DNA from: Pseudorhodoferax aquiterrae
GTDB lineage: Bacteria; Pseudomonadota; Gammaproteobacteria; Burkholderiales; Burkholderiaceae_C
Length of the DNA stretch: 64,000 nucleotides
Reading direction: 5' to 3'
Assembly: GCF_014652235.1 (NCBI RefSeq)
Contig: NZ_BMYK01000014.1
Location: 1-64,000 of the forward strand
Below are positions 1 to 64,000 of this stretch, piece after piece. Each line of letters opens with the position of its first letter. Position 1 is the first letter of the stretch. The notes beneath the pieces were generated by a model. It was given only the letters and a program-made list of their open reading frames with translations. It had not been told where the DNA came from and searched no databases. A program made the position numbers and the translations under genes.

Positions 1-306
1 CTCTTGCTTCGCCAAGAGAAAGTAAGCAAAGAGAAGGCGACCCCGGTGCCCCTGTCCCTCCGCTTCGCTCCGGGCAACCTGCGGTGCTCGCGCCATGGGC
101 TGCATTGCGCAACTCGCACCGTTCACTGCGTTCACTCAGCTCGAACAAGCGCAATGAGTCAGTTATTGAAGCGCAAGGTGCCCTTGCGCAGCCCATGGCG
201 CTGCGCTCCTCGGCAGGGGCACAGGGGAAATTCCGATTCGGGCCATCGCTGCGCTTGGCCGCGGACTCGGGCCATTGCTGCGCTCCGCCTGGGGTCACTG
301 CTGCGC
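1..306. repeat. Non-coding repeat-like intergenic element
   Basis: I see no supportable gene here. The stretch opens with a hairpin, CTCTTG-N6-CAAGAG (1-18), followed by the string AAGTAAGCAAAGAGAAGG. It then carries spaced copies of a GGCCATYGCTGCGCT-like word near 241, 270 and 294. From general knowledge, strings of this kind recur between genes in Comamonadaceae and Xanthomonadaceae genomes. A second copy within this window was not found, so the repeat call rests on family knowledge and on the internal repetition. Confidence 0.45.
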
Positions 307-1305
307 TCACGGCGCGCCTCCGCGCGTGCGCTGGCGCATGCGCCACAGCAGGTAGGTGCCGCCCAGCACGGCCGTCAGCACGCCGACTGGCAGCTCCTGC
401 GGCGCGATCAGCCCCCTTGCCAGGATGTCGGCCGCCAGCAGCAGAACGCCGCCCGTGCCGGCGGCCAGCAGGATCAGCCGGCCATGCGTGACCTTGACCA
501 GCGAGCGCGCCAGGTGCGGCGCGGCCAGGCCCACGAAGGCCACCAGACCGGTCTGCGCCACGGCCGCGCCGGTGGCCAGGCCCAGCATGGCGACCAGGGC
601 CATGCGCATGGCCGGCAGCGGCAGCCCCAGGCTGATGGCCGTGGCCTCGCCCAGCGCCAGCGCGTCCAGCGTGGGCGACAGCGCCCAGGCCACCAGCGCA
701 GCCAGCGCCAGCGGCACGGCCATCAGCGCGCAGGCCGACCAGCCCACCGTGCTGGTGTTGCCCAGCATGAAGGCCTGCAGCGCCTGCATGATCTCGGGCG
801 ACAGCAGCATCAGGAGCGAGGTGAAGGCGCTCAGCACCACGCCCACGATCACGCCGGCCAGCAGCAGCCGCAGCGTGTGCTGCACGCCCTGCGCGAGCGC
901 CAGCGTGAGCAGCACGCCGGCCACGGCGCCGACGAAGGCCGAACCGGCCAGACCCATGCGCGCGATCCAGGACAACGCGAATGGCGAGCCGCCCAGCGCC
1001 GCCATGCTGGCCGCCACGCCCAGCAGTGCGCCCGAGCCGCTGCCGAGCAGGTAGGGGTCGGCCAGCGGGTTGCGGAACAGGCCCTGCGCGATGGCGCCGG
1101 CCAAGCCCAGCAGCGCGCCGGCCAGCCAGGTTCCGAGCGTGCGCGGCAGCCGGATGTCCTGCACGATCTGCCAGCCCATGGGGTCGTCACCCAACCGCCA
1201 GGGCCAGTCGAAGCCGGTGCTGCCCACGCTGGCGCCCAGCAGCACGAGGGCCGCGGACAACAGTGCCAAGGCGAGCGCGAGCCAGGCGGCGCGGCGCTGG
1301 TTCAT
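307..1305 (-). CDS. btuC: Cobalamin/iron-siderophore ABC transporter permease BtuC
   Basis: This is a 332-residue inner-membrane permease of the BtuC/FecCD family. It forms the channel that takes cobalamin from the binding protein BtuF into the cytoplasm. It has about nine or ten hydrophobic helices. Family signatures include RLPRTLGTWLAGALLGLAG near residue 50 and GLAAPHLARSLV near residue 265, and the length is normal. The ATG overlaps the btuF stop codon (ATGA), so the two are translationally coupled. The partner ATPase BtuD is not in the window and would be expected past the left edge. The operon context behind a cobalamin riboswitch supports B12 over an iron chelate as substrate. Confidence 0.9.
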   Translation of the reverse strand: MNQRRAAWLALALALLSAALVLLGASVGSTGFDWPWRLGDDPMGWQIVQDIRLPRTLGTWLAGALLGLAGAIAQGLFRNPLADPYLLGSGSGALLGVAASMAALGGSPFALSWIARMGLAGSAFVGAVAGVLLTLALAQGVQHTLRLLLAGVIVGVVLSAFTSLLMLLSPEIMQALQAFMLGNTSTVGWSACALMAVPLALAALVAWALSPTLDALALGEATAISLGLPLPAMRMALVAMLGLATGAAVAQTGLVAFVGLAAPHLARSLVKVTHGRLILLAAGTGGVLLLAADILARGLIAPQELPVGVLTAVLGGTYLLWRMRQRTRGGAP

Positions 1306-2171
1306 GGCGGCGCCTTCGCCTTCAGGCAGTCGGCCATCACGCGCGCGGCCTGGTCCATGCGCGGCCCAGGCCGCACCACGATCTCGGCGTCGTCCAGCGA
1401 GAACAGGCAGATGCGCTGCTCGCGCACCGCGCGCATGGCGCCCCAGCCCGGGTAGTCGACCTCGGCCTGCATGGTGCGGTTGGCCAGCATGATGAGGTCG
1501 GGGTCGGCGCGCACCACGTATTCGGGGTTGAGCTTGGGGAAGGGCCCCAGCTCGGCCGGCACCATGTTGGCCACGCCCAGGCGGGCCAGCGTCTCGCCGA
1601 TGAAGGAGGCCGCGCTGGCCGCGTAGGGACCGCGGCTGACTTCGATGTAGACGCGGGCGCGCCGTGCCTGGTCGGGCAGCGTGGCGGCGGCCGCGCTCAG
1701 CCCCGCATCGATGCGCTGCCACACGGCCGCCGCCGCGCTGTCGGGCAGGCCCAGCAGCTGGCCCACGGTGCCCAGCACGCGGCGCACGTCGGCATGGTTC
1801 TTGGGCTCCAGCACCACGACCTTGAGGCCCAGGCCGCGCAGGCGTTCGGCGACGCGGCCGCTGTGCGATACCAGCACCAGATCGGGCCGCGTGCGCAGGA
1901 TGGCCTCGATGTGAGGGTCCACGCCGCCGCCCAGTTGCGGCAGCTGGCGCACCTCGGGCGGCCAGTTGGAGAAGCGGTCCACGCCGACCAGGCGCGCACA
2001 GGCACCGAGCGCGCAGACGGTCTCGGTCAGCGAGGGCAGCAGCGAGACGATGCGCGCGGGCGGCGCGTCCAGCCGCACGCGCGTGCCGGTCTCGTCCACG
2101 GTCTCGGCCGCCGCGGCCAGCGTGCTCCAACAGCAGGCCCATGCCAGCAGCAGCGGGCGCAAAAGCTTCAT
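1302..2171 (-). CDS. btuF: Periplasmic cobalamin-binding protein BtuF
   Basis: This 289-residue protein has a signal peptide (MKLLRPLLLAWACCWSTLAAAA) and one periplasmic binding domain of the BtuF/FepB type. Hallmarks are RIVSLLPSLTETVCALG near residue 40 and a C-terminal lobe with DPDLIMLANRTMQ. It should deliver cobalamin or cobinamide to the BtuC permease. The ATG chosen overlaps the cobU stop codon, and the stop overlaps the btuC start. The cobalamin assignment comes from the operon (btuB, cobU, cobB, riboswitch). The fold alone would also fit an iron-siderophore binding protein. Confidence 0.88.
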   Translation of the reverse strand: MKLLRPLLLAWACCWSTLAAAAETVDETGTRVRLDAPPARIVSLLPSLTETVCALGACARLVGVDRFSNWPPEVRQLPQLGGGVDPHIEAILRTRPDLVLVSHSGRVAERLRGLGLKVVVLEPKNHADVRRVLGTVGQLLGLPDSAAAAVWQRIDAGLSAAAATLPDQARRARVYIEVSRGPYAASAASFIGETLARLGVANMVPAELGPFPKLNPEYVVRADPDLIMLANRTMQAEVDYPGWGAMRAVREQRICLFSLDDAEIVVRPGPRMDQAARVMADCLKAKAPP

Positions 2172-2728
2172 GCGGTTTCGTCCTTCAGCACGAGCGGCAA
2201 GCCGGCCGCCATCAGCGTCACGCGCGCGCAGCAGGCGGCCATGCGCTGGTTCAGGCTGCCCAGCGCGTCGACGAAGGCGCGCACCTCGCGGCCCAGCGGG
2301 ATCAAGCCCAGGCCGATCTCGTTGCCGACCAGCAGCAGCGGCCCGGGGGCCGCGCGCACGGCCTCTTCGAGGGCCCGCTGGGCAGCCTCCAGTTCCGCCG
2401 CCGTGCAGGCCGGCCCGGCCAGCGGCATCAGCCGGTTGGTGAGCCACAGCGTGAGGCAGTCCACCACCAACAGCGTGTGCGGCGTGCTGCACGCCCCGAT
2501 GGTCTCGGCCAGCCGCAGCGGTTCCTCCACGGTGGCCAGGCCCGGCACGCGCGCGGCACGGTCGCTGCGGTGGCGGGCGATGCGCGCGCGCATCTCGTCG
2601 TCGTGGCCGGAGGCGGTCGCGATCAGCACGGCGCTGCGGCCGGGTGCGCCGGCCAGCCAGTCGCGCGCCGCCAATTCGGCGCGGCGCGACTTGCCGCTCT
2701 TCTGGCCGCCCAGGATCAGTTCGGCCAT
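2168..2728 (-). CDS. cobU: Adenosylcobinamide kinase / adenosylcobinamide-phosphate guanylyltransferase
   Basis: This is a 186-residue cytoplasmic enzyme that phosphorylates adenosylcobinamide and then adds GMP. Both steps belong to nucleotide-loop assembly and cobinamide salvage. A Walker A loop GGQKSGKS lies at residues 7-14. The segment ARHRSDR, with the histidine expected to carry GMP, is near residue 50. VDCLTLWLTN and VGNEIGLGLIP are typical of CobU. It overlaps cobB upstream by 13 nt and btuF downstream by ATGA. The other salvage genes (cobS, cobC, cobD) are not in the window. Confidence 0.93.
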   Translation of the reverse strand: MAELILGGQKSGKSRRAELAARDWLAGAPGRSAVLIATASGHDDEMRARIARHRSDRAARVPGLATVEEPLRLAETIGACSTPHTLLVVDCLTLWLTNRLMPLAGPACTAAELEAAQRALEEAVRAAPGPLLLVGNEIGLGLIPLGREVRAFVDALGSLNQRMAACCARVTLMAAGLPLVLKDETA

Positions 2729-4053
2729 GTGAACAGGCTCGCGGTCGCCGCCGGGCTGGAGGCGAACCAGGCGTGGAAGTAGCTCGCGCGGATGCTGCCG
2801 TGCTGCAGCAGCGCCTCGCCGGCATCCGGCGCAGGCGCCAGGCCCGGACGCGCCGTGCGTGCCACGGGCGCCAGCGGCGTCTCGCAGGTGGAGTAGTGGA
2901 AGGTGTGACCGCGCAGCAGGCCGGCCGCCAGCGCCAGCTGCTGCGGGCCCAGCGCCGCGAGCCGCGGCTGCATGCACACGCGCCCGGGCAGCAGCCCCCA
3001 CAGCGCATGTGCCCGGCCCTGGCCGTCCACCAGCGTGTCGAACAAAGCCATCATGCCGCCGCATTCTGCCCAGACCGGCTTGCCGGCCCGCGCGTGGGCG
3101 TGCAGGCTGGCCCGCAGTCCGGTGTTGGCCGACAGGCGTGCCGCATGCAGTTCGGGATAGCCGCCGGGCAGCCACAGCGCATCGCAGGCCGGCAGCGCGG
3201 CGTCCTGCAGGGGCGAGAAGAAGCGCAGCTCGGCGCCCAGCGCGCGCAGGCAGTCCAGGTTCGCCGCATAGACGAAGCAAAAGGCCGCATCGCGCGCGAT
3301 GGCGATGCTGCGGCCGGCCAGCGGCCGCGCCGCCATGGGTGCCGGCTGCGGCGCGGCGAAGTCGACGGCCCAGCCCTGCAGCGCCGCCGCATCCATCCGG
3401 CCCAGCGGCGTGGGCGCCAGCGCATCGGCCGCGGCATCGAGCCGGGCCATGGCATCGTCCAACTCCGTCGCCACGGTCAGGCCCAGGTGGCGCTCGGGCA
3501 GCGTCAGGCCCGCCTCGCGCGGCAGGCCGCCCAGCCAGTCGGCGGGCGCACGCAGGCCGGCCTGGAGCAGCTGCGCATGGCGCGTACTGGCCACGCGGTT
3601 GGCCAGCACGCCGGCCCAGCGCAGACCGGGCTGGTAGTGCTGCAGGCCGAAGGCCAGCGCGCCGAAGGTGCCGGCCATCGCACTGGCGTCGACCACGGCC
3701 AGCACCGGCAGGTCGAACCGGCGCGCGAGATCGGCCGCGCTGGGCTCGCCGTCGAACAGGCCCATCACGCCTTCGACGATGACGAGGTCGGCTTCGCGCG
3801 CGGCCGCATGCAGGCGGGCGCGGCAGTCGTCCTCCCCCGTCATCCAGAGGTCGAGCTGGTGCACGGGCGCGCCGCTGGCCTGCGCGAGCCAGAACGGGTC
3901 GAGGAAGTCCGGCCCGCACTTGAAGGCGCGCACGCGCCGGCCCTGGCGCGCGTGCAGCCGCGCCAGCGCGCAGGCGACCGTGGTCTTGCCCTGGCCCGAG
4001 GCCGGGGCGGCGACCAGGAGGGCCGGGCAGCGCTGCGTCAGTGCGGCGCCCAC
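2716..4053 (-). CDS. cobB: Cobyrinate a,c-diamide synthase (CobB/CbiA)
   Basis: This is a 445-residue ATP- and glutamine-dependent amidase of corrin ring synthesis. The N-terminal half is a dethiobiotin-synthase-like P-loop domain (PASGQGKTTVACAL, then the FKCGPDFLDP motif). The C-terminal half is a class I glutamine amidotransferase domain with the nucleophile cysteine in AECGGMMALF and a late histidine in GHTFHYST. No ATG precedes the conserved start. The GTG at 4051-4053 is the best start, and it overlaps the end of btuB by 16 nt. Only this ring amidase and cobU are seen, so the operon may serve salvage plus part of a pathway encoded elsewhere. Confidence 0.9.
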   Translation of the reverse strand: MGAALTQRCPALLVAAPASGQGKTTVACALARLHARQGRRVRAFKCGPDFLDPFWLAQASGAPVHQLDLWMTGEDDCRARLHAAAREADLVIVEGVMGLFDGEPSAADLARRFDLPVLAVVDASAMAGTFGALAFGLQHYQPGLRWAGVLANRVASTRHAQLLQAGLRAPADWLGGLPREAGLTLPERHLGLTVATELDDAMARLDAAADALAPTPLGRMDAAALQGWAVDFAAPQPAPMAARPLAGRSIAIARDAAFCFVYAANLDCLRALGAELRFFSPLQDAALPACDALWLPGGYPELHAARLSANTGLRASLHAHARAGKPVWAECGGMMALFDTLVDGQGRAHALWGLLPGRVCMQPRLAALGPQQLALAAGLLRGHTFHYSTCETPLAPVARTARPGLAPAPDAGEALLQHGSIRASYFHAWFASSPAATASLFTWPN

Positions 4054-5900
4054 TTGAGGCCGACCCACAGCATGCGGCCACCCGTGTCGTACAGGCGCGC
4101 GGTCTGGTAGTCCTTGTCGGTCAGGTTGTCCACGCGCGCGGTCAACAGGAAGTCGCGTGCGACCGGGGTGCTGGCGTACAGGTTCAGGAGCGTGTAGCCG
4201 CCCAGCACATTGGTGTTGGCGGCGTTGTCGTAACGCCGGCCCGTGGTCTGCACCTCGGCGCCCAGCGTCCAGCCGGCCAGCTGCGTGTCGGCCCCGAAGC
4301 TGGCGTAGCGCTTGGCGCGGCGTGCGAGCTGGCGGCCGGTGATGCGGTCCTTGGGGTCCTGCCAGTCGACCGAGCCGCGCAGCTGCACGTTGCCGACGGC
4401 GTGGCTGGCCGACAGCGTGACGCCTTCGTACTGCGCGCGGCCCACGTTCTCGTAGCAACCGTACTGATCGGCACAGGGCCCCGCTGCACCAAACAGGATC
4501 ATGTTGCGCACGCGGTTGCGGTAGACCACCACGCCAGCGCTGCTGGCGCCCTGGGTCCAGCGCAGGCCGGCCTCCAGGTTGCGGCCTTCCTCGGGCTCCA
4601 GGCTGCCGATGCCGTATTCGCTGAAGCGCTGGTACAGCGTGGGCGCACGGAACGAGGTGCCGGCCGACACCGTGGCGCGCCAGGCCGGTGTGATGGCGTA
4701 GCCATAGGCCGCGCTGCCCGTGGTGTGGCCGCCGAACTCGCTGTCGTCGTCGCGGCGCAGGTTCAGCTGCAATGCGTGCGGGCCGGTGTTCAGGCCATAG
4801 CCCAGGGCCAGCGCGTTCTGGCTGCGGTCCCGGTCGATGCTGCCGTTGACCAGCGCGTCCTCGCGGCGCTCCAGCGTGGCGCTCAGCAGGTGCGCGCCGA
4901 TGCGGTATTCGTTCTGCCACAGGTAGCCGCGCAGGTCGGTCTCGGTGCGGTAGACGGACGGCGTGGTGGCATAGCGCGAGTGCGAATCCGTGACCTGCAG
5001 GCGCGTGCTGTAGGCCTCGGTCCATTGGCCGGACCAGGTCAGGCCCGCCGTGCGCAGGCGGTTGTGGTTGCGGTCGTCGCGCGGATTGGCCGCGCTGTAC
5101 GAACCGTCGTATTGCGATTCGAGCTGGCTGGCCAACAGCGTGGCGTCGATCCGGTGCGCCTTGTTGATCTGCAGGCCCAGGCGCGCGTTGCCCGACAGGC
5201 GCGCGTAGCCATCGTCATCCGGGTTCCGCGCAGCGTCGCTCGGGCCACGCAAGCGCGCAGGCTGGGCGTTGAAGCCATCGCTGCGCTCCTTGCTCACCCC
5301 CAGGGAATAGTCGATCGCATCGTCGGTGCCGGTGCGCCCGCTGATGCCGGCTTCGAGCTGCCAGCTGCGGTGGCTGCCCACGCCCACGCCGGCGTACGGC
5401 GCGGGCTTGCCCGCCTCGCCCTTCTTCGTGAACAACTGGATCACGCCGCCGACCGCGTCGGAACCATAGACGGCCGCGGCCGGGCCGCGCAGCACCTCGA
5501 TGCGGTCGATCTGCGACAGCGGGATCTGCTCCCAGGCCACGCCGCCCGTGGCCTGCGAATCCAGGCGCACGCCGTCCAGGTAGACGGCGGTGTAGCGCGA
5601 CTCGGTGCCGCGCACGAACACGCTGGCATTGGAGCCCAGGCCGCCGTTGCGGCTCATCTGGATGCCGGGCAGGCGGGCCAGCAGGTCCGGCACGCCGGTG
5701 GCGCCGCTGCGTTCGATCGCCGTACGGTCCACGATGGACACGTCGGCCACGAGATCGGCCAGCGGCTGCGCACTGCGCGTGGCGGTGACCACGGTGTCGT
5801 CCAGCCTGTGCGTGGTCTGCGCCAAGCCGGCCACAGGCCAGCAGGCAGACAGCGTCAGGGGCAGCGCAGCGAGGCGCCAGCGGGGTTTGCGAATCTTCAT
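4038..5900 (-). CDS. btuB: TonB-dependent cobalamin receptor BtuB-like
   Basis: This is a 620-residue outer-membrane receptor that imports cobalamin using TonB energy. The signal peptide ends near GLAQ. The TonB box lies in DDTVVTATR, followed by a plug domain (GVPDLLARLPGIQMSRNGG, RGTESRYTAVYLDGVRL) and a long beta-barrel. The start is the ATG at 5898-5900; longer frames run into the riboswitch leader and are not credible. The C-terminus reads GLKWAPH and does not end in the aromatic residue usual for this family. This is a small oddity and could matter for barrel assembly. Confidence 0.9.
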   Translation of the reverse strand: MKIRKPRWRLAALPLTLSACWPVAGLAQTTHRLDDTVVTATRSAQPLADLVADVSIVDRTAIERSGATGVPDLLARLPGIQMSRNGGLGSNASVFVRGTESRYTAVYLDGVRLDSQATGGVAWEQIPLSQIDRIEVLRGPAAAVYGSDAVGGVIQLFTKKGEAGKPAPYAGVGVGSHRSWQLEAGISGRTGTDDAIDYSLGVSKERSDGFNAQPARLRGPSDAARNPDDDGYARLSGNARLGLQINKAHRIDATLLASQLESQYDGSYSAANPRDDRNHNRLRTAGLTWSGQWTEAYSTRLQVTDSHSRYATTPSVYRTETDLRGYLWQNEYRIGAHLLSATLERREDALVNGSIDRDRSQNALALGYGLNTGPHALQLNLRRDDDSEFGGHTTGSAAYGYAITPAWRATVSAGTSFRAPTLYQRFSEYGIGSLEPEEGRNLEAGLRWTQGASSAGVVVYRNRVRNMILFGAAGPCADQYGCYENVGRAQYEGVTLSASHAVGNVQLRGSVDWQDPKDRITGRQLARRAKRYASFGADTQLAGWTLGAEVQTTGRRYDNAANTNVLGGYTLLNLYASTPVARDFLLTARVDNLTDKDYQTARLYDTGGRMLWVGLKWAPH

Positions 5901-5977
5901 GGGATGGAGCACCCGAAAAACCGCCCGCGCCAGCTTCCCCGCCGGCGATGGGCACACAGGCCGCGCGCGCGCAGCCG

Positions 5978-6162
5978 CCTCGTTGGCCGGTATCCGGGCT
6001 GGCGGCGCACACTCCAATGCCTTCCCACGAGCAGGGCTCGCAGTGGCGTCGTGATGGAGGAGAAGCTTGTCGAAGGCTTCGGCCGCTTACCGTTGCGGGG
6101 GCAGCGCAGGTTAGATGGCCCGTGCGGGGCGGCACCCTCCTGCTTCCCGTTGAACCGCGGCG
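5978..6162 (-). promoter_or_regulatory. Cobalamin riboswitch controlling the btuB operon
   Basis: Read on the minus strand, the leader of btuB carries the conserved blocks of the B12 aptamer in order. These are an ACGGGAA block, GGTGCCGCCCCGCACG, then GCTGCCCCCGCAACGGTAAG, then GCCACTG, then TGGGAAGGC, and finally AGCCCGGATACCGGCC. A minus-strand -10-like TAGAAT lies at 6195-6200, just upstream. About 75 nt separate the aptamer from the btuB ATG. No clear terminator hairpin with a U run is seen, so control of ribosome binding is more likely than attenuation; that last point is inference. Confidence 0.95.
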
Positions 6163-6240
6163 CGTGAACCACGCCGCGAGCACCAACGGCGCGGATTCTA
6201 CGGGCGTGGCGCGCCGGCAGGCTCCTACAATGCGCGCGCC

Positions 6241-6501
6241 ATGGACCAAGCCACGCAAATCCAGCAGATCGCCGAGCGCACCGAGCGGTTGCTGGTTCGC
6301 TACCGCGAACTGCAGCGCACCAACGCCTTGCTGAGCGAACAGGTGTCGCTGCTCACGCAGGAGCGCGACTCGCTCAAGTCGCGCCTGGGCGCGGCCCGCG
6401 CGCGCATCGACGCACTGCTGGAGCGCCTGCCCGACTCCATCACGGTCGCGCCCGCGCCGGCCTACCGCAAGGACGACAAGGGCCTGGAGGACACGCCATG
6501 A
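6241..6501 (+). CDS. ZapB-like small coiled-coil protein
   Basis: This is an 86-residue protein, almost entirely heptad-patterned coiled coil (IAERTERLLVRYRELQ, then LSEQVSLLTQERDSLKSRL). Proteins of this size directly before zapA are usually called ZapB-like or TIGR02449. A role beside ZapA at the division ring is inferred from size, structure and position. Its TGA overlaps the zapA ATG. A -10-like TACAAT sits only 10 bp before the ATG, which suggests a nearly leaderless mRNA. Confidence 0.75.
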   Translation: MDQATQIQQIAERTERLLVRYRELQRTNALLSEQVSLLTQERDSLKSRLGAARARIDALLERLPDSITVAPAPAYRKDDKGLEDTP

Positions 6502-6803
6502 AGCAGATCGAAGCCAAGATCCTGGGCCAGAGCTACCTGCTCGGCTGCCCCGACGGCGGCGAGCAGCGCATGCTCGAAGCGGTGCAGCGCGTGGACAGCG
6601 CCATGTGCGCGATCCGCGACGCCGGCAAGGTCCGCGCGCGCGACCGCATCGCCGTGCTGGCCGCGCTGAACCTGGCCTTCGACCAGACCGAGCCGCCCGC
6701 GGCCGGTGCCGCCACGGCCCCGGGCCTGCCCGCCGATGCGCAGCTGGCCGCCATCCTCGCCCAGCTCGATGCGGCACTGGGTGACGACGGCCGGCTTTTG
6801 TAA
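6498..6803 (+). CDS. zapA: Cell division protein ZapA
   Basis: This is a 101-residue cytoplasmic protein that binds FtsZ and promotes bundling of its filaments at midcell. The N-terminal part (KQIEAKILGQSYLLGCPDGGE) and the helix with RARDRIAVLAALNLAFD are typical of ZapA. The C-terminal helix that drives dimerisation is present. It overlaps the upstream zapB-like gene by ATGA. The 6S RNA gene follows directly, the order usual in beta- and gammaproteobacteria. Confidence 0.92.
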   Translation: MKQIEAKILGQSYLLGCPDGGEQRMLEAVQRVDSAMCAIRDAGKVRARDRIAVLAALNLAFDQTEPPAAGAATAPGLPADAQLAAILAQLDAALGDDGRLL

Positions 6804-6859
6804 AGCATCACCACTTCGGTCCGTGCGTCCTTTGCGCAGCCGGACCGGCGCATTCGTCC

Positions 6860-6865
6860 TAGAAT
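6860..6865 (+). promoter_or_regulatory. -10 element of the 6S RNA promoter
   Basis: The sequence TAGAAT lies seven bases before the predicted 5' end of 6S RNA (6872). It differs from the consensus TATAAT at one position. No good -35 hexamer is seen at 16-18 bp; TTGCGC at 6832 is too far (22 bp). Confidence 0.6.
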
Positions 6866-6871
6866 GAAAGC

Positions 6872-7046
6872 GTCTGCGGTGCGCACCGGGCTTTTATGTC
6901 CTTGAACCAATGCTCATATGAGCACGGGCTTGGAACATTTCCTGGGGAGCGTGAACGTCTCGCGTCAGATGATCCCAACTTCAGGCTGACCTCGCCCACC
7001 TGAACCCCCGGTTCAGGCTGCGGCCCGGTGGCACTTGCAGACACCT
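6872..7046 (+). ncRNA. ssrS: 6S RNA (SsrS)
   Basis: This small RNA binds housekeeping RNA polymerase and mimics an open promoter. The 5' end GTCTGCGGTGCGCACCGGGC pairs with the 3' end GCCCGGTGGCACTTGCAGAC, closing the long terminal stem. The known signatures ATGTCCTTGAACC and GAACATTTCCTGG flank the central bubble. Its place just after zapA is conserved. The 3' end is followed by CCTTTTT. The start codon of the next gene must lie outside it. Confidence 0.93.
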
Positions 7047-7082
7047 TTTTCCGCCCCCTCTCCCCCTCCCCGCATCTTTTTC

Positions 7083-7892
7083 ATGTCGCTTGTGCTGGTG
7101 ATCGAGCTCGTGCTGCTGGGCGTGGGCAGCGGCTTCCTGGCCGGCCTGCTGGGCATCGGCGGCGGCATGCTGATGGTGCCGTTTCTGACCTTCCTGCTGT
7201 CCAAACAGGGCGTGGAGGCCGACCTGGCCGTGAAGATGGCGATCGCCACCTCCATGGCCACCATCATGTTCACGGCGATCGCCAGCGTGCGCGCGCACCA
7301 CAAGCGCGGCGCCGTGCGCTGGGACATCGTCCGGACGCTGGCCCCCGGCATCGTGCTGGGCAGCCTGCTGGCCAGCCTCGGCGTGTTCGCACTGCTCAAG
7401 GGCAGCTACCTCGCCATCTTCTTCGGCTTGTTCGTCGGTTTCTCGGCCACGCAGATGTTCCTGGACAAGAAGCCCAAGCCCACGCGCCAGCTGCCCGGCA
7501 CGCCGGGCCGGCTCGCAGCCGGCGTCGCCATCGGCTTCCTGTCCGGCCTGGTGGGCGCCGGCGGCGGCTTCGTCAGCGTGCCCTTCATGACCTGGTGCAA
7601 CGTGGCCATCCACAACGCGGTGGCCACCAGCGCGGCACTGGGTTTTCCGATCGCCGTGGCCAACGTGGTGGGCTACGTGGTGGCCGGCCAGGGCGTGGCC
7701 GGCCTGCCAAGCGCCACGCTGGGCTATGTCTGGCTGCCCGCGCTGGCCGTGGTCGCGCTGGCCAGCTTCTTCACCGCGCCGTTCGGCGCCCGCGCCGCGC
7801 ACGCGCTGCCAGTGGCCATGCTCAAACGCGTGTTCGCCAGCGTGCTGTACCTGCTGGCCGCCTACATGCTCTACAAAGGTCTGACCGCTTGA
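7083..7892 (+). CDS. TauE/SafE-family permease (sulfite/organosulfonate exporter type)
   Basis: This 269-residue inner-membrane protein has about eight hydrophobic segments and the two glycine-rich repeats typical of TauE/SafE: GFLAGLLGIGGGMLMVPF near residue 18 and GFLSGLVGAGGGFVSVPF near residue 155. The family is thought to export sulfite, sulfoacetate or related anions; the substrate here is unknown. The ATG at 7083 is chosen because an earlier in-frame ATG (7035) lies inside the 3' arm of 6S RNA. No clear Shine-Dalgarno sequence is seen. The stop overlaps the TTG start of the methyltransferase gene. Confidence 0.85.
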   Translation: MSLVLVIELVLLGVGSGFLAGLLGIGGGMLMVPFLTFLLSKQGVEADLAVKMAIATSMATIMFTAIASVRAHHKRGAVRWDIVRTLAPGIVLGSLLASLGVFALLKGSYLAIFFGLFVGFSATQMFLDKKPKPTRQLPGTPGRLAAGVAIGFLSGLVGAGGGFVSVPFMTWCNVAIHNAVATSAALGFPIAVANVVGYVVAGQGVAGLPSATLGYVWLPALAVVALASFFTAPFGARAAHALPVAMLKRVFASVLYLLAAYMLYKGLTA

Positions 7893-8731
7893 ACGCCCTG
7901 CTCCGTTCCCGCACCGCGCTGGTCTGCGCGGCCTGGCTCGTGGCGTTGGCCACACCGGCCCGCGCGCTCGAGGAGGTACCCTTCGTCACCTCGCCCGACA
8001 ACGTCACGCTGGAGATGCTGCGCATCGCGCAGGTCGGACCGCAGGACCGCCTGATCGACCTGGGTTCGGGCGACGGCCGCATCGTGATCGTGGCCGCGCA
8101 GCGCTTCGGCGCGCGCGGCCTGGGCGTGGAGATCGTGCCCGACCTGGTGCGCCAGAGCCAGGAGAACGCGCGCATCGCCGGCGTGGCCGAGCGCGCGCAG
8201 TTCCGTGTGGAAGACATCTTCCAGACCGACCTGTCCGGTGCCAGCGTGATTACCATGTACCTGCTGCCCGACGTGAACCTGGCGCTGCGCCCGCGCCTGC
8301 TCGCGCTCGAGCCCGGCACGCGCATCGTCTCGCACGACTGGGACATGGGCGACTGGAAGCCCGACCAGACCACGGTGCTGCCCGTGCCGGACAAGAAGGT
8401 CGGCCTGGAGAAGACCAGCAAGGTGCAGCTGTGGACCGTGCCGGCCCAGGTGCAGGGCCTGTGGTGCGGCGCCGGCATGCTGCAGGGCACGCAGTTCGCC
8501 GTGCAGCAGAAGTTCCAGGAATTCAAGGCGACCATGACGCGCGGCCAGCGCGTGCGCGAATACGAAGGCCGCATCCAGGGCGACACCCTGCATTCGCTGC
8601 CCGGCGCCCGCACCCAGATGCAGCTGCGGCTGCAAGGCGATCAGCTGGTGCTGGCGCAGGCCGATGGCGCCCTGGGCCTGCTCAAGGGCGCGGCCCTCAC
8701 GCGCGCCAGCGGCACCAGCTGCGCCGACTGA
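7889..8731 (+). CDS. Exported class I SAM-dependent methyltransferase-like protein
   Basis: This is a 280-residue protein with an N-terminal signal peptide (VCAAWLVALATPARA) and a Rossmann methyltransferase core. The SAM motif LIDLGSGDGRIVIVAA is near residue 50, followed by GLGVEIVPDLV and VITMYLLPDVN. The C-terminal 100 residues are a beta-rich extension without a family I can name. Translation most likely starts at TTG 7889, which overlaps the permease stop. A predicted export signal on a SAM-binding fold is odd, because SAM is not expected outside the cytoplasm. It may act before export, or the signal may serve as a membrane anchor. Substrate unknown. Confidence 0.75.
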   Translation: MNALLRSRTALVCAAWLVALATPARALEEVPFVTSPDNVTLEMLRIAQVGPQDRLIDLGSGDGRIVIVAAQRFGARGLGVEIVPDLVRQSQENARIAGVAERAQFRVEDIFQTDLSGASVITMYLLPDVNLALRPRLLALEPGTRIVSHDWDMGDWKPDQTTVLPVPDKKVGLEKTSKVQLWTVPAQVQGLWCGAGMLQGTQFAVQQKFQEFKATMTRGQRVREYEGRIQGDTLHSLPGARTQMQLRLQGDQLVLAQADGALGLLKGAALTRASGTSCAD

Positions 8732-8943
8732 GCGCGGCCGCTCGCCCGGCTGTTGCGTCCCAACCGCAGCACCAACTGTGACGTAGTTGCGCAAAACGCG
8801 GGCCATTCGCATCGCGCCGTGAAGTACTCGGCAGTTTTGCCGCGGGCCCGTACGAGGCGCCGAAACTTGCGCCAATTGCTGAACACAATCCTGCTCACTC
8901 GCTCAGTTTTACGCCGATTTCGGCGTGAGTTTCAGGATTCAGA

Positions 8944-9909
8944 ATGTTCAAATCGTCCCGTTTTCTGCTCGGCTTCGCCACCCTCCTCGGCGCCTCGACG
9001 GCATTCGCGGCACCGGTCGAGCTGGGTCTGGCCAGCGCCTACAACCTGGTCAGCTTCGGCGACTTCAAGAGCAACAGCAACAGCATCGGCGGCAACGTCG
9101 CCGTCGCGGGGGACTTCTCGGCCAACGGCTTCGCGCTGAACGGCAAGAGCCTGGTCGTCGGCGGCGATCTCGCTTACCGCAACGGCTCCATCGCCGGCAA
9201 TGCCTATGTCGGTGGCACCCGCAGCACCAAGGGCATGAGCATCAACGGCCAATGGCTGGACGGTGCGTCGCCGCTGGACTTCACGGCCCTGGCCCAGCAG
9301 ATGGGCAAGCTGTCCAGCGGCCTGGCCGGGCTGGGTGCCACGGGCAGCAGCCAGAGCCAGTGGGGTGGCCTGCACCTGGCGGGCACGCAGAGCGCAGTCG
9401 AGGTGTTCCAGCTCACGGCCAGCGACTTCACGGGCAACGGCTGGAGCAATCTGTCCAACTTGGCGTACGGCAGCACGCTGATCTTCAACATCGGCGGCAG
9501 CCACCTGACGCTGTCCAATGGCATGCTGGGTGGCCTGTCCGGCTACAACGTGCTGCTGAACTTCTACGAGGCCGAGAGCATCACCTTCGCCGGCATCGCG
9601 CTGGACGCCAGCATCCTCGCGCCCCACGCGACCGTGAAGGGCGGCAACGGCACCATCGGCGGCAACGTGGTGGCCGCCGACTGGCAGGCGCAGCTGACGC
9701 TGCTGGGCACGCGCAGCTTCCAGGGCACCGAAGTGGCGGCCTACGGCGTGCCCGAGCCGATCCAGCCCGAGCGCCCCGACCTGGCGCCGCAGCTCACGCT
9801 GCCCGGCGAGGCCGCGGCCGAAGTGCCGGAACCCAGCCAACTGGCCCTGTTCGGGGTCGGCCTGGCCATGCTCTGCCTCGCCACGCGCCGGCGCAAGCTG
9901 GCGGCCTGA
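8944..9909 (+). CDS. Choice-of-anchor A family PEP-CTERM protein
   Basis: This is a 321-residue exported protein. A signal peptide (FLLGFATLLGASTAFA) leads into a choice-of-anchor A domain with repeated GGN/GGD turns (IGGNVAVAGDF, VVGGDLAYRNG, IGGNVVAADW). The last 28 residues are a PEP-CTERM sorting signal: VPEP, a hydrophobic helix and RRRK. Family knowledge says an exosortase cuts this tail and the protein goes to the cell surface or exopolysaccharide matrix. No exosortase gene lies in the window, so sorting would depend on a distant locus. Confidence 0.9.
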   Translation: MFKSSRFLLGFATLLGASTAFAAPVELGLASAYNLVSFGDFKSNSNSIGGNVAVAGDFSANGFALNGKSLVVGGDLAYRNGSIAGNAYVGGTRSTKGMSINGQWLDGASPLDFTALAQQMGKLSSGLAGLGATGSSQSQWGGLHLAGTQSAVEVFQLTASDFTGNGWSNLSNLAYGSTLIFNIGGSHLTLSNGMLGGLSGYNVLLNFYEAESITFAGIALDASILAPHATVKGGNGTIGGNVVAADWQAQLTLLGTRSFQGTEVAAYGVPEPIQPERPDLAPQLTLPGEAAAEVPEPSQLALFGVGLAMLCLATRRRKLAA

Positions 9910-9943
9910 AGCCCTGGGGGGAGGCGTGCCCTAACATGGGGCC

Positions 9944-10903
9944 ATGCGAACTCCCCTGGTTTCCCGCCGCACCGCCATGGCGCTGGCCGCGGCCAGCTGC
10001 CTGCCGGTGCACGCCGAGCGCAAGCGGCGCTGGCCCACACGCGACGGCGCAGCCCCGCTGGTGATCGCCCACCGCGGCGCCTCGGGCTACCTGCCCGAAC
10101 ACACGCTGGCCGCCTACGAGCTGGCCGTGCGCATGGGCGCCGACTGCATCGAACCCGACCTGCATCTCACGCGCGATGGCCAGCTGGTGGCCATGCACGA
10201 CGCGACACTGGAGCGCACCACCGATGCCGCCACCCGCTTCGCGGCGCGCAACGGCGGCTGGCGGGTGGCCGATTTCTCGCTCGAGGAGATCCGCCAGCTG
10301 GAAATGCGTCCGCAAGGCACTGCGGCGCTCAGCGTTCCCGGCTTCAGGCCCAGCAGCGCCCACCCGCTGCGCGTGCCCACGCTGGAGGAGATCATCGGGC
10401 TGGCCCGCCGGCTGGAAGCCGAGGGCGCGCGCGCCATCGGCCTGTACCCCGAGGCCAAGCAGGCCGGCCCGCGCCTGGCCAGCCATTTGCTCAACGTGCT
10501 CTCGGCGGCCGGCTACGTGGGCAGCGACAAGGTCTTCCTGCAGTCCTTCGACCTCGACACCGTGCGCAACCTCGCGCGGCGCCAGCAGGCACTGGGCCTG
10601 GGCTACCGCCTGGTGCTGCTGAGCGGCTCGGCCAACCGCCTGCTGGCCATGGACCTGGACCGGATCGCCGGCTTCGCGAGCGGCGTCGGCGTCAACATCC
10701 GCGGCGAGGGCATGTCGCGCAGCTTCATCGCCATGGCGCATGCGGCCGGCCTCACGGTGCACGGCTACACCTTCAACGAAGCGCGCGCCGCCACCGCCCT
10801 GCCCGAGTACCGCAAGTTCATGGGATGGGGCATGGACGGCGTGTTCAGCAACTACCCCGACCTCGCGCTGCAGGCGCGCACAGCGCAGGCCCGGCTGCAC
10901 TGA
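9944..10903 (+). CDS. Glycerophosphodiester phosphodiesterase
   Basis: This 319-residue enzyme hydrolyses glycerophosphodiesters to glycerol 3-phosphate and an alcohol. The GDPD barrel signatures are present: HRGASGYLPEHT near residue 45 and EPDLHLTRDGQLVAMHD near residue 70, with the catalytic histidines and metal-binding acids. The N-terminus (SRRTAMALAAASCLP) looks like a secretion signal, perhaps Tat type, so a periplasmic site is likely (GlpQ-like). It lies 34 nt after the PEP-CTERM gene, but a shared function is not evident. Confidence 0.9.
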   Translation: MRTPLVSRRTAMALAAASCLPVHAERKRRWPTRDGAAPLVIAHRGASGYLPEHTLAAYELAVRMGADCIEPDLHLTRDGQLVAMHDATLERTTDAATRFAARNGGWRVADFSLEEIRQLEMRPQGTAALSVPGFRPSSAHPLRVPTLEEIIGLARRLEAEGARAIGLYPEAKQAGPRLASHLLNVLSAAGYVGSDKVFLQSFDLDTVRNLARRQQALGLGYRLVLLSGSANRLLAMDLDRIAGFASGVGVNIRGEGMSRSFIAMAHAAGLTVHGYTFNEARAATALPEYRKFMGWGMDGVFSNYPDLALQARTAQARLH

Positions 10904-11052
10904 GCGGCTGTTGCGCAGGCGCCGAGCGGCCGGCGTTGGATCAGTACAACGATGCGTCTTTGTGCCACCGCGTGTCATGAAGGTGACTTAGGATGGCGCC
11001 TTTTTTACAAATGCGAGTGCTTCTTATTGACAGCAGCACTCTGGAAAAGTCC

Positions 11053-13140
11053 ATGCAAGACCATCGTGCCGGCAAGACACGCCGCTTTCCCCTGAACCGC
11101 TGCGCAGGCGCCGCGGCGTTGGCGCTGGCGGCGGTCCCGCCCGCATCCTGGGCCCAGGATGCGGCCACGCTGGACTCGATCCAGGTCACCGGGAGCTGGC
11201 TCGGCACGGGGTTGCAGAACAGCGTGAAGAACTTCGCGGGGGCACGCACCGTGGTCGACCGCGCGGACATCGCCGATACCGGCGCCACCAGCATCGGCGA
11301 TGTGCTGCGCCGCATTCCGGGCGTGCAGTCTTCCGACAACTCCGGCACCGCCGGCAGCGCGATCTCGCTCAACGTGGGCGTGCGCGGCCTGACCGGGCGC
11401 TACAGCCCCCGCTCCACCATCCTGCTGGACGGCATTCCGCTGGCGGTGGCGCCCTACGGCCAGCCGCAGCTGTCGTTCGCGCCGATCAGCCTGGCCAACA
11501 TCGAATCGGTGGACGTGGTGCGCGGCGGCGGCGCCGTGCGCTACGGCCCGCAGAACGTGGGCGGCGTCATCAACTTCACGACCCGCCCCGTTCCGTCCAA
11601 GCGGGGCTTCAGCGGCGACGCCACGCTGCGGCTGAACCACTACGGCGAAGGCGGCGGCAGCGCGCAGTACAGCACGTACCTCGGCAGCCAGCTCGACAAC
11701 GGCCTCGGCCTGGCGCTGCTGTACTCCGGCATGACCGGCCGCGGCTGGCGCGAAGGCAGCGACGAGCGTGTGAACGACCTGGCGCTCAAGTGGCGCTACG
11801 AGCTGACGCCCTCCTCCGAGCTGTACGGCAAGTTCGCCTACTACGACGTGCGCTCGGACACACCGGGCGGCCTGACGGTGGCACAGTACAACGCCAACCC
11901 GTTCCAGAACACGCGGCCCAGCGACTACTGGAGCGGCGAGCGCAAGAGCGTGGACGTGGGCTACGTGAACACGCTGTCCGACGACCAGGAATTCGAGATC
12001 CGCGCCTACTACAACGACAGCACGCGGACCAGCGCCCTCATCAACGCCGCCCGCACGCAGATCGGCATGCAGCCGCGCGACTACGAGGTGCTGGGCATCG
12101 AGCCGCGCTACACCCACCGGCTGCGCCTGGCCTCGACCACGCACGACGTGACCGTGGGCTACCGCTACCTGCGCGAGCGTGGCAACGACCGCGTCTACAA
12201 CCTGGCCGTGGCCACCGGCCTGGCCGGCGCGACGACGCGCAACAACAATGCCACCGACGCGCATGCGCTGTACATCGACGACCGCATTGCGCTCGGCGCC
12301 TGGCGCATCACGCCGGGCCTGCGCTTCGAGCACATCACATCGGAGCGCGACACGCCGGCTACGGGCCAGGCCTTCGACATCACCAACAACAAGGGCCTGC
12401 CCTCGCTGAACGTGGCCTATCTGCTGACGCCGGCGGTCACGCTGTTCGCCAACTACAACACCTCCTACGGCCCGGTGCAGAACCTGCAGCTGAACTCGCA
12501 GTCGGCCACCAACCCGCTCAAGCCCGAGGTCGCCAAGACGCTGGAGGCCGGCGCGCGCTGGACGCAAAGCGCGAGCAGCGCCGAGCTGACCGTCTTCAAG
12601 ATGAAGTTCGACAACCAGATCGCGTTGCTGCCGGGCTCATCGACGGATTTCCGCAACATCGGCGCGACCGACCACGAGGGCATCGAGTCCGCGTTCGAAT
12701 ACGCCTTCGACAAGGGCACGGCGCTGACCGGCATGGCGGTCTACGCCAACTTCACCTACACCCGGGCAATCCAGAAGTCCGGCGCCACGGCCGGCAAGGA
12801 CGTGCCGTTCTACTCGCGCATCACCGACACGCTGGGGGCGCGCTACGAGCTGGGTGCCTGGCGCTTCAACCTGGCGACCACGCACCAGAGCAAGCAGTAT
12901 TCCGACACCGCCAACACCGAGGCCGAGGCGGCCAACGCCGGCATCGGTCGCATCCCGGGCTTCCGCCTTTGGAATCTGCATGCCAACTGGAAGGTGCCGG
13001 CCGCCAAGGGCACGGAGATCGCGCTGGGCATCAACAACCTGTTCGACAAGCGCTACTACACGCGCAACGTGGACGGCAATGCCGGACGCATGGTCGGCGC
13101 GCCGCGCATGTTCTTCGTGCAGGGCCGCTACGCGTTCTGA
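11053..13140 (+). CDS. TonB-dependent ferric-siderophore receptor (FecA-like)
   Basis: This 695-residue outer-membrane receptor has a leader ending near PASWAQ and a TonB box in LDSIQVTG. The plug has GDVLRRIPGVQSSDNSG and TILLDGIPLAVAPYGQ, followed by a 22-strand-type barrel ending in FVQGRYAF with the expected terminal phenylalanine. Its plug most resembles the ferric dicitrate receptor FecA, but it lacks the N-terminal signalling domain. The ATG at 11053 is chosen because GGAAAAG precedes it and the signal peptide follows; an upstream ATG at 10993 would add a tail. It is coupled to the PepSY gene by TGATG, pointing to iron uptake. Confidence 0.87.
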   Translation: MQDHRAGKTRRFPLNRCAGAAALALAAVPPASWAQDAATLDSIQVTGSWLGTGLQNSVKNFAGARTVVDRADIADTGATSIGDVLRRIPGVQSSDNSGTAGSAISLNVGVRGLTGRYSPRSTILLDGIPLAVAPYGQPQLSFAPISLANIESVDVVRGGGAVRYGPQNVGGVINFTTRPVPSKRGFSGDATLRLNHYGEGGGSAQYSTYLGSQLDNGLGLALLYSGMTGRGWREGSDERVNDLALKWRYELTPSSELYGKFAYYDVRSDTPGGLTVAQYNANPFQNTRPSDYWSGERKSVDVGYVNTLSDDQEFEIRAYYNDSTRTSALINAARTQIGMQPRDYEVLGIEPRYTHRLRLASTTHDVTVGYRYLRERGNDRVYNLAVATGLAGATTRNNNATDAHALYIDDRIALGAWRITPGLRFEHITSERDTPATGQAFDITNNKGLPSLNVAYLLTPAVTLFANYNTSYGPVQNLQLNSQSATNPLKPEVAKTLEAGARWTQSASSAELTVFKMKFDNQIALLPGSSTDFRNIGATDHEGIESAFEYAFDKGTALTGMAVYANFTYTRAIQKSGATAGKDVPFYSRITDTLGARYELGAWRFNLATTHQSKQYSDTANTEAEAANAGIGRIPGFRLWNLHANWKVPAAKGTEIALGINNLFDKRYYTRNVDGNAGRMVGAPRMFFVQGRYAF

Positions 13141-14246
13141 TGAAGCTGCGCCCGTTGTGGCTGAAGACCCACCGCTGGACGGCACTGTCCATCGGCTGGC
13201 TGCTGGTCATGTCCGGCTTCACCGGCGCCGTGCTGGTGGCGGCGTTGCCGCTGGACCAATGGTGGCGCGCAGACCTGTTCCAGGCCCGCACGCCGGGGCC
13301 GCCGTCCACGCCGCTTCAGCCGCTGGTCGACCGCGCCCGCGCCGAGTTCGGCCCGGCCGCCACTTTCACGGTCCGGCCTGTGCGCGCCAGCGGCGAGAGC
13401 CTGCGCATCATGGTGCGCGGCAACTGGAGCGGCACCCTGTTCATCGACCCCGTCACAGGCGAGGAACAAGGCCGGCGCGGCGAGACCGAGGGTTTCCTCA
13501 ACACCGTGTTCAAGCTGCACAGCGCGCTGTGGCTGCAGGAGATCGGCAAGGCGATCCTGGCCGTCGCCGCGCTGGTCTACCTGCTGCTGCTGTTCACCGG
13601 TCTGGTGCTGTGGTGGCCCAAGCGCTGGCCGCCTTCCTGGCGCATCGCGCTGGACCGCGGGCTGCCGCGCGCGCTGTTCGACCTGCACCGCGTCGGCGGC
13701 GCCGCGCTGGGGCTGCTGATCGCGGTCAGCGTGGCCAGCGGCGCTTACATGGCCTGGCGGCCCTTGGGCGGCTTCGTCACCATGCTGGCGGGCCAGGACC
13801 CCACCGAGCCGCCCAGGCTGGCGAAGCTGCAAACTGCCGGCCCACGGCCAACGCTGGACCAGCTGGCCGCGACGGCGCAGGCCCGCTTTCCGGAGGGCGC
13901 CATCGGCTATCTGCAGCTGCCGGCACGGCCCGACCGGCCGGTGCGCATCCGGCTGCAGCTGCCCGATGACCCCCACCCCAACGGCCTGACCTCCGTCTGG
14001 CTGCACCCGCAGAGCGGCGAGGTGCTCGCCACCCACCGCTGGAACGAACTCGACCCCGGCGCCAGCGCCGTCGCCTGGGTCTACCCGCTGCACACCGGCG
14101 TGCTCGGCGGCGTCTGGCTCGAACTGGCGGTGGCCGGCGGCGGCCTGGTGCTGGCCAGCCTGGGCGTCACAGGCATCTGGCTCTGGTGGCGCCGGCGCAG
14201 CCCCCCCCGCGCTGCGCCTGCGGGGGCGCTGCGCCAGAATCCGTAA
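13140..14246 (+). CDS. PepSY-associated transmembrane protein (iron-uptake reductase type)
   Basis: This is a 368-residue inner-membrane protein of the PepSY_TM family with four main helices. The first is HRWTALSIGWLLVMSGFTGAVL, and there are periplasmic PepSY-like segments between helices. Conserved histidines in KTHRW, FKLHSALW and FDLHRVGG could bind haem. Such proteins follow siderophore receptors and are thought to help release or reduce iron. The ATG shares a base with the receptor stop codon. The exact reaction is inferred. Confidence 0.82.
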   Translation: MKLRPLWLKTHRWTALSIGWLLVMSGFTGAVLVAALPLDQWWRADLFQARTPGPPSTPLQPLVDRARAEFGPAATFTVRPVRASGESLRIMVRGNWSGTLFIDPVTGEEQGRRGETEGFLNTVFKLHSALWLQEIGKAILAVAALVYLLLLFTGLVLWWPKRWPPSWRIALDRGLPRALFDLHRVGGAALGLLIAVSVASGAYMAWRPLGGFVTMLAGQDPTEPPRLAKLQTAGPRPTLDQLAATAQARFPEGAIGYLQLPARPDRPVRIRLQLPDDPHPNGLTSVWLHPQSGEVLATHRWNELDPGASAVAWVYPLHTGVLGGVWLELAVAGGGLVLASLGVTGIWLWWRRRSPPRAAPAGALRQNP

Positions 14247-14251
14247 AAGAA

Positions 14252-14271
14252 AACTGTTTTTTCATACAGTA
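14252..14271 (+). promoter_or_regulatory. LexA (SOS) box
   Basis: The core CTGTTTTTTCATACAG (14254-14269) matches the proteobacterial LexA consensus CTGT-N8-ACAG exactly, flanked by A on the left and TA on the right. It ends 15 bases before the ATG of the radical SAM gene. It sits after the stop of the PepSY gene and inside the only gap before the DNA-repair-like operon. This suggests the operon is held off by LexA and induced by DNA damage. Confidence 0.85.
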
Positions 14272-14284
14272 TCATGGCGCTGCC

Positions 14285-15559
14285 ATGGAACTGGACCGCA
14301 AGCTCGCCATCCTCGCCGACGCCGCCAAGTACGACGCCTCCTGCGCGTCCAGCGGCACCACCGCGCGTGATTCGGTCGGCGGGCGCGGCATCGGCTCCAC
14401 CGAGGGCGCCGGCATCTGCCACAGCTACGCGCCGGACGGCCGCTGCATCTCGCTGCTCAAGGTGCTGCTGACCAACTGGTGCCTGTACGACTGCCTGTAC
14501 TGCGTCAACCGCGTCAGCAGCAACGTGCCGCGCGCCCGCTTCACCACCGAGGAAGTGGTCCAGCTCACGCTGGATTTCTACCGGCGCAACTGCATCGAGG
14601 GGCTGTTCCTGTCCTCCGGCATCATCAAGAGCCCGGACCACACCATGGAACTGGTGGTCGAGGTGGCCCGCAGCCTGCGCGAAGACCATGACTTCCGCGG
14701 CTACATCCACTTGAAGACCATTCCGGAAGCCAGCCCGGACCTGCTGGCCCGCGCGGGCCGCTATGCCGACCGCCTGAGCATCAACATCGAACTGCCGACC
14801 AGCGAAGGTCTGGTGGCCCTGGCGCCCGAGAAGGACGGGCAGGCGATTCGCCGCTCCATGGCGCGGCTGCGCGTGCACATCGACGACGCCAAGGGCGAGC
14901 AGGCGGCCGTGCGGCCCACCACGCTGCCCGCGGCGCGCCCCCGGCCCGCCGCGGCGCCGCGCTTCGCGCCGGCTGGCCAGAGCACGCAGATGATCGTCGG
15001 CGCCGACGCCGCCAGCGACCGCAGCATCCTGGCCACGAGCGCCACGCTGTACGGCGCCTACAAGCTGCGCCGCGTGTACTACTCGGCCTTCAGCCCCATC
15101 CCCGACGCCTCGCGCCAGCTGCCGCCTGCCGCGCCACCCCTGGTGCGCGAGCACCGGCTCTACCAGGCCGACTGGCTGATGCGCTTTTACGGCTTCGCGC
15201 ACGACGAGATCGCCGGCGGCAGCGACGGCATGCTGGCGCTGGACATGGATCCCAAGCTCGCCTGGGCGCTGGCGCACCGCGAGCGCTTCCCGGTCGACCT
15301 CAACCGCGCGCCGCGCGAGTTGCTGCTGCGCGTGCCGGGCCTGGGCGTGAAGTCGGTCGACCGCCTGCTGGCCGCACGCCGCCTGCGCGTGCTGCGCGTG
15401 GACGACCTCGGCCGCCTGGGCGTGCCGCTGCGCAAGCTGCTGCCCTTCGTGAGCGTGCCGGGCGCCACCGCGCGCGGGCTGGACAGCGCGCAGCTCGCCG
15501 CCCGGCTGCGCCCGCCGCCGCGCCAGGCCTCGCTGTTCGATGCCCATGCAGACGCTTGA
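14285..15559 (+). CDS. Putative DNA modification/repair radical SAM protein
   Basis: This is a 424-residue protein of the radical SAM family that is linked to uracil-DNA-glycosylase-like partners. The iron-sulfur motif CLYDCLYC (C-x3-C-x2-C) lies near residues 63-70. A helix-hairpin-helix DNA-binding motif (DLNRAPRELLLRVPGLGVKSVDRL) is near residue 345. Length and the conserved N-terminus (KLAILADAAKYDASCASSG) fit the family (TIGR03916-type). The reaction is unknown; the family resembles spore photoproduct lyase in being a DNA-directed radical enzyme. The start ATG follows the LexA box; an ATG at 14274 is out of frame. It overlaps the UdgX gene by 20 nt. Confidence 0.9.
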   Translation: MELDRKLAILADAAKYDASCASSGTTARDSVGGRGIGSTEGAGICHSYAPDGRCISLLKVLLTNWCLYDCLYCVNRVSSNVPRARFTTEEVVQLTLDFYRRNCIEGLFLSSGIIKSPDHTMELVVEVARSLREDHDFRGYIHLKTIPEASPDLLARAGRYADRLSINIELPTSEGLVALAPEKDGQAIRRSMARLRVHIDDAKGEQAAVRPTTLPAARPRPAAAPRFAPAGQSTQMIVGADAASDRSILATSATLYGAYKLRRVYYSAFSPIPDASRQLPPAAPPLVREHRLYQADWLMRFYGFAHDEIAGGSDGMLALDMDPKLAWALAHRERFPVDLNRAPRELLLRVPGLGVKSVDRLLAARRLRVLRVDDLGRLGVPLRKLLPFVSVPGATARGLDSAQLAARLRPPPRQASLFDAHADA

Positions 15560-16994
15560 GCGCCGGCACACCGTCCGGCTGGCCGCGCCCGACGACCTGG
15601 CCGGCTTCAAGGCCGCCGTGCGCCGCCTCGTGGCGCAGCAGGTGCCACCCGAGGCCGTGCAATGGCAGCTGGCCGATGCCGGCGACCTGTTCGACGACGC
15701 CCCCCCAGCGCCCGACGCCGACCCCGTTGCGCCGTTCCGCCTGCCGGCCGGCATGGTGGCGCTGCTCGAACGCGCCGCGCTGCACCGCGACCGCGGCCGT
15801 TTCGCACTGCTGTACCGCCTGGTCTGGCGCCTGCTGGCCGAGCCCGGTCTGCGCGACGACCCGCTCGATGCCGACCGCCTGTTGGCCGAACGCATGGCGC
15901 GCGCGGTGCGGCGCGACATGCACAAGATGACGGCCTTCGTGCGCTTTCGCCCCGTGCCCGGCGGCCGCCACATGGCCTGGTTCGAACCCGAACACCACAC
16001 GCTGTGCGCCACGGCGCCCTTCTTTGCGCGCCGCTTCGCGCAGATGGAGTGGGCCATCCTGACGCCCGAGCGCAGCGCCCAGTGGGATGGCCATGCGCTG
16101 GCCTTCGGCCCCGGCGCGCGCCGCGAAGACGCGCCCGGCCCCGACGCCGGCGAGCAGCTCTGGCTCACCTACTACGCCCACATCTTCAACCCGGCCCGCC
16201 TCAAGCCCGCGATGATGCAAAAGGAGATGCCGCGCCGTTACTGGAAGAACCTGCCCGAGGCCCAGCTGATCACCCCGCTCATGCACGCGGCCGCCCAGCG
16301 CAGCGGCCGCATGGTCGAAGAGGCGGCGAGCGATCCGCAGCACCGCCGGCCGGCCGCCTCCATCGCGCTGCGGCTGGACCAGCGCCCGGCCGAAACCGCC
16401 GCCCCGGGCACGCTGGACGCGCTGCGCCTGGCCACGGCCCAGTGCCGCGCCTGCCCGATCGGCCAGCACGCGACCCAGGCCGTGCACGGCGAAGGGCAGC
16501 CGGGCGCGGCGCTGATGCTGGTGGGCGAGCAGCCCGGCGACCAGGAAGATCTGCGCGGCCAGCCCTTCGTCGGCCCCGCCGGCCAGCTGCTGCGGCGCGC
16601 GCTGGAGCAACTGGGCTGGTCCCGGGAGGCGCTGTACCTCACCAATGCCGTCAAGCACTTCAAGTACGAACTGCGCGGCAAGCGCCGGCTGCACAAGACC
16701 GCCGGCCAGAAGGAGGCCGCCATCTGCAGCCAGTGGCTGGAGCGCGAAATCGGCCTCGTGCGCCCGCGCGCGGCCGTGGCGCTGGGCGCCACCGCCGCCC
16801 GCGCGCTGCTGGGCCGTGCCGTGCCCATCGGGCAGACGCGTGGCCAATGGCTGCGCCGGGCCGACGGCCTGCCCGTGCTCGTCACGCTGCACCCCGCTGC
16901 GCTGCTGCGCATGGACACACCGGACCCCGAAGCGGCCTTCGCCGACTGGCTGGCCGACCTGCGCGCAGCCACGCCTATCATGGCCGCCCCATGA
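15540..16994 (+). CDS. DUF4130 - UdgX-type uracil-DNA glycosylase fusion
   Basis: This is a 484-residue two-domain protein. Residues 1 to about 265 are the DUF4130 (TIGR03915-type) domain found next to this radical SAM family. The remainder is a UdgX-like uracil-DNA glycosylase with motif GEQPGDQED near residue 330. It also has the loop KRRLHKT near residue 385. In characterised UdgX proteins that loop's histidine forms a covalent bond with DNA at uracil sites. Cysteines before and within the domain (CRACP and later) fit a 4Fe-4S cluster. ATGs exist at 15540 and 15546. It overlaps the next gene by ATGA. Confidence 0.92.
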   Translation: MPMQTLERRHTVRLAAPDDLAGFKAAVRRLVAQQVPPEAVQWQLADAGDLFDDAPPAPDADPVAPFRLPAGMVALLERAALHRDRGRFALLYRLVWRLLAEPGLRDDPLDADRLLAERMARAVRRDMHKMTAFVRFRPVPGGRHMAWFEPEHHTLCATAPFFARRFAQMEWAILTPERSAQWDGHALAFGPGARREDAPGPDAGEQLWLTYYAHIFNPARLKPAMMQKEMPRRYWKNLPEAQLITPLMHAAAQRSGRMVEEAASDPQHRRPAASIALRLDQRPAETAAPGTLDALRLATAQCRACPIGQHATQAVHGEGQPGAALMLVGEQPGDQEDLRGQPFVGPAGQLLRRALEQLGWSREALYLTNAVKHFKYELRGKRRLHKTAGQKEAAICSQWLEREIGLVRPRAAVALGATAARALLGRAVPIGQTRGQWLRRADGLPVLVTLHPAALLRMDTPDPEAAFADWLADLRAATPIMAAP

Positions 16995-17485
16995 AGAAGG
17001 CGCTGCTGATCGTCCACCACAGCATGACCGGCGGCACCGCGCAGCTGGCCCAGGCCGCGCTGCGCGGTGCGCAGAGCGAACCCGGCGTGGCGGCGCGGCT
17101 GCTGCGCGCCGCGCAGGCCGGCCCCGCGGACCTGCTCGGGGCCGATGGCTACCTGTTCGCCACGCCCGAGAACCTGGCCGCCATCGCCGGCCTCATGAAG
17201 GACTTCTTCGACCGCTGCTACTACCCGGTGCTGGACCGCATCCAGGGCCGGCCCTATGCCACGCTCGTCTGCGCCGGCAGCGACGGCAGCAACGCGGCGC
17301 GGCAGATCGCGCGCATCGCCACGGGGTGGCGGCTCCGCGCCGCGGCCGAGCCGTTGATTGTCTGCACCCATGCGCAGACGCCCGCGCAGATCCTCGCGCC
17401 CAAGCAGATCGGCGCAGCCGACTTGCAGCGCGCCGAGGAACTCGGCGCGGGGCTGGCCGCGGGCCTGGCACTGGGCGTGTTCTGA
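16991..17485 (+). CDS. Flavodoxin / NADPH-dependent FMN reductase-like protein
   Basis: This 164-residue protein has a flavodoxin-like fold: LLIVHHSMTGGTAQLA forms the FMN phosphate loop near residue 5, and FATPENLAAIAGLMKDFFDR is near residue 55. It begins at an ATG overlapping the UdgX stop codon, so it is probably translated with the radical SAM pair. Radical SAM enzymes need a one-electron donor, and a flavodoxin-like protein is a reasonable candidate. That role is inference from position only. It could also be a general quinone or FMN reductase. Confidence 0.8.
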   Translation: MKKALLIVHHSMTGGTAQLAQAALRGAQSEPGVAARLLRAAQAGPADLLGADGYLFATPENLAAIAGLMKDFFDRCYYPVLDRIQGRPYATLVCAGSDGSNAARQIARIATGWRLRAAAEPLIVCTHAQTPAQILAPKQIGAADLQRAEELGAGLAAGLALGVF

Positions 17486-17491
17486 CCGTTC

Positions 17492-17714
17492 AGAACGTGT
17501 GAATGAACCGATCGCGCCCACGACGGGGCGCGGCGGGCCGCAGGCGTAGGCGCGGGCCGCAGCCCGGGCTCGTGCCCGGGCAAGGACCGCAACGCCCGCA
17601 TGCGGCCTGGCGCGCCCCGGCCCGAAGGGCGAGGCCCCGAGCGCAACGAACATGATGGAAACGGGTGCTCGTCGGGGGCCTCGCGTGGGTGTGAGCGGTT
17701 CGTTCACACGTTCT
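17492..17714. repeat. Hairpin element with 31-bp inverted ends (MITE-like)
   Basis: The left end (17492-17522) begins AGAACGTGTGAATGAACCG. The right end (17684-17714), reverse complemented, begins AGAACGTGTGAACGAACCG. The two arms agree at 27 of 31 positions. Between them lies GC-rich DNA with an inner perfect hairpin, GCCCGGGC-N4-GCCCGGGC (17562-17581). It fills the space between two convergent genes, and its right edge touches the LysR stop codon. I could not find a target-site duplication. It could be a small transposable element or a two-way transcription barrier. Confidence 0.6.
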
Positions 17715-18625
17715 CAGTCTTCGCCCAGCGCCTGGAACCGGTCCGCCAGGAAATCCACCAGCGCCCGGACCGCCGGCAAGAGCCCATGCCGCGAAGCGAA
17801 CACCGCATGGATGATCTCGCGCCGCGGCGCCCAGCCCGGGATCACGTGGACCAGTTCACCGCGCGCGATCTGCGCGCGCACCATCGTCGAGGGCAGCTGC
17901 ACCACGCCCACACCGGCGATGGCCGCCGAGCGCAATGCCACCATGCCGCGCGTGATGAGCCGCGGCCGGTGGCGCAGCGCCACCTGCGCGCCATCAGGGC
18001 CGACCAAATTCCACACATGCTCGTGCTGCGGCAACCCCAGGTCCATGCTCGGCAGACCCGCCAGGTCGGCCGGTACCGTGGGAACGCCACCGGACAGCAG
18101 CCGCGGGCAGGCCACCAGGCATTGACCGCGCTCTCCCAGCACGCGCATCACGAGCTCGCTGTCCTCGATCGGCGGCGGCCGCACGCGGATGGCCACGTCG
18201 ATGCCCTCTGCCACCACGTCCACGCGGCGGTTGGTCTCCTCCAGATGCAGTTCCACGCGCGGATGGGCGGCGAGGAAGGCCGCCACCATGTCGGCCACGT
18301 GCAGGTCCAGCAGCGCCACCGGGCAGCTCATGCGGACCACGCCGCGCGGCTCCGCATGCGTCAGCGCGATCGCCTCGTCGGCCGCCTCGGCCTCCACCAG
18401 CATGGCCTTGCAATGGCCGTAGTAGGTCTGGCCGGTCTCGGTGACGGCGAAGCGCCGCGTCGAGCGCTGCAGCAGGCGCGTGCCCAGACGCGCCTCGAGC
18501 AGCGCGATGCGCCGGCTGAGCTTGGACTTGGGCATGCCCAGCGCCCGGCCCGCCGGCGCGAAACCGCCGTGGTCCACCACCTGCACGAAGTAATAGAGGT
18601 CGTTCAAATCCTGCATATCGTTCAC
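17714..18625 (-). CDS. LysR-family transcriptional regulator
   Basis: This is a 303-residue regulator with an N-terminal winged helix-turn-helix (YYFVQVVDHGGFAPAGRALGMPKSKLSRRIALLEARLG) and a C-terminal type 2 periplasmic-binding-like effector domain. It resembles the AaeR/DsdC-distant group that acts on aromatic or quinone-linked genes. It is divergent from the pirin gene, its likely target in many relatives. The ATG at 18625 is followed by a second in-frame ATG at 18616, so either could be used. Confidence 0.88.
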   Translation of the reverse strand: MNDMQDLNDLYYFVQVVDHGGFAPAGRALGMPKSKLSRRIALLEARLGTRLLQRSTRRFAVTETGQTYYGHCKAMLVEAEAADEAIALTHAEPRGVVRMSCPVALLDLHVADMVAAFLAAHPRVELHLEETNRRVDVVAEGIDVAIRVRPPPIEDSELVMRVLGERGQCLVACPRLLSGGVPTVPADLAGLPSMDLGLPQHEHVWNLVGPDGAQVALRHRPRLITRGMVALRSAAIAGVGVVQLPSTMVRAQIARGELVHVIPGWAPRREIIHAVFASRHGLLPAVRALVDFLADRFQALGED

Positions 18626-18662
18626 GAAATGGAACGCTGATGGCGAATTTTGGCCACTCCCG

Positions 18663-18680
18663 GGATCGGCGTTCCGATCC
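18663..18680. promoter_or_regulatory. Inverted repeat between LysR and pirin genes
   Basis: The perfect repeat GGATCGG-CGTT-CCGATCC lies in the 106-bp gap between the divergent LysR and pirin genes. A -10-like TATTCT follows at 18681-18686, pointing toward pirin. It is a candidate operator for the LysR protein; binding is not shown. Confidence 0.45.
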
Positions 18681-18731
18681 TATTCTCTGCTCACAGGCTG
18701 GGACCGGTGTCCTGGCAACAAGGAGATGCAC

Positions 18732-19567
18732 ATGAAGAAGATCCTCGGCGTCTACAGCGCCCCCCGTCCGCACTGGGTGGGCGACGGCTTTCCGGTGCGT
18801 TCGCTGTTCGGTTACGACGGCCTGGGCAAGCACCTGAGCCCGTTCCTGCTGCTGGACCATGCGCCGCCCACGCCGTTCGGGCCGGCCGCGCAGCCGCGCG
18901 GCGTCGGCCAATCGTCTACCAGGGCGAGCTGGAGCACCGTGACTCCACGGGTGCCGGCGGCCTGATCGGCCCGGGCGACGTGCAGTGGATGACGGCCGGC
19001 GGTGGCATCCTGCACGAGGAGTTCCACTCGCGCGGCTTCACCGAGCGCGGCGGCACCATCGAGATGGTGCAGCTGTGGGTCAACCTGCCCGCCAAGGACA
19101 AGATGAGCGCGGCGCACTACCAGACCCTGCTCGACGCGCAAATCCCGTCGGTGGCGCTGCCGGTCGGCGCGGGCCGCGTGCGGGTGATCGCTGGCGCCTT
19201 CGACGGGCACCGCGGCCCGGCGCGCACCTTCACGCCCATGGACGTGTGGGACATCCGCATCGCCCAGGGCGCCGTGGCCCGCTTCGACGCCCCGCCGGGC
19301 CACACGCTGGCGCTGGTGGTGCTGCACGGCACCGTGCAGGTCAACGGCGACACCATCGCCCGCGAAGGGCAGCTGGTGCACCTGGACCGCGCCGGCAGCG
19401 CTGTGGCGATCGAAGCCAACGGCGACGCGAGCGTGCTGTGGCTGTCGGGCGAGCCCATCGACGAGCCCATCGTGGGCTACGGCCCGTTCGTGATGAACAG
19501 CGAGGCCGAGATCCACCAGGCCGTGGCCGACTTCAACGCCGGCCGCTTCGGCCGCATGGCGGCCTGA
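18732..19567 (+). pseudogene. Pirin family gene disrupted by a short deletion
   Basis: The first 59 codons (from ATG 18732, preceded by AGGAG) encode a normal pirin start ending in PRGVG. The sequence then jumps, with a frame change at 18909-18911, into IVYQGELEHRDSTGAGG and a normal C-terminal half to 19567. Compared with the family, the block that should read like EHPHRGFETVT is missing, a loss of about 31 bp. It includes two of the metal-binding histidines. The rest of the cupin fold and the second metal site (GGGILHEEFHS) remain. The break is too large for an ordinary sequencing slip. Confidence 0.85.
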
Positions 19568-19625
19568 GCTGCGGCGGCCCGGCGACCGGGCCGACCGCGT
19601 GCATGGCCATGGCGCTGCGCCGAAC

Positions 19626-19958
19626 TCAGCGCGCCGGCACGACATTGGCCCGGCCGTCGCGCGAGGGCACGGGATCGGCCGACGTCGGCGGTGGCGGCGC
19701 GCCTTCGGGCGTGACCACGGTGGCGCGGCCGTCCGGCGTGGCCTGCGGGATCTCCGGCGGCGGTCCCCCGCGCGCGGCATCGCGCCGACGGCCGGCTTCG
19801 CGCACGCAGGCCTCGCGCGCCGGGGCCGACAGCTGGCCGCTGTTGCAGATCGCCAGGTCGCTCTGGTAGATCTGCTCCACGGTGTTCGCCTGGGCCCAGG
19901 CCGATCCCGCACCCGCGAGCGGGCCGAGCAGTGCGGCAATGGCCAGATGCAAGCGCAT
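19626..19958 (-). CDS. Small secreted protein of unknown function
   Basis: This is a 110-residue protein with a clear signal peptide (LHLAIAALLGPLAGAGSAWA). A short conserved-looking core follows, QIYQSDLAICNSGQLSAPAREACVREAGRRRD, with two cysteines that could form a disulfide. The proline-rich tail repeats DGRATVV / DGRANVV. I do not recognise a named family. It lies 65 nt downstream of the HD-GYP gene on the same strand and may be the last gene of that operon. Confidence 0.65.
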   Translation of the reverse strand: MRLHLAIAALLGPLAGAGSAWAQANTVEQIYQSDLAICNSGQLSAPAREACVREAGRRRDAARGGPPPEIPQATPDGRATVVTPEGAPPPPTSADPVPSRDGRANVVPAR

Positions 19959-20023
19959 GGCGTGAGCCTGCGCCGGACTGCCCAGGGCGCGTGTGGGCCG
20001 AGGCCGCGTGGCCGTGTAGTACC

Positions 20024-21319
20024 TCAGACCTCGGTGGGCACACGCGCCGGCAGCTGGTGCTCGTAGAAGCAGCGCACGCGCGAGACCGGCGCCAGGTAGG
20101 CGCGCGCACCCGCAGGCAGCTGCGAGGGCTTGAGGCTGCGGCGGATGCCCTGCTCCGGCGCGGTTTCCAGGTCCAGGATGAGGGCCTGGTCGGGCGGCAC
20201 GGCCGGGTCGTGCACGAGCACGCGCGGCTTGAGCGGGCGCGTGGAGTTGACCGACACCACCAGCGCATAGCGCTCGTTGGCCAGCTGCACCACCGAGCCC
20301 GGCGGGTACACGCCCATCATGCGGATGAACGCGCCCAGCACCTCGGCGTCGAAACAGGCCTTGTGGCGCGCGAAGGTCAGCGCCAGCGCTTCGTGCGGAG
20401 TCAGGGCCTGCGCCATGGACGGGGGATTGCACAGGCGGTCGTAGCGGTTGACCAGCGCCAGCACCTTGCCGCCCGTGCTCATGTCGGCCCCCTGCAGGCC
20501 GGCAGGAAAGCCGCTGCCATCGGCCATTTCGTGGTGCTGGGCGATGGCCTGCAGCGCCCAGGCCGACAGGCCCATGCGCCGGCCGGTCTGCACGCTTTCG
20601 CGCACATGGCTGCGGTAGACGGCCAGGTCTTCGGCCTGGTAGCGCTCGTCGCGCATGCGCAGATGCGCGGGCAGCTGCTGCTTGCCCAGGTCGTGCAGCA
20701 GCGCCGCGATGCCCAGCTCGGCCAGGCCGTGCGCGGGCAGGCCCAGGGCCCGGCCCAGCAGCAGGGCCAGCACCATGGTGTTGGCCGGGTGCGTGGCCTG
20801 GCTCTCGCCCGCGCCCTCGGACAGCAGGCGGATGGTGGCCTCGCCCTCGACGAGGATCTCGGCCACGCAGCGCGCCACCAGGGCTTCGCACTGCTCGCGC
20901 ATGGCGACGGGCCGCGCCGGCGTCTCCTCGACCACGCGCTGGTACAGGCGCACCACTTCGCCGAAGCGCTGTTCGCAGTGCTGCAGGCTGGCCTGCTGGG
21001 CTGCGAGCTGCTGCTGGCGCTGCGTCTGCAGCGCCCTGGCTTCCGCCTGCAACCGGTGCTGCGCGGCCTCGTCGGCGTGCACCTCGCCGCTGCCGGAGAC
21101 CGCGCCGAAGTCCGACGGGGGCTCCTCCGGATCGCTGCGGTCGGGAAAGTAGCGCACCTGCGTCAGGCCCAGGGCGCGGATGGTGCGGATCTGGTCGCTC
21201 GAGGTGATCTTGAAGCTGCCGCGCGGGAACGGATGGTCCATCCAGCCGAGGTCGAGCTGGATGAACAGGCCTCGCCGGAGTTGACCGACATCGATCAACT
21301 GCGAGCTCTTGTCATCCAT
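20024..21319 (-). CDS. HD-GYP domain protein (cyclic di-GMP phosphodiesterase type)
   Basis: This 431-residue cytoplasmic protein has an N-terminal DUF3391-like region, a glutamine-rich coiled coil near residues 85-125, then an HD-GYP domain. The metal site is HDLGK near residue 220. The GYP signature is present as HHEMADGSGFPAGL, with F in place of Y. The family hydrolyses cyclic di-GMP. It lies 32 nt downstream of the chemoreceptor gene, which links it to sensing or motility. The start codon is the ATG at 21319. Confidence 0.88.
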   Translation of the reverse strand: MDDKSSQLIDVGQLRRGLFIQLDLGWMDHPFPRGSFKITSSDQIRTIRALGLTQVRYFPDRSDPEEPPSDFGAVSGSGEVHADEAAQHRLQAEARALQTQRQQQLAAQQASLQHCEQRFGEVVRLYQRVVEETPARPVAMREQCEALVARCVAEILVEGEATIRLLSEGAGESQATHPANTMVLALLLGRALGLPAHGLAELGIAALLHDLGKQQLPAHLRMRDERYQAEDLAVYRSHVRESVQTGRRMGLSAWALQAIAQHHEMADGSGFPAGLQGADMSTGGKVLALVNRYDRLCNPPSMAQALTPHEALALTFARHKACFDAEVLGAFIRMMGVYPPGSVVQLANERYALVVSVNSTRPLKPRVLVHDPAVPPDQALILDLETAPEQGIRRSLKPSQLPAGARAYLAPVSRVRCFYEHQLPARVPTEV

Positions 21320-21351
21320 GGCGAAACGTCGCGCGGCCTGGCATCGGAACA

Positions 21352-22929
21352 TTATGTCGTCACCATGGCATAGCGCGGCACCGTCTGCGCGACCTGCGCC
21401 ACCGGCACCGCGACCGCGCCGAGCCGGAAGCGCTCGACCGCATGCTGCAGGTCGCCGGCCTGCGACTCCATGCTGCCGGCGGCCGCCGCGGCCTGCTCCA
21501 CGAGGGCCGCGTTCTGCTGCGTCATCTGGTCCAGCTGCACGATGGACTGGTTCACGTCGGCGATGCCCTGGCTCTGCTCGCTGGATGCCGCCGTGACCTC
21601 GCCGATGATGTCGGACACGCGCTGCACGCTGGCCACGATCTCGTCCATGGTGGCGCCGGCGTCCTTGACCAGCGCAGCGCCCGAGCCCACGCGCGCCACG
21701 TTGGCGCCGATCAGCGCCTTGATCTCGCGCGCCGCCTCGGCGCTGCGCTGCGCCAGCGAGCGCACCTCGCTGGCCACCACCGCGAAGCCGCGGCCCTGCT
21801 CGCCCGCGCGCGCCGCCTCCACGGCCGCGTTCAGCGCCAGGATGTTGGTCTGGAAGGCGATGGAATCGATCACGCCGATGATGTCGCCGATCTTGCGCGA
21901 GCTGGCGCTGATCTCCTCCATCGTGCTGACCACCTGGCCCACCAGCGCGCCGCCCTTTTGCGCCACGCTGGCGGCCGAGCTGGCCAGCTGGTTGGCCTGG
22001 CGTGCCGCATCGGCGCTCTGGCGCACGGTCTCGGTCAGCTGCTGCATGTGGGCGGAGGTCTGCTCCAGCGAGCCGGCCTGGCGCTCGGTGCGCTCGGACA
22101 GGTTCTGGTTGCCTGCGGCGATCTCGCGCGAGGCGCTGGTCATCGCGTCGGTGCCGCCCCGGACATGGGCCACGATGGCAGCCAGGCCCTGCGCCATGTC
22201 GCGCACCGCCGCCAGCAGGCTGCCCTCGGCGCCGGGCGCCACGTCGATGGACTGCGACAGGTCGCCCTCGGCCATCTGGCGCATGACGTCGCGCGCATAC
22301 TGCGGCTCGCCGCCCAGCTGGCGCCAGATGTTGGCGATCAGCAGCCACGAGCCCAGGGCCAGCACGGCCACCACGACCAGGCCGCTGGCCACGGTGGCCA
22401 GCACGCCCGAGCGCACGCCGGCCTCGGCGCCCGCCAGGTCGGTGTCGAAGCTGGCACGCGCCTCGCTGCGCATCTGCTCCAGCCCCGTCTCCAGCCGCTT
22501 GAGCGCTGCCTGCATGCGCGGGATGGCGCCAGCCTGGTCGCCCTGCCGGATGCCCAGGAACAGCTCGGCGGTCTGCACGGCCGCGGCATGGTAGGCCTCG
22601 AAGTCCCGCTCCAGCTGCGCGCCGGTTTCGGCCTTGCCGGCGATGGCCTTGATGCGCTCCAGCGTCTTGCGCATGGCCGCGGCACGCTCGGCGGCCTCCT
22701 CGAGCCGCTTCTTCTCGCCCTCGGCCACCGCGCTCTGCACCGTGTTGCCCAGTCCTTCGAGCTGGCTGGCGAAACGGTTGGCGGCGTCCAGGTAGGGGTA
22801 GGACACCGTGCCCACATGGTCGATCGCCCCTTGCGTGCGCGTGGCGAAGAACAGCACCACCGCGATGCCCAGTCCGAACAGCAGCGCCGCCATGACGGGC
22901 AACAGCGCGATGCGGGTCTTCAGATGCAT
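21352..22929 (-). CDS. Methyl-accepting chemotaxis protein
   Basis: This is a 525-residue chemoreceptor. The first membrane helix is at about residues 8-30, followed by a four-helix-bundle periplasmic domain of about 160 residues. A second helix ([22 protein letters not shown]) and a HAMP domain follow. The long cytoplasmic coiled coil has the conserved tip [21 protein letters not shown]. No C-terminal CheR-binding pentapeptide is seen (it ends RYAMVTT). It is 30 nt from the small binding-protein gene, so the ligand may be bound to that protein or enter through the nearby porin. Confidence 0.93.
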
Positions 22930-22959
22930 GCCATCCTCCAGCGCGGCCGGCCAGGACCG

Positions 22960-23385
22960 TCAATCCACGTTCAACACCACCTTCACCGACCCGTCGACGG
23001 CCGATTTCTCGATGTAGCCGATGGCGTCCGGATTGGCCGCCACGAAGCTCTTCACCTCGGCCGCGCTGGCCAGTTCCTTGGGCGGCGTGGCCTTGCCCGA
23101 GAACACCAGCCGCGACCAGCCCGCCTTGACCTGGGCCGAGGACTTGCCCGTGACCTTGCTGTAGAACTGCTCGCGCACGGCGGCGCTCTCGGGCAGGTCG
23201 GCCGCAGCAGCGGCCGCGCCGCTGGGCAGCTGGTTGCTCTTGCCCAGGAAGATGCCGGCCACCTGCTCGGCCGTCATGGCCGCCGTGCCGCTCTTGGCGC
23301 CGACCACCACGGCCACCTGGGCGGATGCCGCGCCGGCCACGGCCGACAGGGCGGCCAGCAGGGCGAGGATTCTGGTGCTCGTCAT
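22960..23385 (-). CDS. Small periplasmic phosphate-binding-like protein
   Basis: This 141-residue protein has a signal peptide (ILALLAALSAVAGAASA) and a single lobe of a PstS-like type 2 binding fold. Visible parts are MTAEQVAGIFLGKSNQLPSG, REQFYSKVTG and VKSFVAANPDAIGYIEKS. Full phosphate-binding proteins are more than twice as long, so this is a mini version whose ligand is unknown. It lies 12 nt after the porin gene and 30 nt before the chemoreceptor gene. A role as a sensory adaptor is a possibility, not shown. Confidence 0.75.
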   Translation of the reverse strand: MTSTRILALLAALSAVAGAASAQVAVVVGAKSGTAAMTAEQVAGIFLGKSNQLPSGAAAAAADLPESAAVREQFYSKVTGKSSAQVKAGWSRLVFSGKATPPKELASAAEVKSFVAANPDAIGYIEKSAVDGSVKVVLNVD

Positions 23386-23397
23386 GCTGCGTCCTCC

Positions 23398-24606
23398 TCA
23401 GAACACGAAGTCCACGGCCAGGCTGTAGACGTGGACGCGCTTGTTCCAGAAGCCCGCGTCGGCGTCGTAGAACTGACCGGCACCCGTGGTCTTGATGCGG
23501 TCGAACTGCGCCTTCACGGCCAGGTTGCGCATCGCATCCCAGCGCACGCCCACCGCAATGGTCTTTTGCGGCGTGCTCTGGGCCGCCGTCGCGCCATCGA
23601 CATAGACCCGCAGCGGCGCCTGCATGCCGGGCAGCACCACCGAGGCCGGGATGGTGTTGTCGACGTTGCTGTCGTCGGTCTTCAAGCGCGACAGCGTGGC
23701 ATAGGGCGTGAACTTGCCGACGCGGTAGCCCACCGTCGTGTACCAGCCCGTGGTGTCGGGAATGAAGGTCTTGGTCTTGCGCATGGTGTACTCGGCCAGC
23801 ACGATCCAGTTGCCCTGGTCGTACGTCAGCCCCACGCCGCTGAAGCTGGCCCGCTTGTCGTTCGGATCGAGCTGGTCGCCGACCCCGGCGAAGGGCGTGC
23901 GGCGCAGCACCCCGACCAGGTCGTTGAGCGCGCCCGAGTGCACGGTCAGCTTGCCCGTCGCATGGCCCAGCCGCAGGCTCAGGCCGTCCAGCAGCTCGAT
24001 GCTCGCGTTGACGCCGACCAGCGCATCGATCTCGACCTTGGTGTGCTCCACATGCGAGGAGCTCCTGCCGCCGAAGACCTGCAAGCCCAGCGCCTTGCCG
24101 GCCACGCTGGTCTGCCAGCTCAGGTCGGCACCGTCGAAGTGGCTCACCGGCACCTGGCCGTAGACGTCGATGGGCGGGCGCAGCCAGGTGTTGGCATAGC
24201 CCACGTCGCGGAAGTCCGATACGGCGAAGAACGGCCCGCCCATGCGGCCCGCGCGCAGCGCCAGGCCGGGCGTGGCCTGCCATTTGGCGAAGGCCCATTC
24301 GACCTGCGGCGTGAACTTGCCTTTGCCGTCCTGCTTGCTGAGCACCTGCAGCGTGGCCGAGAACTGGCGGTTGAACTTGGCGCCGAGCTGCAGGCCGAGC
24401 TTGCTGTCGACTTCGCCGCTCCAGGATTTGTCGGCGCCGCGGACCTGGCCGGGCACCACGTACTCGGCGCCATCCTGGTTGGTGCCGACCACGCCCAGGG
24501 TGCCGAAGCCGGACACGCTGAAGACGGATTCGGACTGCGCCTGGGCCTGGGCGCTGCTGGCCAGGCCCGCGAGTGCGGCGGCGGCCATCCGAAGCTGAAA
24601 TCTCAT
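23398..24606 (-). CDS. Outer-membrane porin
   Basis: This is a 402-residue protein with a signal peptide ending AQAQAQ and alternating beta-strand patterns throughout. It ends in YSLAVDFVF with the terminal phenylalanine needed for insertion by the BAM complex. Segments such as VDSKLGLQLGAKFNRQFSATLQVL fit the betaproteobacterial porin family. AGGAG lies 6-7 nt before the ATG. It is the first gene of the porin, binding protein, chemoreceptor and HD-GYP group. The transported solute is unknown. Confidence 0.85.
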   Translation of the reverse strand: MRFQLRMAAAALAGLASSAQAQAQSESVFSVSGFGTLGVVGTNQDGAEYVVPGQVRGADKSWSGEVDSKLGLQLGAKFNRQFSATLQVLSKQDGKGKFTPQVEWAFAKWQATPGLALRAGRMGGPFFAVSDFRDVGYANTWLRPPIDVYGQVPVSHFDGADLSWQTSVAGKALGLQVFGGRSSSHVEHTKVEIDALVGVNASIELLDGLSLRLGHATGKLTVHSGALNDLVGVLRRTPFAGVGDQLDPNDKRASFSGVGLTYDQGNWIVLAEYTMRKTKTFIPDTTGWYTTVGYRVGKFTPYATLSRLKTDDSNVDNTIPASVVLPGMQAPLRVYVDGATAAQSTPQKTIAVGVRWDAMRNLAVKAQFDRIKTTGAGQFYDADAGFWNKRVHVYSLAVDFVF

Positions 24607-24967
24607 GGCGAACTCCTTCGATGAACAGGGCGCTGCACGGCCTGCACGCGCCTGTGCAGGCAGCACCGGGAGCGGCGGCCGGCACCCGGTGGGCACCGCT
24701 GCGGCCTTGCGGCCGTCCCCTGCTCCCCGCGGATGGACCGACCGGCACGTTCGATGGAAAGCAGCAGGTGGTTTGTCTTCCGTTCGTTCAATCTCCTTTC
24801 GTGCATGCATACTAGAAGGAGAGATCGAACCGCAGACACGCATCCAGAGGCCGGCTGTCGCCTCCCGCATGCCGGTCGTAGACAAAACACGGCCGTCCCA
24901 TACGCGGGACACGGTGCAGGCGGCGTGGTGAAGGTGCTGGTGAAGGAAGGGCTGGACGCCGGCCGCC
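24607..24967. other. Gene-free gap upstream of the porin gene
   Basis: This 361-base gap lies between the porin start and the end of the next gene. On the minus strand it holds the porin leader, the Shine-Dalgarno AGGAG beside the ATG, and a second, unused-looking AGGAGA near 24794. It also has a -10-like TAGTAT (24809-24814) without a convincing -35. A short minus-strand frame (about 67 codons, beginning near 24810) has no family resemblance, and I do not call it a gene. Confidence 0.5.
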
Positions 24968-25678
24968 TCAGCGCGGCAGGCACCAGGGCGCCTGTGCGTG
25001 CACGAGCCCGTGCCACAGCGCCCAGGAGGAACTGCCCAGCAGGGCCAGGCCAGCCAGGCGCGTGCCCCATGCGGACCACGCCTCGGGGCGGCCGGCCAGC
25101 ATGCCGCGCGGCCCGCCGGCCAGGACCGGAAGGCGCAGCACCAGCCAGGGCGCGGCCCACAGCGACAGCGCCGAGCCGGCTGCGAAGGCCAGCATGGCGC
25201 CGGCGCCCCGGGCCGCGTCGCCGGCGAGCGCGGCTGTCAGCAGCGCCGCCTGCAGCAGGCCGCAGGGCATCAAGGCCCAGGCCAGGCCCACCACGAAACT
25301 GCCGCCGCGCCGTGGCACCAGCGTGCGCACGCGCTGCCACAGCGCCCGGCCGTGGCGCTCCAGCCAGGCCGGCTGGCGCGCCTGCAGCAACAGCACCAGA
25401 CCCAGGGCGATCGCGGCCAGGTGCACGAAGCTCCAGAGCGGCCGCAGGGCCACGCTGGCGCCGCCCAGCCAGCCCAGGCCTTGCATGGACCAGGCGGCCA
25501 GCGCACCCATGGCCGCGTAGCCGGTGGCCCGCCCGGCGTGGAATTGCGCCAGCGCGCGGCCGCCCTGCGGCCCGGCGGCGCGGCCGATGCCGGCGCAGGC
25601 TGCGCCGCACATCAGCGCGCAGTGCGGGCCGCCGGCCAGACCCATCAGCAGCGCGGTCATGCCCAGCGCGGTGGCCAT
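24968..25678 (-). CDS. TauE/SafE-type membrane protein of the cbb3 oxidase neighbourhood
   Basis: This 236-residue inner-membrane protein has about six helices and the paired motifs GGPHCALMCGAACAG near residue 16 and MPCGLLQAALL near residue 137. These motifs mark the DsbD-like/UreH-like branch of the sulfite exporter superfamily. Genes of this kind often sit beside cbb3 oxidase assembly genes and are suspected in copper or redox handling. The cysteine pairs would suit metal or thiol chemistry. It starts 7 nt after the hemN stop and is likely co-transcribed with hemN. Confidence 0.8.
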   Translation of the reverse strand: MATALGMTALLMGLAGGPHCALMCGAACAGIGRAAGPQGGRALAQFHAGRATGYAAMGALAAWSMQGLGWLGGASVALRPLWSFVHLAAIALGLVLLLQARQPAWLERHGRALWQRVRTLVPRRGGSFVVGLAWALMPCGLLQAALLTAALAGDAARGAGAMLAFAAGSALSLWAAPWLVLRLPVLAGGPRGMLAGRPEAWSAWGTRLAGLALLGSSSWALWHGLVHAQAPWCLPR

Positions 25679-25685
25679 GCGCAGC

Positions 25686-27095
25686 TCAGAGAATCCGCGA
25701 GAAGCGTGCGCGTGCCCGGTCGGCCTGCACGTAGCGGTCGAACACCATGGCCACGGCGCGCACCAGGTACCAGCCCGTGGCCGTGAGCTGCAGGCCCTGG
25801 GCGTCGATCTGCACCAGGCCGTCGTCCTGCAGCGCGCGCAACTGCGCCAGCTCGGCCGCGAAGTACGCGCGGAAGTCGATCAGCCAGGCCAGCTCGATGG
25901 CCTCGAACTGCAGCGCACCCTGGCACATCAGCGCCATGATCACGCTGCGGCGCAACAGGTCGTCGCGCGTGAGCGCCAGGCCGCGCACCACGGGCAGCTG
26001 GCCCTGGTCCAGCAGGTCGCAGTAGTGCTCCATGGTCTTGGCGTTCTGCGCATAGCTTGCGCCGATCTTGCCGATGCCGGACACGCCCAGCGCGATCAGG
26101 TCGCAATCGGGCTGGGTGCTGTAGCCCTGGAAGTTGCGGTGCAGCCGGCCCTGGCGCTTGGCCACGGCCAGCGCGTCGCTGGGCAGCGCGAAATGGTCCA
26201 TGCCCACGTAGACGTAGCCGGCGGCCTCGAAACGCGCCAGCGCCGCGCCCAGCATGGCCAGCCGCGCGGCGCCATCGGGCAATTGCCCGGCATGGATGCG
26301 GCGCTGCGGCTTGAAGCGCTCGGGCAGGTGGGCGTAGCCGTACAGCGCGATGCGCTCGGGCCGCAGCGCCACGACCTGCTCCAGCGTCTGCGCGAACGAG
26401 GCGGGCGTCTGCAGCGGCAGGCCGTAGATCAGGTCGACGTTGAGCGACTCGAAGCCCAGGCCGCGCGCGCCCTGCACGAGCTGCTCCACCTGCGCATAGG
26501 GCTGGACGCGGTGCACGGCCTTCTGCACGGCCGGGTCGAAGTCCTGCACACCGAAGGAGAGCCGGTTGAAGCCCAGGCCGGCCAGGTGCCGCAGCCGCGC
26601 GGTGTCCACGGTGCGCGGGTCGATCTCGATCGCGTACTCGCCGCCGGGCGCCAACGCGAAACGGCTGCGCAACAACTCCATGAGCCGCGCCAGCTCGGCG
26701 TCGTTCAGGAAGGTCGGGCTGCCGCCTCCCAGGTGCAGTTGCGAGACGGGCTGGCCTTCGCCGAGTGCGGCCACGTACAGGCCGATCTCGCGCGCCAGGT
26801 AGTCCAGGTAGGGCGCGGCCTTCTCATGGCGCTTGGTGATGATCTTGTTGCACGCGCAGTAGTAGCACAGCGACTCGCAGAACGGGATGTGCACGTACAG
26901 CGACAAGGGCAACGCCTGCCCTGCCCCGCCATGGCGGCGTTGTTGCAGTGCCCGCAGCAGATCTGCGGGGCCGAAGGCCTCGACGAAGCGGTCGGCCGTG
27001 GGGTAGGAGGTGTAGCGCGGGCCGGGCCGGTCGAAGCGCTGCAGCACGTCGGTGGGGATTGCGGAAGCCGCGGGGCTGGCCAAAGAAGTCGTCAT
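25686..27095 (-). CDS. hemN: Oxygen-independent coproporphyrinogen III oxidase
   Basis: This 469-residue radical SAM enzyme converts coproporphyrinogen III to protoporphyrinogen IX without oxygen, supplying haem under low oxygen. The cluster motif is HIPFCESLCYYCACNK near residue 60, with C-x3-C-x2-C plus a fourth cysteine. It is followed by the SAM-binding HLGGGSPTFL. The start is the ATG at 27095 with AGAGG upstream. It is divergent from fnr, with one FNR box between them. Confidence 0.96.
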   Translation of the reverse strand: MTTSLASPAASAIPTDVLQRFDRPGPRYTSYPTADRFVEAFGPADLLRALQQRRHGGAGQALPLSLYVHIPFCESLCYYCACNKIITKRHEKAAPYLDYLAREIGLYVAALGEGQPVSQLHLGGGSPTFLNDAELARLMELLRSRFALAPGGEYAIEIDPRTVDTARLRHLAGLGFNRLSFGVQDFDPAVQKAVHRVQPYAQVEQLVQGARGLGFESLNVDLIYGLPLQTPASFAQTLEQVVALRPERIALYGYAHLPERFKPQRRIHAGQLPDGAARLAMLGAALARFEAAGYVYVGMDHFALPSDALAVAKRQGRLHRNFQGYSTQPDCDLIALGVSGIGKIGASYAQNAKTMEHYCDLLDQGQLPVVRGLALTRDDLLRRSVIMALMCQGALQFEAIELAWLIDFRAYFAAELAQLRALQDDGLVQIDAQGLQLTATGWYLVRAVAMVFDRYVQADRARARFSRIL

Positions 27096-27142
27096 GGGGA
27101 ATCCTCTGCCTGCCACTGTGCCGCGTTCCATCTGTCCGGACC

Positions 27143-27156
27143 TTGACCCAGATCAA
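27143..27156. promoter_or_regulatory. FNR box between hemN and fnr
   Basis: TTGAC-CCAG-ATCAA matches the FNR consensus TTGAT-N4-ATCAA at nine of ten positions. Its centre is 41-42 bp before a likely start point of fnr, with GACAAT at 27179-27184 as the -10. It is equally placed for hemN on the other strand, with CACAGT at 27115-27120. This is the class II activator spacing for both genes. Confidence 0.85.
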
Positions 27157-27209
27157 GTCTTCAGCCGCTCAGGTTTGAGACAATTTGCGCCACGTCATGA
27201 AAGGACGCC

Positions 27210-27929
27210 ATGCACCCGCACACCATCAAAGTCGCCTGTTCCAACTGCAACCTGCGTGAGCTCTGCATGCCCATGCAGCTCGATCAGCAGGCGTTGGAGC
27301 GCATTGACGAAGTGGTGGCGACGCGCAAGTCCGTGAAGCGCGGCGCCACACTGTTCCGCAGCGGCGAGAAATTCACCTCGCTCTACGCGATCCGCACGGG
27401 TTTTTTCAAGACCCTGGTGGCGACCGACGACGGCCGCGAGCAGGTCACGGGCTTCCAGATGGCCGGCGAAATCATCGGCCTGGACGGCATCGTCAACGAC
27501 AAGCACAGCTGCGACGCCGTGGCGCTCGAAGATGCCGAGGTCTGCGTGATGCCCTTCGACCGGCTCGAGGAGCTCTCGCGCGAGGTCAATGCGCTGCAGA
27601 ACCACGTGCACAAGATCATGAGCCGCGAGATCGTGCGCGAGCACGGCGTCATGCTGCTGCTGGGCAGCATGCGCGCGGAGGAGCGCGTGGCGGCCTTCCT
27701 GCTGAACCTGGTCAAGCGCCTGCATGCGCGCGGCTTCTCGCGCAGCGAGCTCGTGCTGCGCATGACGCGCGAGGAGATCGGCAGCTACCTGGGGCTCAAG
27801 CTCGAGACCGTGAGCCGCACTTTCTCCAAGTTCGTCGAGGAAGGCATCGTCGAGGTCAAGCAACGGCATTTGCGCATCGTCGATGCCGACGCCTTGCAGC
27901 GCATCGTCAATCCCCAGGTCTGCCACTGA
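27210..27929 (+). CDS. fnr: FNR-type oxygen-sensing transcriptional regulator
   Basis: This 239-residue Crp/Fnr regulator is active as a dimer when it holds a 4Fe-4S cluster. The N-terminal cysteines CSNCNLRELC and the later cysteine in DKHSCDAV are the expected cluster ligands. A cyclic-nucleotide-type beta-roll follows. The C-terminal HTH contains EEIGSYLGLKLETVSRTFSKF, with the E-x2-SR recognition pattern of FNR. It is the likely activator of hemN, ccoNOQP, ccoIS and usp through the nearby boxes. Its 3' end overlaps the convergent small membrane gene by 23 nt. Confidence 0.95.
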   Translation: MHPHTIKVACSNCNLRELCMPMQLDQQALERIDEVVATRKSVKRGATLFRSGEKFTSLYAIRTGFFKTLVATDDGREQVTGFQMAGEIIGLDGIVNDKHSCDAVALEDAEVCVMPFDRLEELSREVNALQNHVHKIMSREIVREHGVMLLLGSMRAEERVAAFLLNLVKRLHARGFSRSELVLRMTREEIGSYLGLKLETVSRTFSKFVEEGIVEVKQRHLRIVDADALQRIVNPQVCH

Positions 27930-28152
27930 CCATCTCCGGTGCCGCCAGCAGCAGCGTGAGCGCGCTGCCCGCCATGGCCACCGCCCAGAAGGCGAAGAAG
28001 CTCGCGGTGTAGACCGCCATCGCCGACCAGTCCAGCGCGCGGCCCAGCCAGTGCAGGTCGTGCGGATCGACGAGCGCGAACACCAGCATCTCCAGCATGC
28101 CGGCGGCCAGGAAGGCCGGCCAGGCGACCCACATCAGGCGGCGCGCCGCCAT
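27907..28152 (-). CDS. Small membrane protein at the end of the cco operon
   Basis: This 81-residue protein has two hydrophobic helices (MWVAWPAFLAAGMLEMLVFAL and AVYTASFFAFWAVAMAGSALTLLL). I do not recognise a named family. It follows the fixH-like gene by 19 nt on the same strand and converges on fnr with a 23-nt overlap. Position suggests a part in cbb3 oxidase assembly, but nothing in the sequence proves it. Confidence 0.6.
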   Translation of the reverse strand: MAARRLMWVAWPAFLAAGMLEMLVFALVDPHDLHWLGRALDWSAMAVYTASFFAFWAVAMAGSALTLLLAAPEMVSGRPGD

Positions 28153-28171
28153 CGTGGCCACAGCGCCACCC

Positions 28172-28420
28172 TCAGCGCCGCGCCGGCACGGTGCCGGTCG
28201 CCGCGTGGTTGCGCCCGGCCATCGCGGGCTGCAGACCGAAGGCCTCTTCGGCAGCCACCTGGGCGGGCGCCGAGGCGACCACCGGGTCGGCGCCATGGAA
28301 GGCGATCACGGCCGTCGCGATGCCGGCGACGACGACCGCGAGCGGGCCGCCGATCACCATCCAGACCATGCCGTAGCGCCACCAGGGGCGCGCCACGCGC
28401 GCTTGTTGTTCTGCTTGCAT
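28172..28420 (-). CDS. FixH-like small membrane protein
   Basis: This 82-residue protein has one membrane helix (MVWMVIGGPLAVVVAGIATAVIAF) followed by the GADPVV motif seen at the start of FixH/CcoH. It lacks the roughly 100-residue periplasmic domain of full FixH. FixH/CcoH helps assemble cbb3 oxidase with the copper ATPase CcoI. A short form is common in betaproteobacteria as far as I recall. It starts 12 nt after the ccoG stop. Confidence 0.7.
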   Translation of the reverse strand: MQAEQQARVARPWWRYGMVWMVIGGPLAVVVAGIATAVIAFHGADPVVASAPAQVAAEEAFGLQPAMAGRNHAATGTVPARR

Positions 28421-28432
28421 CGTGGTTCTCCT

Positions 28433-29851
28433 CTACCGCGGAATCAGGAACACGGACTTCTCGCGCACATGGGCGTCGCCGTCCAGCATGCGCAGCTCGA
28501 AATGGATCGGGTGCGAGCCTCCCGCGGCCGCAGCTTGCTGCGGGACCTGCAGCCGCACGGCGACCCAGCGCGAGGCCGTGGCATCGACCTCGACCTCGGG
28601 CTCGGAGGTGACCACGAGGCCCGGCAGGCCGCTCGCCGCGATGGCGAAGCGCTGGTGCGCTTCGGTGGCGTTCATGATCTGCAGGCGGTAGACGTTCTCG
28701 ATCGCGCCGCCGGCCACGATGCGGGCCATGGCGCCGCGGTCCCGCACCACGTCCACCTTGAACGGCGTGCGCAGCGCCAGGCTCAGGGCCAGGCCGAGCG
28801 AGATTGCCAGCAGCACAGCGGCATAGACCAGCACGCGCGGACGCAAGACCCTGCGCCAGATCTGCGCACGGCTCCAGCCGCGGGCCAGGCCCTGCTGCGT
28901 GGTGAACTTGACGAGCCCGCGCGCGTAGCCCATCTTGTCCATCACGCCATCGCAGACGTCGGCGCAGGCGCCGCAGCCGATGCATTCGTACTGCAGGCCG
29001 TTGCGGATGTCGATGCCGGTCGGGCAGACCTGCACGCACAGCGTGCAGGCTATGCAGGATCCCAGGCCGCGCGCTGCCGCATCGGCGTTGCGCGGGCGGC
29101 TGCCGCGCGGCTCGCCGCGCGCGCTGTCGTAGCTCACGATCAGCGTGTCGCGGTCGAACATCGCACTCTGGAAACGTGCATAGGGGCACATGTACTTGCA
29201 GACCTGCTCGCGCAGGAAGCCCGCATTGCCATACGTGGCCAGGCCGTAGAACAGCACCCAGAACACCTCCCAGGGCCCCATGCGCGTGGTGATGAAGGAC
29301 ATCGCCAGCGCGCGGATCGGCGTGAAATAGCCGACGAAGGTGAAGCCGGTCCACAGCGCGAACACGCCCCAGCAGACATGCTTGAACCACTTCTTGACCA
29401 GCTTCTCTGCCGAGAAGGGCGCCGCATCGAGCTTCATGCGCGCACCGCGGTCGCCCTCGATGCGCCGTTCGATCCACAGGAAGATCTCGGTGTAGACCGT
29501 CTGCGGGCACGAGAAGCCGCACCACAGCCGGCCCGCCACGGCCGTGAACAGGAACAGCGCCAGCGCACAGATGACCAACAGGCCCGCCAGGTAGATGAAA
29601 TCCTGCGGGTACAGCACCAGGCCGAAGATGTAGAAGCGGCGCGCCTGCAGATCGAACAGCAAGGCCTGCCGCTCGCCCCACTGCAGCCAGGCGGTGCCGT
29701 AGAAGGCCAGCTGCGTGAGCCAGACCAGGGCCCAGCGCCAGTTCTGGAAGAAGCCGCCGACCGTGCGCGGGTAGACCGTCTTGTGGGCCTCGAACAGCGG
29801 GACCAGCGCGGGCTCGGCCTGGATGGGGATGACCTTGCGCTCGGCACTCAT
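28433..29851 (-). CDS. ccoG: Cytochrome c oxidase accessory protein CcoG
   Basis: This 472-residue inner-membrane iron-sulfur protein (also called FixG/RdxA) acts as a cupric reductase that supplies Cu(I) for cbb3 oxidase. It has about five helices; CGFSCPQTVYTEIF and CKYMCPYARFQ precede two ferredoxin-like motifs. These motifs are CIACTLCVQVCP and CIGCGACADVCD near residues 270-300. A C-terminal Ig-like domain lies in the periplasm. It is 7 nt downstream of ccoP. Confidence 0.95.
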   Translation of the reverse strand: MSAERKVIPIQAEPALVPLFEAHKTVYPRTVGGFFQNWRWALVWLTQLAFYGTAWLQWGERQALLFDLQARRFYIFGLVLYPQDFIYLAGLLVICALALFLFTAVAGRLWCGFSCPQTVYTEIFLWIERRIEGDRGARMKLDAAPFSAEKLVKKWFKHVCWGVFALWTGFTFVGYFTPIRALAMSFITTRMGPWEVFWVLFYGLATYGNAGFLREQVCKYMCPYARFQSAMFDRDTLIVSYDSARGEPRGSRPRNADAAARGLGSCIACTLCVQVCPTGIDIRNGLQYECIGCGACADVCDGVMDKMGYARGLVKFTTQQGLARGWSRAQIWRRVLRPRVLVYAAVLLAISLGLALSLALRTPFKVDVVRDRGAMARIVAGGAIENVYRLQIMNATEAHQRFAIAASGLPGLVVTSEPEVEVDATASRWVAVRLQVPQQAAAAGGSHPIHFELRMLDGDAHVREKSVFLIPR

Positions 29852-29858
29852 GGCAGGT

Positions 29859-30758
29859 TCAACGGTTGGAGAGGCCCCAGACGTAGGATGCCAGCACGCG
29901 GATCTGCTCCGCGCTGAACTTGCCTTCCTGCGCCGGCATCTGGTTGGTCTTGCCGTTGTTGACCATCGCGACGATGGCTTCTTCGCCCCAGCCGTGCAGC
30001 CAGATGTCGTCGGTCAGGTTGGGTGCGCCCAGCAGCGGGTTGCCCTTGCCGTTGCTGCCGTGGCAGGCCGCGCAGGCCGTGAACTTGGCCTTGCCCAGCG
30101 CAGCGCGCACCGAGTCGTGCGGGCCGCCCGACAGGCTCAGCACGTAGTGCGCCACGTTGCGCACGTCCTCGGGCGTGCCCACGGCCGCGGCCATGGGCGG
30201 CATGCTGCCGATGCGGCCCTTGGCGATGGTCTCGGCGATCCTCTCGGGCTCGCCGCCCCACAGCCAGTCGCCGTCCGCCAGGTTCGGAAAGCCCTTGCTG
30301 CCGCGGGCGTCCGAACCGTGGCACTGGGCGCAGTTGTTCATGAACAAGCGCTCGCCGATGGCATGGGCCTGCGGGTCCCGGGCGATCTCCGCCATGGGCA
30401 TGTCCGCGTACTTCGCGTAGACCTGCGCCGTGGACGCCTTGTGCCTGGCCACGTCGGCCGCGTGCTCGCCCACCGAACTCCAGTTCAGCTTGCCGGGCTC
30501 GGCACCCAGGCCCGGGTACAGGACCAGGTACAGCACGCCGAAGACCACCGTGATGACGAACATCCAGACCCACCAGCGCGGCAGCGGATTGTTCATCTCG
30601 CGCAGGTCGCCGTCCCACACATGGCCCGTGGTGTTGTCGCCGGTCGGCGAGACGCGCGCCTTGCCGGCGCCCCACAGCAGCAGCACGCAGCCGAGGATGC
30701 CGCCCAGTGTCACGGCAATGATCGCGATGGACCAGAAGCCGCTTGTGAAATCGCTCAT
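29859..30758 (-). CDS. ccoP: cbb3 oxidase dihaem cytochrome c subunit CcoP
   Basis: This 299-residue dihaem subunit passes electrons to CcoO and CcoN. Two N-terminal helices (FWSIAIIAVTLGGILGCVLLL and PRWWVWMFVITVVFGVLYLVL) anchor it. The haem sites CAQCH and CAACH lie near residues 142 and 230, with distal methionines in SMPPMAAA and QMPAQEG. It follows ccoQ by 9 nt. Confidence 0.97.
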   Translation of the reverse strand: MSDFTSGFWSIAIIAVTLGGILGCVLLLWGAGKARVSPTGDNTTGHVWDGDLREMNNPLPRWWVWMFVITVVFGVLYLVLYPGLGAEPGKLNWSSVGEHAADVARHKASTAQVYAKYADMPMAEIARDPQAHAIGERLFMNNCAQCHGSDARGSKGFPNLADGDWLWGGEPERIAETIAKGRIGSMPPMAAAVGTPEDVRNVAHYVLSLSGGPHDSVRAALGKAKFTACAACHGSNGKGNPLLGAPNLTDDIWLHGWGEEAIVAMVNNGKTNQMPAQEGKFSAEQIRVLASYVWGLSNR

Positions 30759-30767
30759 GTTGCCCTC

Positions 30768-30905
30768 TTACTCTTGGTCGAAAGGCAGCTGCGCCGCCTC
30801 GTCGAAGGACTGCTTGTTGCTCCGGGACCAGGCCCAGACCAGGATGCCGATGAAGGTGACGAACGACACCACGGTCGCCACGGCACGCAGGGTGTTGATG
30901 TCCAT
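30768..30905 (-). CDS. ccoQ: cbb3 oxidase small subunit CcoQ
   Basis: This 45-residue single-helix subunit (MDINTLRAVATVVSFVTFIGILVWAWS) stabilises the cbb3 complex. The start is the ATG at 30903-30905. A longer frame would read through repeat DNA. No Shine-Dalgarno is seen, because a perfect 9-bp hairpin ends right at the start codon. Confidence 0.9.
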   Translation of the reverse strand: MDINTLRAVATVVSFVTFIGILVWAWSRSNKQSFDEAAQLPFDQE

Positions 30906-30990
30906 GTCAATGCCGCCCGGCCGCCCGAAGGCATTGACGCGCCCCCTCGGGGGGCAGCGATACACGAAGTGATGAGCGTGGGGGTGTCAT
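30906..30990 (-). repeat. Hairpin and GC-rich repeat between ccoO and ccoQ
   Basis: Two parts are visible. The first is the perfect hairpin GTCAATGCC-N15-GGCATTGAC (30906-30938), which abuts the ccoQ start codon. The second is a CCCCCTCGGGGGG palindrome followed by CAGCGATACACGAAGTG and AGCGTGGGGGT. From memory, strings of the second kind are common between genes of Comamonadaceae. Placement within an operon suggests an effect on the ratio of CcoO to CcoQ and CcoP; that is inference. Confidence 0.6.
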
Positions 30991-31000
30991 GTCCAGCTCC

Positions 31001-31624
31001 TCACTTGACGGCCAGGCCCAGCGATTGCAGGTAGGCGATCGTGGCCTCCATCTCGGTCCGGCCCTTCACGTCGGCGGGTGCCTTGGCGATCTCCTCGTCC
31101 GTGTAGGGCACGCCCAGGCGGCGCAGCGCGCGCATGTTGGCCGCCAGCTGCTCGCCATCCACAGTGGCCTTGTCCAGCCAGGCGTAGGCCGGCATGTTGG
31201 ACTCGGGCACCACGTCGCGCGGGTTCATCAAGTGGATGCGGTGCCACTCGTCGTTGTACTTGCCGCCCACGCGATGCAGGTCGGGGCCGGTGCGCTTGCT
31301 GCCCCACTGGAACGGATGGTCGTAGACGAACTCGCCGGCCAGCGAATGGTGGCCGTAGCGCAGCGTCTCGGCCTGCAGCGGGCGGATCATCTGCGAGTGG
31401 CAGTTGTAGCAACCCTCGCGCAGGTAGACGTCGCGGCCGGCCAGTTGCAGCGCGGTGTAGGGCTTGACGCCTTCGATGGCCACCGTCGTGGTGCGCTGGA
31501 AGAACAGCGGCACGATCTCCACGAGGCCGCCGACCAGCAGCACCAGCAGGATCAGCACGATCATCAGGAAGTTGTTGGTCTCGATGCGTTCGTGCGCACC
31601 GGGCTTGTCGAGGTTCTGCGACAT
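31001..31624 (-). CDS. ccoO: cbb3 oxidase monohaem cytochrome c subunit CcoO
   Basis: This 207-residue subunit is anchored by one N-terminal helix ([24 protein letters not shown]). The single haem c site CYNCH is near residue 73, and a later methionine in SNMPAYAW is the likely axial ligand. It hands electrons to CcoN. It lies 13 nt after ccoN and is separated from ccoQ by a 95-nt repeat-bearing gap. Confidence 0.97.
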
Positions 31625-31637
31625 GGTTCTTCTCGGT

Positions 31638-33074
31638 TCAGTGGGCCGCCGCGGCTTGCGGGACAGCCACGGTGGCAGGCCGCGCGTTGAGCATGGTCAT
31701 GACCATGTTCCAGGCCATCACCAGCATGCCTCCCAGGTACAGCAGGCCGCCCAAGAGGCGCACGGCGTAGAAGGGGTAGGTGGCCTTGACGGATTCGGCG
31801 AAGGTGTAAGTCAGCGTGCCGTCGGCGTTCACGGCGCGCCACATCAGGCCCTGCATCACGCCGGCGATCCACATCGCGGCGATGTACAGCACGATGCCGA
31901 TGGTGGCGCTCCAGAAGTGCAGCTCGATGGCCTTCACGCTGTACATCTGCTTCTGCCCGAACAGCCGCGGGATCAGGTAGTACAGGCTGCCCATGGTGAT
32001 GAGGCCGACCCAGCCCAGTGCGCCCGAGTGCACGTGGCCCACGGTCCAGTCGGTGTAGTGGGAGAGCGCGTTGACGGTCTTGATCGACATCATCGGGCCC
32101 TCGAACGTGCTCATGCCGTAGAACGACAGGGCCACGATCAGGAAGCGCAGGATGGGGTCGTCGCGCAGCTTGTGCCAGGCGCCCGACAGCGTCATCACGC
32201 CGTTGATCATGCCGCCCCAGGACGGCGCCAGCAGGATCAGCGAGAACACCATGCCGACCGACTGCGTCCAATCCGGCAGCGCCGTGTAGTGCAGGTGGTG
32301 GGGGCCGGCCCACATGTAGGTGAAGATCAGCGCCCAGAAGTGCACGATGGACAGCCGGTAGCTGTAGACCGGGCGCTCGGCCTGCTTGGGGATGAAGTAG
32401 TACATCATCCCGAGGAAGCCGGCCGTGAGGAAGAAGCCCACGGCGTTGTGGCCGTACCACCACTGCACCATGGCGTCCTGCACGCCGGCATAGGCCGAGT
32501 AGCTCTTCCAGAAGCTCGCGGGCATGGCCGCGCTGTTGACGATGTGCAGCAGCGCCACGGCGATGATGAAGGCGCCGTAGAACCAGTTGGCCACGTAGAT
32601 GTGGCGCACCTTGCGCGTGCCGATGGTGCCGAAGAACACCACCGCGAAGGCCACCCAGACCAGCGCGATCAGGATGTCGACGGGCCATTCCAGCTCGGCG
32701 TACTCCTTGCCGGTGGTGTAGCCCAGCGGCAGCGTGATGGCGGCGGCCACGATCACGGCCTGCCAGCCCCAGAACGTGAAGGATGCGAGCCAGCCGCCGA
32801 ACAGCCGCGTCTGGCAGGTGCGCTGCACCACGTAGTAGGCCGTGCCGAACAGCGCGCAGCCGCCGAACGCGAAGATCACCGCATTGGTGTGCAGCGGCCG
32901 CAGCCGGCCGTAGCTGAGCCATGGGATGCCCAGGTTCAGTTCGGGCCAGGTCAGCTGGGCGGCGATCACCACGCCGACCAACATGCCCACCACCCCCCAC
33001 ACCACGGCCATCACGGAAAACTGGCGCACGACGGCGTCGTTGTAGACCGTGGCCGGGCTTCTCGATTGATTCAT
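31638..33074 (-). CDS. ccoN: cbb3-type cytochrome c oxidase catalytic subunit CcoN
   Basis: This 478-residue subunit has twelve helices and holds haem b, haem b3 and CuB, the site where oxygen is reduced. Expected histidine ligands lie in [30 protein letters not shown] and [14 protein letters not shown]. The ATG at 33074 is chosen because [13 protein letters not shown] is the typical N-terminus; an upstream ATG adds a basic tail. An FNR box lies 66 nt upstream. ccoO, ccoQ, ccoP and ccoG follow. Confidence 0.97.
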
Positions 33075-33139
33075 CGCTGCCTCTCTTGAACGCTTTTTCA
33101 GCACTGCGGGCAGTGTCGGACGGCGCCCGCAGGGGCGCT

Positions 33140-33153
33140 TTGATGCACGTCAA
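33140..33153 (-). promoter_or_regulatory. FNR box upstream of ccoN
   Basis: On the minus strand the site reads TTGAC-GTGC-ATCAA, nine of ten consensus positions. A weak -10 GACACT lies at 33112-33117, about 31 nt downstream of the centre, which fits class II activation. It is the same variant as the hemN/fnr and ccoI/usp boxes. Confidence 0.85.
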
Positions 33154-33222
33154 GCAGCCTGCAGGTGCCGCATGCACGCGGACCGCGCCCTACACTGCTG
33201 GCCCGATCCGGAGACCGACCGC

Positions 33223-33687
33223 ATGCCCATGAACCACTCCGACCCACCGCGCTACCTCAGCGTGGGCGAGGTCGCACTGCGCAGCGGCGTGGCGGTGTCC
33301 ACGCTGCACTTCTACGAGTCCAAGGGGCTCATCAGCAGCGTGCGCACCGAGGGGAACCAGCGCCGCTTCACGCCCGGCGTGCTGCGCTACATCGCCATCG
33401 TCAAGGTCGCGCAGCGCGCAGGCATTCCGCTGGAGGAGGTGCGCCAGGCGCTGGGCGAGTACCGGCCCGAGGTGCGCGTGACGGCGGCGCAATGGCGTGC
33501 GGTGGCCTCGCGTTGGCGTGCCGCCATGGACGAACGCATCCTCAAGCTGCAGCGCCTGCGCGACGAGCTGGACAGCTGCATCGGCTGCGGCTGCCTCTCG
33601 CTCAAGGACTGCCCGCTGCGCAACCCGGCCGACGCGCTGGCCCAGCAGGGGCCGGGGCCGCGCATCCTGGAACGCCCGCTGCGCTAG
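33223..33687 (+). CDS. soxR: Redox-sensitive regulator SoxR
   Basis: This 154-residue MerR-family regulator carries a 2Fe-2S cluster. The winged helix begins YLSVGEVALRSGVAVSTLHFYESKG, and the cluster motif CIGCGCLSLKDC (C-x2-C-x-C-x5-C) is near residue 122. Outside the enteric bacteria SoxR usually senses redox-active compounds such as phenazines and quinones and induces efflux pumps. That fits the pump genes and the SoxR box directly downstream. GGAG precedes the ATG at 33223; ATG 33229 is an alternative. Confidence 0.95.
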   Translation: MPMNHSDPPRYLSVGEVALRSGVAVSTLHFYESKGLISSVRTEGNQRRFTPGVLRYIAIVKVAQRAGIPLEEVRQALGEYRPEVRVTAAQWRAVASRWRAAMDERILKLQRLRDELDSCIGCGCLSLKDCPLRNPADALAQQGPGPRILERPLR

Positions 33688-33754
33688 GTCGCCGCCGATC
33701 CCGCCTGGCCACGCGCCCCTGGCGCGGCGGCGCCACAGAGAACAACCCTGCCGC

Positions 33755-33785
33755 TTGACCTCAAGTTCACTTGAGGTCTTACAAA
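33755..33785 (+). promoter_or_regulatory. SoxR box in a long-spacer promoter
   Basis: The palindrome CCTCAAGTTCACTTGAGG (33759-33776) matches the SoxR operator consensus with one change at the centre. It lies between a -35 TTGACC (33755-33760) and a -10 TACAAA (33780-33785) with a 19-bp spacer. Such over-long spacers are the hallmark of MerR/SoxR activated promoters. The promoter points to the efflux genes, 60 bp upstream of the first ATG. Confidence 0.9.
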
Positions 33786-33844
33786 CGCGATCGACCGCCA
33801 GGTGCCGGGCACGTCGCCCCATCTGCAGCGGCAGGGAGAAACGC

Positions 33845-35017
33845 ATGCAAGAACCAATGCCGGACGCTGCGCACGTCCGCAGGCCGGCCGCGTGGAAAGC
33901 GCTGGCCAGCGTCGCGGTCGCGGCGGCGCTCGTGGCCGCCGGACTGGCCGCCTGGCGCGCCAGCCGCCCCGCTCCACCCGCCTGGACCGGCGGCGCCCCG
34001 GTCGACGTGGCGACCACCACGCTGCAACCGGAGACCGTGCCGCGCACGCTGCAGGCCCTGGGCGAGTTGCGCGCCGCGCGCCAGGTCATGCTGCCGGCCG
34101 AGGTGGCAGGCCGCGTGGCCGCGATCCACTTCGAGCCCGGCCGCACGGTGCAGGCCGGCCAGCTGCTGGTCCAGCTCGACGACGCGACCGAGCAGGCCGA
34201 CCTCGCAGCCGCCCAGGCGCAGGCCGCCTTCGCGCGCCAGCAGCTCGCGCGGGCCCATGCGCTGGCGGCCACGGGCGCGCTCGCGCAGGAAGTGCTGCAG
34301 CAGCGCCAGGCCGAGCACGACCAGAGCGCGGCCCGCGTGCTGCAATTGCAGGCGCGCATCCGGCAAAAGCGCATCGAGGCGCCGTTCGCGGGCGCACTCG
34401 GCCTGCGCCGCATCGACCTGGGCCAGTACCTGCAGCCCGGCGACACGGCCGTGAGCCTGACCGACCTGTCCAGTCTGCAGGTGAACTTCGACCTGCCGCA
34501 GCAGGAGCTGGCCCACGTGCGCGTGGGCCAGTCGCTGCTGCTGCACAGCGGCGCGCCCGACGCCGCGCCCGTGCGGGCCCGTGTCAGCGCCATCGAGCCC
34601 CAGGTCGGCCGCGACACGCGCAGCCTGACCGTGCAGGCCACCGTGCCGCGCGCGGCCGATGCGCACCAAGGCCTGCGGCCCGGCATGTACGTCACGGTGG
34701 CGCTGGAGCTGGCGCCCGAGGCCGGCGCCCTGCTGCTGCCGGCCACGGCCGTCATGACCTCCTCCTCGGGCGACCAGGCGCTGCGTGTGCGCGCGCCCTC
34801 GGCCGAGGGCATCGGCCAGGCCGAGTTCGTGCCCATCACGCTGGGCCGGCGCATCGGCGACCGCGTGGTCGTGGCGCAGGGCCTGGCGGCTGGCGACGTG
34901 GTCGTGACCGAAGGCCAGCTGCGCGTGCAAGCCGGCAGCGCCCTGCGCGTGGTGGCGGCGCCGTCGGCGCCGCGCGCACCAGCGGCTGCGGCGACCCACG
35001 GGGCAGGCCAGCCATGA
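33845..35017 (+). CDS. RND efflux periplasmic adaptor subunit
   Basis: This 390-residue membrane-fusion protein has an N-terminal anchor (ALASVAVAAALVAAGLAAW), a barrel-sandwich half motif (VAGRVAAIHFEPGRTVQAGQ) and a helical hairpin. The second half motif IEAPFAGALGLRRIDLGQYLQPGD and a beta-barrel domain follow. AGGGAGAAA lies before the ATG. The stop overlaps the permease ATG. It couples the inner-membrane pump to the outer-membrane channel. Confidence 0.92.
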   Translation: MQEPMPDAAHVRRPAAWKALASVAVAAALVAAGLAAWRASRPAPPAWTGGAPVDVATTTLQPETVPRTLQALGELRAARQVMLPAEVAGRVAAIHFEPGRTVQAGQLLVQLDDATEQADLAAAQAQAAFARQQLARAHALAATGALAQEVLQQRQAEHDQSAARVLQLQARIRQKRIEAPFAGALGLRRIDLGQYLQPGDTAVSLTDLSSLQVNFDLPQQELAHVRVGQSLLLHSGAPDAAPVRARVSAIEPQVGRDTRSLTVQATVPRAADAHQGLRPGMYVTVALELAPEAGALLLPATAVMTSSSGDQALRVRAPSAEGIGQAEFVPITLGRRIGDRVVVAQGLAAGDVVVTEGQLRVQAGSALRVVAAPSAPRAPAAAATHGAGQP

Positions 35018-38000
35018 GCACCGCCCACCCGCCCCAAGGCGCCGAGTACCGCAGCGCGCAGCGCGCAGCGTCGTCCACCGGCTTCACCGACCTGTTCGTG
35101 CGCCGGCCCATCCTGTCCGTCACGCTCTCGGCGCTGATCCTGCTGACCGGCCTGGCCGCGCTGTTCTCGTTGCCGATCCGCCAGTACCCGCAGATGGAGA
35201 GCGCCACCATCGTCGTGGCGACCAGCTACCCGGGCGCCTCGCAGGAGGTCATGCAGGGCTTCGTCACGACGCCGCTGGCCCAGGCCATCGCGAGCGCCAG
35301 CGGCATCGAGTACCTGTCGTCCACCTCCACGCCGGGGCGCAGCGAGATCAAGGCCAAGCTGGTGCTCAATGCCAACGCCGACCGCGCCATGACCGAGGTG
35401 CTGGCCAAGGTGCAGCAGGTCAAGTACCGGCTGCCGCAGGGCGCCTTCGACCCGGAGATCCGCAAGATCACGGACGGTGTCTCGGCCGTGCAGTACCTGG
35501 ACTTCTCGAGCCAGCAGCAGAGCATTCCCGAGATCACCGACTTCATCGCGCGCGTGGTGCAGCCCATGGTCACGGCCGTGCCGGGCGTGGCCTCGGCCGA
35601 GATCCTGGGCGGCCAGACCTATGCCATGCGGTTGTGGGTGGACCCGGTGCGGCTGGCCGCCCACGGGCTCACGGCCGCGGACCTGGCCTCCGCGCTGCGT
35701 GCCAACAACGTGCAGGCCGCGCCGGGCGCCCTGCGCGGCGCGGACACGCTGGTGCCGATCACGGCCGCCACCGATCTGCGCAGCGTGCAGGACTTCCGCG
35801 ACATGGTGCTCAAGCGCGGCCCTGCCAGCGTGGTGCGGCTGGCCGACGTGGCCACCGTGGAACTGGGCGGCCAGAACGACGACAGCAGCTTCCTGGGCGA
35901 CGGCAAACGCTCGGTTTCGCTCGGCATCGCGCCCACGCCCGACGGCAACCCGCTCGAGATCGTGCGCGGCGTCAACGCGCTGCTGCCCGAGCTGCAGCGC
36001 GCCGCGCCGGCCGGGCTCACGGTCGGCAACGTGTTCGACACGGCGCGCTTCGTCAACGCCTCGATCGACGAGGTCCTGCAGACGCTGCTGGAGGCCGTGC
36101 TCATCGTGGTCGCCGTGATCTTCCTGTTCCTGGGCTCGCTGCGTGCGGTCCTCATCCCCGTGGTCACGATCCCGCTGTCGCTGGTCGGCACGGCCGCGCT
36201 GATGCTGGCCTTCGGCTTCTCGCTGAACCTGCTGACGCTGCTGGCCATGGTGCTTGCGATCGGGCTGGTCGTGGACGACGCCATCGTCGTGGTGGAGAAC
36301 ATCCACCGCCACATCGAGGAGGGGCTGTCGCCTGCGCACGCGGCGCTGGTGGGCGCGCGCGAGATCGTCTGGCCCGTGGTCGGCATGACGGTCACGCTGG
36401 CTGCCGTCTACGCGCCCATCGGCCTCATGGACGGACTGACCGGCGCGCTGTTCAAGGAGTTCGCGTTCACGCTGGCCTGCGCGGTCATCGTCTCGGGCGT
36501 GGTAGCGCTCACGCTGTCGCCGATGATGAGCAGCTTCCTGCTGCGCCGTGATCTGGCGACGGGCCGGCTCGCACACCGCATCGAGCAGGCCATGCAGGCA
36601 CTGTCGGCCCGCTACGGGCGGCTGCTGGGCCATGCGCTGGCGGCGCGCGCGGCCGTGCTGCTGGCCTGCGTGCTGGTGTGCGGCGGCATCGTGGTGATGT
36701 TCCTGGGCGTGCAGCGCGAGCTCGCGCCGGCCGAGGACCAGGGCTATGTGTTCGTCGCGGCGCGCGCGCCGCAGTACGCCAGCAAGGACTACACCGAGCG
36801 CGCCGGCCATGCGCTCGAGGCCCTGTTCCGCCAGTTGCCGGACTACCAGAACAGCTTCTTCACGAGCGGCACGAACGGACAGAACAACGGCTTCGGCGGC
36901 GTGGTGCTCAAACCCTGGGCGCAGCGCACGATGGCGGCCAGCCAGGTCGAGGCACAGCTCAACGCCCAGGCCGGCAGCGTCACGGCAGCGGCCGTCACGG
37001 CCTTCCAGGCCGCGCCGCTGCCGGCCGGCAGCGACGGCCTGCCCGTGCAGATGGTGCTGCGCGCGCCGCTCGCCTTCGCCGAGCTGCACCAGGCCATGGA
37101 GACGCTCCAGGCCGCGGCCCGCAACAGCGGCCTGTTCGCCTACGTGGACAGTGACCTGGCGTTCGACAGCGCGCAGGCGCGCCTGACGGTGGACGCGGCC
37201 AAGGCCGGCGAGATGGGCGTGACCATGGGCGACATCGCCGACACGCTGGCCGTGCTGGTCGGCGAGAACGTGATCAACCGCTTCAACTGGTTCGACCGCT
37301 CCTACGACGTGATCGCGCAGGTGCCGCGCGCGCAGCGCCGCAGCCCTGGCGACCTCACGGGCTACTACGTGCGCGCGGCGTCGGGCCAGCCCGTGCCGCT
37401 GGCCACGCTGGTGCAGGTGCAGGTCCGGCCCCAGGCCAACCGGCTGCCGCAGTTCAACCAGATGAACGCGGTCACGCTGTCGGCCGTGCCCATGCCCGGC
37501 GTGACCATGGGGCAGGCCGTGGACTTCCTGCGCAAGCAGCCGCTGCCCGCGGGCGCGCAGATCGACTGGCTGTCCGACAGCCGGCAGTTCGTGCGCGAAG
37601 GCAACCGGCTGCTGCTGTCCTTCGGCTTCGCGCTGGTGGTGATCTTCCTCGTGCTGGCCGCGCAGTACGAAAGCCTGCGCGACGCGCTCGTGATCCTGGT
37701 CACGGTGCCGCTGGCCATCGGCGGCGCGCTGCTGCCGCTGTGGCTGGGCTATGCCACGATGAACATCTACACGCAGATCGGCATGGTCACGCTGATCGGC
37801 CTGATCTCCAAGCACGGCATTCTGATGGTCTCGTTCGCCAACGACATCCAGCGCCAGGAAGGCCTGGCACCGCCGGCGGCCATGCACAAGGCCGCCGTGA
37901 TCCGGATGCGGCCCGTGCTCATGACCACGGCCGCGATGGTGGCCGGCCTGCTGCCGCTGCTGGCGGCCAGCGGCGCCGGCGCGGCCAGCCGCTTCGCGAT

Positions 38001-38166
38001 CGGCGTAGTCGTGGTGTCCGGCATGCTGGTCGGCACGCTGTTCACGCTGTTCGTGCTGCCCACGGTTTACGCGCTGCTGGCGCGCGACCATGGCGCGCAG
38101 GCGGCCGCGCCGCGCGCCCGCGCGCTGGCGCAGGCATCCACGTCCGCGGAGGTGCGCCATGTCTGA
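35014..38166 (+). CDS. RND multidrug efflux permease
   Basis: This 1050-residue HAE1-type proton-driven pump has twelve helices in two repeats with two large periplasmic loops. The proton-relay acid pair is in AIGLVVDDAIVVVENIHRH near residue 410. The N-terminal FVRRPILSVTLSALILLTGL and the second-half GLISKHGILMVSFAND are standard. Control by a SoxR box suggests substrates that are redox-cycling or aromatic, as for MexGHI-OpmD; the specific substrates are not visible. Confidence 0.95.
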   Translation: MSTAHPPQGAEYRSAQRAASSTGFTDLFVRRPILSVTLSALILLTGLAALFSLPIRQYPQMESATIVVATSYPGASQEVMQGFVTTPLAQAIASASGIEYLSSTSTPGRSEIKAKLVLNANADRAMTEVLAKVQQVKYRLPQGAFDPEIRKITDGVSAVQYLDFSSQQQSIPEITDFIARVVQPMVTAVPGVASAEILGGQTYAMRLWVDPVRLAAHGLTAADLASALRANNVQAAPGALRGADTLVPITAATDLRSVQDFRDMVLKRGPASVVRLADVATVELGGQNDDSSFLGDGKRSVSLGIAPTPDGNPLEIVRGVNALLPELQRAAPAGLTVGNVFDTARFVNASIDEVLQTLLEAVLIVVAVIFLFLGSLRAVLIPVVTIPLSLVGTAALMLAFGFSLNLLTLLAMVLAIGLVVDDAIVVVENIHRHIEEGLSPAHAALVGAREIVWPVVGMTVTLAAVYAPIGLMDGLTGALFKEFAFTLACAVIVSGVVALTLSPMMSSFLLRRDLATGRLAHRIEQAMQALSARYGRLLGHALAARAAVLLACVLVCGGIVVMFLGVQRELAPAEDQGYVFVAARAPQYASKDYTERAGHALEALFRQLPDYQNSFFTSGTNGQNNGFGGVVLKPWAQRTMAASQVEAQLNAQAGSVTAAAVTAFQAAPLPAGSDGLPVQMVLRAPLAFAELHQAMETLQAAARNSGLFAYVDSDLAFDSAQARLTVDAAKAGEMGVTMGDIADTLAVLVGENVINRFNWFDRSYDVIAQVPRAQRRSPGDLTGYYVRAASGQPVPLATLVQVQVRPQANRLPQFNQMNAVTLSAVPMPGVTMGQAVDFLRKQPLPAGAQIDWLSDSRQFVREGNRLLLSFGFALVVIFLVLAAQYESLRDALVILVTVPLAIGGALLPLWLGYATMNIYTQIGMVTLIGLISKHGILMVSFANDIQRQEGLAPPAAMHKAAVIRMRPVLMTTAAMVAGLLPLLAASGAGAASRFAIGVVVVSGMLVGTLFTLFVLPTVYALLARDHGAQAAAPRARALAQASTSAEVRHV

Positions 38167-39577
38167 GCACCCGCTGCTGCGCTGCGCCGCGCTGGCGCTC
38201 GCGCTGCTGGCCACCGGCTGCTCCCTCGTGCCGGCCTACGAGCGCCCGGCCACGCCGCTGCCCGCGCACTGGGACACGCAGGCGGCGGCCGCAGCCTGTG
38301 CACCCGGCTCTGCCTCCACGGCCACGCCCGGCTGGCAGGACTTCGTGGCCGACCCGCAGCTGCGCGCGCTGGTCGCGCGGGCGCTCGCGAACAACCGCAG
38401 CCTGCGCCAGACCCTGCTGGACGTGCAGGCGGCCCGCGCGCTGTACCGCGTGCAGCGCGCCGAGCAGCTGCCCGGCCTGCAGGCCGAAGCCGGGGGCCAG
38501 CGCCAGCGCCTGCCCGAAGACCTGCGCGCGCCGGGCACGCCCGCCGTGCAGAGCAGCCTGCAGGCCGGCGTGGGCCTGGCCGCGTTCGAGCTGGACCTGT
38601 TCGGCCGCGTGCGTGCGCTGTCCGAGGCCGCGCTGCAGGAGGTCCTGGCCACCGAAGAGGCCGCCCTCGCCGCGCGCGTGAGCCTCGTGGCCGAAGTCGT
38701 CCAGGCGGCTGCGGCGCGCCAGGGCGCACGACAGCGCCTGCAGCTGGCCCGCCAGACGCTGCTGGCGCGCGAGCGCGCGCTGGACCTCGTGCTGCAGCGG
38801 CATTCGGCAGGCGCGGCCACCGCGCTCGATGTGCAGGAGGCCCGTGGCCTCGTGCACGCGGTCGCGGCCCAGCACGAGCGCATCGCGCGCGAGGAGCGCC
38901 AGGCCGGCCATGCGCTTGCGCTGCTCGTGGGCGACCCGGCCGGCGAGCCGGCCACCGGAGACGGCCCGCTGCTGCGGCAGGATCTTGGCGCAGGCCTGCC
39001 CTCGGAGCTGCTCGCGCGGCGGCCCGACATCCGCGCGGCCGAGCACCGGCTGCGCGCGCGCCACGCCCACATCGGTGCGGCGCGTGCGGCCTTCTTCCCA
39101 CGCATCGCGCTGACCGGCCTGTTCGGCAGCGCGAGCGCCGACCTGTCCGGCCTGTTCGGCGCGGGGCAGCGCAGCTGGTCGTTCGCGCCGCAGCTCACGC
39201 TGCCGCTGTTCGACGGCGGCCGCAACGCCGCGAACCTGGACCTCGCGCTGCTGCGCAAGGACCAGGCCGTGGCCGCCTACGAACTGAGCATCCAGACGGC
39301 CTTCCGCGAAGTGGCCGACGCGCTGGCGGCCACCGAGACGCTGCGGCGCGAGGAAGCCGCGCAGCGCGCGCTGGCCGACACCAGCGGCGAGGCCCTGCGC
39401 CTGGCCCAGGCGCGCTGGGAGGCCGGCGCCGACGACCACCTGCGCTACCTCGATGCCCAGCGCAGCGCGCTCGCGGCGCAGATGGACTGGATCGCGGTGC
39501 GCACCGCGCACCAGGTCGCGCTGGCCACGCTGTTCCGCGCGCTGGGTGGCGGCTGGCAGGCCACGCCCCCTTCCTGA
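38159..39577 (+). CDS. RND outer-membrane factor (NodT-type lipoprotein)
   Basis: This 472-residue TolC-like channel has a lipoprotein signal with lipobox LLATGC at residue 20. Two repeats of long helices and beta-strands follow; LLARRPDIRAAEHRLRARHAHIGAARAAFFP and LPLFDGGRNAANLDLA are typical. It overlaps the pump gene by 8 nt and completes the tripartite system. Confidence 0.93.
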   Translation: MSEHPLLRCAALALALLATGCSLVPAYERPATPLPAHWDTQAAAAACAPGSASTATPGWQDFVADPQLRALVARALANNRSLRQTLLDVQAARALYRVQRAEQLPGLQAEAGGQRQRLPEDLRAPGTPAVQSSLQAGVGLAAFELDLFGRVRALSEAALQEVLATEEAALAARVSLVAEVVQAAAARQGARQRLQLARQTLLARERALDLVLQRHSAGAATALDVQEARGLVHAVAAQHERIAREERQAGHALALLVGDPAGEPATGDGPLLRQDLGAGLPSELLARRPDIRAAEHRLRARHAHIGAARAAFFPRIALTGLFGSASADLSGLFGAGQRSWSFAPQLTLPLFDGGRNAANLDLALLRKDQAVAAYELSIQTAFREVADALAATETLRREEAAQRALADTSGEALRLAQARWEAGADDHLRYLDAQRSALAAQMDWIAVRTAHQVALATLFRALGGGWQATPPS

Positions 39578-39669
39578 ACCCCTTGGCCACCACGCACCAC
39601 GCGGCCTGTGCCATGCACGGAAGATCCGGTCTGCAAGCCAGCGCGTCCCGCCCGCCATGCGACCGGGCG

Positions 39670-39804
39670 CTATTCGCGCAGGATGCGCTCGCCCTCGGCC
39701 TCGATGTCCTCGAACTGGCCGCGCTGGATGGCCCACCACAGCCCGCCCAGGATGCAGAAGACCAGCACGACGGACAGCGGAATCAGCAGGAACAGGATGT
39801 CCAT
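39670..39804 (-). CDS. ccoS: cbb3 oxidase maturation protein CcoS
   Basis: This 44-residue protein has one helix (LFLLIPLSVVLVFCILGGLWWAI) then an acidic tail ending GQFEDIEAEGERIL, the usual CcoS pattern. CcoS is needed to insert cofactors into CcoN. The ATG shares one base with the ccoI stop codon, so it is coupled to ccoI. The 92 bases between its stop and the efflux channel gene hold nothing recognisable. Confidence 0.92.
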   Translation of the reverse strand: MDILFLLIPLSVVLVFCILGGLWWAIQRGQFEDIEAEGERILRE

Positions 39805-42143
39805 CAGGGGCTTTCGGTAGCCAGCCGCGCTGCGACAGGCACTGCGGAATCGGCCGCTGGCGCAACCGACAGGCGCAGCGCGTTGAGCACCACGAGCAGA
39901 GAACTCGCTGCCATACCCAGGCCGGCCAGCCAGGCCGGCATCCAGCCCGCCACGGCCAGCGGCACGCTGACGGCGTTGTAGAGCGCGGCCCAGGCCAGGT
40001 TCTGGCGCACCACGGCCATGGTCCGGCGGGCGAGCGCCAGCGTGTCGGCCACGGCCATGAGCCGGCCACCGGGCACCACGAAGTCGGCCTGCGCCTGCGC
40101 CAGCGGCACGGACTGGCCGAACGCGAAGGACACGTCGGCGCCGGCCAGCACCGGCCCGTCGTTGAGGCCGTCGCCGACCATGGCGCTGTGCCGACCCTCG
40201 CGCTGCAGTGCGCGCAGGGCCTGCAGCTTGTGCTGCGGCGAGCAGCCGCCGCGCGCCGCGCCGATGCCCAGCTGCGCGGCCACGCGCGCCACGGCCGCAT
40301 CCGCGTCGCCCGACAGCAGCTGCACCGCCACGCCCATCTGCGCGAGCCGCCGCACGGTGGCCGCGGCATCGGCGCGCAGGTCCTCCAGCAGCACGAAGGA
40401 GGCCAGCATGCCCTGCTCGTCGGCCAGCCAGACCATGGTCTGGGCGCCGGGCGGCGCTGCCACGCCGCAGTGCGCGGCCGAACCCAGGCGCAGCGCGCCG
40501 GGCCAGGGCCAGCCGTTGCGCAGCAGGCGCGCGCGCAAGCCCAGGCCGGGCTCCTCGACGAGCTCGGCCACCTCCCACTGCTCCGCATGCGCGCCGCCCT
40601 GCCCGGCTGCCGCGAGTGCGCGCGAGGCCGGGTGCAGCGAGTGCGCGGCCAGCGCCGCGGCCATGGCCAGCGCCTGCGCGCGGTCGATGCCGGCACGGGT
40701 CTGCACCGGCCCCAGCACGAGTGCGTCGCGCGTGAGCGTGCCGGTCTTGTCGAAGACCACGGTGTCGACCCGGGCCAGCGCCTCCAGCGCCTGCAGCCGG
40801 CGCACCAGCACGCCACGGCGCGCCAGCGCGCCGGCGGCCGCCAGCATCGCGGCCGGCGTGGCCAGCGAGAGCGCGCAGGGGCAGGTCACGATCAGCACGG
40901 CCACGCCCACCATGAGCGCGTGGCCGGGGTCGTGCCGCCACCAGAACCATGCGGCGCCCAGGGCCGCCAGCAGCACGAGCAGCAGGAAGGGCCGCGCGAT
41001 GCGGTCGGCCAGCTGCGCCAAGCGGGGGCGCGAGCGCGCCGCTTCGTCCATCAGCGCGGCGATCTCGGCGAAGCGCGTGTCGGTGCCCGCGGCAGTCACG
41101 CGCACGCGCACGGCCGCCGCCAGGTTGTAGCTGCCGGCCAGCACATGTGCGCCCGGACCGCGCGCCACGGGGCGCGACTCGCCGGACAGCAGGGCCTCGT
41201 CGACCAGCGTCTCGCCGTCCAGCACCAGCGCGTCGGCCACGAAGGCCTCGCCGGGCCGCACATGCAGCACGTCGCCCACCGCCACGCGGTGCGCGGCGAC
41301 CTGCTCGCGCCGGCCATCGGCGCCTTCGCGCTCCACGCCTTCGGGCAGGCGTTGCAGCAGCAGGTCGAGCGCGCCGCCCGTGCGCTCGCGCAGGCGCGAC
41401 TCCAGCCAGCGGCTGCTGAGCAGGAAGAACACGAACATGGTCAACGAATCGAAATAGACCTCGGCGCCGAAGAGGCCGTCCGGCTCGAAGGTGCCCCAGC
41501 TGCTAATGACGAAGGTGATGAGGATGCCCAGCGTGACGGGCAGGTCCATGCCCACGCGCCGGTGCCGCAGGTCGCGCAGCGCCGCCTGGAAGAACGGCCC
41601 GCACGAGAACAGCATGACAGGCAGGCTCAGCACCCAGGAGGCCCAGCGCAGCAGGGCCTGCGCGTCGGCCGAGATCTCGCCGGGGGCCGCGGTGTACGCG
41701 GGCCAGGCGTACATCATGACCTGCATCATGCACAGCCCGGCCACGAGCCAGCGCCACAGCACCAGCCGGGCTTCGCGCCGGCGCTCGGCACGCAGCGCGA
41801 GGTCGGCCAGCGGAAGGCCGCGGTAGCCGGCGCGGCGCACGGCTGCAAGCCATTGCGAGGGCAGCGCCTGGCCCGCGCGCCAGACCACGCGCGCGCGCCG
41901 GCTGGCCGCGCCGACCTCGGCCGCCAGCACGCCGGGCACGGCGCGCAGCGCGTCCTCGATGGACAGCGCACAGGCCGCGCAGGTCATGCCCTCGATGGCC
42001 AGGCTGGATTCCCAGGCCCCGCTGCCATGCGCGGCTGACGGGCGGCTGAACGCGGCCCATTCGTCGGGATCGTCGATCCAGTCCAGGCCGCGCGGAACCG
42101 CTGGCGGCGCGGGATCCGCGGCGAACGTGGGGAGGGATGGCAT
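39804..42143 (-). CDS. ccoI: Copper-exporting P-type ATPase CcoI for cbb3 oxidase assembly
   Basis: This 779-residue P1B-type ATPase moves copper outward across the inner membrane to supply the CuB site. An N-terminal metal-binding motif GMTCAAC is near residue 52. The ion-path motif TCPCALSLATP, the phosphorylation motif DKTGTLTRD, the actuator SGES and the hinge GDGLNDGPVL are all present. The start is the ATG at 42143; a longer frame exists but would cross the FNR box. Confidence 0.95.
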   Translation of the reverse strand: MPSLPTFAADPAPPAVPRGLDWIDDPDEWAAFSRPSAAHGSGAWESSLAIEGMTCAACALSIEDALRAVPGVLAAEVGAASRRARVVWRAGQALPSQWLAAVRRAGYRGLPLADLALRAERRREARLVLWRWLVAGLCMMQVMMYAWPAYTAAPGEISADAQALLRWASWVLSLPVMLFSCGPFFQAALRDLRHRRVGMDLPVTLGILITFVISSWGTFEPDGLFGAEVYFDSLTMFVFFLLSSRWLESRLRERTGGALDLLLQRLPEGVEREGADGRREQVAAHRVAVGDVLHVRPGEAFVADALVLDGETLVDEALLSGESRPVARGPGAHVLAGSYNLAAAVRVRVTAAGTDTRFAEIAALMDEAARSRPRLAQLADRIARPFLLLVLLAALGAAWFWWRHDPGHALMVGVAVLIVTCPCALSLATPAAMLAAAGALARRGVLVRRLQALEALARVDTVVFDKTGTLTRDALVLGPVQTRAGIDRAQALAMAAALAAHSLHPASRALAAAGQGGAHAEQWEVAELVEEPGLGLRARLLRNGWPWPGALRLGSAAHCGVAAPPGAQTMVWLADEQGMLASFVLLEDLRADAAATVRRLAQMGVAVQLLSGDADAAVARVAAQLGIGAARGGCSPQHKLQALRALQREGRHSAMVGDGLNDGPVLAGADVSFAFGQSVPLAQAQADFVVPGGRLMAVADTLALARRTMAVVRQNLAWAALYNAVSVPLAVAGWMPAWLAGLGMAASSLLVVLNALRLSVAPAADSAVPVAARLATESP

Positions 42144-42177
42144 GGCTGAAGCGTAGCCAGCGCCGATTCCCCATGCC

Positions 42178-42191
42178 TTGACGTACATCAA
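42178..42191. promoter_or_regulatory. FNR box between ccoI and usp
   Basis: TTGAC-GTAC-ATCAA matches nine of ten consensus positions. A -10-like TATGCT at 42213-42218 would put the usp start point near 42225, with the box centred at about -41 (class II). The site also lies 35 bp upstream of the ccoI ATG on the other strand. Confidence 0.85.
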
Positions 42192-42247
42192 CCCATTCCG
42201 GCGAAGCCGACCTATGCTGAACCCACCGCTTCAAAAGGAGAAACGCC

Positions 42248-42691
42248 ATGTACCAACGCATCCTGGTTGCCACCGACGGTTCGGAGCTCTCGCAAAAGGC
42301 CGTCGACAGCGCGCTCGACCTGGCCGCCAAGCTCGGCGCCACCGTCGTCGCCGTGAAGGTGGTGCCGCCCTACCCGCACAGCTACTTCGACGGGTCCATG
42401 GCCATCGACCTCAAGGAGATCGAACGCACCGAGGCCAGCTGGAGCGCGGCCGCGCACAAGGAGCTGGAGGCCGTGCAGTCCGCCGGCCTGTCCCGCAAGG
42501 TCACCGTGACGCCCGTCGTCGTGCGCGGCGACCAGGTGTCCGAGTCGCTGATCGCCACCGCGCACAAGCACCATTGCGACCTGATCGTGATGGCCTCGCA
42601 CGGGCGCCGCGGCGTGAGCCGGCTGCTGCTGGGCAGCGAGACGCAGCACGTGCTGACGCACTCGCACATCCCGGTGCTAGTGCTGCGCTGA
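42248..42691 (+). CDS. Universal stress protein (UspA family)
   Basis: This 147-residue cytoplasmic protein has the ATP-binding UspA fold. It begins RILVATDGSELSQKAVDSAL, and the nucleotide loop is SHGRRGVSRLLLGSETQHVL, with the G-x2-G-x9-G-S/T pattern. An FNR box with class II spacing precedes it, so it is probably induced at low oxygen along with the oxidase genes. The Shine-Dalgarno is AAGGAG. Confidence 0.93.
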   Translation: MYQRILVATDGSELSQKAVDSALDLAAKLGATVVAVKVVPPYPHSYFDGSMAIDLKEIERTEASWSAAAHKELEAVQSAGLSRKVTVTPVVVRGDQVSESLIATAHKHHCDLIVMASHGRRGVSRLLLGSETQHVLTHSHIPVLVLR

Positions 42692-42716
42692 GCGGCGCGG
42701 CAGCCGGCGGGGGCCC

Positions 42717-43484
42717 TCACTGCGCCAGAAAGCCCCCGTCCACCGCGAGCACATGGCCCGTGACCATGGAGGCCGCGGGGCTGGCCAGGAACAGCACGGC
42801 ATGCGCGACCTCGTCAGGCTCGGCCAGCCGGCCCAGCGGCGTGACGGCGCGGATGCGGTCCATCAGCGCGGGCGTGGACGCGAGCGGGCCGATGAAGCCC
42901 GTGCGCGTCCAGGTCGGCGCGACCGCATTGACGCGGACGCCCCGCCCGGCCCATTCCACGGCCAGCGCACGCGTCATGTTGACGAGGCCGCCCTTGGTGG
43001 TCTGGTAGGAGATGTTGGGGTACAGGCCACCGCCCGACATGCCCATGATGGACGCCATGTTCACGACGCTGCCGCCGCCGGCCGGCATGAAGCGCGCGGC
43101 CTCGCGCGCGCAGACGAAGGCGCCGGTGAGGTTGACCGCGACGACCTGGTTCCATTCCTCCAGGGCCAGCTCCTGCGTGGACTTGCGGATCGCCGTGCCG
43201 GCGTTGTTGACGAGGATGTCGATGCGGCCCGTCTGTTGCGCGATGACGGCCATGGTGTGCGCCAAGGCCGCCGCGTCGGCCACGTCCAGCCCGAAGGCCA
43301 GCGCGCCGGCGATGCCGCCCGCCACCGCCGCGGCGGCCTCGGCATCGCGGTCGACCACCACCACCCGCGCGCCGGCCGCGGCCAGCAGTTGCACGCAGGC
43401 CAGGCCGATGCCGTGGGCACCGCCGGTCACGACGGCCACCTGGCCGTCCACGCGGAATCGATCGAGGCTGGCTGGCGCGTTCAT
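42717..43484 (-). CDS. Short-chain dehydrogenase/reductase
   Basis: This 255-residue NAD(P)-dependent oxidoreductase of the classical SDR type has the cofactor motif TGGAHGIG near residue 20, DVAD, and NNAGTA. The catalytic tetrad residues lie in NMASIMG and SYQTTKGG. The C-terminus (VDGGFLAQ) is normal. The substrate is unknown. It lies 36 bp downstream of the DJ-1-type gene on the same strand, so the two may be co-transcribed. Confidence 0.88.
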   Translation of the reverse strand: MNAPASLDRFRVDGQVAVVTGGAHGIGLACVQLLAAAGARVVVVDRDAEAAAAVAGGIAGALAFGLDVADAAALAHTMAVIAQQTGRIDILVNNAGTAIRKSTQELALEEWNQVVAVNLTGAFVCAREAARFMPAGGGSVVNMASIMGMSGGGLYPNISYQTTKGGLVNMTRALAVEWAGRGVRVNAVAPTWTRTGFIGPLASTPALMDRIRAVTPLGRLAEPDEVAHAVLFLASPAASMVTGHVLAVDGGFLAQ

Positions 43485-43520
43485 CGCACTCCCTGCTGTC
43501 CGAGGTGGCGGCGATGATAG

Positions 43521-44129
43521 CTACGCAGCCTCGGCCAGCGCCGGCGCGATGTGGCGCATCGCGCGTTCCACGTACGCCTCCTTCTCGCCGACCGGCGCGA
43601 CGTAGTGCATGGCCTCGCGCGCGGCGGTCTCGCTCTCGAGCCGCGCGATCAGCCAGCAGGCCAGGTACTGCGAGGCCAGGCAGCCGCCGGCCGTGGCCAC
43701 GTTGCCGCGTGCGACGAAGGGCTGCTCCAGCACGGCGATGCCGGCCTCCTGCACCCAGGGCCGCGTGGTGAGGTCGGTGCAGGCCGGCAGGCCCTGCAGC
43801 AGGCCCAGCCGTGCCAGCACCAGCGTGCCCGAACACTGCGCGGCCAGCAGCTGGCGCGCCGGGTCCAGCCGCAGCTGTGCCATCAGGCCGGCATCGGCCA
43901 CCACGGCGCGCGTGCGCAGGCCGCTGCCGACGACGACGGCGTCGGCCGCGCAGGCCTCGGCCAGCGTGGCCTGCGCCTGCAGCACCACGCCATTCATCGA
44001 GCGCACCGTGGGCGTGGGGCTCGCGATGGACACGCGCCAGCCCGGCACCTTGACGCGGTTCAGGATGCCGAGCGCGACCAGCGAATCGAGTTCGTTGAAG
44101 CCGTCGAAGGTCAGGATGGCGATGTGCAT
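43521..44129 (-). CDS. DJ-1/PfpI family protein
   Basis: This 202-residue protein has the DJ-1/PfpI fold: it starts MHIAILTFDGFNELDS, with the nucleophile cysteine in the elbow AAQCSGTLVLA near residue 98. Members include isonitrile hydratases, chaperones and amidotransferase-like regulators; the reaction here cannot be told from sequence. It is divergent from the MocR-type regulator, which may control it. Confidence 0.85.
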   Translation of the reverse strand: MHIAILTFDGFNELDSLVALGILNRVKVPGWRVSIASPTPTVRSMNGVVLQAQATLAEACAADAVVVGSGLRTRAVVADAGLMAQLRLDPARQLLAAQCSGTLVLARLGLLQGLPACTDLTTRPWVQEAGIAVLEQPFVARGNVATAGGCLASQYLACWLIARLESETAAREAMHYVAPVGEKEAYVERAMRHIAPALAEAA

Positions 44130-44175
44130 GGTGGGCCCTGTGGTGTGGTGGAGGCCGGCATGCTAGGCCTGTCAC

Positions 44176-44207
44176 TCAATACAATCAAAAAATTGTATTG
44201 AATACAT
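44176..44207. promoter_or_regulatory. Operator-like inverted repeats between DJ-1 and MocR genes
   Basis: A perfect repeat TCAATACAAT-N6-ATTGTATTGA (44176-44201) is followed by an overlapping smaller one, TGTAT-TGA-ATACA. The AT-rich site stands out in a GC-rich region and sits 20-45 bp before the MocR-type start codon. MocR proteins bind sites of this kind in their own divergent promoters. Binding is inferred. Confidence 0.6.
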
Positions 44208-44220
44208 TGCGCACGCCACG

Positions 44221-45555
44221 ATGGCACGAGCCCGCTACAAGCCCCTGGTCGACCGGCTGGCCGCCGACATCCGCAGCGGCCGGCTCGCCCCCGGAACACG
44301 CCTGCCCACGCACCGGCAGCTGGCCGCGCGCGAGGGCCTGGCGCTCGTGACGGCCACGCGCGTCTACGCCGAGCTGCAGGCCATGGGCCTGGTCGCGGGC
44401 GAGGCGGGGCGCGGCAGCTTCGTGCGCGAGCCCGCGCTGCCGCCCGGCCTGGGCATCGACCAGCCGGCCACGGCGGCCGGCCTGGTCGATCTCAACTTCA
44501 ACCACCCGGCCCTGCCCGGCCAGGCCGAGCTGTTGCGTGCCGCGCTGCGCCAGCTGGCCGCGGCCGGTGACCTGGACGCGCTGCTGCGTTACCAGCCGCA
44601 CGGCGGCCGGGCACACGAGCGCGCCACGGTGGCGCGGCACCTGGGTGTCCGCGGACTGGTGGTCGCGCCCGGGCAGGTGGCCATCGTCGACGGCGCCCAG
44701 CATGGCCTGGCGGTCACCGTGATGGCCTTGCTGCAGCCCGGCGACGTGGTGGCCGTGGACGCGCTGACCTACCCGGGCTTCAAGCTGCTGGCCCAGGCGC
44801 ACCGGCTGGAACTGGCGCCGCTGCCGGCCGCCGGCGCCGGCCCCGACCTGGACGCGCTCGAGGCCTGGTGCCGGCGCCGCCGCGTGCGCGCCGTCTACGC
44901 CATGCCGACGCTGCACAACCCGCTGGGCTGGGTCATGGGCCTGGCGCGGCGCCGGCAGCTCGTGGCGATCGCGCGCCGCCACGGGCTGCTGCTGATCGAG
45001 GACGCGGCCTACGCCTTCCTCGCACCCAGCCCGCCCGCGCCGCTGGCCGCGCTGGCACCCGAGTGCACGGTCTACGTCTCGGGCCTGTCCAAGAGCGTGG
45101 CCACGGGCCTGCGCGTGGGCTTCGTGGCCGCGCCGGCCGAGGCCATGCCGCGCATCGAGCGCGCGATCCGCGCGACGACCTGGAACACACCCGGCGTGAT
45201 GACGGCGATCGCCTGCGGCTGGATCGAGGATGGCACCGTGCTGCGGCTGGAGGCCGGCAAGCGTGCGGACGCCGCGGCGCGCCAGGCGCTGGCCGGCCAG
45301 GCCTTCGCCGGGCTGCAGCCGGTGCGGCATCCGAACGGCTACTTCGTCTGGCTGCCGCTGCCTGCGGAGCTGCGGGGCGACCAGGTGGCGCAGGCGCTGC
45401 TGCACGCCGGCGTGGCCGTGTCCACGGCCGCGCCCTTCGCCGCTGCGGAACAGGTGCCGCACGCGCTGCGCGTGGCCCTGGGTTCGGTGCCGCTGGACGC
45501 GCTGGGCACGGCCCTGGCCACGGTGCGCCGGGTGATCGACGCGCAGCCGCCTTGA
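44221..45555 (+). CDS. MocR/PdxR-type GntR regulator with aminotransferase-like domain
   Basis: This 444-residue protein is a fusion. Residues 1-75 are a GntR winged helix (RLAADIRSGRLAPGTRLPTHRQLAAREG). The rest is a fold type I PLP-dependent aminotransferase domain with PLP lysine in SGLSKSVATGLRVG, plus MPTLHNPLGWVM and an aspartate in LLIEDAAYAF. These proteins use PLP or an amine adduct as the signal. The likely target is the divergent DJ-1/SDR pair and itself. Confidence 0.9.
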   Translation: MARARYKPLVDRLAADIRSGRLAPGTRLPTHRQLAAREGLALVTATRVYAELQAMGLVAGEAGRGSFVREPALPPGLGIDQPATAAGLVDLNFNHPALPGQAELLRAALRQLAAAGDLDALLRYQPHGGRAHERATVARHLGVRGLVVAPGQVAIVDGAQHGLAVTVMALLQPGDVVAVDALTYPGFKLLAQAHRLELAPLPAAGAGPDLDALEAWCRRRRVRAVYAMPTLHNPLGWVMGLARRRQLVAIARRHGLLLIEDAAYAFLAPSPPAPLAALAPECTVYVSGLSKSVATGLRVGFVAAPAEAMPRIERAIRATTWNTPGVMTAIACGWIEDGTVLRLEAGKRADAAARQALAGQAFAGLQPVRHPNGYFVWLPLPAELRGDQVAQALLHAGVAVSTAAPFAAAEQVPHALRVALGSVPLDALGTALATVRRVIDAQPP

Positions 45556-45568
45556 CCGTAGCGTCCGT

Positions 45569-46573
45569 TCAGGCCGCATCCGGCAGCAGCAGGATCTTGC
45601 CCACGCTCTGCCCCGACTCCATGCGCCGGTGCGCCTGGGCGGCCTGCGCCAGCGGGAAGCGGCTGTCGATGACGGGCCGGATGCGGCCGTCCGCCAGCGC
45701 CGGCAGCCAGCGCGCGGCGAAGCGCTGCACCATGGCCTGCTTCACCGCGGGCGGGCGCGACTTCATGACCGTGCCGAAGATCTGCAGGTGGCGGAACAGC
45801 AGCAGGTCCATCGGCAGCGGTGCGGGCTCGGCGCCCCCGAGCAGGCCCACGACGACCAGACGGCCGCCCAGCGCGAGCGATCGCAGGTTGCGCTCCAGGT
45901 AGGGCGCACCGATGAAATCGACCACCACGTCCACGCCCTGGCCCCCGGTCTCGCGCGCCACGATGGCCTGGAAGTCCTCGCAGCGGTGGTCGATGAAGAC
46001 ATCGGCGCCCAAGCCCGCCACCGCCCCGCGCTTGTCGCCGCTGGCCGTGGCGAACACGCGTGCGCCGGCCGCATGCGCCAGCTGCACCGCGGCAGAGCCG
46101 ACGCCGCCGGCCGCCGCATGCACCAGCACCGACGCGCCGGCCTGCAGCCGGGCCAGGTGGAACAAGGCCTCGTGCGCGGTCACGAAGACCTCGGCCACCG
46201 CGCCCGCATCGGCCAGCGGCAGGCCGGCCGGCACCGGCATGGCCATGCGGTGGTCGATGCGCGAATACTCCGCATAGGCACCGCCGCCCACGATGCCCAT
46301 GACGCGGTCGCCCACGGCGAAGCCCTGGACCTGCGGCCCCGCTTCCACCACGGTTCCGGCGATCTCCAGGCCCATAGTGTCGGCGTCGCCGAAATGGGCG
46401 CGTCCGTAGGCACCCTTGCGGTGCGCGATGTCGGCACGGTTCACGCCGATGGCGGCATTGCGCACGAGCAGGTCGTGCGGGCGCAGCGCGGGGCGTGCGA
46501 CGGTGCGGGCCTCGAGCACCTCGGGGCCGCCGAATGCGTCGAAGACGATGGCTTGCATGGTGGGGTGTGTCAT
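45569..46573 (-). CDS. Zinc-independent quinone oxidoreductase (MDR family)
   Basis: This 334-residue NADPH-dependent enzyme is of the quinone oxidoreductase/PIG3 branch. The N-terminal catalytic fold has VNRADIAHRKGAY, and the Rossmann motif AAAGGVGSAAVQLAHAAG is near residue 155. It has no structural zinc cysteines. In-frame ATGs lie at 46573 and 46558. It is divergent from a broken LysR gene that probably once controlled it. Confidence 0.88.
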   Translation of the reverse strand: MTHPTMQAIVFDAFGGPEVLEARTVARPALRPHDLLVRNAAIGVNRADIAHRKGAYGRAHFGDADTMGLEIAGTVVEAGPQVQGFAVGDRVMGIVGGGAYAEYSRIDHRMAMPVPAGLPLADAGAVAEVFVTAHEALFHLARLQAGASVLVHAAAGGVGSAAVQLAHAAGARVFATASGDKRGAVAGLGADVFIDHRCEDFQAIVARETGGQGVDVVVDFIGAPYLERNLRSLALGGRLVVVGLLGGAEPAPLPMDLLLFRHLQIFGTVMKSRPPAVKQAMVQRFAARWLPALADGRIRPVIDSRFPLAQAAQAHRRMESGQSVGKILLLPDAA

Positions 46574-46658
46574 GGGGCGCCAGCATAGGCCCGCTCGGTG
46601 CCTGTAAAGTGCAGCGATTTCGCTTCATTGCGATGCAGAAATGCACCACCCGCCGCGC

Positions 46659-47532
46659 ATGAACTGGGACGACGCCCGTATCTTCCTTGCCTTGACGCGC
46701 CAGCCCTCGCTGCGCGCGGCGGCACGCAGCCTGGCCGTCGACCAGGCCACCGTGGGGCGGCGCCTGAATGCGCTGGAGGCCGAACTCGGTGCGCGGCTGT
46801 TCCTGCGCGCGCGACGGCTGGCTGCTCACGCCCGCCGGGGAGGCCGCACTGCACGCGGCGCGGCGCATGGAGGCGGCGGCGCTGGACTTGCGCAGCAAGA
46901 TCGAGGGCCAGGACGAGAGCCCGGCCGGGCTGGTGCGCGTGACCAGCTCGGACAGCATCGCGATCGAGTACCTGCTGCCGGCCATCGCCGGCCTGCAGCA
47001 GCGCTGGCCGCAGATCCGCGTGGACCTGGAAGTCTCGAGCGCGCTGCTCAACCTCGGCCGCCGGCAGGCCGACATCGCCTTGCGCAATGTGCGGCCCGAC
47101 ACGCCGGACCTCGTCGTGCGCCGTGTGGCCGCGTGGCCGGTCGGCCTGTTCGCGAGCCCCGCCTACCTCGCCCGCTGCGGTGAGCCTTCGCCCGAAGACG
47201 GACTGCGCGGCCACCAGCTCGTGGCCTATGGTCCCTACCTGGCCCAGGATGCCCTGCCCACCGTGGCCGACCTGCCGGCACGGCATGCCCGCATCGCGCT
47301 GGCCGTCAACTCCAGCCTGCTGCTGCGCAAGGCCGTGGCGGCCGGCATCGGCATGGGCGAGATGCCGGTGCAGATGGGCGAGCGCGAGGGCCTGGTGCGC
47401 ATCTGGCCCGCGCGGCAGCGTGCGCGCGCGCACGAGGTCTGGCTGGTCATGCACCCGGACCTGCAGCGCACGGCACGCGTGCGCGCGACCGCGCAGTGCC
47501 TGACCGAGGCGCTGGCCGCACCGTGGGCATGA
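46659..47532 (+). pseudogene. LysR-family regulator with a frameshift
   Basis: The first 50 codons give a normal LysR helix-turn-helix (MNWDDARIFLALTRQPSLRAAARSLAVDQATVGRRL through ELGARLFLRAR). The frame then shifts, in the run GCGCGCGCG at about 46805-46813. The other frame continues with GWLLTPAGEAALHAARRM and a complete effector domain to 47532. The join looks like loss or gain in a GC dinucleotide tract. As written no full protein is made. It could be a true lesion, a slippage switch or a sequencing error. Confidence 0.8.
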
Positions 47533-47659
47533 GCCGGTTCGATGGCCCGTCACCCTCTCGGGCGCAGGCGATTGCGGCTCTGGCTAGACTGCGGCAGACG
47601 GTGGTACCGCGCGCCCGCGCGTACCACCCCACAAGGATGCGAAAGGACGACAGCCTGGC

Positions 47660-48172
47660 ATGCACCTGAACTACAACCCCGATGACCTGGACGTGAGGAT
47701 CTGCGAGCTGCTGGTGGCCACCTGCGACGGGGCCGACCCGGCGCTGCCGGCGGCCGTGCAGGAGGTGCTGCAGCTTCTGCGCGTGCGCCTGGGCATGGAC
47801 GTGGCCTTCGTGTCGCGGCTCGCCGATGGCCTGCGCACGCTGCAGGCCGTGGACAGCGCGCCGGATTTCCAGCTGCTGCAGCCCGGCATGTGCGACCCGA
47901 TCGAGGAAAGCTGGTGCCAGCGCGTGGTGGACGGCCGGCTGCCGCAGCGCATGGACGACGCCGCGCCCTACGTCGCCGCAGGCCGCGCGCCCGATCCCGG
48001 TTTCACCATCGGCACGCACCTGAGCACGCCCGTGCGCCTGGCCGACGGACGCGTGTACGGCACGCTGTGCTGCTTCAGCCGCGGCGTGCAGCCCGGCGCG
48101 GACATCGACCGCCTGCGCTACACGGCCCGCCTGCTCGCGGACCGGCTGTCGGCCCGCGGCGCGACGCTCTAG
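47660..48172 (+). CDS. GAF domain protein
   Basis: This is a single-domain 170-residue GAF protein. LLRVRLGMDVAFVSRLADGLRTLQAVD opens the fold, ESWCQRVVDGRLP holds the central helix, and YGTLCCFSRG closes it. GAF domains bind small ligands or sense redox state; the two adjacent cysteines here could do either. No output domain is attached. Its 3' end overlaps the convergent matB gene by 4 bp. Confidence 0.82.
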   Translation: MHLNYNPDDLDVRICELLVATCDGADPALPAAVQEVLQLLRVRLGMDVAFVSRLADGLRTLQAVDSAPDFQLLQPGMCDPIEESWCQRVVDGRLPQRMDDAAPYVAAGRAPDPGFTIGTHLSTPVRLADGRVYGTLCCFSRGVQPGADIDRLRYTARLLADRLSARGATL

Positions 48173-49722
48173 GAAGCGAACAAGCCCTTGTGCTGCTCGC
48201 GCAGCAGGTTCTTCTGCACCTTGCCCATGGTGTTGCGCGGCAGGCTGTCGACGACGAAGGCGCGCTTGGGGATCTTGAAGTTAGCCAGTTGCTGCTTGAG
48301 CGCGGCCAGCAATGCCTCGCCGTCCAGCGCCGCGCCCGGTTTGCCGATCAGCACGGCCACGCCGACCTCGCCGAAATCCGGGTGCGGCACGCCGACCACG
48401 GCGCTCTCGGCCACGCCCGGCATCTCGTTCAGGAAGCCCTCGATCTCGGCCGGGTAGACGTTGTAGCCGCCGCTGATGATGAGGTCCTTGCTGCGGCCCA
48501 CGATGGTCACGTAGCCCGCGGCATCGACGCGGCCCACGTCGCCGGTCTTGAAGAAGCCGTCGGCGGTGAACTCCTCGGCCGTCTTCTCGGGCATGCGCCA
48601 GTAGCCCTGGAACACGTTGGGGCCGCGCACCTGGATGCCGCCGATCTCGCCCTGCGGCACGGCCTGGCCCGCGTCGTCGACCACGCGCAGTTCCACGCCC
48701 GGCAGGGGGAAACCCACGGTGCCGCCGCGGCGCTCGCCATCCTCGGCGCGGTAGGGATTGGAGGTCAGCATGGCGGTTTCGCTCATGCCGTAGCGTTCCA
48801 GGATGGTGTGGCCCGTGCGCGCCTGCCAGTCCTTGAAGGTCTCGATCAGGAGCGGCGCGGAACCCGAGATGAACAGGCGCATGTTGCGCACCGCCTCCTT
48901 GGTGAGCGCGGGCTCGGCCAGCATGCGCACGTAGAGCGTGGGCACGCCCATGAACACGGTGGCCTCGGGCAGCTTGGCGATGGCCGCCTTGGGGTCGAAC
49001 TTCGCCATCCAGAGCATCTTGCTGCCGTTGAGCAGCGCGCCGTGGAGCGCGACGAACAGGCCGTGCACGTGGAAGATGGGCAGCGCGTGCAGCAGCACGT
49101 CGCCGTCCTGCCAGCCCCAGTAGTCCTTGAGCACGCGCGCGTTGCTGAGCAGGTTGCCATGGCTCAGCATGGCGCCCTTGCTGCGGCCCGTGGTGCCGCT
49201 GGTGTACAGGATGGCGGCGAGGTCGTCGGCCGCGCGCTGCACCGGCGTGTGCTGGTCGCTGCAGTGCGATGTGCGCTCGAGCAGCGTGCCGCTGCGGTCT
49301 TCGCCCAGCGTGAACACGTAGCGCGTGCCGGCCTGGAACGCGATCTTGCTGACCCAGCCATGGTTGGCCGGGCTGCAGACCACCACGGCCGGCTCGGCGT
49401 TGCCGACGAAGTAGCCGATCTCCGCGCTCTGGTAGGCCGTGTTGAGCGGCAGGAACACGTGGCCGGCGCGCAGCGTGGCCAGGTACAGCAGCACGGCTTC
49501 GACCGATTTTTCCACCTGCACCGCGATGCGCGAGGCCGGCGGCAGCTCCAGCGATTCCAGCAGGTTGGCGATCATGGCGCTGGCGCGCTCGAGGTCGCGC
49601 CAGCTGTAGCGCAGGGGCTGGCCACCAGGTTCGGTGGCGTCGATCGCGGTGGCGTCCAGGTCGGCGGGGAACGCCGCGCGCAGGGCGGCGTAGAGGTTCT
49701 GGTTCTCGGTGGCGGTGCTCAT
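48169..49722 (-). CDS. matB: Malonate-CoA ligase MatB
   Basis: This 517-residue acyl-CoA synthetase of the ANL family makes malonyl-CoA from malonate, CoA and ATP. The P-loop YTSGTTGRSKGAMLSHGN is near residue 165; the adenylate motif is ERYGMSET; the hinge is GRSKDLIISGGYNVYP; the catalytic lysine is in NTMGKVQKN. The malonate specificity is supported by the adjacent malonyl-CoA decarboxylase. The ATG at 49722 is chosen; longer frames have no family match. Confidence 0.92.
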   Translation of the reverse strand: MSTATENQNLYAALRAAFPADLDATAIDATEPGGQPLRYSWRDLERASAMIANLLESLELPPASRIAVQVEKSVEAVLLYLATLRAGHVFLPLNTAYQSAEIGYFVGNAEPAVVVCSPANHGWVSKIAFQAGTRYVFTLGEDRSGTLLERTSHCSDQHTPVQRAADDLAAILYTSGTTGRSKGAMLSHGNLLSNARVLKDYWGWQDGDVLLHALPIFHVHGLFVALHGALLNGSKMLWMAKFDPKAAIAKLPEATVFMGVPTLYVRMLAEPALTKEAVRNMRLFISGSAPLLIETFKDWQARTGHTILERYGMSETAMLTSNPYRAEDGERRGGTVGFPLPGVELRVVDDAGQAVPQGEIGGIQVRGPNVFQGYWRMPEKTAEEFTADGFFKTGDVGRVDAAGYVTIVGRSKDLIISGGYNVYPAEIEGFLNEMPGVAESAVVGVPHPDFGEVGVAVLIGKPGAALDGEALLAALKQQLANFKIPKRAFVVDSLPRNTMGKVQKNLLREQHKGLFAS

Positions 49723-49741
49723 GGTGAGGGGAAGAAAAAGC

Positions 49742-50728
49742 TCATTCGAGTTTTGCGCCGGATGCTTGCACGACGGCGGCCCAGCGCTTGATCTCGGCCG
49801 AAACGAAACTGCCGAACTGCGCGGGCGTGAGGGTACCGAATTCCGCACCGTTGCTGGCCCAGACCGTCTTGATCTCGTCGGCCGCGGCCGTGCGCTGGAA
49901 GGCCTGGACGATCTGCGCCTGCACATCGGCCGGCGTCCCCTTGGGCGCCCACAGCCCGTACCAGGTGGTCACGGTGTAGTCGGGCAGACCGACCTCGGCG
50001 GCGCAGGGCACGTCCGGCAGCGAGGGATTGCGCTTGCCGCCCGACACCATGAGCGGCTTGATGCGCCCGCCCTTGATGTGCGCGGCAGACGATCCCAGGC
50101 CGTCGAACATCACGTCCACGTTGCCGGCGATCAGGTCGGCCAGCGCCGGGCCCGCGCCGCGGTAGGGAATGTGGGTGATGAAGGTGCCGGTCTGCTGCTT
50201 GAACAACTCGCCCGCCAGGTGGTGCGAGGTGCCGGCGCCGGCCGAGGCGTAGTTGTAGCGCGCGGGGTTGCGCTTGACGAGCGCGAGAAAGCTCTTGAGG
50301 TCGTTCGCCTCCACGCGCTTGGGGTTGACCACCACCACCTGCGGCACGTTGGCCAGCAGCGCGAGCGGCACGAAGTCCTTCTCGAGGTCGTAGTCGAGCT
50401 TGGGGTACATCGAGGGCGCGATGGCATGGTGCACCGCGCCCATGAAGAGGCCGTAGCCGTCGGCATGCAGCTTGGCCGCGACGCTGGCGCCCAGGGTGCC
50501 GCCAGCACCGCCGCGGTTGTCGATGACCAGCGTCTTGCCCGTGAGCTTGGCGAACTGCGCGGCCAGCGGCCGCGCGAAGGCGTCGGTGCCGCCGCCGGCC
50601 GGGAACGGCACGACCAGCGTGACGGGTTTGCTCGGCCAGCCCGACTGGGCCCGGGCCGCCAGCGCAGCCGGCAGCAGGCCGGCGCCAGCCAGTTGCAACG
50701 CGCCGCGGCGCGTGATGGGGATCGGCAT
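49742..50728 (-). CDS. Tripartite tricarboxylate transporter-type solute-binding protein (Bug family)
   Basis: This 328-residue periplasmic protein has a leader with twin arginine-like TRRGALQLAGAGLLPAALAARAQ. The Bug signatures are YPSKPV-like WPSKPVTLVVPFPAGGGTD, VIDNRGGAGGTLG near residue 70 and HIPYRGAGPALADLIAG. It sits between matA and matB and so probably binds malonate or a related diacid. The membrane partners TctA and TctB are not nearby, so it must use distant ones or act alone. Confidence 0.88.
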   Translation of the reverse strand: MPIPITRRGALQLAGAGLLPAALAARAQSGWPSKPVTLVVPFPAGGGTDAFARPLAAQFAKLTGKTLVIDNRGGAGGTLGASVAAKLHADGYGLFMGAVHHAIAPSMYPKLDYDLEKDFVPLALLANVPQVVVVNPKRVEANDLKSFLALVKRNPARYNYASAGAGTSHHLAGELFKQQTGTFITHIPYRGAGPALADLIAGNVDVMFDGLGSSAAHIKGGRIKPLMVSGGKRNPSLPDVPCAAEVGLPDYTVTTWYGLWAPKGTPADVQAQIVQAFQRTAAADEIKTVWASNGAEFGTLTPAQFGSFVSAEIKRWAAVVQASGAKLE

Positions 50729-50787
50729 GTCTTGTCTCCTGTCGTTGTGGAAAGAAAGGCGGTCTGCGCCGCTCCGGTGTCTGTCGC

Positions 50788-52209
50788 TCAGAGCAGCAGC
50801 CGCTCGACCTCGGACGACAGCGGGATGCGTCCCGCCACCGTCATGGCCCGGTGCTTGTCGAGCCGGCGCAGATCGTACAGATAGTTGACCATGAGCCCGC
50901 AGGACTGCTTGAGCCCCTTGGGCGAAGGGTCGCCGGCCCAGTTGAGCCGCTCCACGCGCGCGCCGTTGCCCAGGTGGAAGCGCGCCACCGGGTCGAGCGG
51001 GCGGCCCTGGTCGAGTTCGCGGCCCAGGTACTCGGCCGCGCAGCGCAGCAGGAACTGGCGCGCGGGCGACTTCTCCTCCAACGTCAGCACGCGCTCGGTG
51101 GCGGCCAGCACATGCTCGGCCTCGGGCGCCTTGGTGCCCAGCGCGCGGCCGAGTTCGGCGCGCGCCTTGTCGGGCATGCGCGCGAGCATGCCGCCCGCGT
51201 TCTTGGTCAGCCAGGCACGAAAGCCCGGGATCGGCGAGAGCGTGGCGAACTGCTTGAGCTTGGGGAATTCGGCACGCAGCGTCTCCACCACGCGCTTGAT
51301 CAGCGAGTCGCCGAACGAGACGCCGCGCAGCCCGGTCTGGGTGTTGCTGATGGAGTAGAAGATCGCCGTCGTGGCCTTGCCGATGTCGTGCACGGCGGCC
51401 TGTTCGTCCAGCAGCGGCCCGATGCCGCCGGCCAGGTGGTCGATCAGCGCCACCTCGACGAAGATCAGCGGCTCGTTCGGCATCCGCGGGTGGAAGAAGC
51501 CGTAGCAGCGGCGGTCGCTGTCGAGCCGGTTCTTCACGTCGGCCCAGCTGCGGATGTCGTGCACGGCCTCGTACTTGATGAGCTTTTCGATCAGCGAGGC
51601 CGGCGAGTCCCAGCTGATGCGGCGCAGCTCCAGGAACGGCAGGTCGAACCAGGTGGAGAACAGCGCGGCCAGCTCGGCGTCCAGCGGCTGCAGCCGGCGC
51701 TCGGACTTGAGCTGCGGCAGCAGCTCGGCGCGCAGGTCCACGAGGAAGTGCAGGCCCTGCGGGTCGACCGCGAAGCGCTGCAGCATGCGCGTGCGCGGCG
51801 AGACGAAGGCGCTGCGCAGCCGGATCTCGGCGGCGCCCTGCTCGGGCGTGCCGTGCACGGCGTCGTAGTGCTCGCGCGCGGCGCGCACCTCGTCGGCGTC
51901 GGGCGCGAACTGCTCGACCAGCAGCAGCCAGAGGTCGCGCCGCTCGGCGGCCGTGGCCGTGCCGTACCAGGCCATGACCTGCTGGGCGCGGCGGCCGGCC
52001 TCGGCCTCGCTGACATGCGGGTCGACCACGGCCTGCAACTGCGCCAGCAGGCGGCGCAGCGCGCTGGGCGTCAGCGCTTCGGGCTCGCGGCGCAGCGTGG
52101 CGCGCAGGCGCTCGGCCATGGGGCGGGGCGCGTCCGGGGTGACGGCCGGCGGCTTGGCGGCCGGCTTGAGCAGCGCGAGGCTGCGGGCAATCCAGTCGGT
52201 GGCATTCAT
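50788..52209 (-). CDS. matA: Malonyl-CoA decarboxylase MatA
   Basis: This 473-residue enzyme converts malonyl-CoA to acetyl-CoA and CO2. The N-terminal helical domain is followed by a GNAT-like catalytic half with RRCYGFFHPRMPNEPLIFVEVAL and FYSISNTQTGLRGVSFG, which include the expected histidine and serine. Together with MatB it forms a two-step malonate breakdown route. It starts 22 nt after the matR stop. Confidence 0.94.
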   Translation of the reverse strand: MNATDWIARSLALLKPAAKPPAVTPDAPRPMAERLRATLRREPEALTPSALRRLLAQLQAVVDPHVSEAEAGRRAQQVMAWYGTATAAERRDLWLLLVEQFAPDADEVRAAREHYDAVHGTPEQGAAEIRLRSAFVSPRTRMLQRFAVDPQGLHFLVDLRAELLPQLKSERRLQPLDAELAALFSTWFDLPFLELRRISWDSPASLIEKLIKYEAVHDIRSWADVKNRLDSDRRCYGFFHPRMPNEPLIFVEVALIDHLAGGIGPLLDEQAAVHDIGKATTAIFYSISNTQTGLRGVSFGDSLIKRVVETLRAEFPKLKQFATLSPIPGFRAWLTKNAGGMLARMPDKARAELGRALGTKAPEAEHVLAATERVLTLEEKSPARQFLLRCAAEYLGRELDQGRPLDPVARFHLGNGARVERLNWAGDPSPKGLKQSCGLMVNYLYDLRRLDKHRAMTVAGRIPLSSEVERLLL

Positions 52210-52231
52210 GGTGGATCCTTGGAAGGCAGGT

Positions 52232-52900
52232 TCAGGGAGCGATCCGGTTGGCCTGGCTGCGCGCCACCTCGCGCAGCGCCTCGCGCTGGCGCAGCAGGTG
52301 CTCGTGCATGGCGGCCTGCGCGGCCGGCGCGTCGCGCGCCTGCAGCGCGGCGAACAGCGCGAGATGTTCGGCGCAGCTCTGCTCCAGCCGACCCGGGGCC
52401 TGCAGCTGCTGCAGCCGGGCGAGCTTGGCCAGCTTGCGCAGGTCGCCGATCACGCGGGCCAGCCAGGGGTTGTCGGCCAGCGCGATGATGGCCTCGTGGA
52501 TCGCCAGGTTGGCGGCGTAATAGTCGGCAATGCGCCTGGCCCTGGCATGGCGCTGCAGCCGTTCGTGCAGCGCCTGCAGCGCCTGCAATTCGGCGTCGCT
52601 GGCCTGCTGGGCGGCCTCGAACGCGGCGCGGCCCTCCAGCAATGCCAGCACCGGGAAGATCTGGTCCAGGTCCTGCGCCGTCACCTGGTTCACGAAGCTG
52701 CCCCGGCGCGGCTCGTGGCGCACCAGGCCTTCGGCGGCGAGCACCTTGAGCGCCTCGCGCAGCGGCGTGCGGGAGATCGCCAGGCTGGCGCACAGCGCGG
52801 GCTCGTCGATGAAGCTGCCGGGCGCGAGCTCGCCCGCGAAGATCAGCTGGCGCAGGCGCTCGGCGACTTCGTCGTGCAGGGAACTTCGGACCGGGCGCAT
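52232..52900 (-). CDS. matR: GntR-family (FCD) regulator of the malonate operon
   Basis: This 222-residue regulator has an N-terminal winged helix (QLIFAGELAPGSFIDEPALCASLAISRTPLREALKVLAAEG) and an all-helical FCD effector domain. It is the first gene before matA, as MatR is in rhizobia, so malonate or malonyl-CoA is the likely effector. The symbol is given on position and family. Confidence 0.82.
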   Translation of the reverse strand: MRPVRSSLHDEVAERLRQLIFAGELAPGSFIDEPALCASLAISRTPLREALKVLAAEGLVRHEPRRGSFVNQVTAQDLDQIFPVLALLEGRAAFEAAQQASDAELQALQALHERLQRHARARRIADYYAANLAIHEAIIALADNPWLARVIGDLRKLAKLARLQQLQAPGRLEQSCAEHLALFAALQARDAPAAQAAMHEHLLRQREALREVARSQANRIAP

Positions 52901-52946
52901 GGCGTGGGGGGGCAGTTGGGGTGCGCCGCCGACTGCGCGAGCGGCT

Positions 52947-52968
52947 CTGTAATTTCCAATAATTACAG
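52947..52968. promoter_or_regulatory. Inverted repeat upstream of matR
   Basis: A perfect repeat CTGTAATT-N6-AATTACAG lies 47-68 bp before the matR start codon, followed by another AT-rich word (TAATTATT). It is the best candidate for the MatR operator and would allow autoregulation of the whole operon. Confidence 0.6.
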
Positions 52969-53053
52969 CTAATTATTCTGCCGGCACGCCCATCCCGCAA
53001 TGCCCGTCGAACGCCGAAAGCTCCACGCGGCGCGGCTGACACAATCGCGGCCC

Positions 53054-53560
53054 ATGTCCGCCTCCACCGAACTGCCCACCCTGCCCGATCTGGCCGCCCG
53101 CGTGGCCGCGCGTCTGCGCGAACGCCGCGACACCGTGGCCGTGGCCGAGTCCTCGGCCGGCGGCCTGGTCGCCGCCGCGTTGCTGGCCGTGCCGGGGGCG
53201 TCCGCCTACTTCCTGGGCGGCGCCGTGGTCTATTCGCGCCGTGCCGGCAAGGCCCTGCTGGGCCTGGCGCCGGCCGACATGGAAGGCCTGCGCGCCGAGA
53301 CCGAGCCCTATGCGCTGCTGCTGGCGAGCAAGGTACGCGCCAGCCACCGCGCCAGCTGGGGCCTGGGCGAGACCGGGGCGGCCGGCCCGTCCGACAGCCC
53401 CGCCGGCGACCCGGCCGGCCGGGCCTGCCTGGCCGTCGTCGGTGCGACGCAGCACAGCCGCACCGTGCTGACCGGCAGCACCGAACGCGCCACCAACATG
53501 GACCTGTTCGCCCGCCAGCTGCTGGCGCTGTTCGACGACGTGCTCGCCGAGGCGCCATGA
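53054..53560 (+). CDS. CinA C-terminal family protein (PncC-type nicotinamide-nucleotide amidase)
   Basis: This 168-residue protein corresponds to the stand-alone CinA C-terminal domain, which deamidates NMN. The motif AVAESSAGGLVAAALL near residue 33 contains the catalytic serine region, followed by FLGGAVVYSRRAG and the GLGETGAAGPS turn. A -10-like CACAAT lies 8 bp before the ATG, so the mRNA may be leaderless. It overlaps the next gene by ATGA. Confidence 0.85.
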   Translation: MSASTELPTLPDLAARVAARLRERRDTVAVAESSAGGLVAAALLAVPGASAYFLGGAVVYSRRAGKALLGLAPADMEGLRAETEPYALLLASKVRASHRASWGLGETGAAGPSDSPAGDPAGRACLAVVGATQHSRTVLTGSTERATNMDLFARQLLALFDDVLAEAP

Positions 53561-53784
53561 CGCTGGCACCGCCCACCGACGCCGCCTCGGCACGCGCCGC
53601 CATCGACGCGATCGCGGCACGCCTCGCGGCCCGCGGCATCGCCGGCATGCGCGCGCCGCCGCCCGAGCCCACCACCTGCTGCGGCCGCGGCTGCAACGGC
53701 TGTGTCTGGGAGGGCTACCTGGGCGCGGTGGTCTGGTGGTGCGAGGACGCCCAGGCCCTGCTGGCCGAGGCCGCCCCGGCATGA
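53557..53784 (+). CDS. Oxidoreductase-like domain protein
   Basis: This 75-residue protein has the short PPPEPTTCCGRGCNGCVWEGYL motif of the Oxidoreductase-like N-terminal family. Four cysteines are spaced CC-x3-C-x2-C, likely to hold a metal or cluster. The function of stand-alone members is unknown. It is coupled by ATGA on both sides. Confidence 0.8.
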   Translation: MTLAPPTDAASARAAIDAIAARLAARGIAGMRAPPPEPTTCCGRGCNGCVWEGYLGAVVWWCEDAQALLAEAAPA

Positions 53785-54122
53785 CGTCCGAGACCCGGGC
53801 CGCGCTGCGCGCCAATCTCGAGAAGCTGCTGGCCGGCGGCCGCGACGGCGCGCTGCTGCGCTTCGGGCTGGGCCAGGCGCTGTTGCAGGAGGGCCAGCCG
53901 CAGCAAGCCGCCCCGCACCTGCAGCAGGCCACGGTCCAGGATCCGCACTACTCAGCGGCCTGGAAGCTGCTCGGCAAGGCGCTGGAGCAGCTGGGCCGCA
54001 CCGACGAGGCCGAAGCGGCCTGGACCCAGGGCCTGGCCGTCGCCCGTGAGCGCGGCGACATGCAGTCCGTCAAGGAGATCACCGTGTTCCTGCGGCGCCT
54101 GCAGCGCGCGCGGGGCGGCTGA
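53781..54122 (+). CDS. Tetratricopeptide repeat protein
   Basis: This 113-residue protein has two or three TPR helices, best seen in LLRFGLGQALLQEGQPQQAAPHLQQATVQDPHYSAAWKLLGKALEQLGRTDEAEAAW. It has no signal peptide, so it is cytoplasmic and probably a protein-binding adaptor. It overlaps the oxidoreductase-like gene by ATGA and stops 3 bp before the convergent lgt gene. Confidence 0.85.
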   Translation: MTSETRAALRANLEKLLAGGRDGALLRFGLGQALLQEGQPQQAAPHLQQATVQDPHYSAAWKLLGKALEQLGRTDEAEAAWTQGLAVARERGDMQSVKEITVFLRRLQRARGG

Positions 54123-54125
54123 CGC

Positions 54126-54947
54126 TCAGGCGCGGGCCGGCAGCGCAGCGGCACGCCGCCCGCACCAGACCCACATCACGATGCCGGCCAGCACCATGGG
54201 CACGCACAGCCACTGGCCCATGCTCATGCCCAGCGACAGCAGGCCCAGGAAGGCATCGGGCTCGCGGAAGAACTCGGCCGTGAAGCGCAGCAGGCCGTAG
54301 CCGATCAGGAAGGCCGCAGCGACCTGGCCCTCGGCGCGGCGCTTGCGCGCGTACAGCCACAGCAGCACGAACAGCAGCAGGCCCTCCAGCAGGAACTGGT
54401 AGACCTGCGAGGGGTGGCGCGGCAGCATGGAGCCGCTCTGCGGGAACACCATGCCCCAGGGCAGGTCCGGGCTGGAGAAGCGGCCCCACAGCTCGCCGTT
54501 GATGAAGTTGCCGACGCGGCCGGCCGCCAGCCCGGTCGGCACGCAGGGCGCCACGAAGTCAGCCACCTGCATCCAGGGCCGCTGTCGCGAGCGCGCGAAC
54601 CAGACCATGGCCACGATCACGCCCAGCATGCCGCCGTGGAAGGCCATGCCGCCCTGCCACACGTAGAGGATCTCCAATGGGTGGGCGACGTAGTGGCCGG
54701 GCTTGTAGAACAGGCAGTAGCCCAGCCGCCCGCCGACCACCACGCCGACCACGCCCAGGAACAGGATGTCCTCCACATCCTTGCGCGTCCAGGGCGGCAC
54801 CACCGAGGCGAAGGGCTCGTGGCGCAGGCGCAGGTTGCCCAGGAACATGAACAGGCCGAAGGCGACCAGGTAGGTGATGCCATACCAGTGGATGGCGACA
54901 GGCCCGATCTGCAGCGCGACCGGGTCGATCTGGGGGTACATGAGCAT
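54126..54947 (-). CDS. lgt: Prolipoprotein diacylglyceryl transferase
   Basis: This 273-residue inner-membrane enzyme transfers diacylglycerol from phosphatidylglycerol to the lipobox cysteine of prolipoproteins. It has seven helices. The signature [14 protein letters not shown] is near residue 142, and essential histidine and arginine residues lie in WHG-like WYGITY and AFHGGMLG. ATGs at 54947 and 54941 are possible. It acts on the lipoproteins of this window, for example the efflux channel. Confidence 0.96.
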
Positions 54948-54974
54948 CGGGCGATTGTGCCCGCCGGCCGCGGC

Positions 54975-55553
54975 TCAGCCCGAAAAGCCCCCCTCGGCCA
55001 GGAAGGCCTGCTCGGCCACCGTGGTCGCGCGCCCCAGCATGGCGTTGCGGTGCGGAAAGCGGCCGAAGCGCGCCACGATGTCCAGGTGGCCCTGCGCATG
55101 GCTGGCGAACGGCTCGCCCAGCGCGCGGTTGAGCGCCAGCGCCCGCTCCTGGTCGGGCAGATGCTCGGAATGCGAGAGCGGCAGGTAGAAGAACAACCGC
55201 AGGTCCTGCGGCACCTGCCGGTCCAGGCCGGCGTCCAGCGCCTGGCGACAGAACATGCGGGCCAGCGGATCGGTCGCGTACATGTGGCCGGTGCCGCGAA
55301 AGCTGTTGCGCGGGTACTGGTCGAGCAGCAACAGCAAGGCCAGCGCGCCCTCGGCCGTCGCCACCCAGGCATCGCAGCGGCGCGCGGCCGCGGCGAAATG
55401 CAGGTCGTGGAAACGTTCGCGGAACGCGCGGTCGAAGGCCGCGTCCTTGGCGAACCAGCGCGCAGAACCGGCGTCGCGCCAGAACTGCACGACGGCGGCA
55501 GCCTGCGCCGGCGGCACGGGGTCGTGCTCAGGCGGGCTTGGCTTGCGTGGCAT
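54975..55553 (-). CDS. DUF924 family protein
   Basis: This 192-residue helical protein has the family patterns VVQFWRDAGSARWFAKDAAFDRAFRERF near the start and LLLLLDQYPRNSFRGTGHMYATDP in the middle. SEHLPDQERALAL and ARFGRFPHRNAMLGR come later. No reaction is known for the family. It overlaps the end of the kefC-like gene by 26 nt, so the two are probably translated together. Confidence 0.88.
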   Translation of the reverse strand: MPRKPSPPEHDPVPPAQAAAVVQFWRDAGSARWFAKDAAFDRAFRERFHDLHFAAAARRCDAWVATAEGALALLLLLDQYPRNSFRGTGHMYATDPLARMFCRQALDAGLDRQVPQDLRLFFYLPLSHSEHLPDQERALALNRALGEPFASHAQGHLDIVARFGRFPHRNAMLGRATTVAEQAFLAEGGFSG

Positions 55554-57318
55554 CGTCGTTCTCCTTGTTGCGCAGATGGCCCAGCACCAGGGCCCGGCCG
55601 GCGAAGGCGTCGCCGGCCACTTCCAGGTCGAAGCGTTCGCCGTCCAGGCGGCGCAGGTCGGCCATCACGGCATCGGCCTCCTCCGGCGTGGCGCCCGTGG
55701 CCAGCACCGCCTCGCGGCCCAGAAGCATGGCCGACTCGAAGGTCTCGCGCACCACATAGTCGGCGCCGCCGGTCTTGACCAGCTCCAGCGCATGCTCGCG
55801 GTCGAAGGCCCGCACCAGCACGCGCGCATGCGGGCATTCGGCCTTGGCGTTCTCGGCGATGCGCGTGGCGGCTGCCTTGTCGTCCACGCAGACCAGGATG
55901 GCGCTGGCGCTGTGCGCACCGGCCGCATGCAGCACGTCGGCACGGGCGCCGTCGCCGTAGTAGACCTTGAAGCCCAGGTAGGACTGGGCGTCACGGATGA
56001 CCTGGGTGTCGTTGTCGATCACGGTCAGCGAGGCGCCGCGTGCCACCACGCCCTGGCTGGCGATCTGGCCGACGCGGCCGAAGCCGATCACGAGCACGCT
56101 GGCACGCCGGTCCTGCGCAGCCTCCACGCCCTCCATCGAACTGGCCGGCCGCGGGCCGAAGCGGCCGTGCAACAGCACCACCAGCGGCGTGAGCGCCATG
56201 GACAGCACCACGATGGCCGTCATGTTGGCGTTGACGGTCGCGTCGATCACGCCGGCGCCCAGCGCCGCGGCGAACAGCACGAAGGCGAACTCGCCGCCCT
56301 GGGCCATCAGCACGGCGCGGTCCAGCGCATCGGCGTGCGAACTCCTGGCCAAGCGCGCCACGCCGTAGATGCAAAGCGCCTTGACCGCCATCATCGCGAC
56401 CACGCCCGCCGCGATCAGCGGCCAGTTGCGCGCCACCACGGCCAGGTCCAGCGACATGCCCACGCCCAGGAAGAACAGGCCCAGCAGCAGGCCGCGGAAG
56501 GGCTCGATGTCGGCCTCCAGCTGGTGGCGAAACGTGGACTCCGAAAGCAGCACGCCGGCCAGGAAAGCGCCCATGGCCATGGACAGGCCACCCAGTTGCA
56601 TCAGCAGCGCCGCGCCCAGCACCACCAGGAGCGCGGCCGCCGTCATCACCTCGCGCGCCTTGGCGGTGGCCAGCACGCGGAACAGCGGGTTGAGCAGCCA
56701 CACGCCGGCCGCCACCAGTGCGGCCAGCGCACCCAGGGCCAGGCCGACGACGCCCCAGCGCGAGGGCGCCACCGCCTGCGCATCGAGCGCGGGCGGCGCG
56801 ATGAAGGCGACGATGGCCAGCAGCGGCACGATCAGCAGGTCCTCGAAAAGCAGGATGGAGACGATGCGCTGCCCGCGGGGCGCGGCGATGTCGCCGCGCT
56901 CGCCCAAGAGCTGCATGACGATGGCCGTGGAGGTCAGCACGAAGCCCATGGCGCTCACGAAGGACACGGCCAAGGGAAAGCCGAAGCCGATGCCCACCAG
57001 CGTCAGCAGCAAGCCGCAGACCAGGCACTGCAGGCTGCCCAGGCCGAAGATCTGGCGCCGCAGGCTCCACAGGTGCGAGGGCTGCATCTCCAGCCCGATC
57101 ACGAACAGGAACATCACCACGCCGAGCTCGGCCACGTGCAGGATGGCCTGCGGATCGTCGAACAGCCTGAGCCCGAACGGCCCGATGGCCAGGCCGGCCG
57201 CCAGGTAGCCCAGCACCGAGCCCAGGCCGAGCCGCTTGAACAGCGGCACGCCGACCACGGCTGCACCGAGCAGACTGACGACCCGCACGAGATCGTTCGC
57301 ACTTCCTTCTACCGCCAT
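55528..57318 (-). CDS. Monovalent cation:proton antiporter with TrkA-N domain (KefC-like)
   Basis: This 596-residue CPA2 antiporter has about twelve helices over residues 1-385, then a Rossmann TrkA-N domain (VLVIGFGRVGQIASQ) that binds NAD or glutathione adducts. The membrane part has GLAIGPFGLRLF and LLFEDLLIVPLLAI, with the acidic pore pair, and the late GLFFLGVGMSLDL. It is likely to export potassium in response to electrophiles or redox state. Confidence 0.92.
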   Translation of the reverse strand: MAVEGSANDLVRVVSLLGAAVVGVPLFKRLGLGSVLGYLAAGLAIGPFGLRLFDDPQAILHVAELGVVMFLFVIGLEMQPSHLWSLRRQIFGLGSLQCLVCGLLLTLVGIGFGFPLAVSFVSAMGFVLTSTAIVMQLLGERGDIAAPRGQRIVSILLFEDLLIVPLLAIVAFIAPPALDAQAVAPSRWGVVGLALGALAALVAAGVWLLNPLFRVLATAKAREVMTAAALLVVLGAALLMQLGGLSMAMGAFLAGVLLSESTFRHQLEADIEPFRGLLLGLFFLGVGMSLDLAVVARNWPLIAAGVVAMMAVKALCIYGVARLARSSHADALDRAVLMAQGGEFAFVLFAAALGAGVIDATVNANMTAIVVLSMALTPLVVLLHGRFGPRPASSMEGVEAAQDRRASVLVIGFGRVGQIASQGVVARGASLTVIDNDTQVIRDAQSYLGFKVYYGDGARADVLHAAGAHSASAILVCVDDKAAATRIAENAKAECPHARVLVRAFDREHALELVKTGGADYVVRETFESAMLLGREAVLATGATPEEADAVMADLRRLDGERFDLEVAGDAFAGRALVLGHLRNKENDDATQAKPA

Positions 57319-57330
57319 CGAGGCCCTCCC

Positions 57331-57366
57331 AAAAACAAAAAAGCGCGGCCCTTGCGCAGGCCGCGC
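57331..57366 (-). terminator. Rho-independent terminator
   Basis: On the minus strand the hairpin GCGCGGCC-N8-GGCCGCGC (57343-57366) is followed by TTTTTTGTTTTT. It lies between the small membrane gene and the kefC-like gene and should end transcription of the former. It gives the kefC-DUF924 pair an independent start. Confidence 0.9.
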
Positions 57367-57423
57367 CCATATCCAGCACGGATCAACGGGGTTCGCACCC
57401 CGAACGGATGCTTCTTCTTGTGA

Positions 57424-57693
57424 TCAGCTGCGCGACAGTTGCCAGGCCACCAGTCCTGCCACCAGCGCCGGAACGGCGAACACGACGAGCAGGATCGGCA
57501 ATTCTTCCCGCACTGTATAGCCAGCGTGCGTCACGCCCACCCACATGTTGAGCAGCGCGACCAGCAGCCAGACCGGCACGAAGGCCTTGGCGGCCAGCGC
57601 CATGGCGGCGCCGCTGGCGCCCCACAGCCATCCGAACAACACGAACACCACGAGCAGCAGCACGCCCGCCCCCATCGTCATCGCCATGTGCAT
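57424..57693 (-). CDS. Small three-helix membrane protein
   Basis: This 89-residue protein has three hydrophobic segments (GAGVLLLVVFVLFGWLWGA, FVPVWLLVALLNMWVGV and PILLVVFAVPALVAGLVAW). No named family is recognised. It lies 39 bp after the lipoprotein gene on the same strand and is closed by a strong terminator, so it may be the last gene of the SDR-ALDH operon. Confidence 0.7.
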   Translation of the reverse strand: MHMAMTMGAGVLLLVVFVLFGWLWGASGAAMALAAKAFVPVWLLVALLNMWVGVTHAGYTVREELPILLVVFAVPALVAGLVAWQLSRS

Positions 57694-57732
57694 GGCAGCC
57701 TCCCTTTCAAGGTTTGAAACATGTCCGGCGCG

Positions 57733-58257
57733 CTAGCGTAGCAGCGCGCGGTAGAAGTCCAGCCCGGCCTGCAGGTGCGGTCCCAGCGGCAGGCCGCGGC
57801 CCAGCATCTCGTCCAGCGCGGGCTGCGCGATCTCCATCACGTAGCTGCTGCGCGTGGCGACCAGCCGCGTGGGCGGCAGGCCCAAGGCCACCATGTCACG
57901 CCCGCCATACCACTTGGCCGGGTCGGCATGTCCCGCCGCGATGCTGCGGCCGGCCACCTGCAGCTGCCAGCCACCGTCCAGCAGCGTCCAGAAGCTGTCG
58001 ATGCCGCGCTGGCTGCTCGCCACCTCGGCCCCGGGCTCGACCGACCATTCGCGCGAATGGTCGATGACCCATTGCAGCTGCTCGTTCGACATGCCGCGGA
58101 ACATCGGCACCTTGGCCAGAAGATGCAGGTAGGTGACCGAGGCCTTCATGCCGGGGCCGGGCGGCGTGGCGCCGGAGCTCGCGCACCCCGGCAGTGCGGC
58201 GCCCAGGGGCAATGCGGCCGCAGCGGCGAGCCATCGGCGTCGGGTGGAAATGCCCAT
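57733..58257 (-). CDS. Exported lipoprotein with cyclic-nucleotide-binding-like domain
   Basis: This 174-residue protein begins with a twin-arginine-like leader (STRRRWLAAAAALPLGAALPGC), giving a lipobox cysteine at residue 25. The mature part resembles a cNMP-binding beta-roll. LLAKVPMFRGMSNEQLQWVIDHSREWSVEPGAEVASSQRG is the classic start of that fold, followed by FWTLLDGGWQLQV. Such domains normally act in the cytoplasm, so an exported, lipid-anchored copy is unusual. It follows the aldehyde dehydrogenase gene by 4 nt. Confidence 0.75.
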   Translation of the reverse strand: MGISTRRRWLAAAAALPLGAALPGCASSGATPPGPGMKASVTYLHLLAKVPMFRGMSNEQLQWVIDHSREWSVEPGAEVASSQRGIDSFWTLLDGGWQLQVAGRSIAAGHADPAKWYGGRDMVALGLPPTRLVATRSSYVMEIAQPALDEMLGRGLPLGPHLQAGLDFYRALLR

Positions 58258-58261
58258 GTGT

Positions 58262-59638
58262 TCACTCCGAGAAGACCGACAGGTTCTTGGCGATGTCCTT
58301 GCCCGCGTAGGGCGGGAACACGTCGAGCACCTGGTCGGGGTTGCCCAGCAGCATGGCCTTGGTGTTGGACAAGGCGTCGAAGCCGGCCTTGCCGTAGTAC
58401 TTGCCCATGCCCGAGTAGCCGACTCCGCCGAACGGCAGGCTGTCGATCCAGCAGTGCAGGTTGGTCTGGTTCACGCAACCGCCGCCGAACGAGACGCGGC
58501 CCAGGAAGCGGTCGATGTGGTCCTGGTTCTTGCTGAAGATGTAGGCCGCCAGCGATTTGGGCTTGCGCATGATAGTCTCCACCATGGCGTCGAAGTCCTC
58601 GTAGGGCAGCACCGGCAGCACGGGGCCGAACACCTCCTGCTGCATGGCCGGGTCGTCCCAGCTGGAGGGGTAGAGCACGGTGGGCTCGACGTAGCGGTCG
58701 GCGACGTCGTGGCGGCCACCGTGCACCACCTTGTCCGGCAGGATGTAGGAAGCCACGCGCTCGGTGTCGTGCGTGCTGATCATGCGCGCGAAATCGGGGC
58801 TTTGCTGCGGATCGCTGCCGTACATGGCCGTCAACGAGCGCTTGAGCCGCGCGATGAAGTCCTCGGCGATGGAGCGGTGCACGTAGACATAGCCCGGTGC
58901 GATGCACCACTGGCCCGAGATCGCGTTGTGGCCCCAGGCGATGCGGTCCACCGCGATGTCCAGGTTGGCGGTCTCGTCGACCACCGTGGGGTTCTGGCCG
59001 CCGAGTTCCAGAACGACGGGCGTCAGGTGCTCGGCCGCCGCCCGCATGACGACCTTGCCGACATTGGAACTGCCGGTGAAGAAGATGAAATCGAACGGCA
59101 GTTCCAGCAGCGTGGCGATCTCCTCGCGCCCGCCTGTGACGATGGACACGGCCTCGGGCGCGAAATAGCGTGGCACGAGTTCGGCCAGCAGTGCCGCCAC
59201 GCGCGGCGTGGTGTTCGCCGGCTTGAGCACCACGGTGTTGCCGGCCGCCAGCGCCGCGATGGCCGGATCGAGCAGCAGCAGGATGGGGGCGTTGAACGGG
59301 CCGATGACCAGCGTGACGCCGTACGGCTCCTTGTGGACCACGCCGCGGTTGCCTGCTGCCTCCAGCCCCTTGGGAATGGCGACCGGCTGCGGCGCCATCA
59401 ATTCGGCCAGGTTGTTGCGGTAGTACGCGATGACGCCCAGCGGCACCGTGATCTCGAACAGCTGCTCGAACGGTGGCTTGCGGAAGTCCTGGTAGAGCGC
59501 ATCGCACAGCGCCTGCTGGTTCTCGCGCAGCAGCCGCTCCATGCGCCCGAGCTGGTCCGTGCGCCAGGCATGGGACCGGCTCGCGCCGCTGAAGAAGAAT
59601 TCCCGCTGACGGTCCAACAGGGGTTGGAATCGGTTCAT
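58262..59638 (-). CDS. Aldehyde dehydrogenase (coniferyl/class 3 type)
   Basis: This 458-residue NAD(P)-dependent enzyme oxidises aldehydes to acids. NVGKVVMRAAAEHLTPVVLELGGQNP holds the general base glutamate; the nucleophile cysteine is in SGQWCIAPGYVYVH near residue 245. The length and motif style match coniferyl aldehyde and class 3 enzymes. The start is the ATG at 59638. It lies between an SDR gene and a lipoprotein gene, suggesting a short alcohol-to-aldehyde-to-acid pathway. Confidence 0.9.
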   Translation of the reverse strand: MNRFQPLLDRQREFFFSGASRSHAWRTDQLGRMERLLRENQQALCDALYQDFRKPPFEQLFEITVPLGVIAYYRNNLAELMAPQPVAIPKGLEAAGNRGVVHKEPYGVTLVIGPFNAPILLLLDPAIAALAAGNTVVLKPANTTPRVAALLAELVPRYFAPEAVSIVTGGREEIATLLELPFDFIFFTGSSNVGKVVMRAAAEHLTPVVLELGGQNPTVVDETANLDIAVDRIAWGHNAISGQWCIAPGYVYVHRSIAEDFIARLKRSLTAMYGSDPQQSPDFARMISTHDTERVASYILPDKVVHGGRHDVADRYVEPTVLYPSSWDDPAMQQEVFGPVLPVLPYEDFDAMVETIMRKPKSLAAYIFSKNQDHIDRFLGRVSFGGGCVNQTNLHCWIDSLPFGGVGYSGMGKYYGKAGFDALSNTKAMLLGNPDQVLDVFPPYAGKDIAKNLSVFSE

Positions 59639-59671
59639 GGTGTCCCTTCCCGGCGGCGCGTGCCGCAACGT

Positions 59672-60445
59672 TCAGCGGGTGGTGTAGCCGCCGTTGGCGA
59701 AGATGGTCTGGCCCGTGATCCACCAGCCTTCGGTCACCAGGAACTTGACGATGGGGGCGATGTCCTCGATGTCCGTCAGTCCCTTCTTGGAGTAGCCCGA
59801 CAGCGCGGCCGCGGACGAGTGGTAGGCCGTCGACTCCTTGGATTCCTGGCCGTAGAAGAACGGCGTGTCCATGGGGCCGGGGCCGATGGCGTTGACGCTG
59901 ATGCCGCGGGCGCCGAACTCCTTGGAGGCCGCGCGCGTGTAGTGCTCCACCGGCGCCTTGCTGCCGGGGTAGACGGCGTAGGAATCGGTGTAGGCCGCCA
60001 GCAGCGAACTGACGATGGTGACGATGCTGCCGCGCTCGGCCAGCACGCGGCCGGCCTGCTGGATGAAGAAGAACGCCGCCTTGGAGTTGGCCGCGAAGCT
60101 CTTTTCGTAGTCGGCCTCGGTGATCTGCAGGATGGGCTTCTTGATCACGACACCGGCGGTGTTGATCGCGACGTTGAGCTCGCCGAACTGAGACACGGCG
60201 CGGTCAAAGAGCTGCACGCAGTTCTCGACCACGGACAGGTCGCCCTGGAAGGTGAGGACGCCAACGCCCTTGGCCTTCAGCGCGGCCGCGGTTCTTTCCG
60301 TCTCGTCGCGCGAACCATCGCTGTTGTAGTGAAGAACCAGACCGCGCACGCCGGCATCGGCGAACTGGTGGGCGATCAAGGCTCCCAGGTTCTTACCACC
60401 GCCGCTGATGACAGCCACTTTGTCCTTCAAGGTCGGAGAAGACAT
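59672..60445 (-). CDS. Short-chain dehydrogenase/reductase
   Basis: This 257-residue classical SDR has the cofactor motif ISGGGKNLGALIA near residue 13, DLSVVENC, and a variant NTAG. The catalytic serine lies in TIVSSLLAAY, and tyrosine and lysine in YPGSK. It is divergent from a LysR gene and sits 33 bp before the aldehyde dehydrogenase gene, its likely pathway partner. Confidence 0.88.
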   Translation of the reverse strand: MSSPTLKDKVAVISGGGKNLGALIAHQFADAGVRGLVLHYNSDGSRDETERTAAALKAKGVGVLTFQGDLSVVENCVQLFDRAVSQFGELNVAINTAGVVIKKPILQITEADYEKSFAANSKAAFFFIQQAGRVLAERGSIVTIVSSLLAAYTDSYAVYPGSKAPVEHYTRAASKEFGARGISVNAIGPGPMDTPFFYGQESKESTAYHSSAAALSGYSKKGLTDIEDIAPIVKFLVTEGWWITGQTIFANGGYTTR

Positions 60446-60547
60446 TCATTACCCCTTTGTATGGAATGGAGAGAGAAGTCTATGTTTGGAAACAATCAGG
60501 ATAAAGTCGGCTCTCCTGTCTACACCATCCAGGAATCACGAACAATC

Positions 60548-61465
60548 ATGGACCGGCTGGACCACCTGAGGATCTTTCTGCGCATCGCGCAGTGCAGCAG
60601 CTTCACTCTCGCAGCGGACCAGCTCGGCTTGCCGCGCGCCAGCGTCTCGGGCGCGCTGCAGCAGCTCGAGGCCCGTCTTGGCGCGCGTCTGCTGCACAGA
60701 ACTACCCGGCGGGTGCGGCTCACGGCCGAGGGCGAGAGCCTGCTGGAGCGCGCGCGCTCCCTGGTCCACGGGATGGAGGCGCTGGAGCAGCAGTTCAGCG
60801 CGGCCGGCCAGGGGCTCCGAGGCCGGCTGCGCGTGGAGATGCCCAGCCGCATCGCCCACCGGCTGGTGGCGCCGGCGCTGCCCGAGTTCCTGGCCCGCCA
60901 TCCCGGCGTGGAGCTGGAGCTCGGTTCCAGCGACCGCGCCGTGGACCTGGTGCACGATGGCGTGGACTGCGCGCTGCGCGTGGGCCCGCTGGCGCCCAGC
61001 AGCCTGGTGGCGCGTCCGCTCGGTTCCTTCGCGGTGATCAGCTGCGCCAGCCCGCGCTATCTCGCGCGCCACGGCACGCCGCGCGACATGCACGACCTGC
61101 TGACCCAGCAGCACCGCCAGGTGAACTACGCCGCTGCTGCAGGCGGGCGATACGCGCCCTGGGAATGGACCGAGGACGGCCGCACGCGCTCGGCCATGCT
61201 GCCCGGCGATGTGGCGGCCGGCAATGTGGAAACCTACATCGCCTGCGCGCTGGCCGGCGTGGGACTGGTGCAGGTGCCGGCCTACGACGTGCAGGACCAC
61301 CTGGAGAGCGGCGCCCTGGTCGAGGTGCTGTCGCCATGGTGCCCGCCGGCCCTGCCCGTGCACCTGGTCTATCCGCACCGCCGCCATCTGGCGGACCGTG
61401 TGCAGGCCTTCGGCCACTGGATCGAGGACCTGCTCCGTCCCCATCTGGACCGAGCGGCAAGCTGA
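60548..61465 (+). CDS. LysR-family regulator of the SDR-ALDH operon
   Basis: This 305-residue regulator has an N-terminal helix-turn-helix (RIFLRIAQCSSFTLAADQLGLPRASVSGALQQLEARLG) and an effector domain. It is divergent from the SDR gene; the 102-bp gap contains the interrupted palindrome GTTT-GG-AAAC near 60485, a possible binding site. The start is the ATG at 60548. Confidence 0.88.
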   Translation: MDRLDHLRIFLRIAQCSSFTLAADQLGLPRASVSGALQQLEARLGARLLHRTTRRVRLTAEGESLLERARSLVHGMEALEQQFSAAGQGLRGRLRVEMPSRIAHRLVAPALPEFLARHPGVELELGSSDRAVDLVHDGVDCALRVGPLAPSSLVARPLGSFAVISCASPRYLARHGTPRDMHDLLTQQHRQVNYAAAAGGRYAPWEWTEDGRTRSAMLPGDVAAGNVETYIACALAGVGLVQVPAYDVQDHLESGALVEVLSPWCPPALPVHLVYPHRRHLADRVQAFGHWIEDLLRPHLDRAAS

Positions 61466-61473
61466 GCGCGCGG

Positions 61474-62406
61474 TCAGGCCGGGCTGCGCGCGCGCACGAA
61501 GTCGACGAAACGCGCCAGCGCGGGCGACATCGCCCCGGCCGGCCAGACCAGGCTGGTCTCGCAGACCGGCAGCACCGGCCGCTTGCGGCCCAGGGCCAGC
61601 CGGGCCGCTTCGCGGTAGACCACCCCGGCGCGGCGGAACTGCATCACGCTGGCCGGTACCCAGGCCAGGCCATTGCCGCCCCAGACCAGGTTCACGATGG
61701 TCTGCATCTGGATCGCCTCCTGCGCCACGCGCGGCACCGTGCCCTGGGCGCGGTACATCTCCACCACCGCGTCGTGCAGCGATGGCAGGATGCGGCGCGG
61801 GAACAGCACCAGCGGTTCGGCCAGCACGGCGGCCAGCGGCAACGGGTCCAGCCGTGCCAGCGCATGGCGCGCGCCCAGCGCCAGCACCAGCGGCTCCTGG
61901 CCGACCACCAGCCGATCCAGCCCGGCCGGCGCCTGACCCGGCGCGTGCAGCATGAGGCCGGCGTCGATGCTGCCGCGCGCGAAGGCGTCCAGCTGCACGT
62001 CGCCCGTGGCCTCCATGAGCTCCAGCGCCACGCCGGGGCTCTCGGCATGGAAGTCGCGCACCCACAGCGGCAGCTGCGCGAAGCCCACGGTGGACACGAA
62101 GGCCAGCCGCACGCGGCCGTGCTCGCCCGTGGCCGCCGCCCGCGCCAGCGCCGGCAGGGCTTCGGCCCGCGCCAGCAGTTCGCGCACCTCGGGCAGCAGC
62201 GCCTCGCCAGCCGGCGTCAGGCCCACACGCCGGCGCGTGCGCTCGAACAACGCCACGCCCAGGCCCTTCTCGAGCTGGGCGATGGCCTGGGTCAGCGGCG
62301 GCTGCGTCATGTGCAGGCGCTGCGCCGCGCGGCCGAAGTGCAGTTCCTCGGCCAGCACGGCGAACTGGCGCCACACGCGCAGGTCGGGCGACACCGGGTT
62401 TTTCAT
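61474..62406 (-). CDS. LysR-family regulator divergent from ilvD
   Basis: This 310-residue regulator has the helix-turn-helix FAVLAEELHFGRAAQRLHMTQPPLTQAIAQLEKGLG and a complete effector domain. The sequence resembles the CbbR/BenM-type group that starts with LRVWRQFAVLAEELHFGRAA. It is divergent from ilvD, so control of branched-chain amino acid synthesis is likely but inferred. Confidence 0.88.
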   Translation of the reverse strand: MKNPVSPDLRVWRQFAVLAEELHFGRAAQRLHMTQPPLTQAIAQLEKGLGVALFERTRRRVGLTPAGEALLPEVRELLARAEALPALARAAATGEHGRVRLAFVSTVGFAQLPLWVRDFHAESPGVALELMEATGDVQLDAFARGSIDAGLMLHAPGQAPAGLDRLVVGQEPLVLALGARHALARLDPLPLAAVLAEPLVLFPRRILPSLHDAVVEMYRAQGTVPRVAQEAIQMQTIVNLVWGGNGLAWVPASVMQFRRAGVVYREAARLALGRKRPVLPVCETSLVWPAGAMSPALARFVDFVRARSPA

Positions 62407-62438
62407 ATGCCAAGCATATCAATGAGCGCTGCAAAAGC

Positions 62439-62452
62439 GATTGGAACCAATC
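62439..62452. promoter_or_regulatory. Palindrome between LysR and ilvD genes
   Basis: GATTGG-AA-CCAATC is a perfect inverted repeat midway in the 97-bp gap. Related words (ATGCCAAGCATAT near 62407 and TTGGCATAC near 62461) repeat around it. It is a candidate LysR operator with the usual pair of sites. Confidence 0.55.
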
Positions 62453-62503
62453 AAGCATCGTTGGCATACTGCGCGCTCCCCTGTTCCCCACGAGAGAGAC
62501 ACG

Positions 62504-64000
62504 ATGGAAACCAAGACCATCCAGATCAACCGCCGCTCGGCCAACATCACCGAAGGCAAGTCGCGCGCACCCAACCGCTCCATGTTCTACGCCATGGGCT
62601 ACGAGGAAGGCGACTTCAAGAAGCCCATGGTCGGCGTGGCCAACGGCCATTCCACGATCACGCCGTGCAACAGCGGCCTGCAGAAGCTGGCCGACGCAGC
62701 CATCGCCGGCATCGAGGAAGCGGGCGGCAACGCCCAGGTGTTCGGCACGCCCACGATCTCGGACGGCATGGCCATGGGCACCGAGGGCATGAAGTACTCC
62801 CTCGTGAGCCGCGAGGTCATCTCCGACTGCATCGAGACCTGCGTGGGCGGCCAGTGGATGGATGGCGTGCTCGTGGTGGGCGGCTGCGACAAGAACATGC
62901 CGGGCGGCATGATGGGCATGCTGCGCGCCAACGTGCCGGCCATCTACGTCTACGGCGGCACCATCCTGCCGGGCCGCTACCAGGGCAAGGACCTCAACAT
63001 CGTCAGCGTGTTCGAGGCCGTGGGCGAGAACGCGGCCGGCAAGCTCAGCGACCACGACCTGACTGAGATCGAGAAGCGCGCCATCCCGGGCACGGGCTCG
63101 TGCGGCGGCATGTACACGGCCAACACCATGTCCAGCGCCTTCGAAGCCCTGGGCATGAGCCTGCCCTACTCGTCCACCATGGCCAACCCGCACGACGAGA
63201 AGCAGAACTCGGCCAAGGAATCGGCCAAGGTGCTGATCGAGGCGATCAGGAAGGACCTGAAGCCGCGCGACATCGTCACCCGCAAGGCCATCGAGAACGC
63301 CGTGGCCGTGATCATGGCCACGGGGGGCTCCACCAATGCCGTGCTGCACTTCCTGGCCATCGCCCACGCGGCCGGTGTGGAATGGTCCATCGACGACTTC
63401 GAGCGCATGCGCAAGAAGATCCCCGTGATCTGCGACCTGAAGCCCAGCGGCAAGTACCTGGCCGTGGACCTGCACCAGGCCGGCGGCATTCCCGCCGTCA
63501 TGAAGGTGTTGCTGGACGCCGGCCTGCTGCACGGCGACTGCATCACGATCACGGGCAAGACCATCGCCGAGACGCTGGCCGACGTGCCGCCGCTGCGCGC
63601 CGACCAGGACGTGATCCGCCCGATCAGCAACCCCATGTACGCCGAAGGCCACCTGGCCATCCTCAAGGGCAACCTGTCGCCCGAAGGCGCCGTGGCCAAG
63701 ATCACGGGCCTCAAGAACCCCGTCATCACCGGCCCGGCCCGCGTGTTCGACGACGAGCAGTCGGCGCTGAAGGCCATCCTGGACGGCAAGATCCGGGCCG
63801 GCGACGTGATGGTGCTGCGCTACCTGGGCCCCAAGGGCGGCCCCGGCATGCCCGAGATGCTGGCGCCCACGGGCGCGCTGATCGGCGCCGGCCTGGGCGA
63901 GTCTGTCGGCCTGATCACCGACGGCCGTTTCTCCGGCGGCACCTGGGGCATGGTGGTCGGCCACGTGGCGCCCGAGGCCGCGGCCGGCGGCACCATCGCC
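62504..64000 (+). CDS. ilvD: Dihydroxy-acid dehydratase (partial, runs off the right edge)
   Basis: The 499 visible residues cover most of IlvD, which dehydrates dihydroxy acids in isoleucine, valine and pantothenate synthesis. The Fe-S cluster cysteines are in [21 protein letters not shown] and [15 protein letters not shown]. Further signatures are [13 protein letters not shown] and [11 protein letters not shown] near the right edge. The start ATG follows a GAGAGA-type Shine-Dalgarno. About 60-70 residues should lie beyond the window. Confidence 0.97.

Follow-up and report, generated by a model that had tools for sequence, protein, structure and literature searches.

A radical SAM/DUF4130-UdgX operon with a predicted SOS box and a putative sliding-clamp-type tail on its radical SAM protein

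The window, a stretch of 64,000 nucleotides of Pseudorhodoferax aquiterrae DNA, carries on its forward strand three overlapping genes headed by an exact LexA-type operator, CTGT-N8-ACAG (CTGTTTTTTCATACAG; 14254..14269), an arrangement that had been described in an initial annotation and is confirmed in the sequence. Fifteen bases separate the operator from the ATG at 14285, where the first gene (14285..15559) begins. It encodes a radical SAM protein of TIGR03916, a family of putative DNA modification or repair proteins that we take to be the same as COG4277; the protein scores 550.6 bits against a curated cut-off of 343.5, matches PF04055 and contains the CX3CX2C cluster motif (14480..14503). 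The second gene (15540..16994) overlaps the first by 20 bases and encodes a DUF4130-UdgX fusion protein (PF13566 and PF03167) that exceeds the cut-offs of both TIGR03915 (207.6 bits, cut-off 112.25) and TIGR03914 (268.9 bits, cut-off 189.95). The third (16991..17485), overlapping the second by 4 bases, encodes a small flavodoxin/WrbA-like flavoprotein (FMN_red, PF03358, 33.1 bits, cut-off 24) with a match to the 2ark flavodoxin (E 5.1e-9). All three models of the linked NCBIfam set TIGR03916/TIGR03915/TIGR03914 are thus above cut-off in the window; their NCBIfam names are silent on reaction, tail and flavodoxin, and the radical SAM/DUF4130/UdgX set has so far been a family-list entry without a reaction. 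Anti-phage defence was dropped as a candidate function because none of the three operon proteins matched a family of the PADLOC anti-phage models. The names imuA, SRAP and AlkB-like are assignments made by eye from translations.

Within the window the operator alone shows no excess over chance, one match to CTGT-N8-ACAG being found where 0.69 are expected and at least one occurring in 49 of 100 shuffles, and genome-wide the pattern occurs at 28 places versus 8 for the pattern read backwards. It is taken as real because it is conserved across the family loci. In 47 of 49 family loci the 250 bases ahead of the radical SAM gene contain a box matching at 7 or 8 of the 8 positions, L051 and L073 having no 7/8 box in this interval. 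Within 100 bases the match is 8/8 in 34 of the 49 and at least 7/8 in 46, compared with means of 0.04 and 0.9 in Markov-shuffled controls, and control windows 600-700 bases upstream contain a box in none of the 49. Alphaproteobacterial loci carry, within 100 bases, GTTC-N7-GTTC or its reverse complement, which we take to be the alphaproteobacterial LexA box, in 53 of 58 cases (control mean 0.2), the remaining five having none in the 100 bases. Thirteen betaproteobacterial loci are found among 80 loci from named genomes, whose classes were taken from record titles, and 11 of them have a box of at least 7/8 (8/8 in seven), a count that omits seven gammaproteobacterial, one verrucomicrobial and one unclassified locus. 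The predicted SOS box is kept across the switch of LexA specificity from betaproteobacteria to alphaproteobacteria. The genome itself encodes one LexA above the cut-off, with two 7/8 boxes preceding the lexA gene; recA has only a single 7/8 box. With a LexA-type promoter box that is kept in relatives and a LexA encoded in the same genome, the radical SAM/DUF4130-UdgX pair has strong sequence support for SOS control, and the damage-induced control proposed in the initial annotation is backed by box conservation in the family and alphaproteobacterial loci alike.

SOS control of uracil-DNA glycosylase (UDG)/radical SAM operons is not new. The excerpted text of PMC8565304 describes a LexA-controlled COG1573-COG4277 (uracil-DNA glycosylase/radical SAM) operon in Bacteroidetes and cites UDG systems from Verrucomicrobia (Erill 2016) and Alphaproteobacteria (Paes da Rocha 2008). 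The window locus is a member of this known LexA-controlled radical SAM/DUF4130(-UdgX) DNA-repair operon; it shares UDG and radical SAM genes with an SOS operator and, set against the excerpted account, differs in being betaproteobacterial, in its UdgX-DUF4130 fusion and in the coupled flavodoxin gene.

The cysteines of the CX3CX2C motif (C66, C70 and C73) are invariant columns in two alignments of the radical SAM protein (A1 and A3), as are C20, C45 and C54 ahead of it. Residues 347-360 (LLRVPGLGVKSVDR; 15323..15364), judged by eye in the same alignments, form a helix-hairpin-helix-like stretch that we take to be a DNA-binding HhH. What is new is that radical SAM proteins of the TIGR03916 set end in a predicted sliding-clamp-type pentapeptide, represented in the window by QASLF (Q414-F418; 15524..15538), in which Q414 is invariant in 43 of 43 aligned proteins. 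A motif of this type falls within the final 12 residues in 113 of 133 radical SAM proteins versus none of their 133 DUF4130/UdgX partners, and in 21 of 4123 protein-body windows; a chance pentapeptide occurs inside the body of 28 of the 133. Within the last 45 residues it is present in 49 of 53 family proteins (shuffled mean 3.3, maximum 11) and in 69 of 80 named-genome proteins (shuffled mean 5.0, maximum 12), counts that are not independent because the proteins are related and that include at least three named-genome loci duplicating family genomes. The commonest form among the 80 is QLSLF, which is frequent in alphaproteobacteria and is also the C-terminus of a Bacteroidota member. Ten of the 133 have neither penta- nor hexapeptide in the last 45 residues, namely L051, L070 (broken frame), L096 (QRGLF 63 residues before the end), five with QLGFGF or QLGFAF and two with terminal QLCLI or QLQLI. 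Looser tails, QLSFF and QLRFDF, are seen in two metagenomic relatives, and in a Gemmatimonadota relative QLSLW stands about 20 residues ahead of the C-terminus.

Short C-terminal peptides can act as degrons, and the conserved tail could be a degradation signal, or a peptide for docking to DUF4130, rather than a clamp motif. The motif does follow the presence of DUF4130 across relatives. Eight proteins of one phylum sample, one of them a duplicate of L193, are above the TIGR03916 cut-off; seven carry a penta- or hexapeptide, the eighth has QLEFL, and DUF4130 adjoins the gene in seven of the eight. The 22 below-cut-off relatives listed in that sample have the motif in none of 19 readable C-termini and DUF4130 within 1.5 kb in none of 22 cases. 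A degron or DUF4130-docking role is nevertheless unlikely, since the tail tolerates additional residues C-terminal to the motif, since the motif recurs in NF033668, a radical SAM family whose definition leaves out the DUF4130 criterion, and since the tail fits the published clamp consensus at the published position, clamp clients bearing QL(S/D)LF, a consensus identical to the common form QLSLF, "at their C-terminus" in the excerpted text of PMC9690074. The word "radical" is absent from that review, and the excerpted account of the COG1573-COG4277 operon makes no mention of a clamp-type tail (PMC8565304). Judged from motif conservation alone, the conserved C-terminal Q-x-x-L-F-type peptide looks made for binding the clamp.

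A sequence search for solved relatives of the radical SAM protein returned none at E 0.01, and the 50 matches listed in a fold search with its predicted model are generic radical SAM enzymes (HydG, BioB, MiaB, viperin and others). A direct-reversal lyase acting on a UV photoproduct would accord with the SplB-like label and the phrase "might modify thymines", with the SplB-like photolyases in an excerpted figure legend of PMC3765255 and with the predicted SOS control of splB in alpha- and betaproteobacteria (PMC3323433). Such a lyase is quite unlikely here, as DNA photoproduct lyases, spore photoproduct lyase included, are absent among the 50 PDB matches listed for the model, the SOS-linked SplB is COG1533 and separate from COG4277 in the excerpted text of PMC8565304 and may be the PA0069-type gene rather than the TIGR03916 gene, and DUF4130 and UdgX would be left unexplained.

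The fusion protein comprises a DUF4130 domain (residues 87-240; 15798..16259; PF13566, 127.3 bits) and a UdgX domain (residues 243-476; 16266..16967), whose nearest solved relatives are the M. smegmatis UdgX entries (46-48% identity). Its predicted model has a pLDDT of 90.6 over the whole protein; no relative of DUF4130 was recognised among the 50 PDB matches listed, which are filled by UDG-type proteins. The UdgX domain contains motif A, GEQPG (16524..16538), the R-loop KRRLH with the histidine of the covalent bond (16680..16694) and motif B, HPAALLR. In the excerpted text of PMC10359453, UdgX is defined by motif A, by the R-loop R-x-H with its histidine (KRRIH, H109) and by motif B, HPS(S/A)(L/V)(L/V)R, so that the window protein shares GEQPG, KRR-x-H and HPxxLLR with the M. 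smegmatis enzyme and has A in place of S in motif B; it differs from that enzyme in the fusion to DUF4130, the LexA-type box and the adjoining radical SAM gene. The words radical, SOS, operon, DUF, fused and physiological are all absent from a 2024 UDGX paper (PMC10776899).

In all 49 family loci, and likewise in all 80 from named genomes, a DUF4130 gene comes after the radical SAM gene. Of 53 family loci, 24 have a DUF4130 protein that lacks the UdgX motif, with radical SAM and DUF4130 still paired, and 21 of 23 DUF4130-only genomes have no UdgX above the cut-off, most having weaker matches as expected for other UDG-type proteins. By gene content, UdgX is an optional module and DUF4130 the constant partner of the radical SAM protein. 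Base excision repair centred on UdgX, in which the UDG would be the working enzyme on uracil or ribonucleotides that error-prone polymerases leave in DNA, with radical SAM and DUF4130 as helpers, agrees with the label of putative base excision repair in the excerpted text of PMC8565304 and with motif A being GEQPG in 95 of 95 proteins, even though the search pattern also permitted A or G, but is distinctly unlikely given the pairs that persist without UdgX. Because of the same loci and genomes, the proposal in the initial annotation that the radical enzyme works on sites marked by UdgX, or close to them, is weakened.

Radical SAM enzymes commonly receive their electrons from flavodoxins, and the flavodoxin gene stands beside the pair in six of six genus genomes, overlapping it in five (starts inferred by alignment). 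Adjacency is found in none of 47 non-genus family loci and none of 80 named-genome loci, a result that is weaker at loci ending soon after the pair, such as L075, L081, L087, L147, L155 and L208. Close homologues (>100 bits) occur in 55 of 250 family genomes, namely 16 of 49 with the pair and 39 of 201 others; the 13 non-genus pair-bearing genomes with a homologue have it on a separate contig or no closer than 44 kb to the pair. None of 27 non-genus copies checked has a LexA-type box, and clustering of the frames flanking stand-alone flavodoxin genes, blurred by high-GC spurious frames, pointed to no clear conserved neighbour outside the genus. The flavodoxin gene is, by its distribution, a local, genus-level addition to the operon and was rejected as a component of the system. 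A modification system that is induced by damage and has a flavodoxin donor of its own and a radical enzyme at or near UdgX-marked sites, for which the three overlapping window genes and the genus-wide adjacency speak, is very unlikely in view of this distribution, of the boxless copies and of the DUF4130-only genomes; of the earlier combined reading, SOS control stands and the dedicated electron donor is not supported as a feature of the system, since the check set in the initial annotation, conservation of the flavodoxin gene beside the pair in relatives, fails outside the genus.

It is proposed that the operon probably encodes an SOS-induced radical SAM/DUF4130 enzyme that is brought to the replication clamp, UdgX being an optional module. 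Cleavage of LexA would lead to co-production of the radical SAM and DUF4130-UdgX proteins, and the QxxLF on the variable tail would dock the radical SAM enzyme to the beta clamp, as in translesion polymerases, bringing it to stalled or freshly filled DNA, where radical SAM and DUF4130 might reverse or modify a base lesion via 5'-deoxyadenosyl radical chemistry, while a fused UdgX might covalently capture uracil or abasic sites at the same places; the flavodoxin would be at most a local convenience supplying electrons in the genus. The predicted clamp-type tail links the radical SAM enzyme to DUF4130, not to UdgX or the flavodoxin, points to replication forks, gaps and bypass patches as cellular sites and offers a clean separation-of-function mutant (two residues), by which radical chemistry at the replisome would become directly testable.

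The PA0069 family (NF033668) is a separate radical SAM family that combines an SOS box and a terminal QxxLF as in the TIGR03916 set, each in 30 of 30 loci, with a shuffle control on the tails only; the member in the genome of the window (C9:96136-97188) shows both features too. We consider it rather probable that the TIGR03916/DUF4130 and PA0069-type proteins are SOS-induced radical SAM DNA enzymes, both clients of the sliding clamp, and belong to an arm of the SOS response that is conserved in several phyla. Radical DNA chemistry would then reach the replication machinery via the type of peptide that recruits translesion polymerases, and a single regulon would supply lesion-bypass polymerases together with clamp-bound enzymes for repairing or trimming the leftovers of bypass. 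Among phages and plasmids, a relative occurs in 10 records of the phage collection and in 158 plasmid records.

The operon consists of a LexA-type operator, CTGTTTTTTCATACAG (14254-14269), which lies 15 bases 5' of the ATG start codon of a gene for a radical SAM protein (14285-15559; TIGR03916, 550.6 bits, above cut-off), followed by two overlapping genes. The first encodes a DUF4130-UdgX protein (15540-16994) that scores above cut-off with both TIGR03915 (207.6 bits) and TIGR03914 (268.9 bits), and this gene in turn overlaps, through ATGA, a flavodoxin-like gene (16991-17485) with a modest match to FMN_red (33.1 bits). Coordinates, spacing and overlaps all bear out the operator and three-gene layout described in the initial annotation. 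The most interesting feature, which was missing from that annotation, is what appears from its sequence to be a conserved sliding-clamp-type tail on SOS-response radical SAM enzymes.

Taken alone the operator is no more than chance would provide in a 64-kb window, as CTGT-N8-ACAG is found once against 0.69 expected and at least once in 49 of 100 shuffles. Its strong evidence is comparative and lies in sequence conservation. Across the whole genome the LexA-type pattern occurs at 28 places versus 8 for the reversed pattern; one LexA protein is above cut-off, with two boxes matching seven of the eight fixed positions (7/8) upstream of its gene, and recA has a single 7/8 box. TIGR03916 is present in 50 of 250 sampled genomes of the family (Burkholderiaceae_C), 49 of them over cut-off. 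Among 49 family loci besides the window, two of which come from one genome, a box at 7/8 or better lies within 250 bases upstream in 47. Within 100 bases there are 46 at this level and 34 exact (shuffled means 0.9 and 0.04), and the control stretch 600-700 bases upstream has none in the 49. For a second comparison set, the 80 best of at least 593 loci in named genomes were used; GTTC-N7-GTTC, which we take to be the alphaproteobacterial LexA box, or its reverse complement lies within 100 bases in 53 of 58 alphaproteobacterial loci (control mean 0.2, maximum 2). The radical SAM gene appears to retain an SOS-type box though the box sequence itself differs between groups, and conservation in both sets argues for the SOS control that had been proposed. 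COG4277 is presumably the same family as TIGR03916. The SOS regulation is well supported, yet already known in print: in PMC8565304, Bacteroidetes SOS networks include a COG1573-COG4277 operon of two genes that carries a uracil-DNA glycosylase, and further reports from Verrucomicrobia and Caulobacter are cited. In PMC3323433, splB is predicted to be SOS-controlled in alpha- and betaproteobacteria, and this splB may be another radical SAM family, NF033668.

The radical SAM tail differs between proteins in length and in sequence, yet its Q414 is invariant in a first alignment and in 43 of 43 sequences spanning several classes in a wider one. In the window this tail has QASLF, and elsewhere QLSLF, QLALF, QMSLF, QADLF, QGDLF and similar; PMC9690074 gives the bacterial beta-clamp-binding peptide as QL(S/D)LF at the C-terminus. 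Among 133 radical SAM proteins, 113 have Qxx[LMI][FL] within their last 12 residues; as controls, it occurs in none of the 133 DUF4130/UdgX proteins and in 21 of 4123 12-residue windows from radical SAM bodies. Of the 119 matches, 65 coincide with the final five residues and another 28 stop one residue short of the end. When the last 45 residues are taken, 49 of the 53 family proteins and 69 of the other 80 have the pentapeptide (shuffled means 3.3 and 5.0, maxima 11 and 12), and both it and the hexapeptide are missing from 10 of the 133. A stricter pattern, Q[LM]x[LM][FL] with eight residues allowed at x, is matched by 47 of the 80 named-genome proteins versus 0.24 when shuffled; only 3 of the 53 family proteins match it, their second motif position being mostly neither L nor M. 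These tail counts are not independent, because these proteins share ancestry and, among the 80 named-genome loci, at least three (L135, L139 and L144) repeat family genomes (L057, L066 and L054). In a collection that covers a minority of subscription papers and preprints, none of the papers that pair radical SAM with a sliding clamp concerned such a tail, judged by title and abstract opening, and none paired UdgX with radical SAM; TIGR03915 and TIGR03916 were not found and TIGR03914 appeared once, in an unrelated paper. Given this coverage, the clamp-type tail is probably new in print.

The motif extends to other phyla, with a terminal QLSLF in a Bacteroidota member, QLSLW about 20 residues before the C-terminus in a Gemmatimonadota member, and the looser QLSFF and QLRFDF in two metagenomic relatives. 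The phylum of a Chthoniobacteraceae locus (L193; 145 genomes) served as a control. TIGR03916 is over cut-off in eight of these genomes, L193 itself among them; seven of the eight proteins have the penta- or hexapeptide, the last having QLEFL, caught only by a widened pattern, and DUF4130 adjoins in seven of the eight. A below-cut-off relative of about 370 aa (L260-L281) is also common in this phylum. These proteins end directly after the helix-hairpin-helix-like region, with the tail motif in none of 19 readable C-termini and DUF4130 within 1.5 kb in none of 22 loci. In this sample, then, tail and DUF4130 partnership go together.

Neighbours were examined for 20 of the 28 LexA-type sites of the genome, and one precedes a second radical SAM gene (C9:96136-97188; L234, L008) of the NF033668, PA0069 type, whose product ends in QTSLF. 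NF033668 matches 60 of 80 genomes, and the 30 best family loci have a terminal QxxLF in 30 of 30, one followed by an extra residue (shuffled mean 4.4). All 30 likewise have, within 300 bases, a LexA-type box of at least 7/8, exact in 27. The combination of SOS-type box and clamp-type C-terminus is thus found in two radical SAM families. A further LexA-type site (C8:7208-7223; L002, L213) lies between an imuA-like gene and a divergent AlkB-like gene, both named by eye, and the first residues of the AlkB-like protein, MQTNLF, may be a clamp-type peptide at the N-terminus.

The UdgX domain of the window contains the motifs GEQPG, KRRLH and HPAALLR, which come close to the features linked in PMC10359453 with covalent capture of abasic DNA; among solved relatives it is nearest to the UdgX entries of M. 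smegmatis. A motif-A pattern finds UDG in 95 of 133 partner proteins, all 95 with GEQPG. In every family locus (49 of 49) and every named-genome locus (80 of 80) the radical SAM gene is followed by DUF4130. The idea that the radical enzyme acts at UdgX-marked sites is not general, as in 24 of 53 family loci the DUF4130 protein lacks UdgX; one of the 24 (L059) has a UDG as a separate frame behind it. UdgX over cut-off is missing from 21 of 23 genomes with DUF4130 alone, most of which show weaker matches of the kind that other UDG-type proteins would give. On these sequences UdgX is optional, and what stays constant is the pairing of radical SAM with DUF4130. The genome also has a second UdgX (C15:10146-10733; L285; 262.8 bits) that is unfused to DUF4130 and lacks a 7/8 LexA-type box in the 600 bases upstream of the match, and at another locus (L070, G056:C1) a radical SAM gene broken over two frames has another UdgX copy downstream.

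Among solved sequences the flavodoxin-like protein is nearest to a 'Flavodoxin' entry (E 5.1e-9); after it come weak matches of the WrbA and quinone-reductase types. Its gene adjoins the radical SAM-DUF4130 pair in all six genomes of the genus returned by search, overlapping it in five (by alignment-inferred starts) and 372 bases off in one, and does so in none of 47 non-genus family loci and none of the 80 best named-genome loci. Of the 250 family genomes, 55 have a close homologue (>100 bits), namely 16 of the 49 that carry the pair and 39 of the remaining 201; in the 13 non-genus genomes with both it is at least 44 kb from the pair or on a different contig, and none of 27 non-genus copies has a 7/8 box in the 250 bases upstream. 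Being absent beside the pair elsewhere, distant and without a box, it reads as a stand-alone flavoprotein placed 3' of the operon in one genus. With no conservation beside the pair beyond the genus, the refuting condition that the initial annotation itself set goes against a dedicated electron donor as a feature of the system, and that claim fails; a local role within this genus is possible.

The predicted DUF4130-UdgX structure (pLDDT 90.6) matches UdgX in its UDG half, with no recognisable DUF4130 relative among the 50 matches listed. The radical SAM model (pLDDT 82.5) is of low confidence over residues 21-58 and 415-424; the matches listed for it are generic radical SAM enzymes, including HydG, BioB, MiaB, HydE and viperin, and spore photoproduct lyase is absent among them. 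Three invariant cysteines N-terminal to the cluster motif, C20, C45 and C54 (14342-14446), could bind a second, auxiliary Fe-S cluster.

It is proposed that DNA damage would release the operon from LexA at its conserved box, and that the overlapping radical SAM and DUF4130-UdgX genes would be expressed together. The tail motif suggests that the radical SAM protein may dock on the beta clamp, which would carry it to DNA under copying or gap filling, where with DUF4130 it might remove or alter a base lesion through radical chemistry. UdgX, if present, may covalently capture uracil or abasic sites as is known for M. smegmatis UdgX, and electrons would come from a generic supply, perhaps helped in this genus by the coupled flavoprotein.

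Directly 5' of the operator (10993-14246) lie a TonB-receptor-like gene, named by eye, and after it an overlapping PepSY_TM gene. At 18732-19567 a gene with start MKKILGVYSAPRPHWVGDGFPVRSLFGYDG appears interrupted near 18910, judged against a relative.
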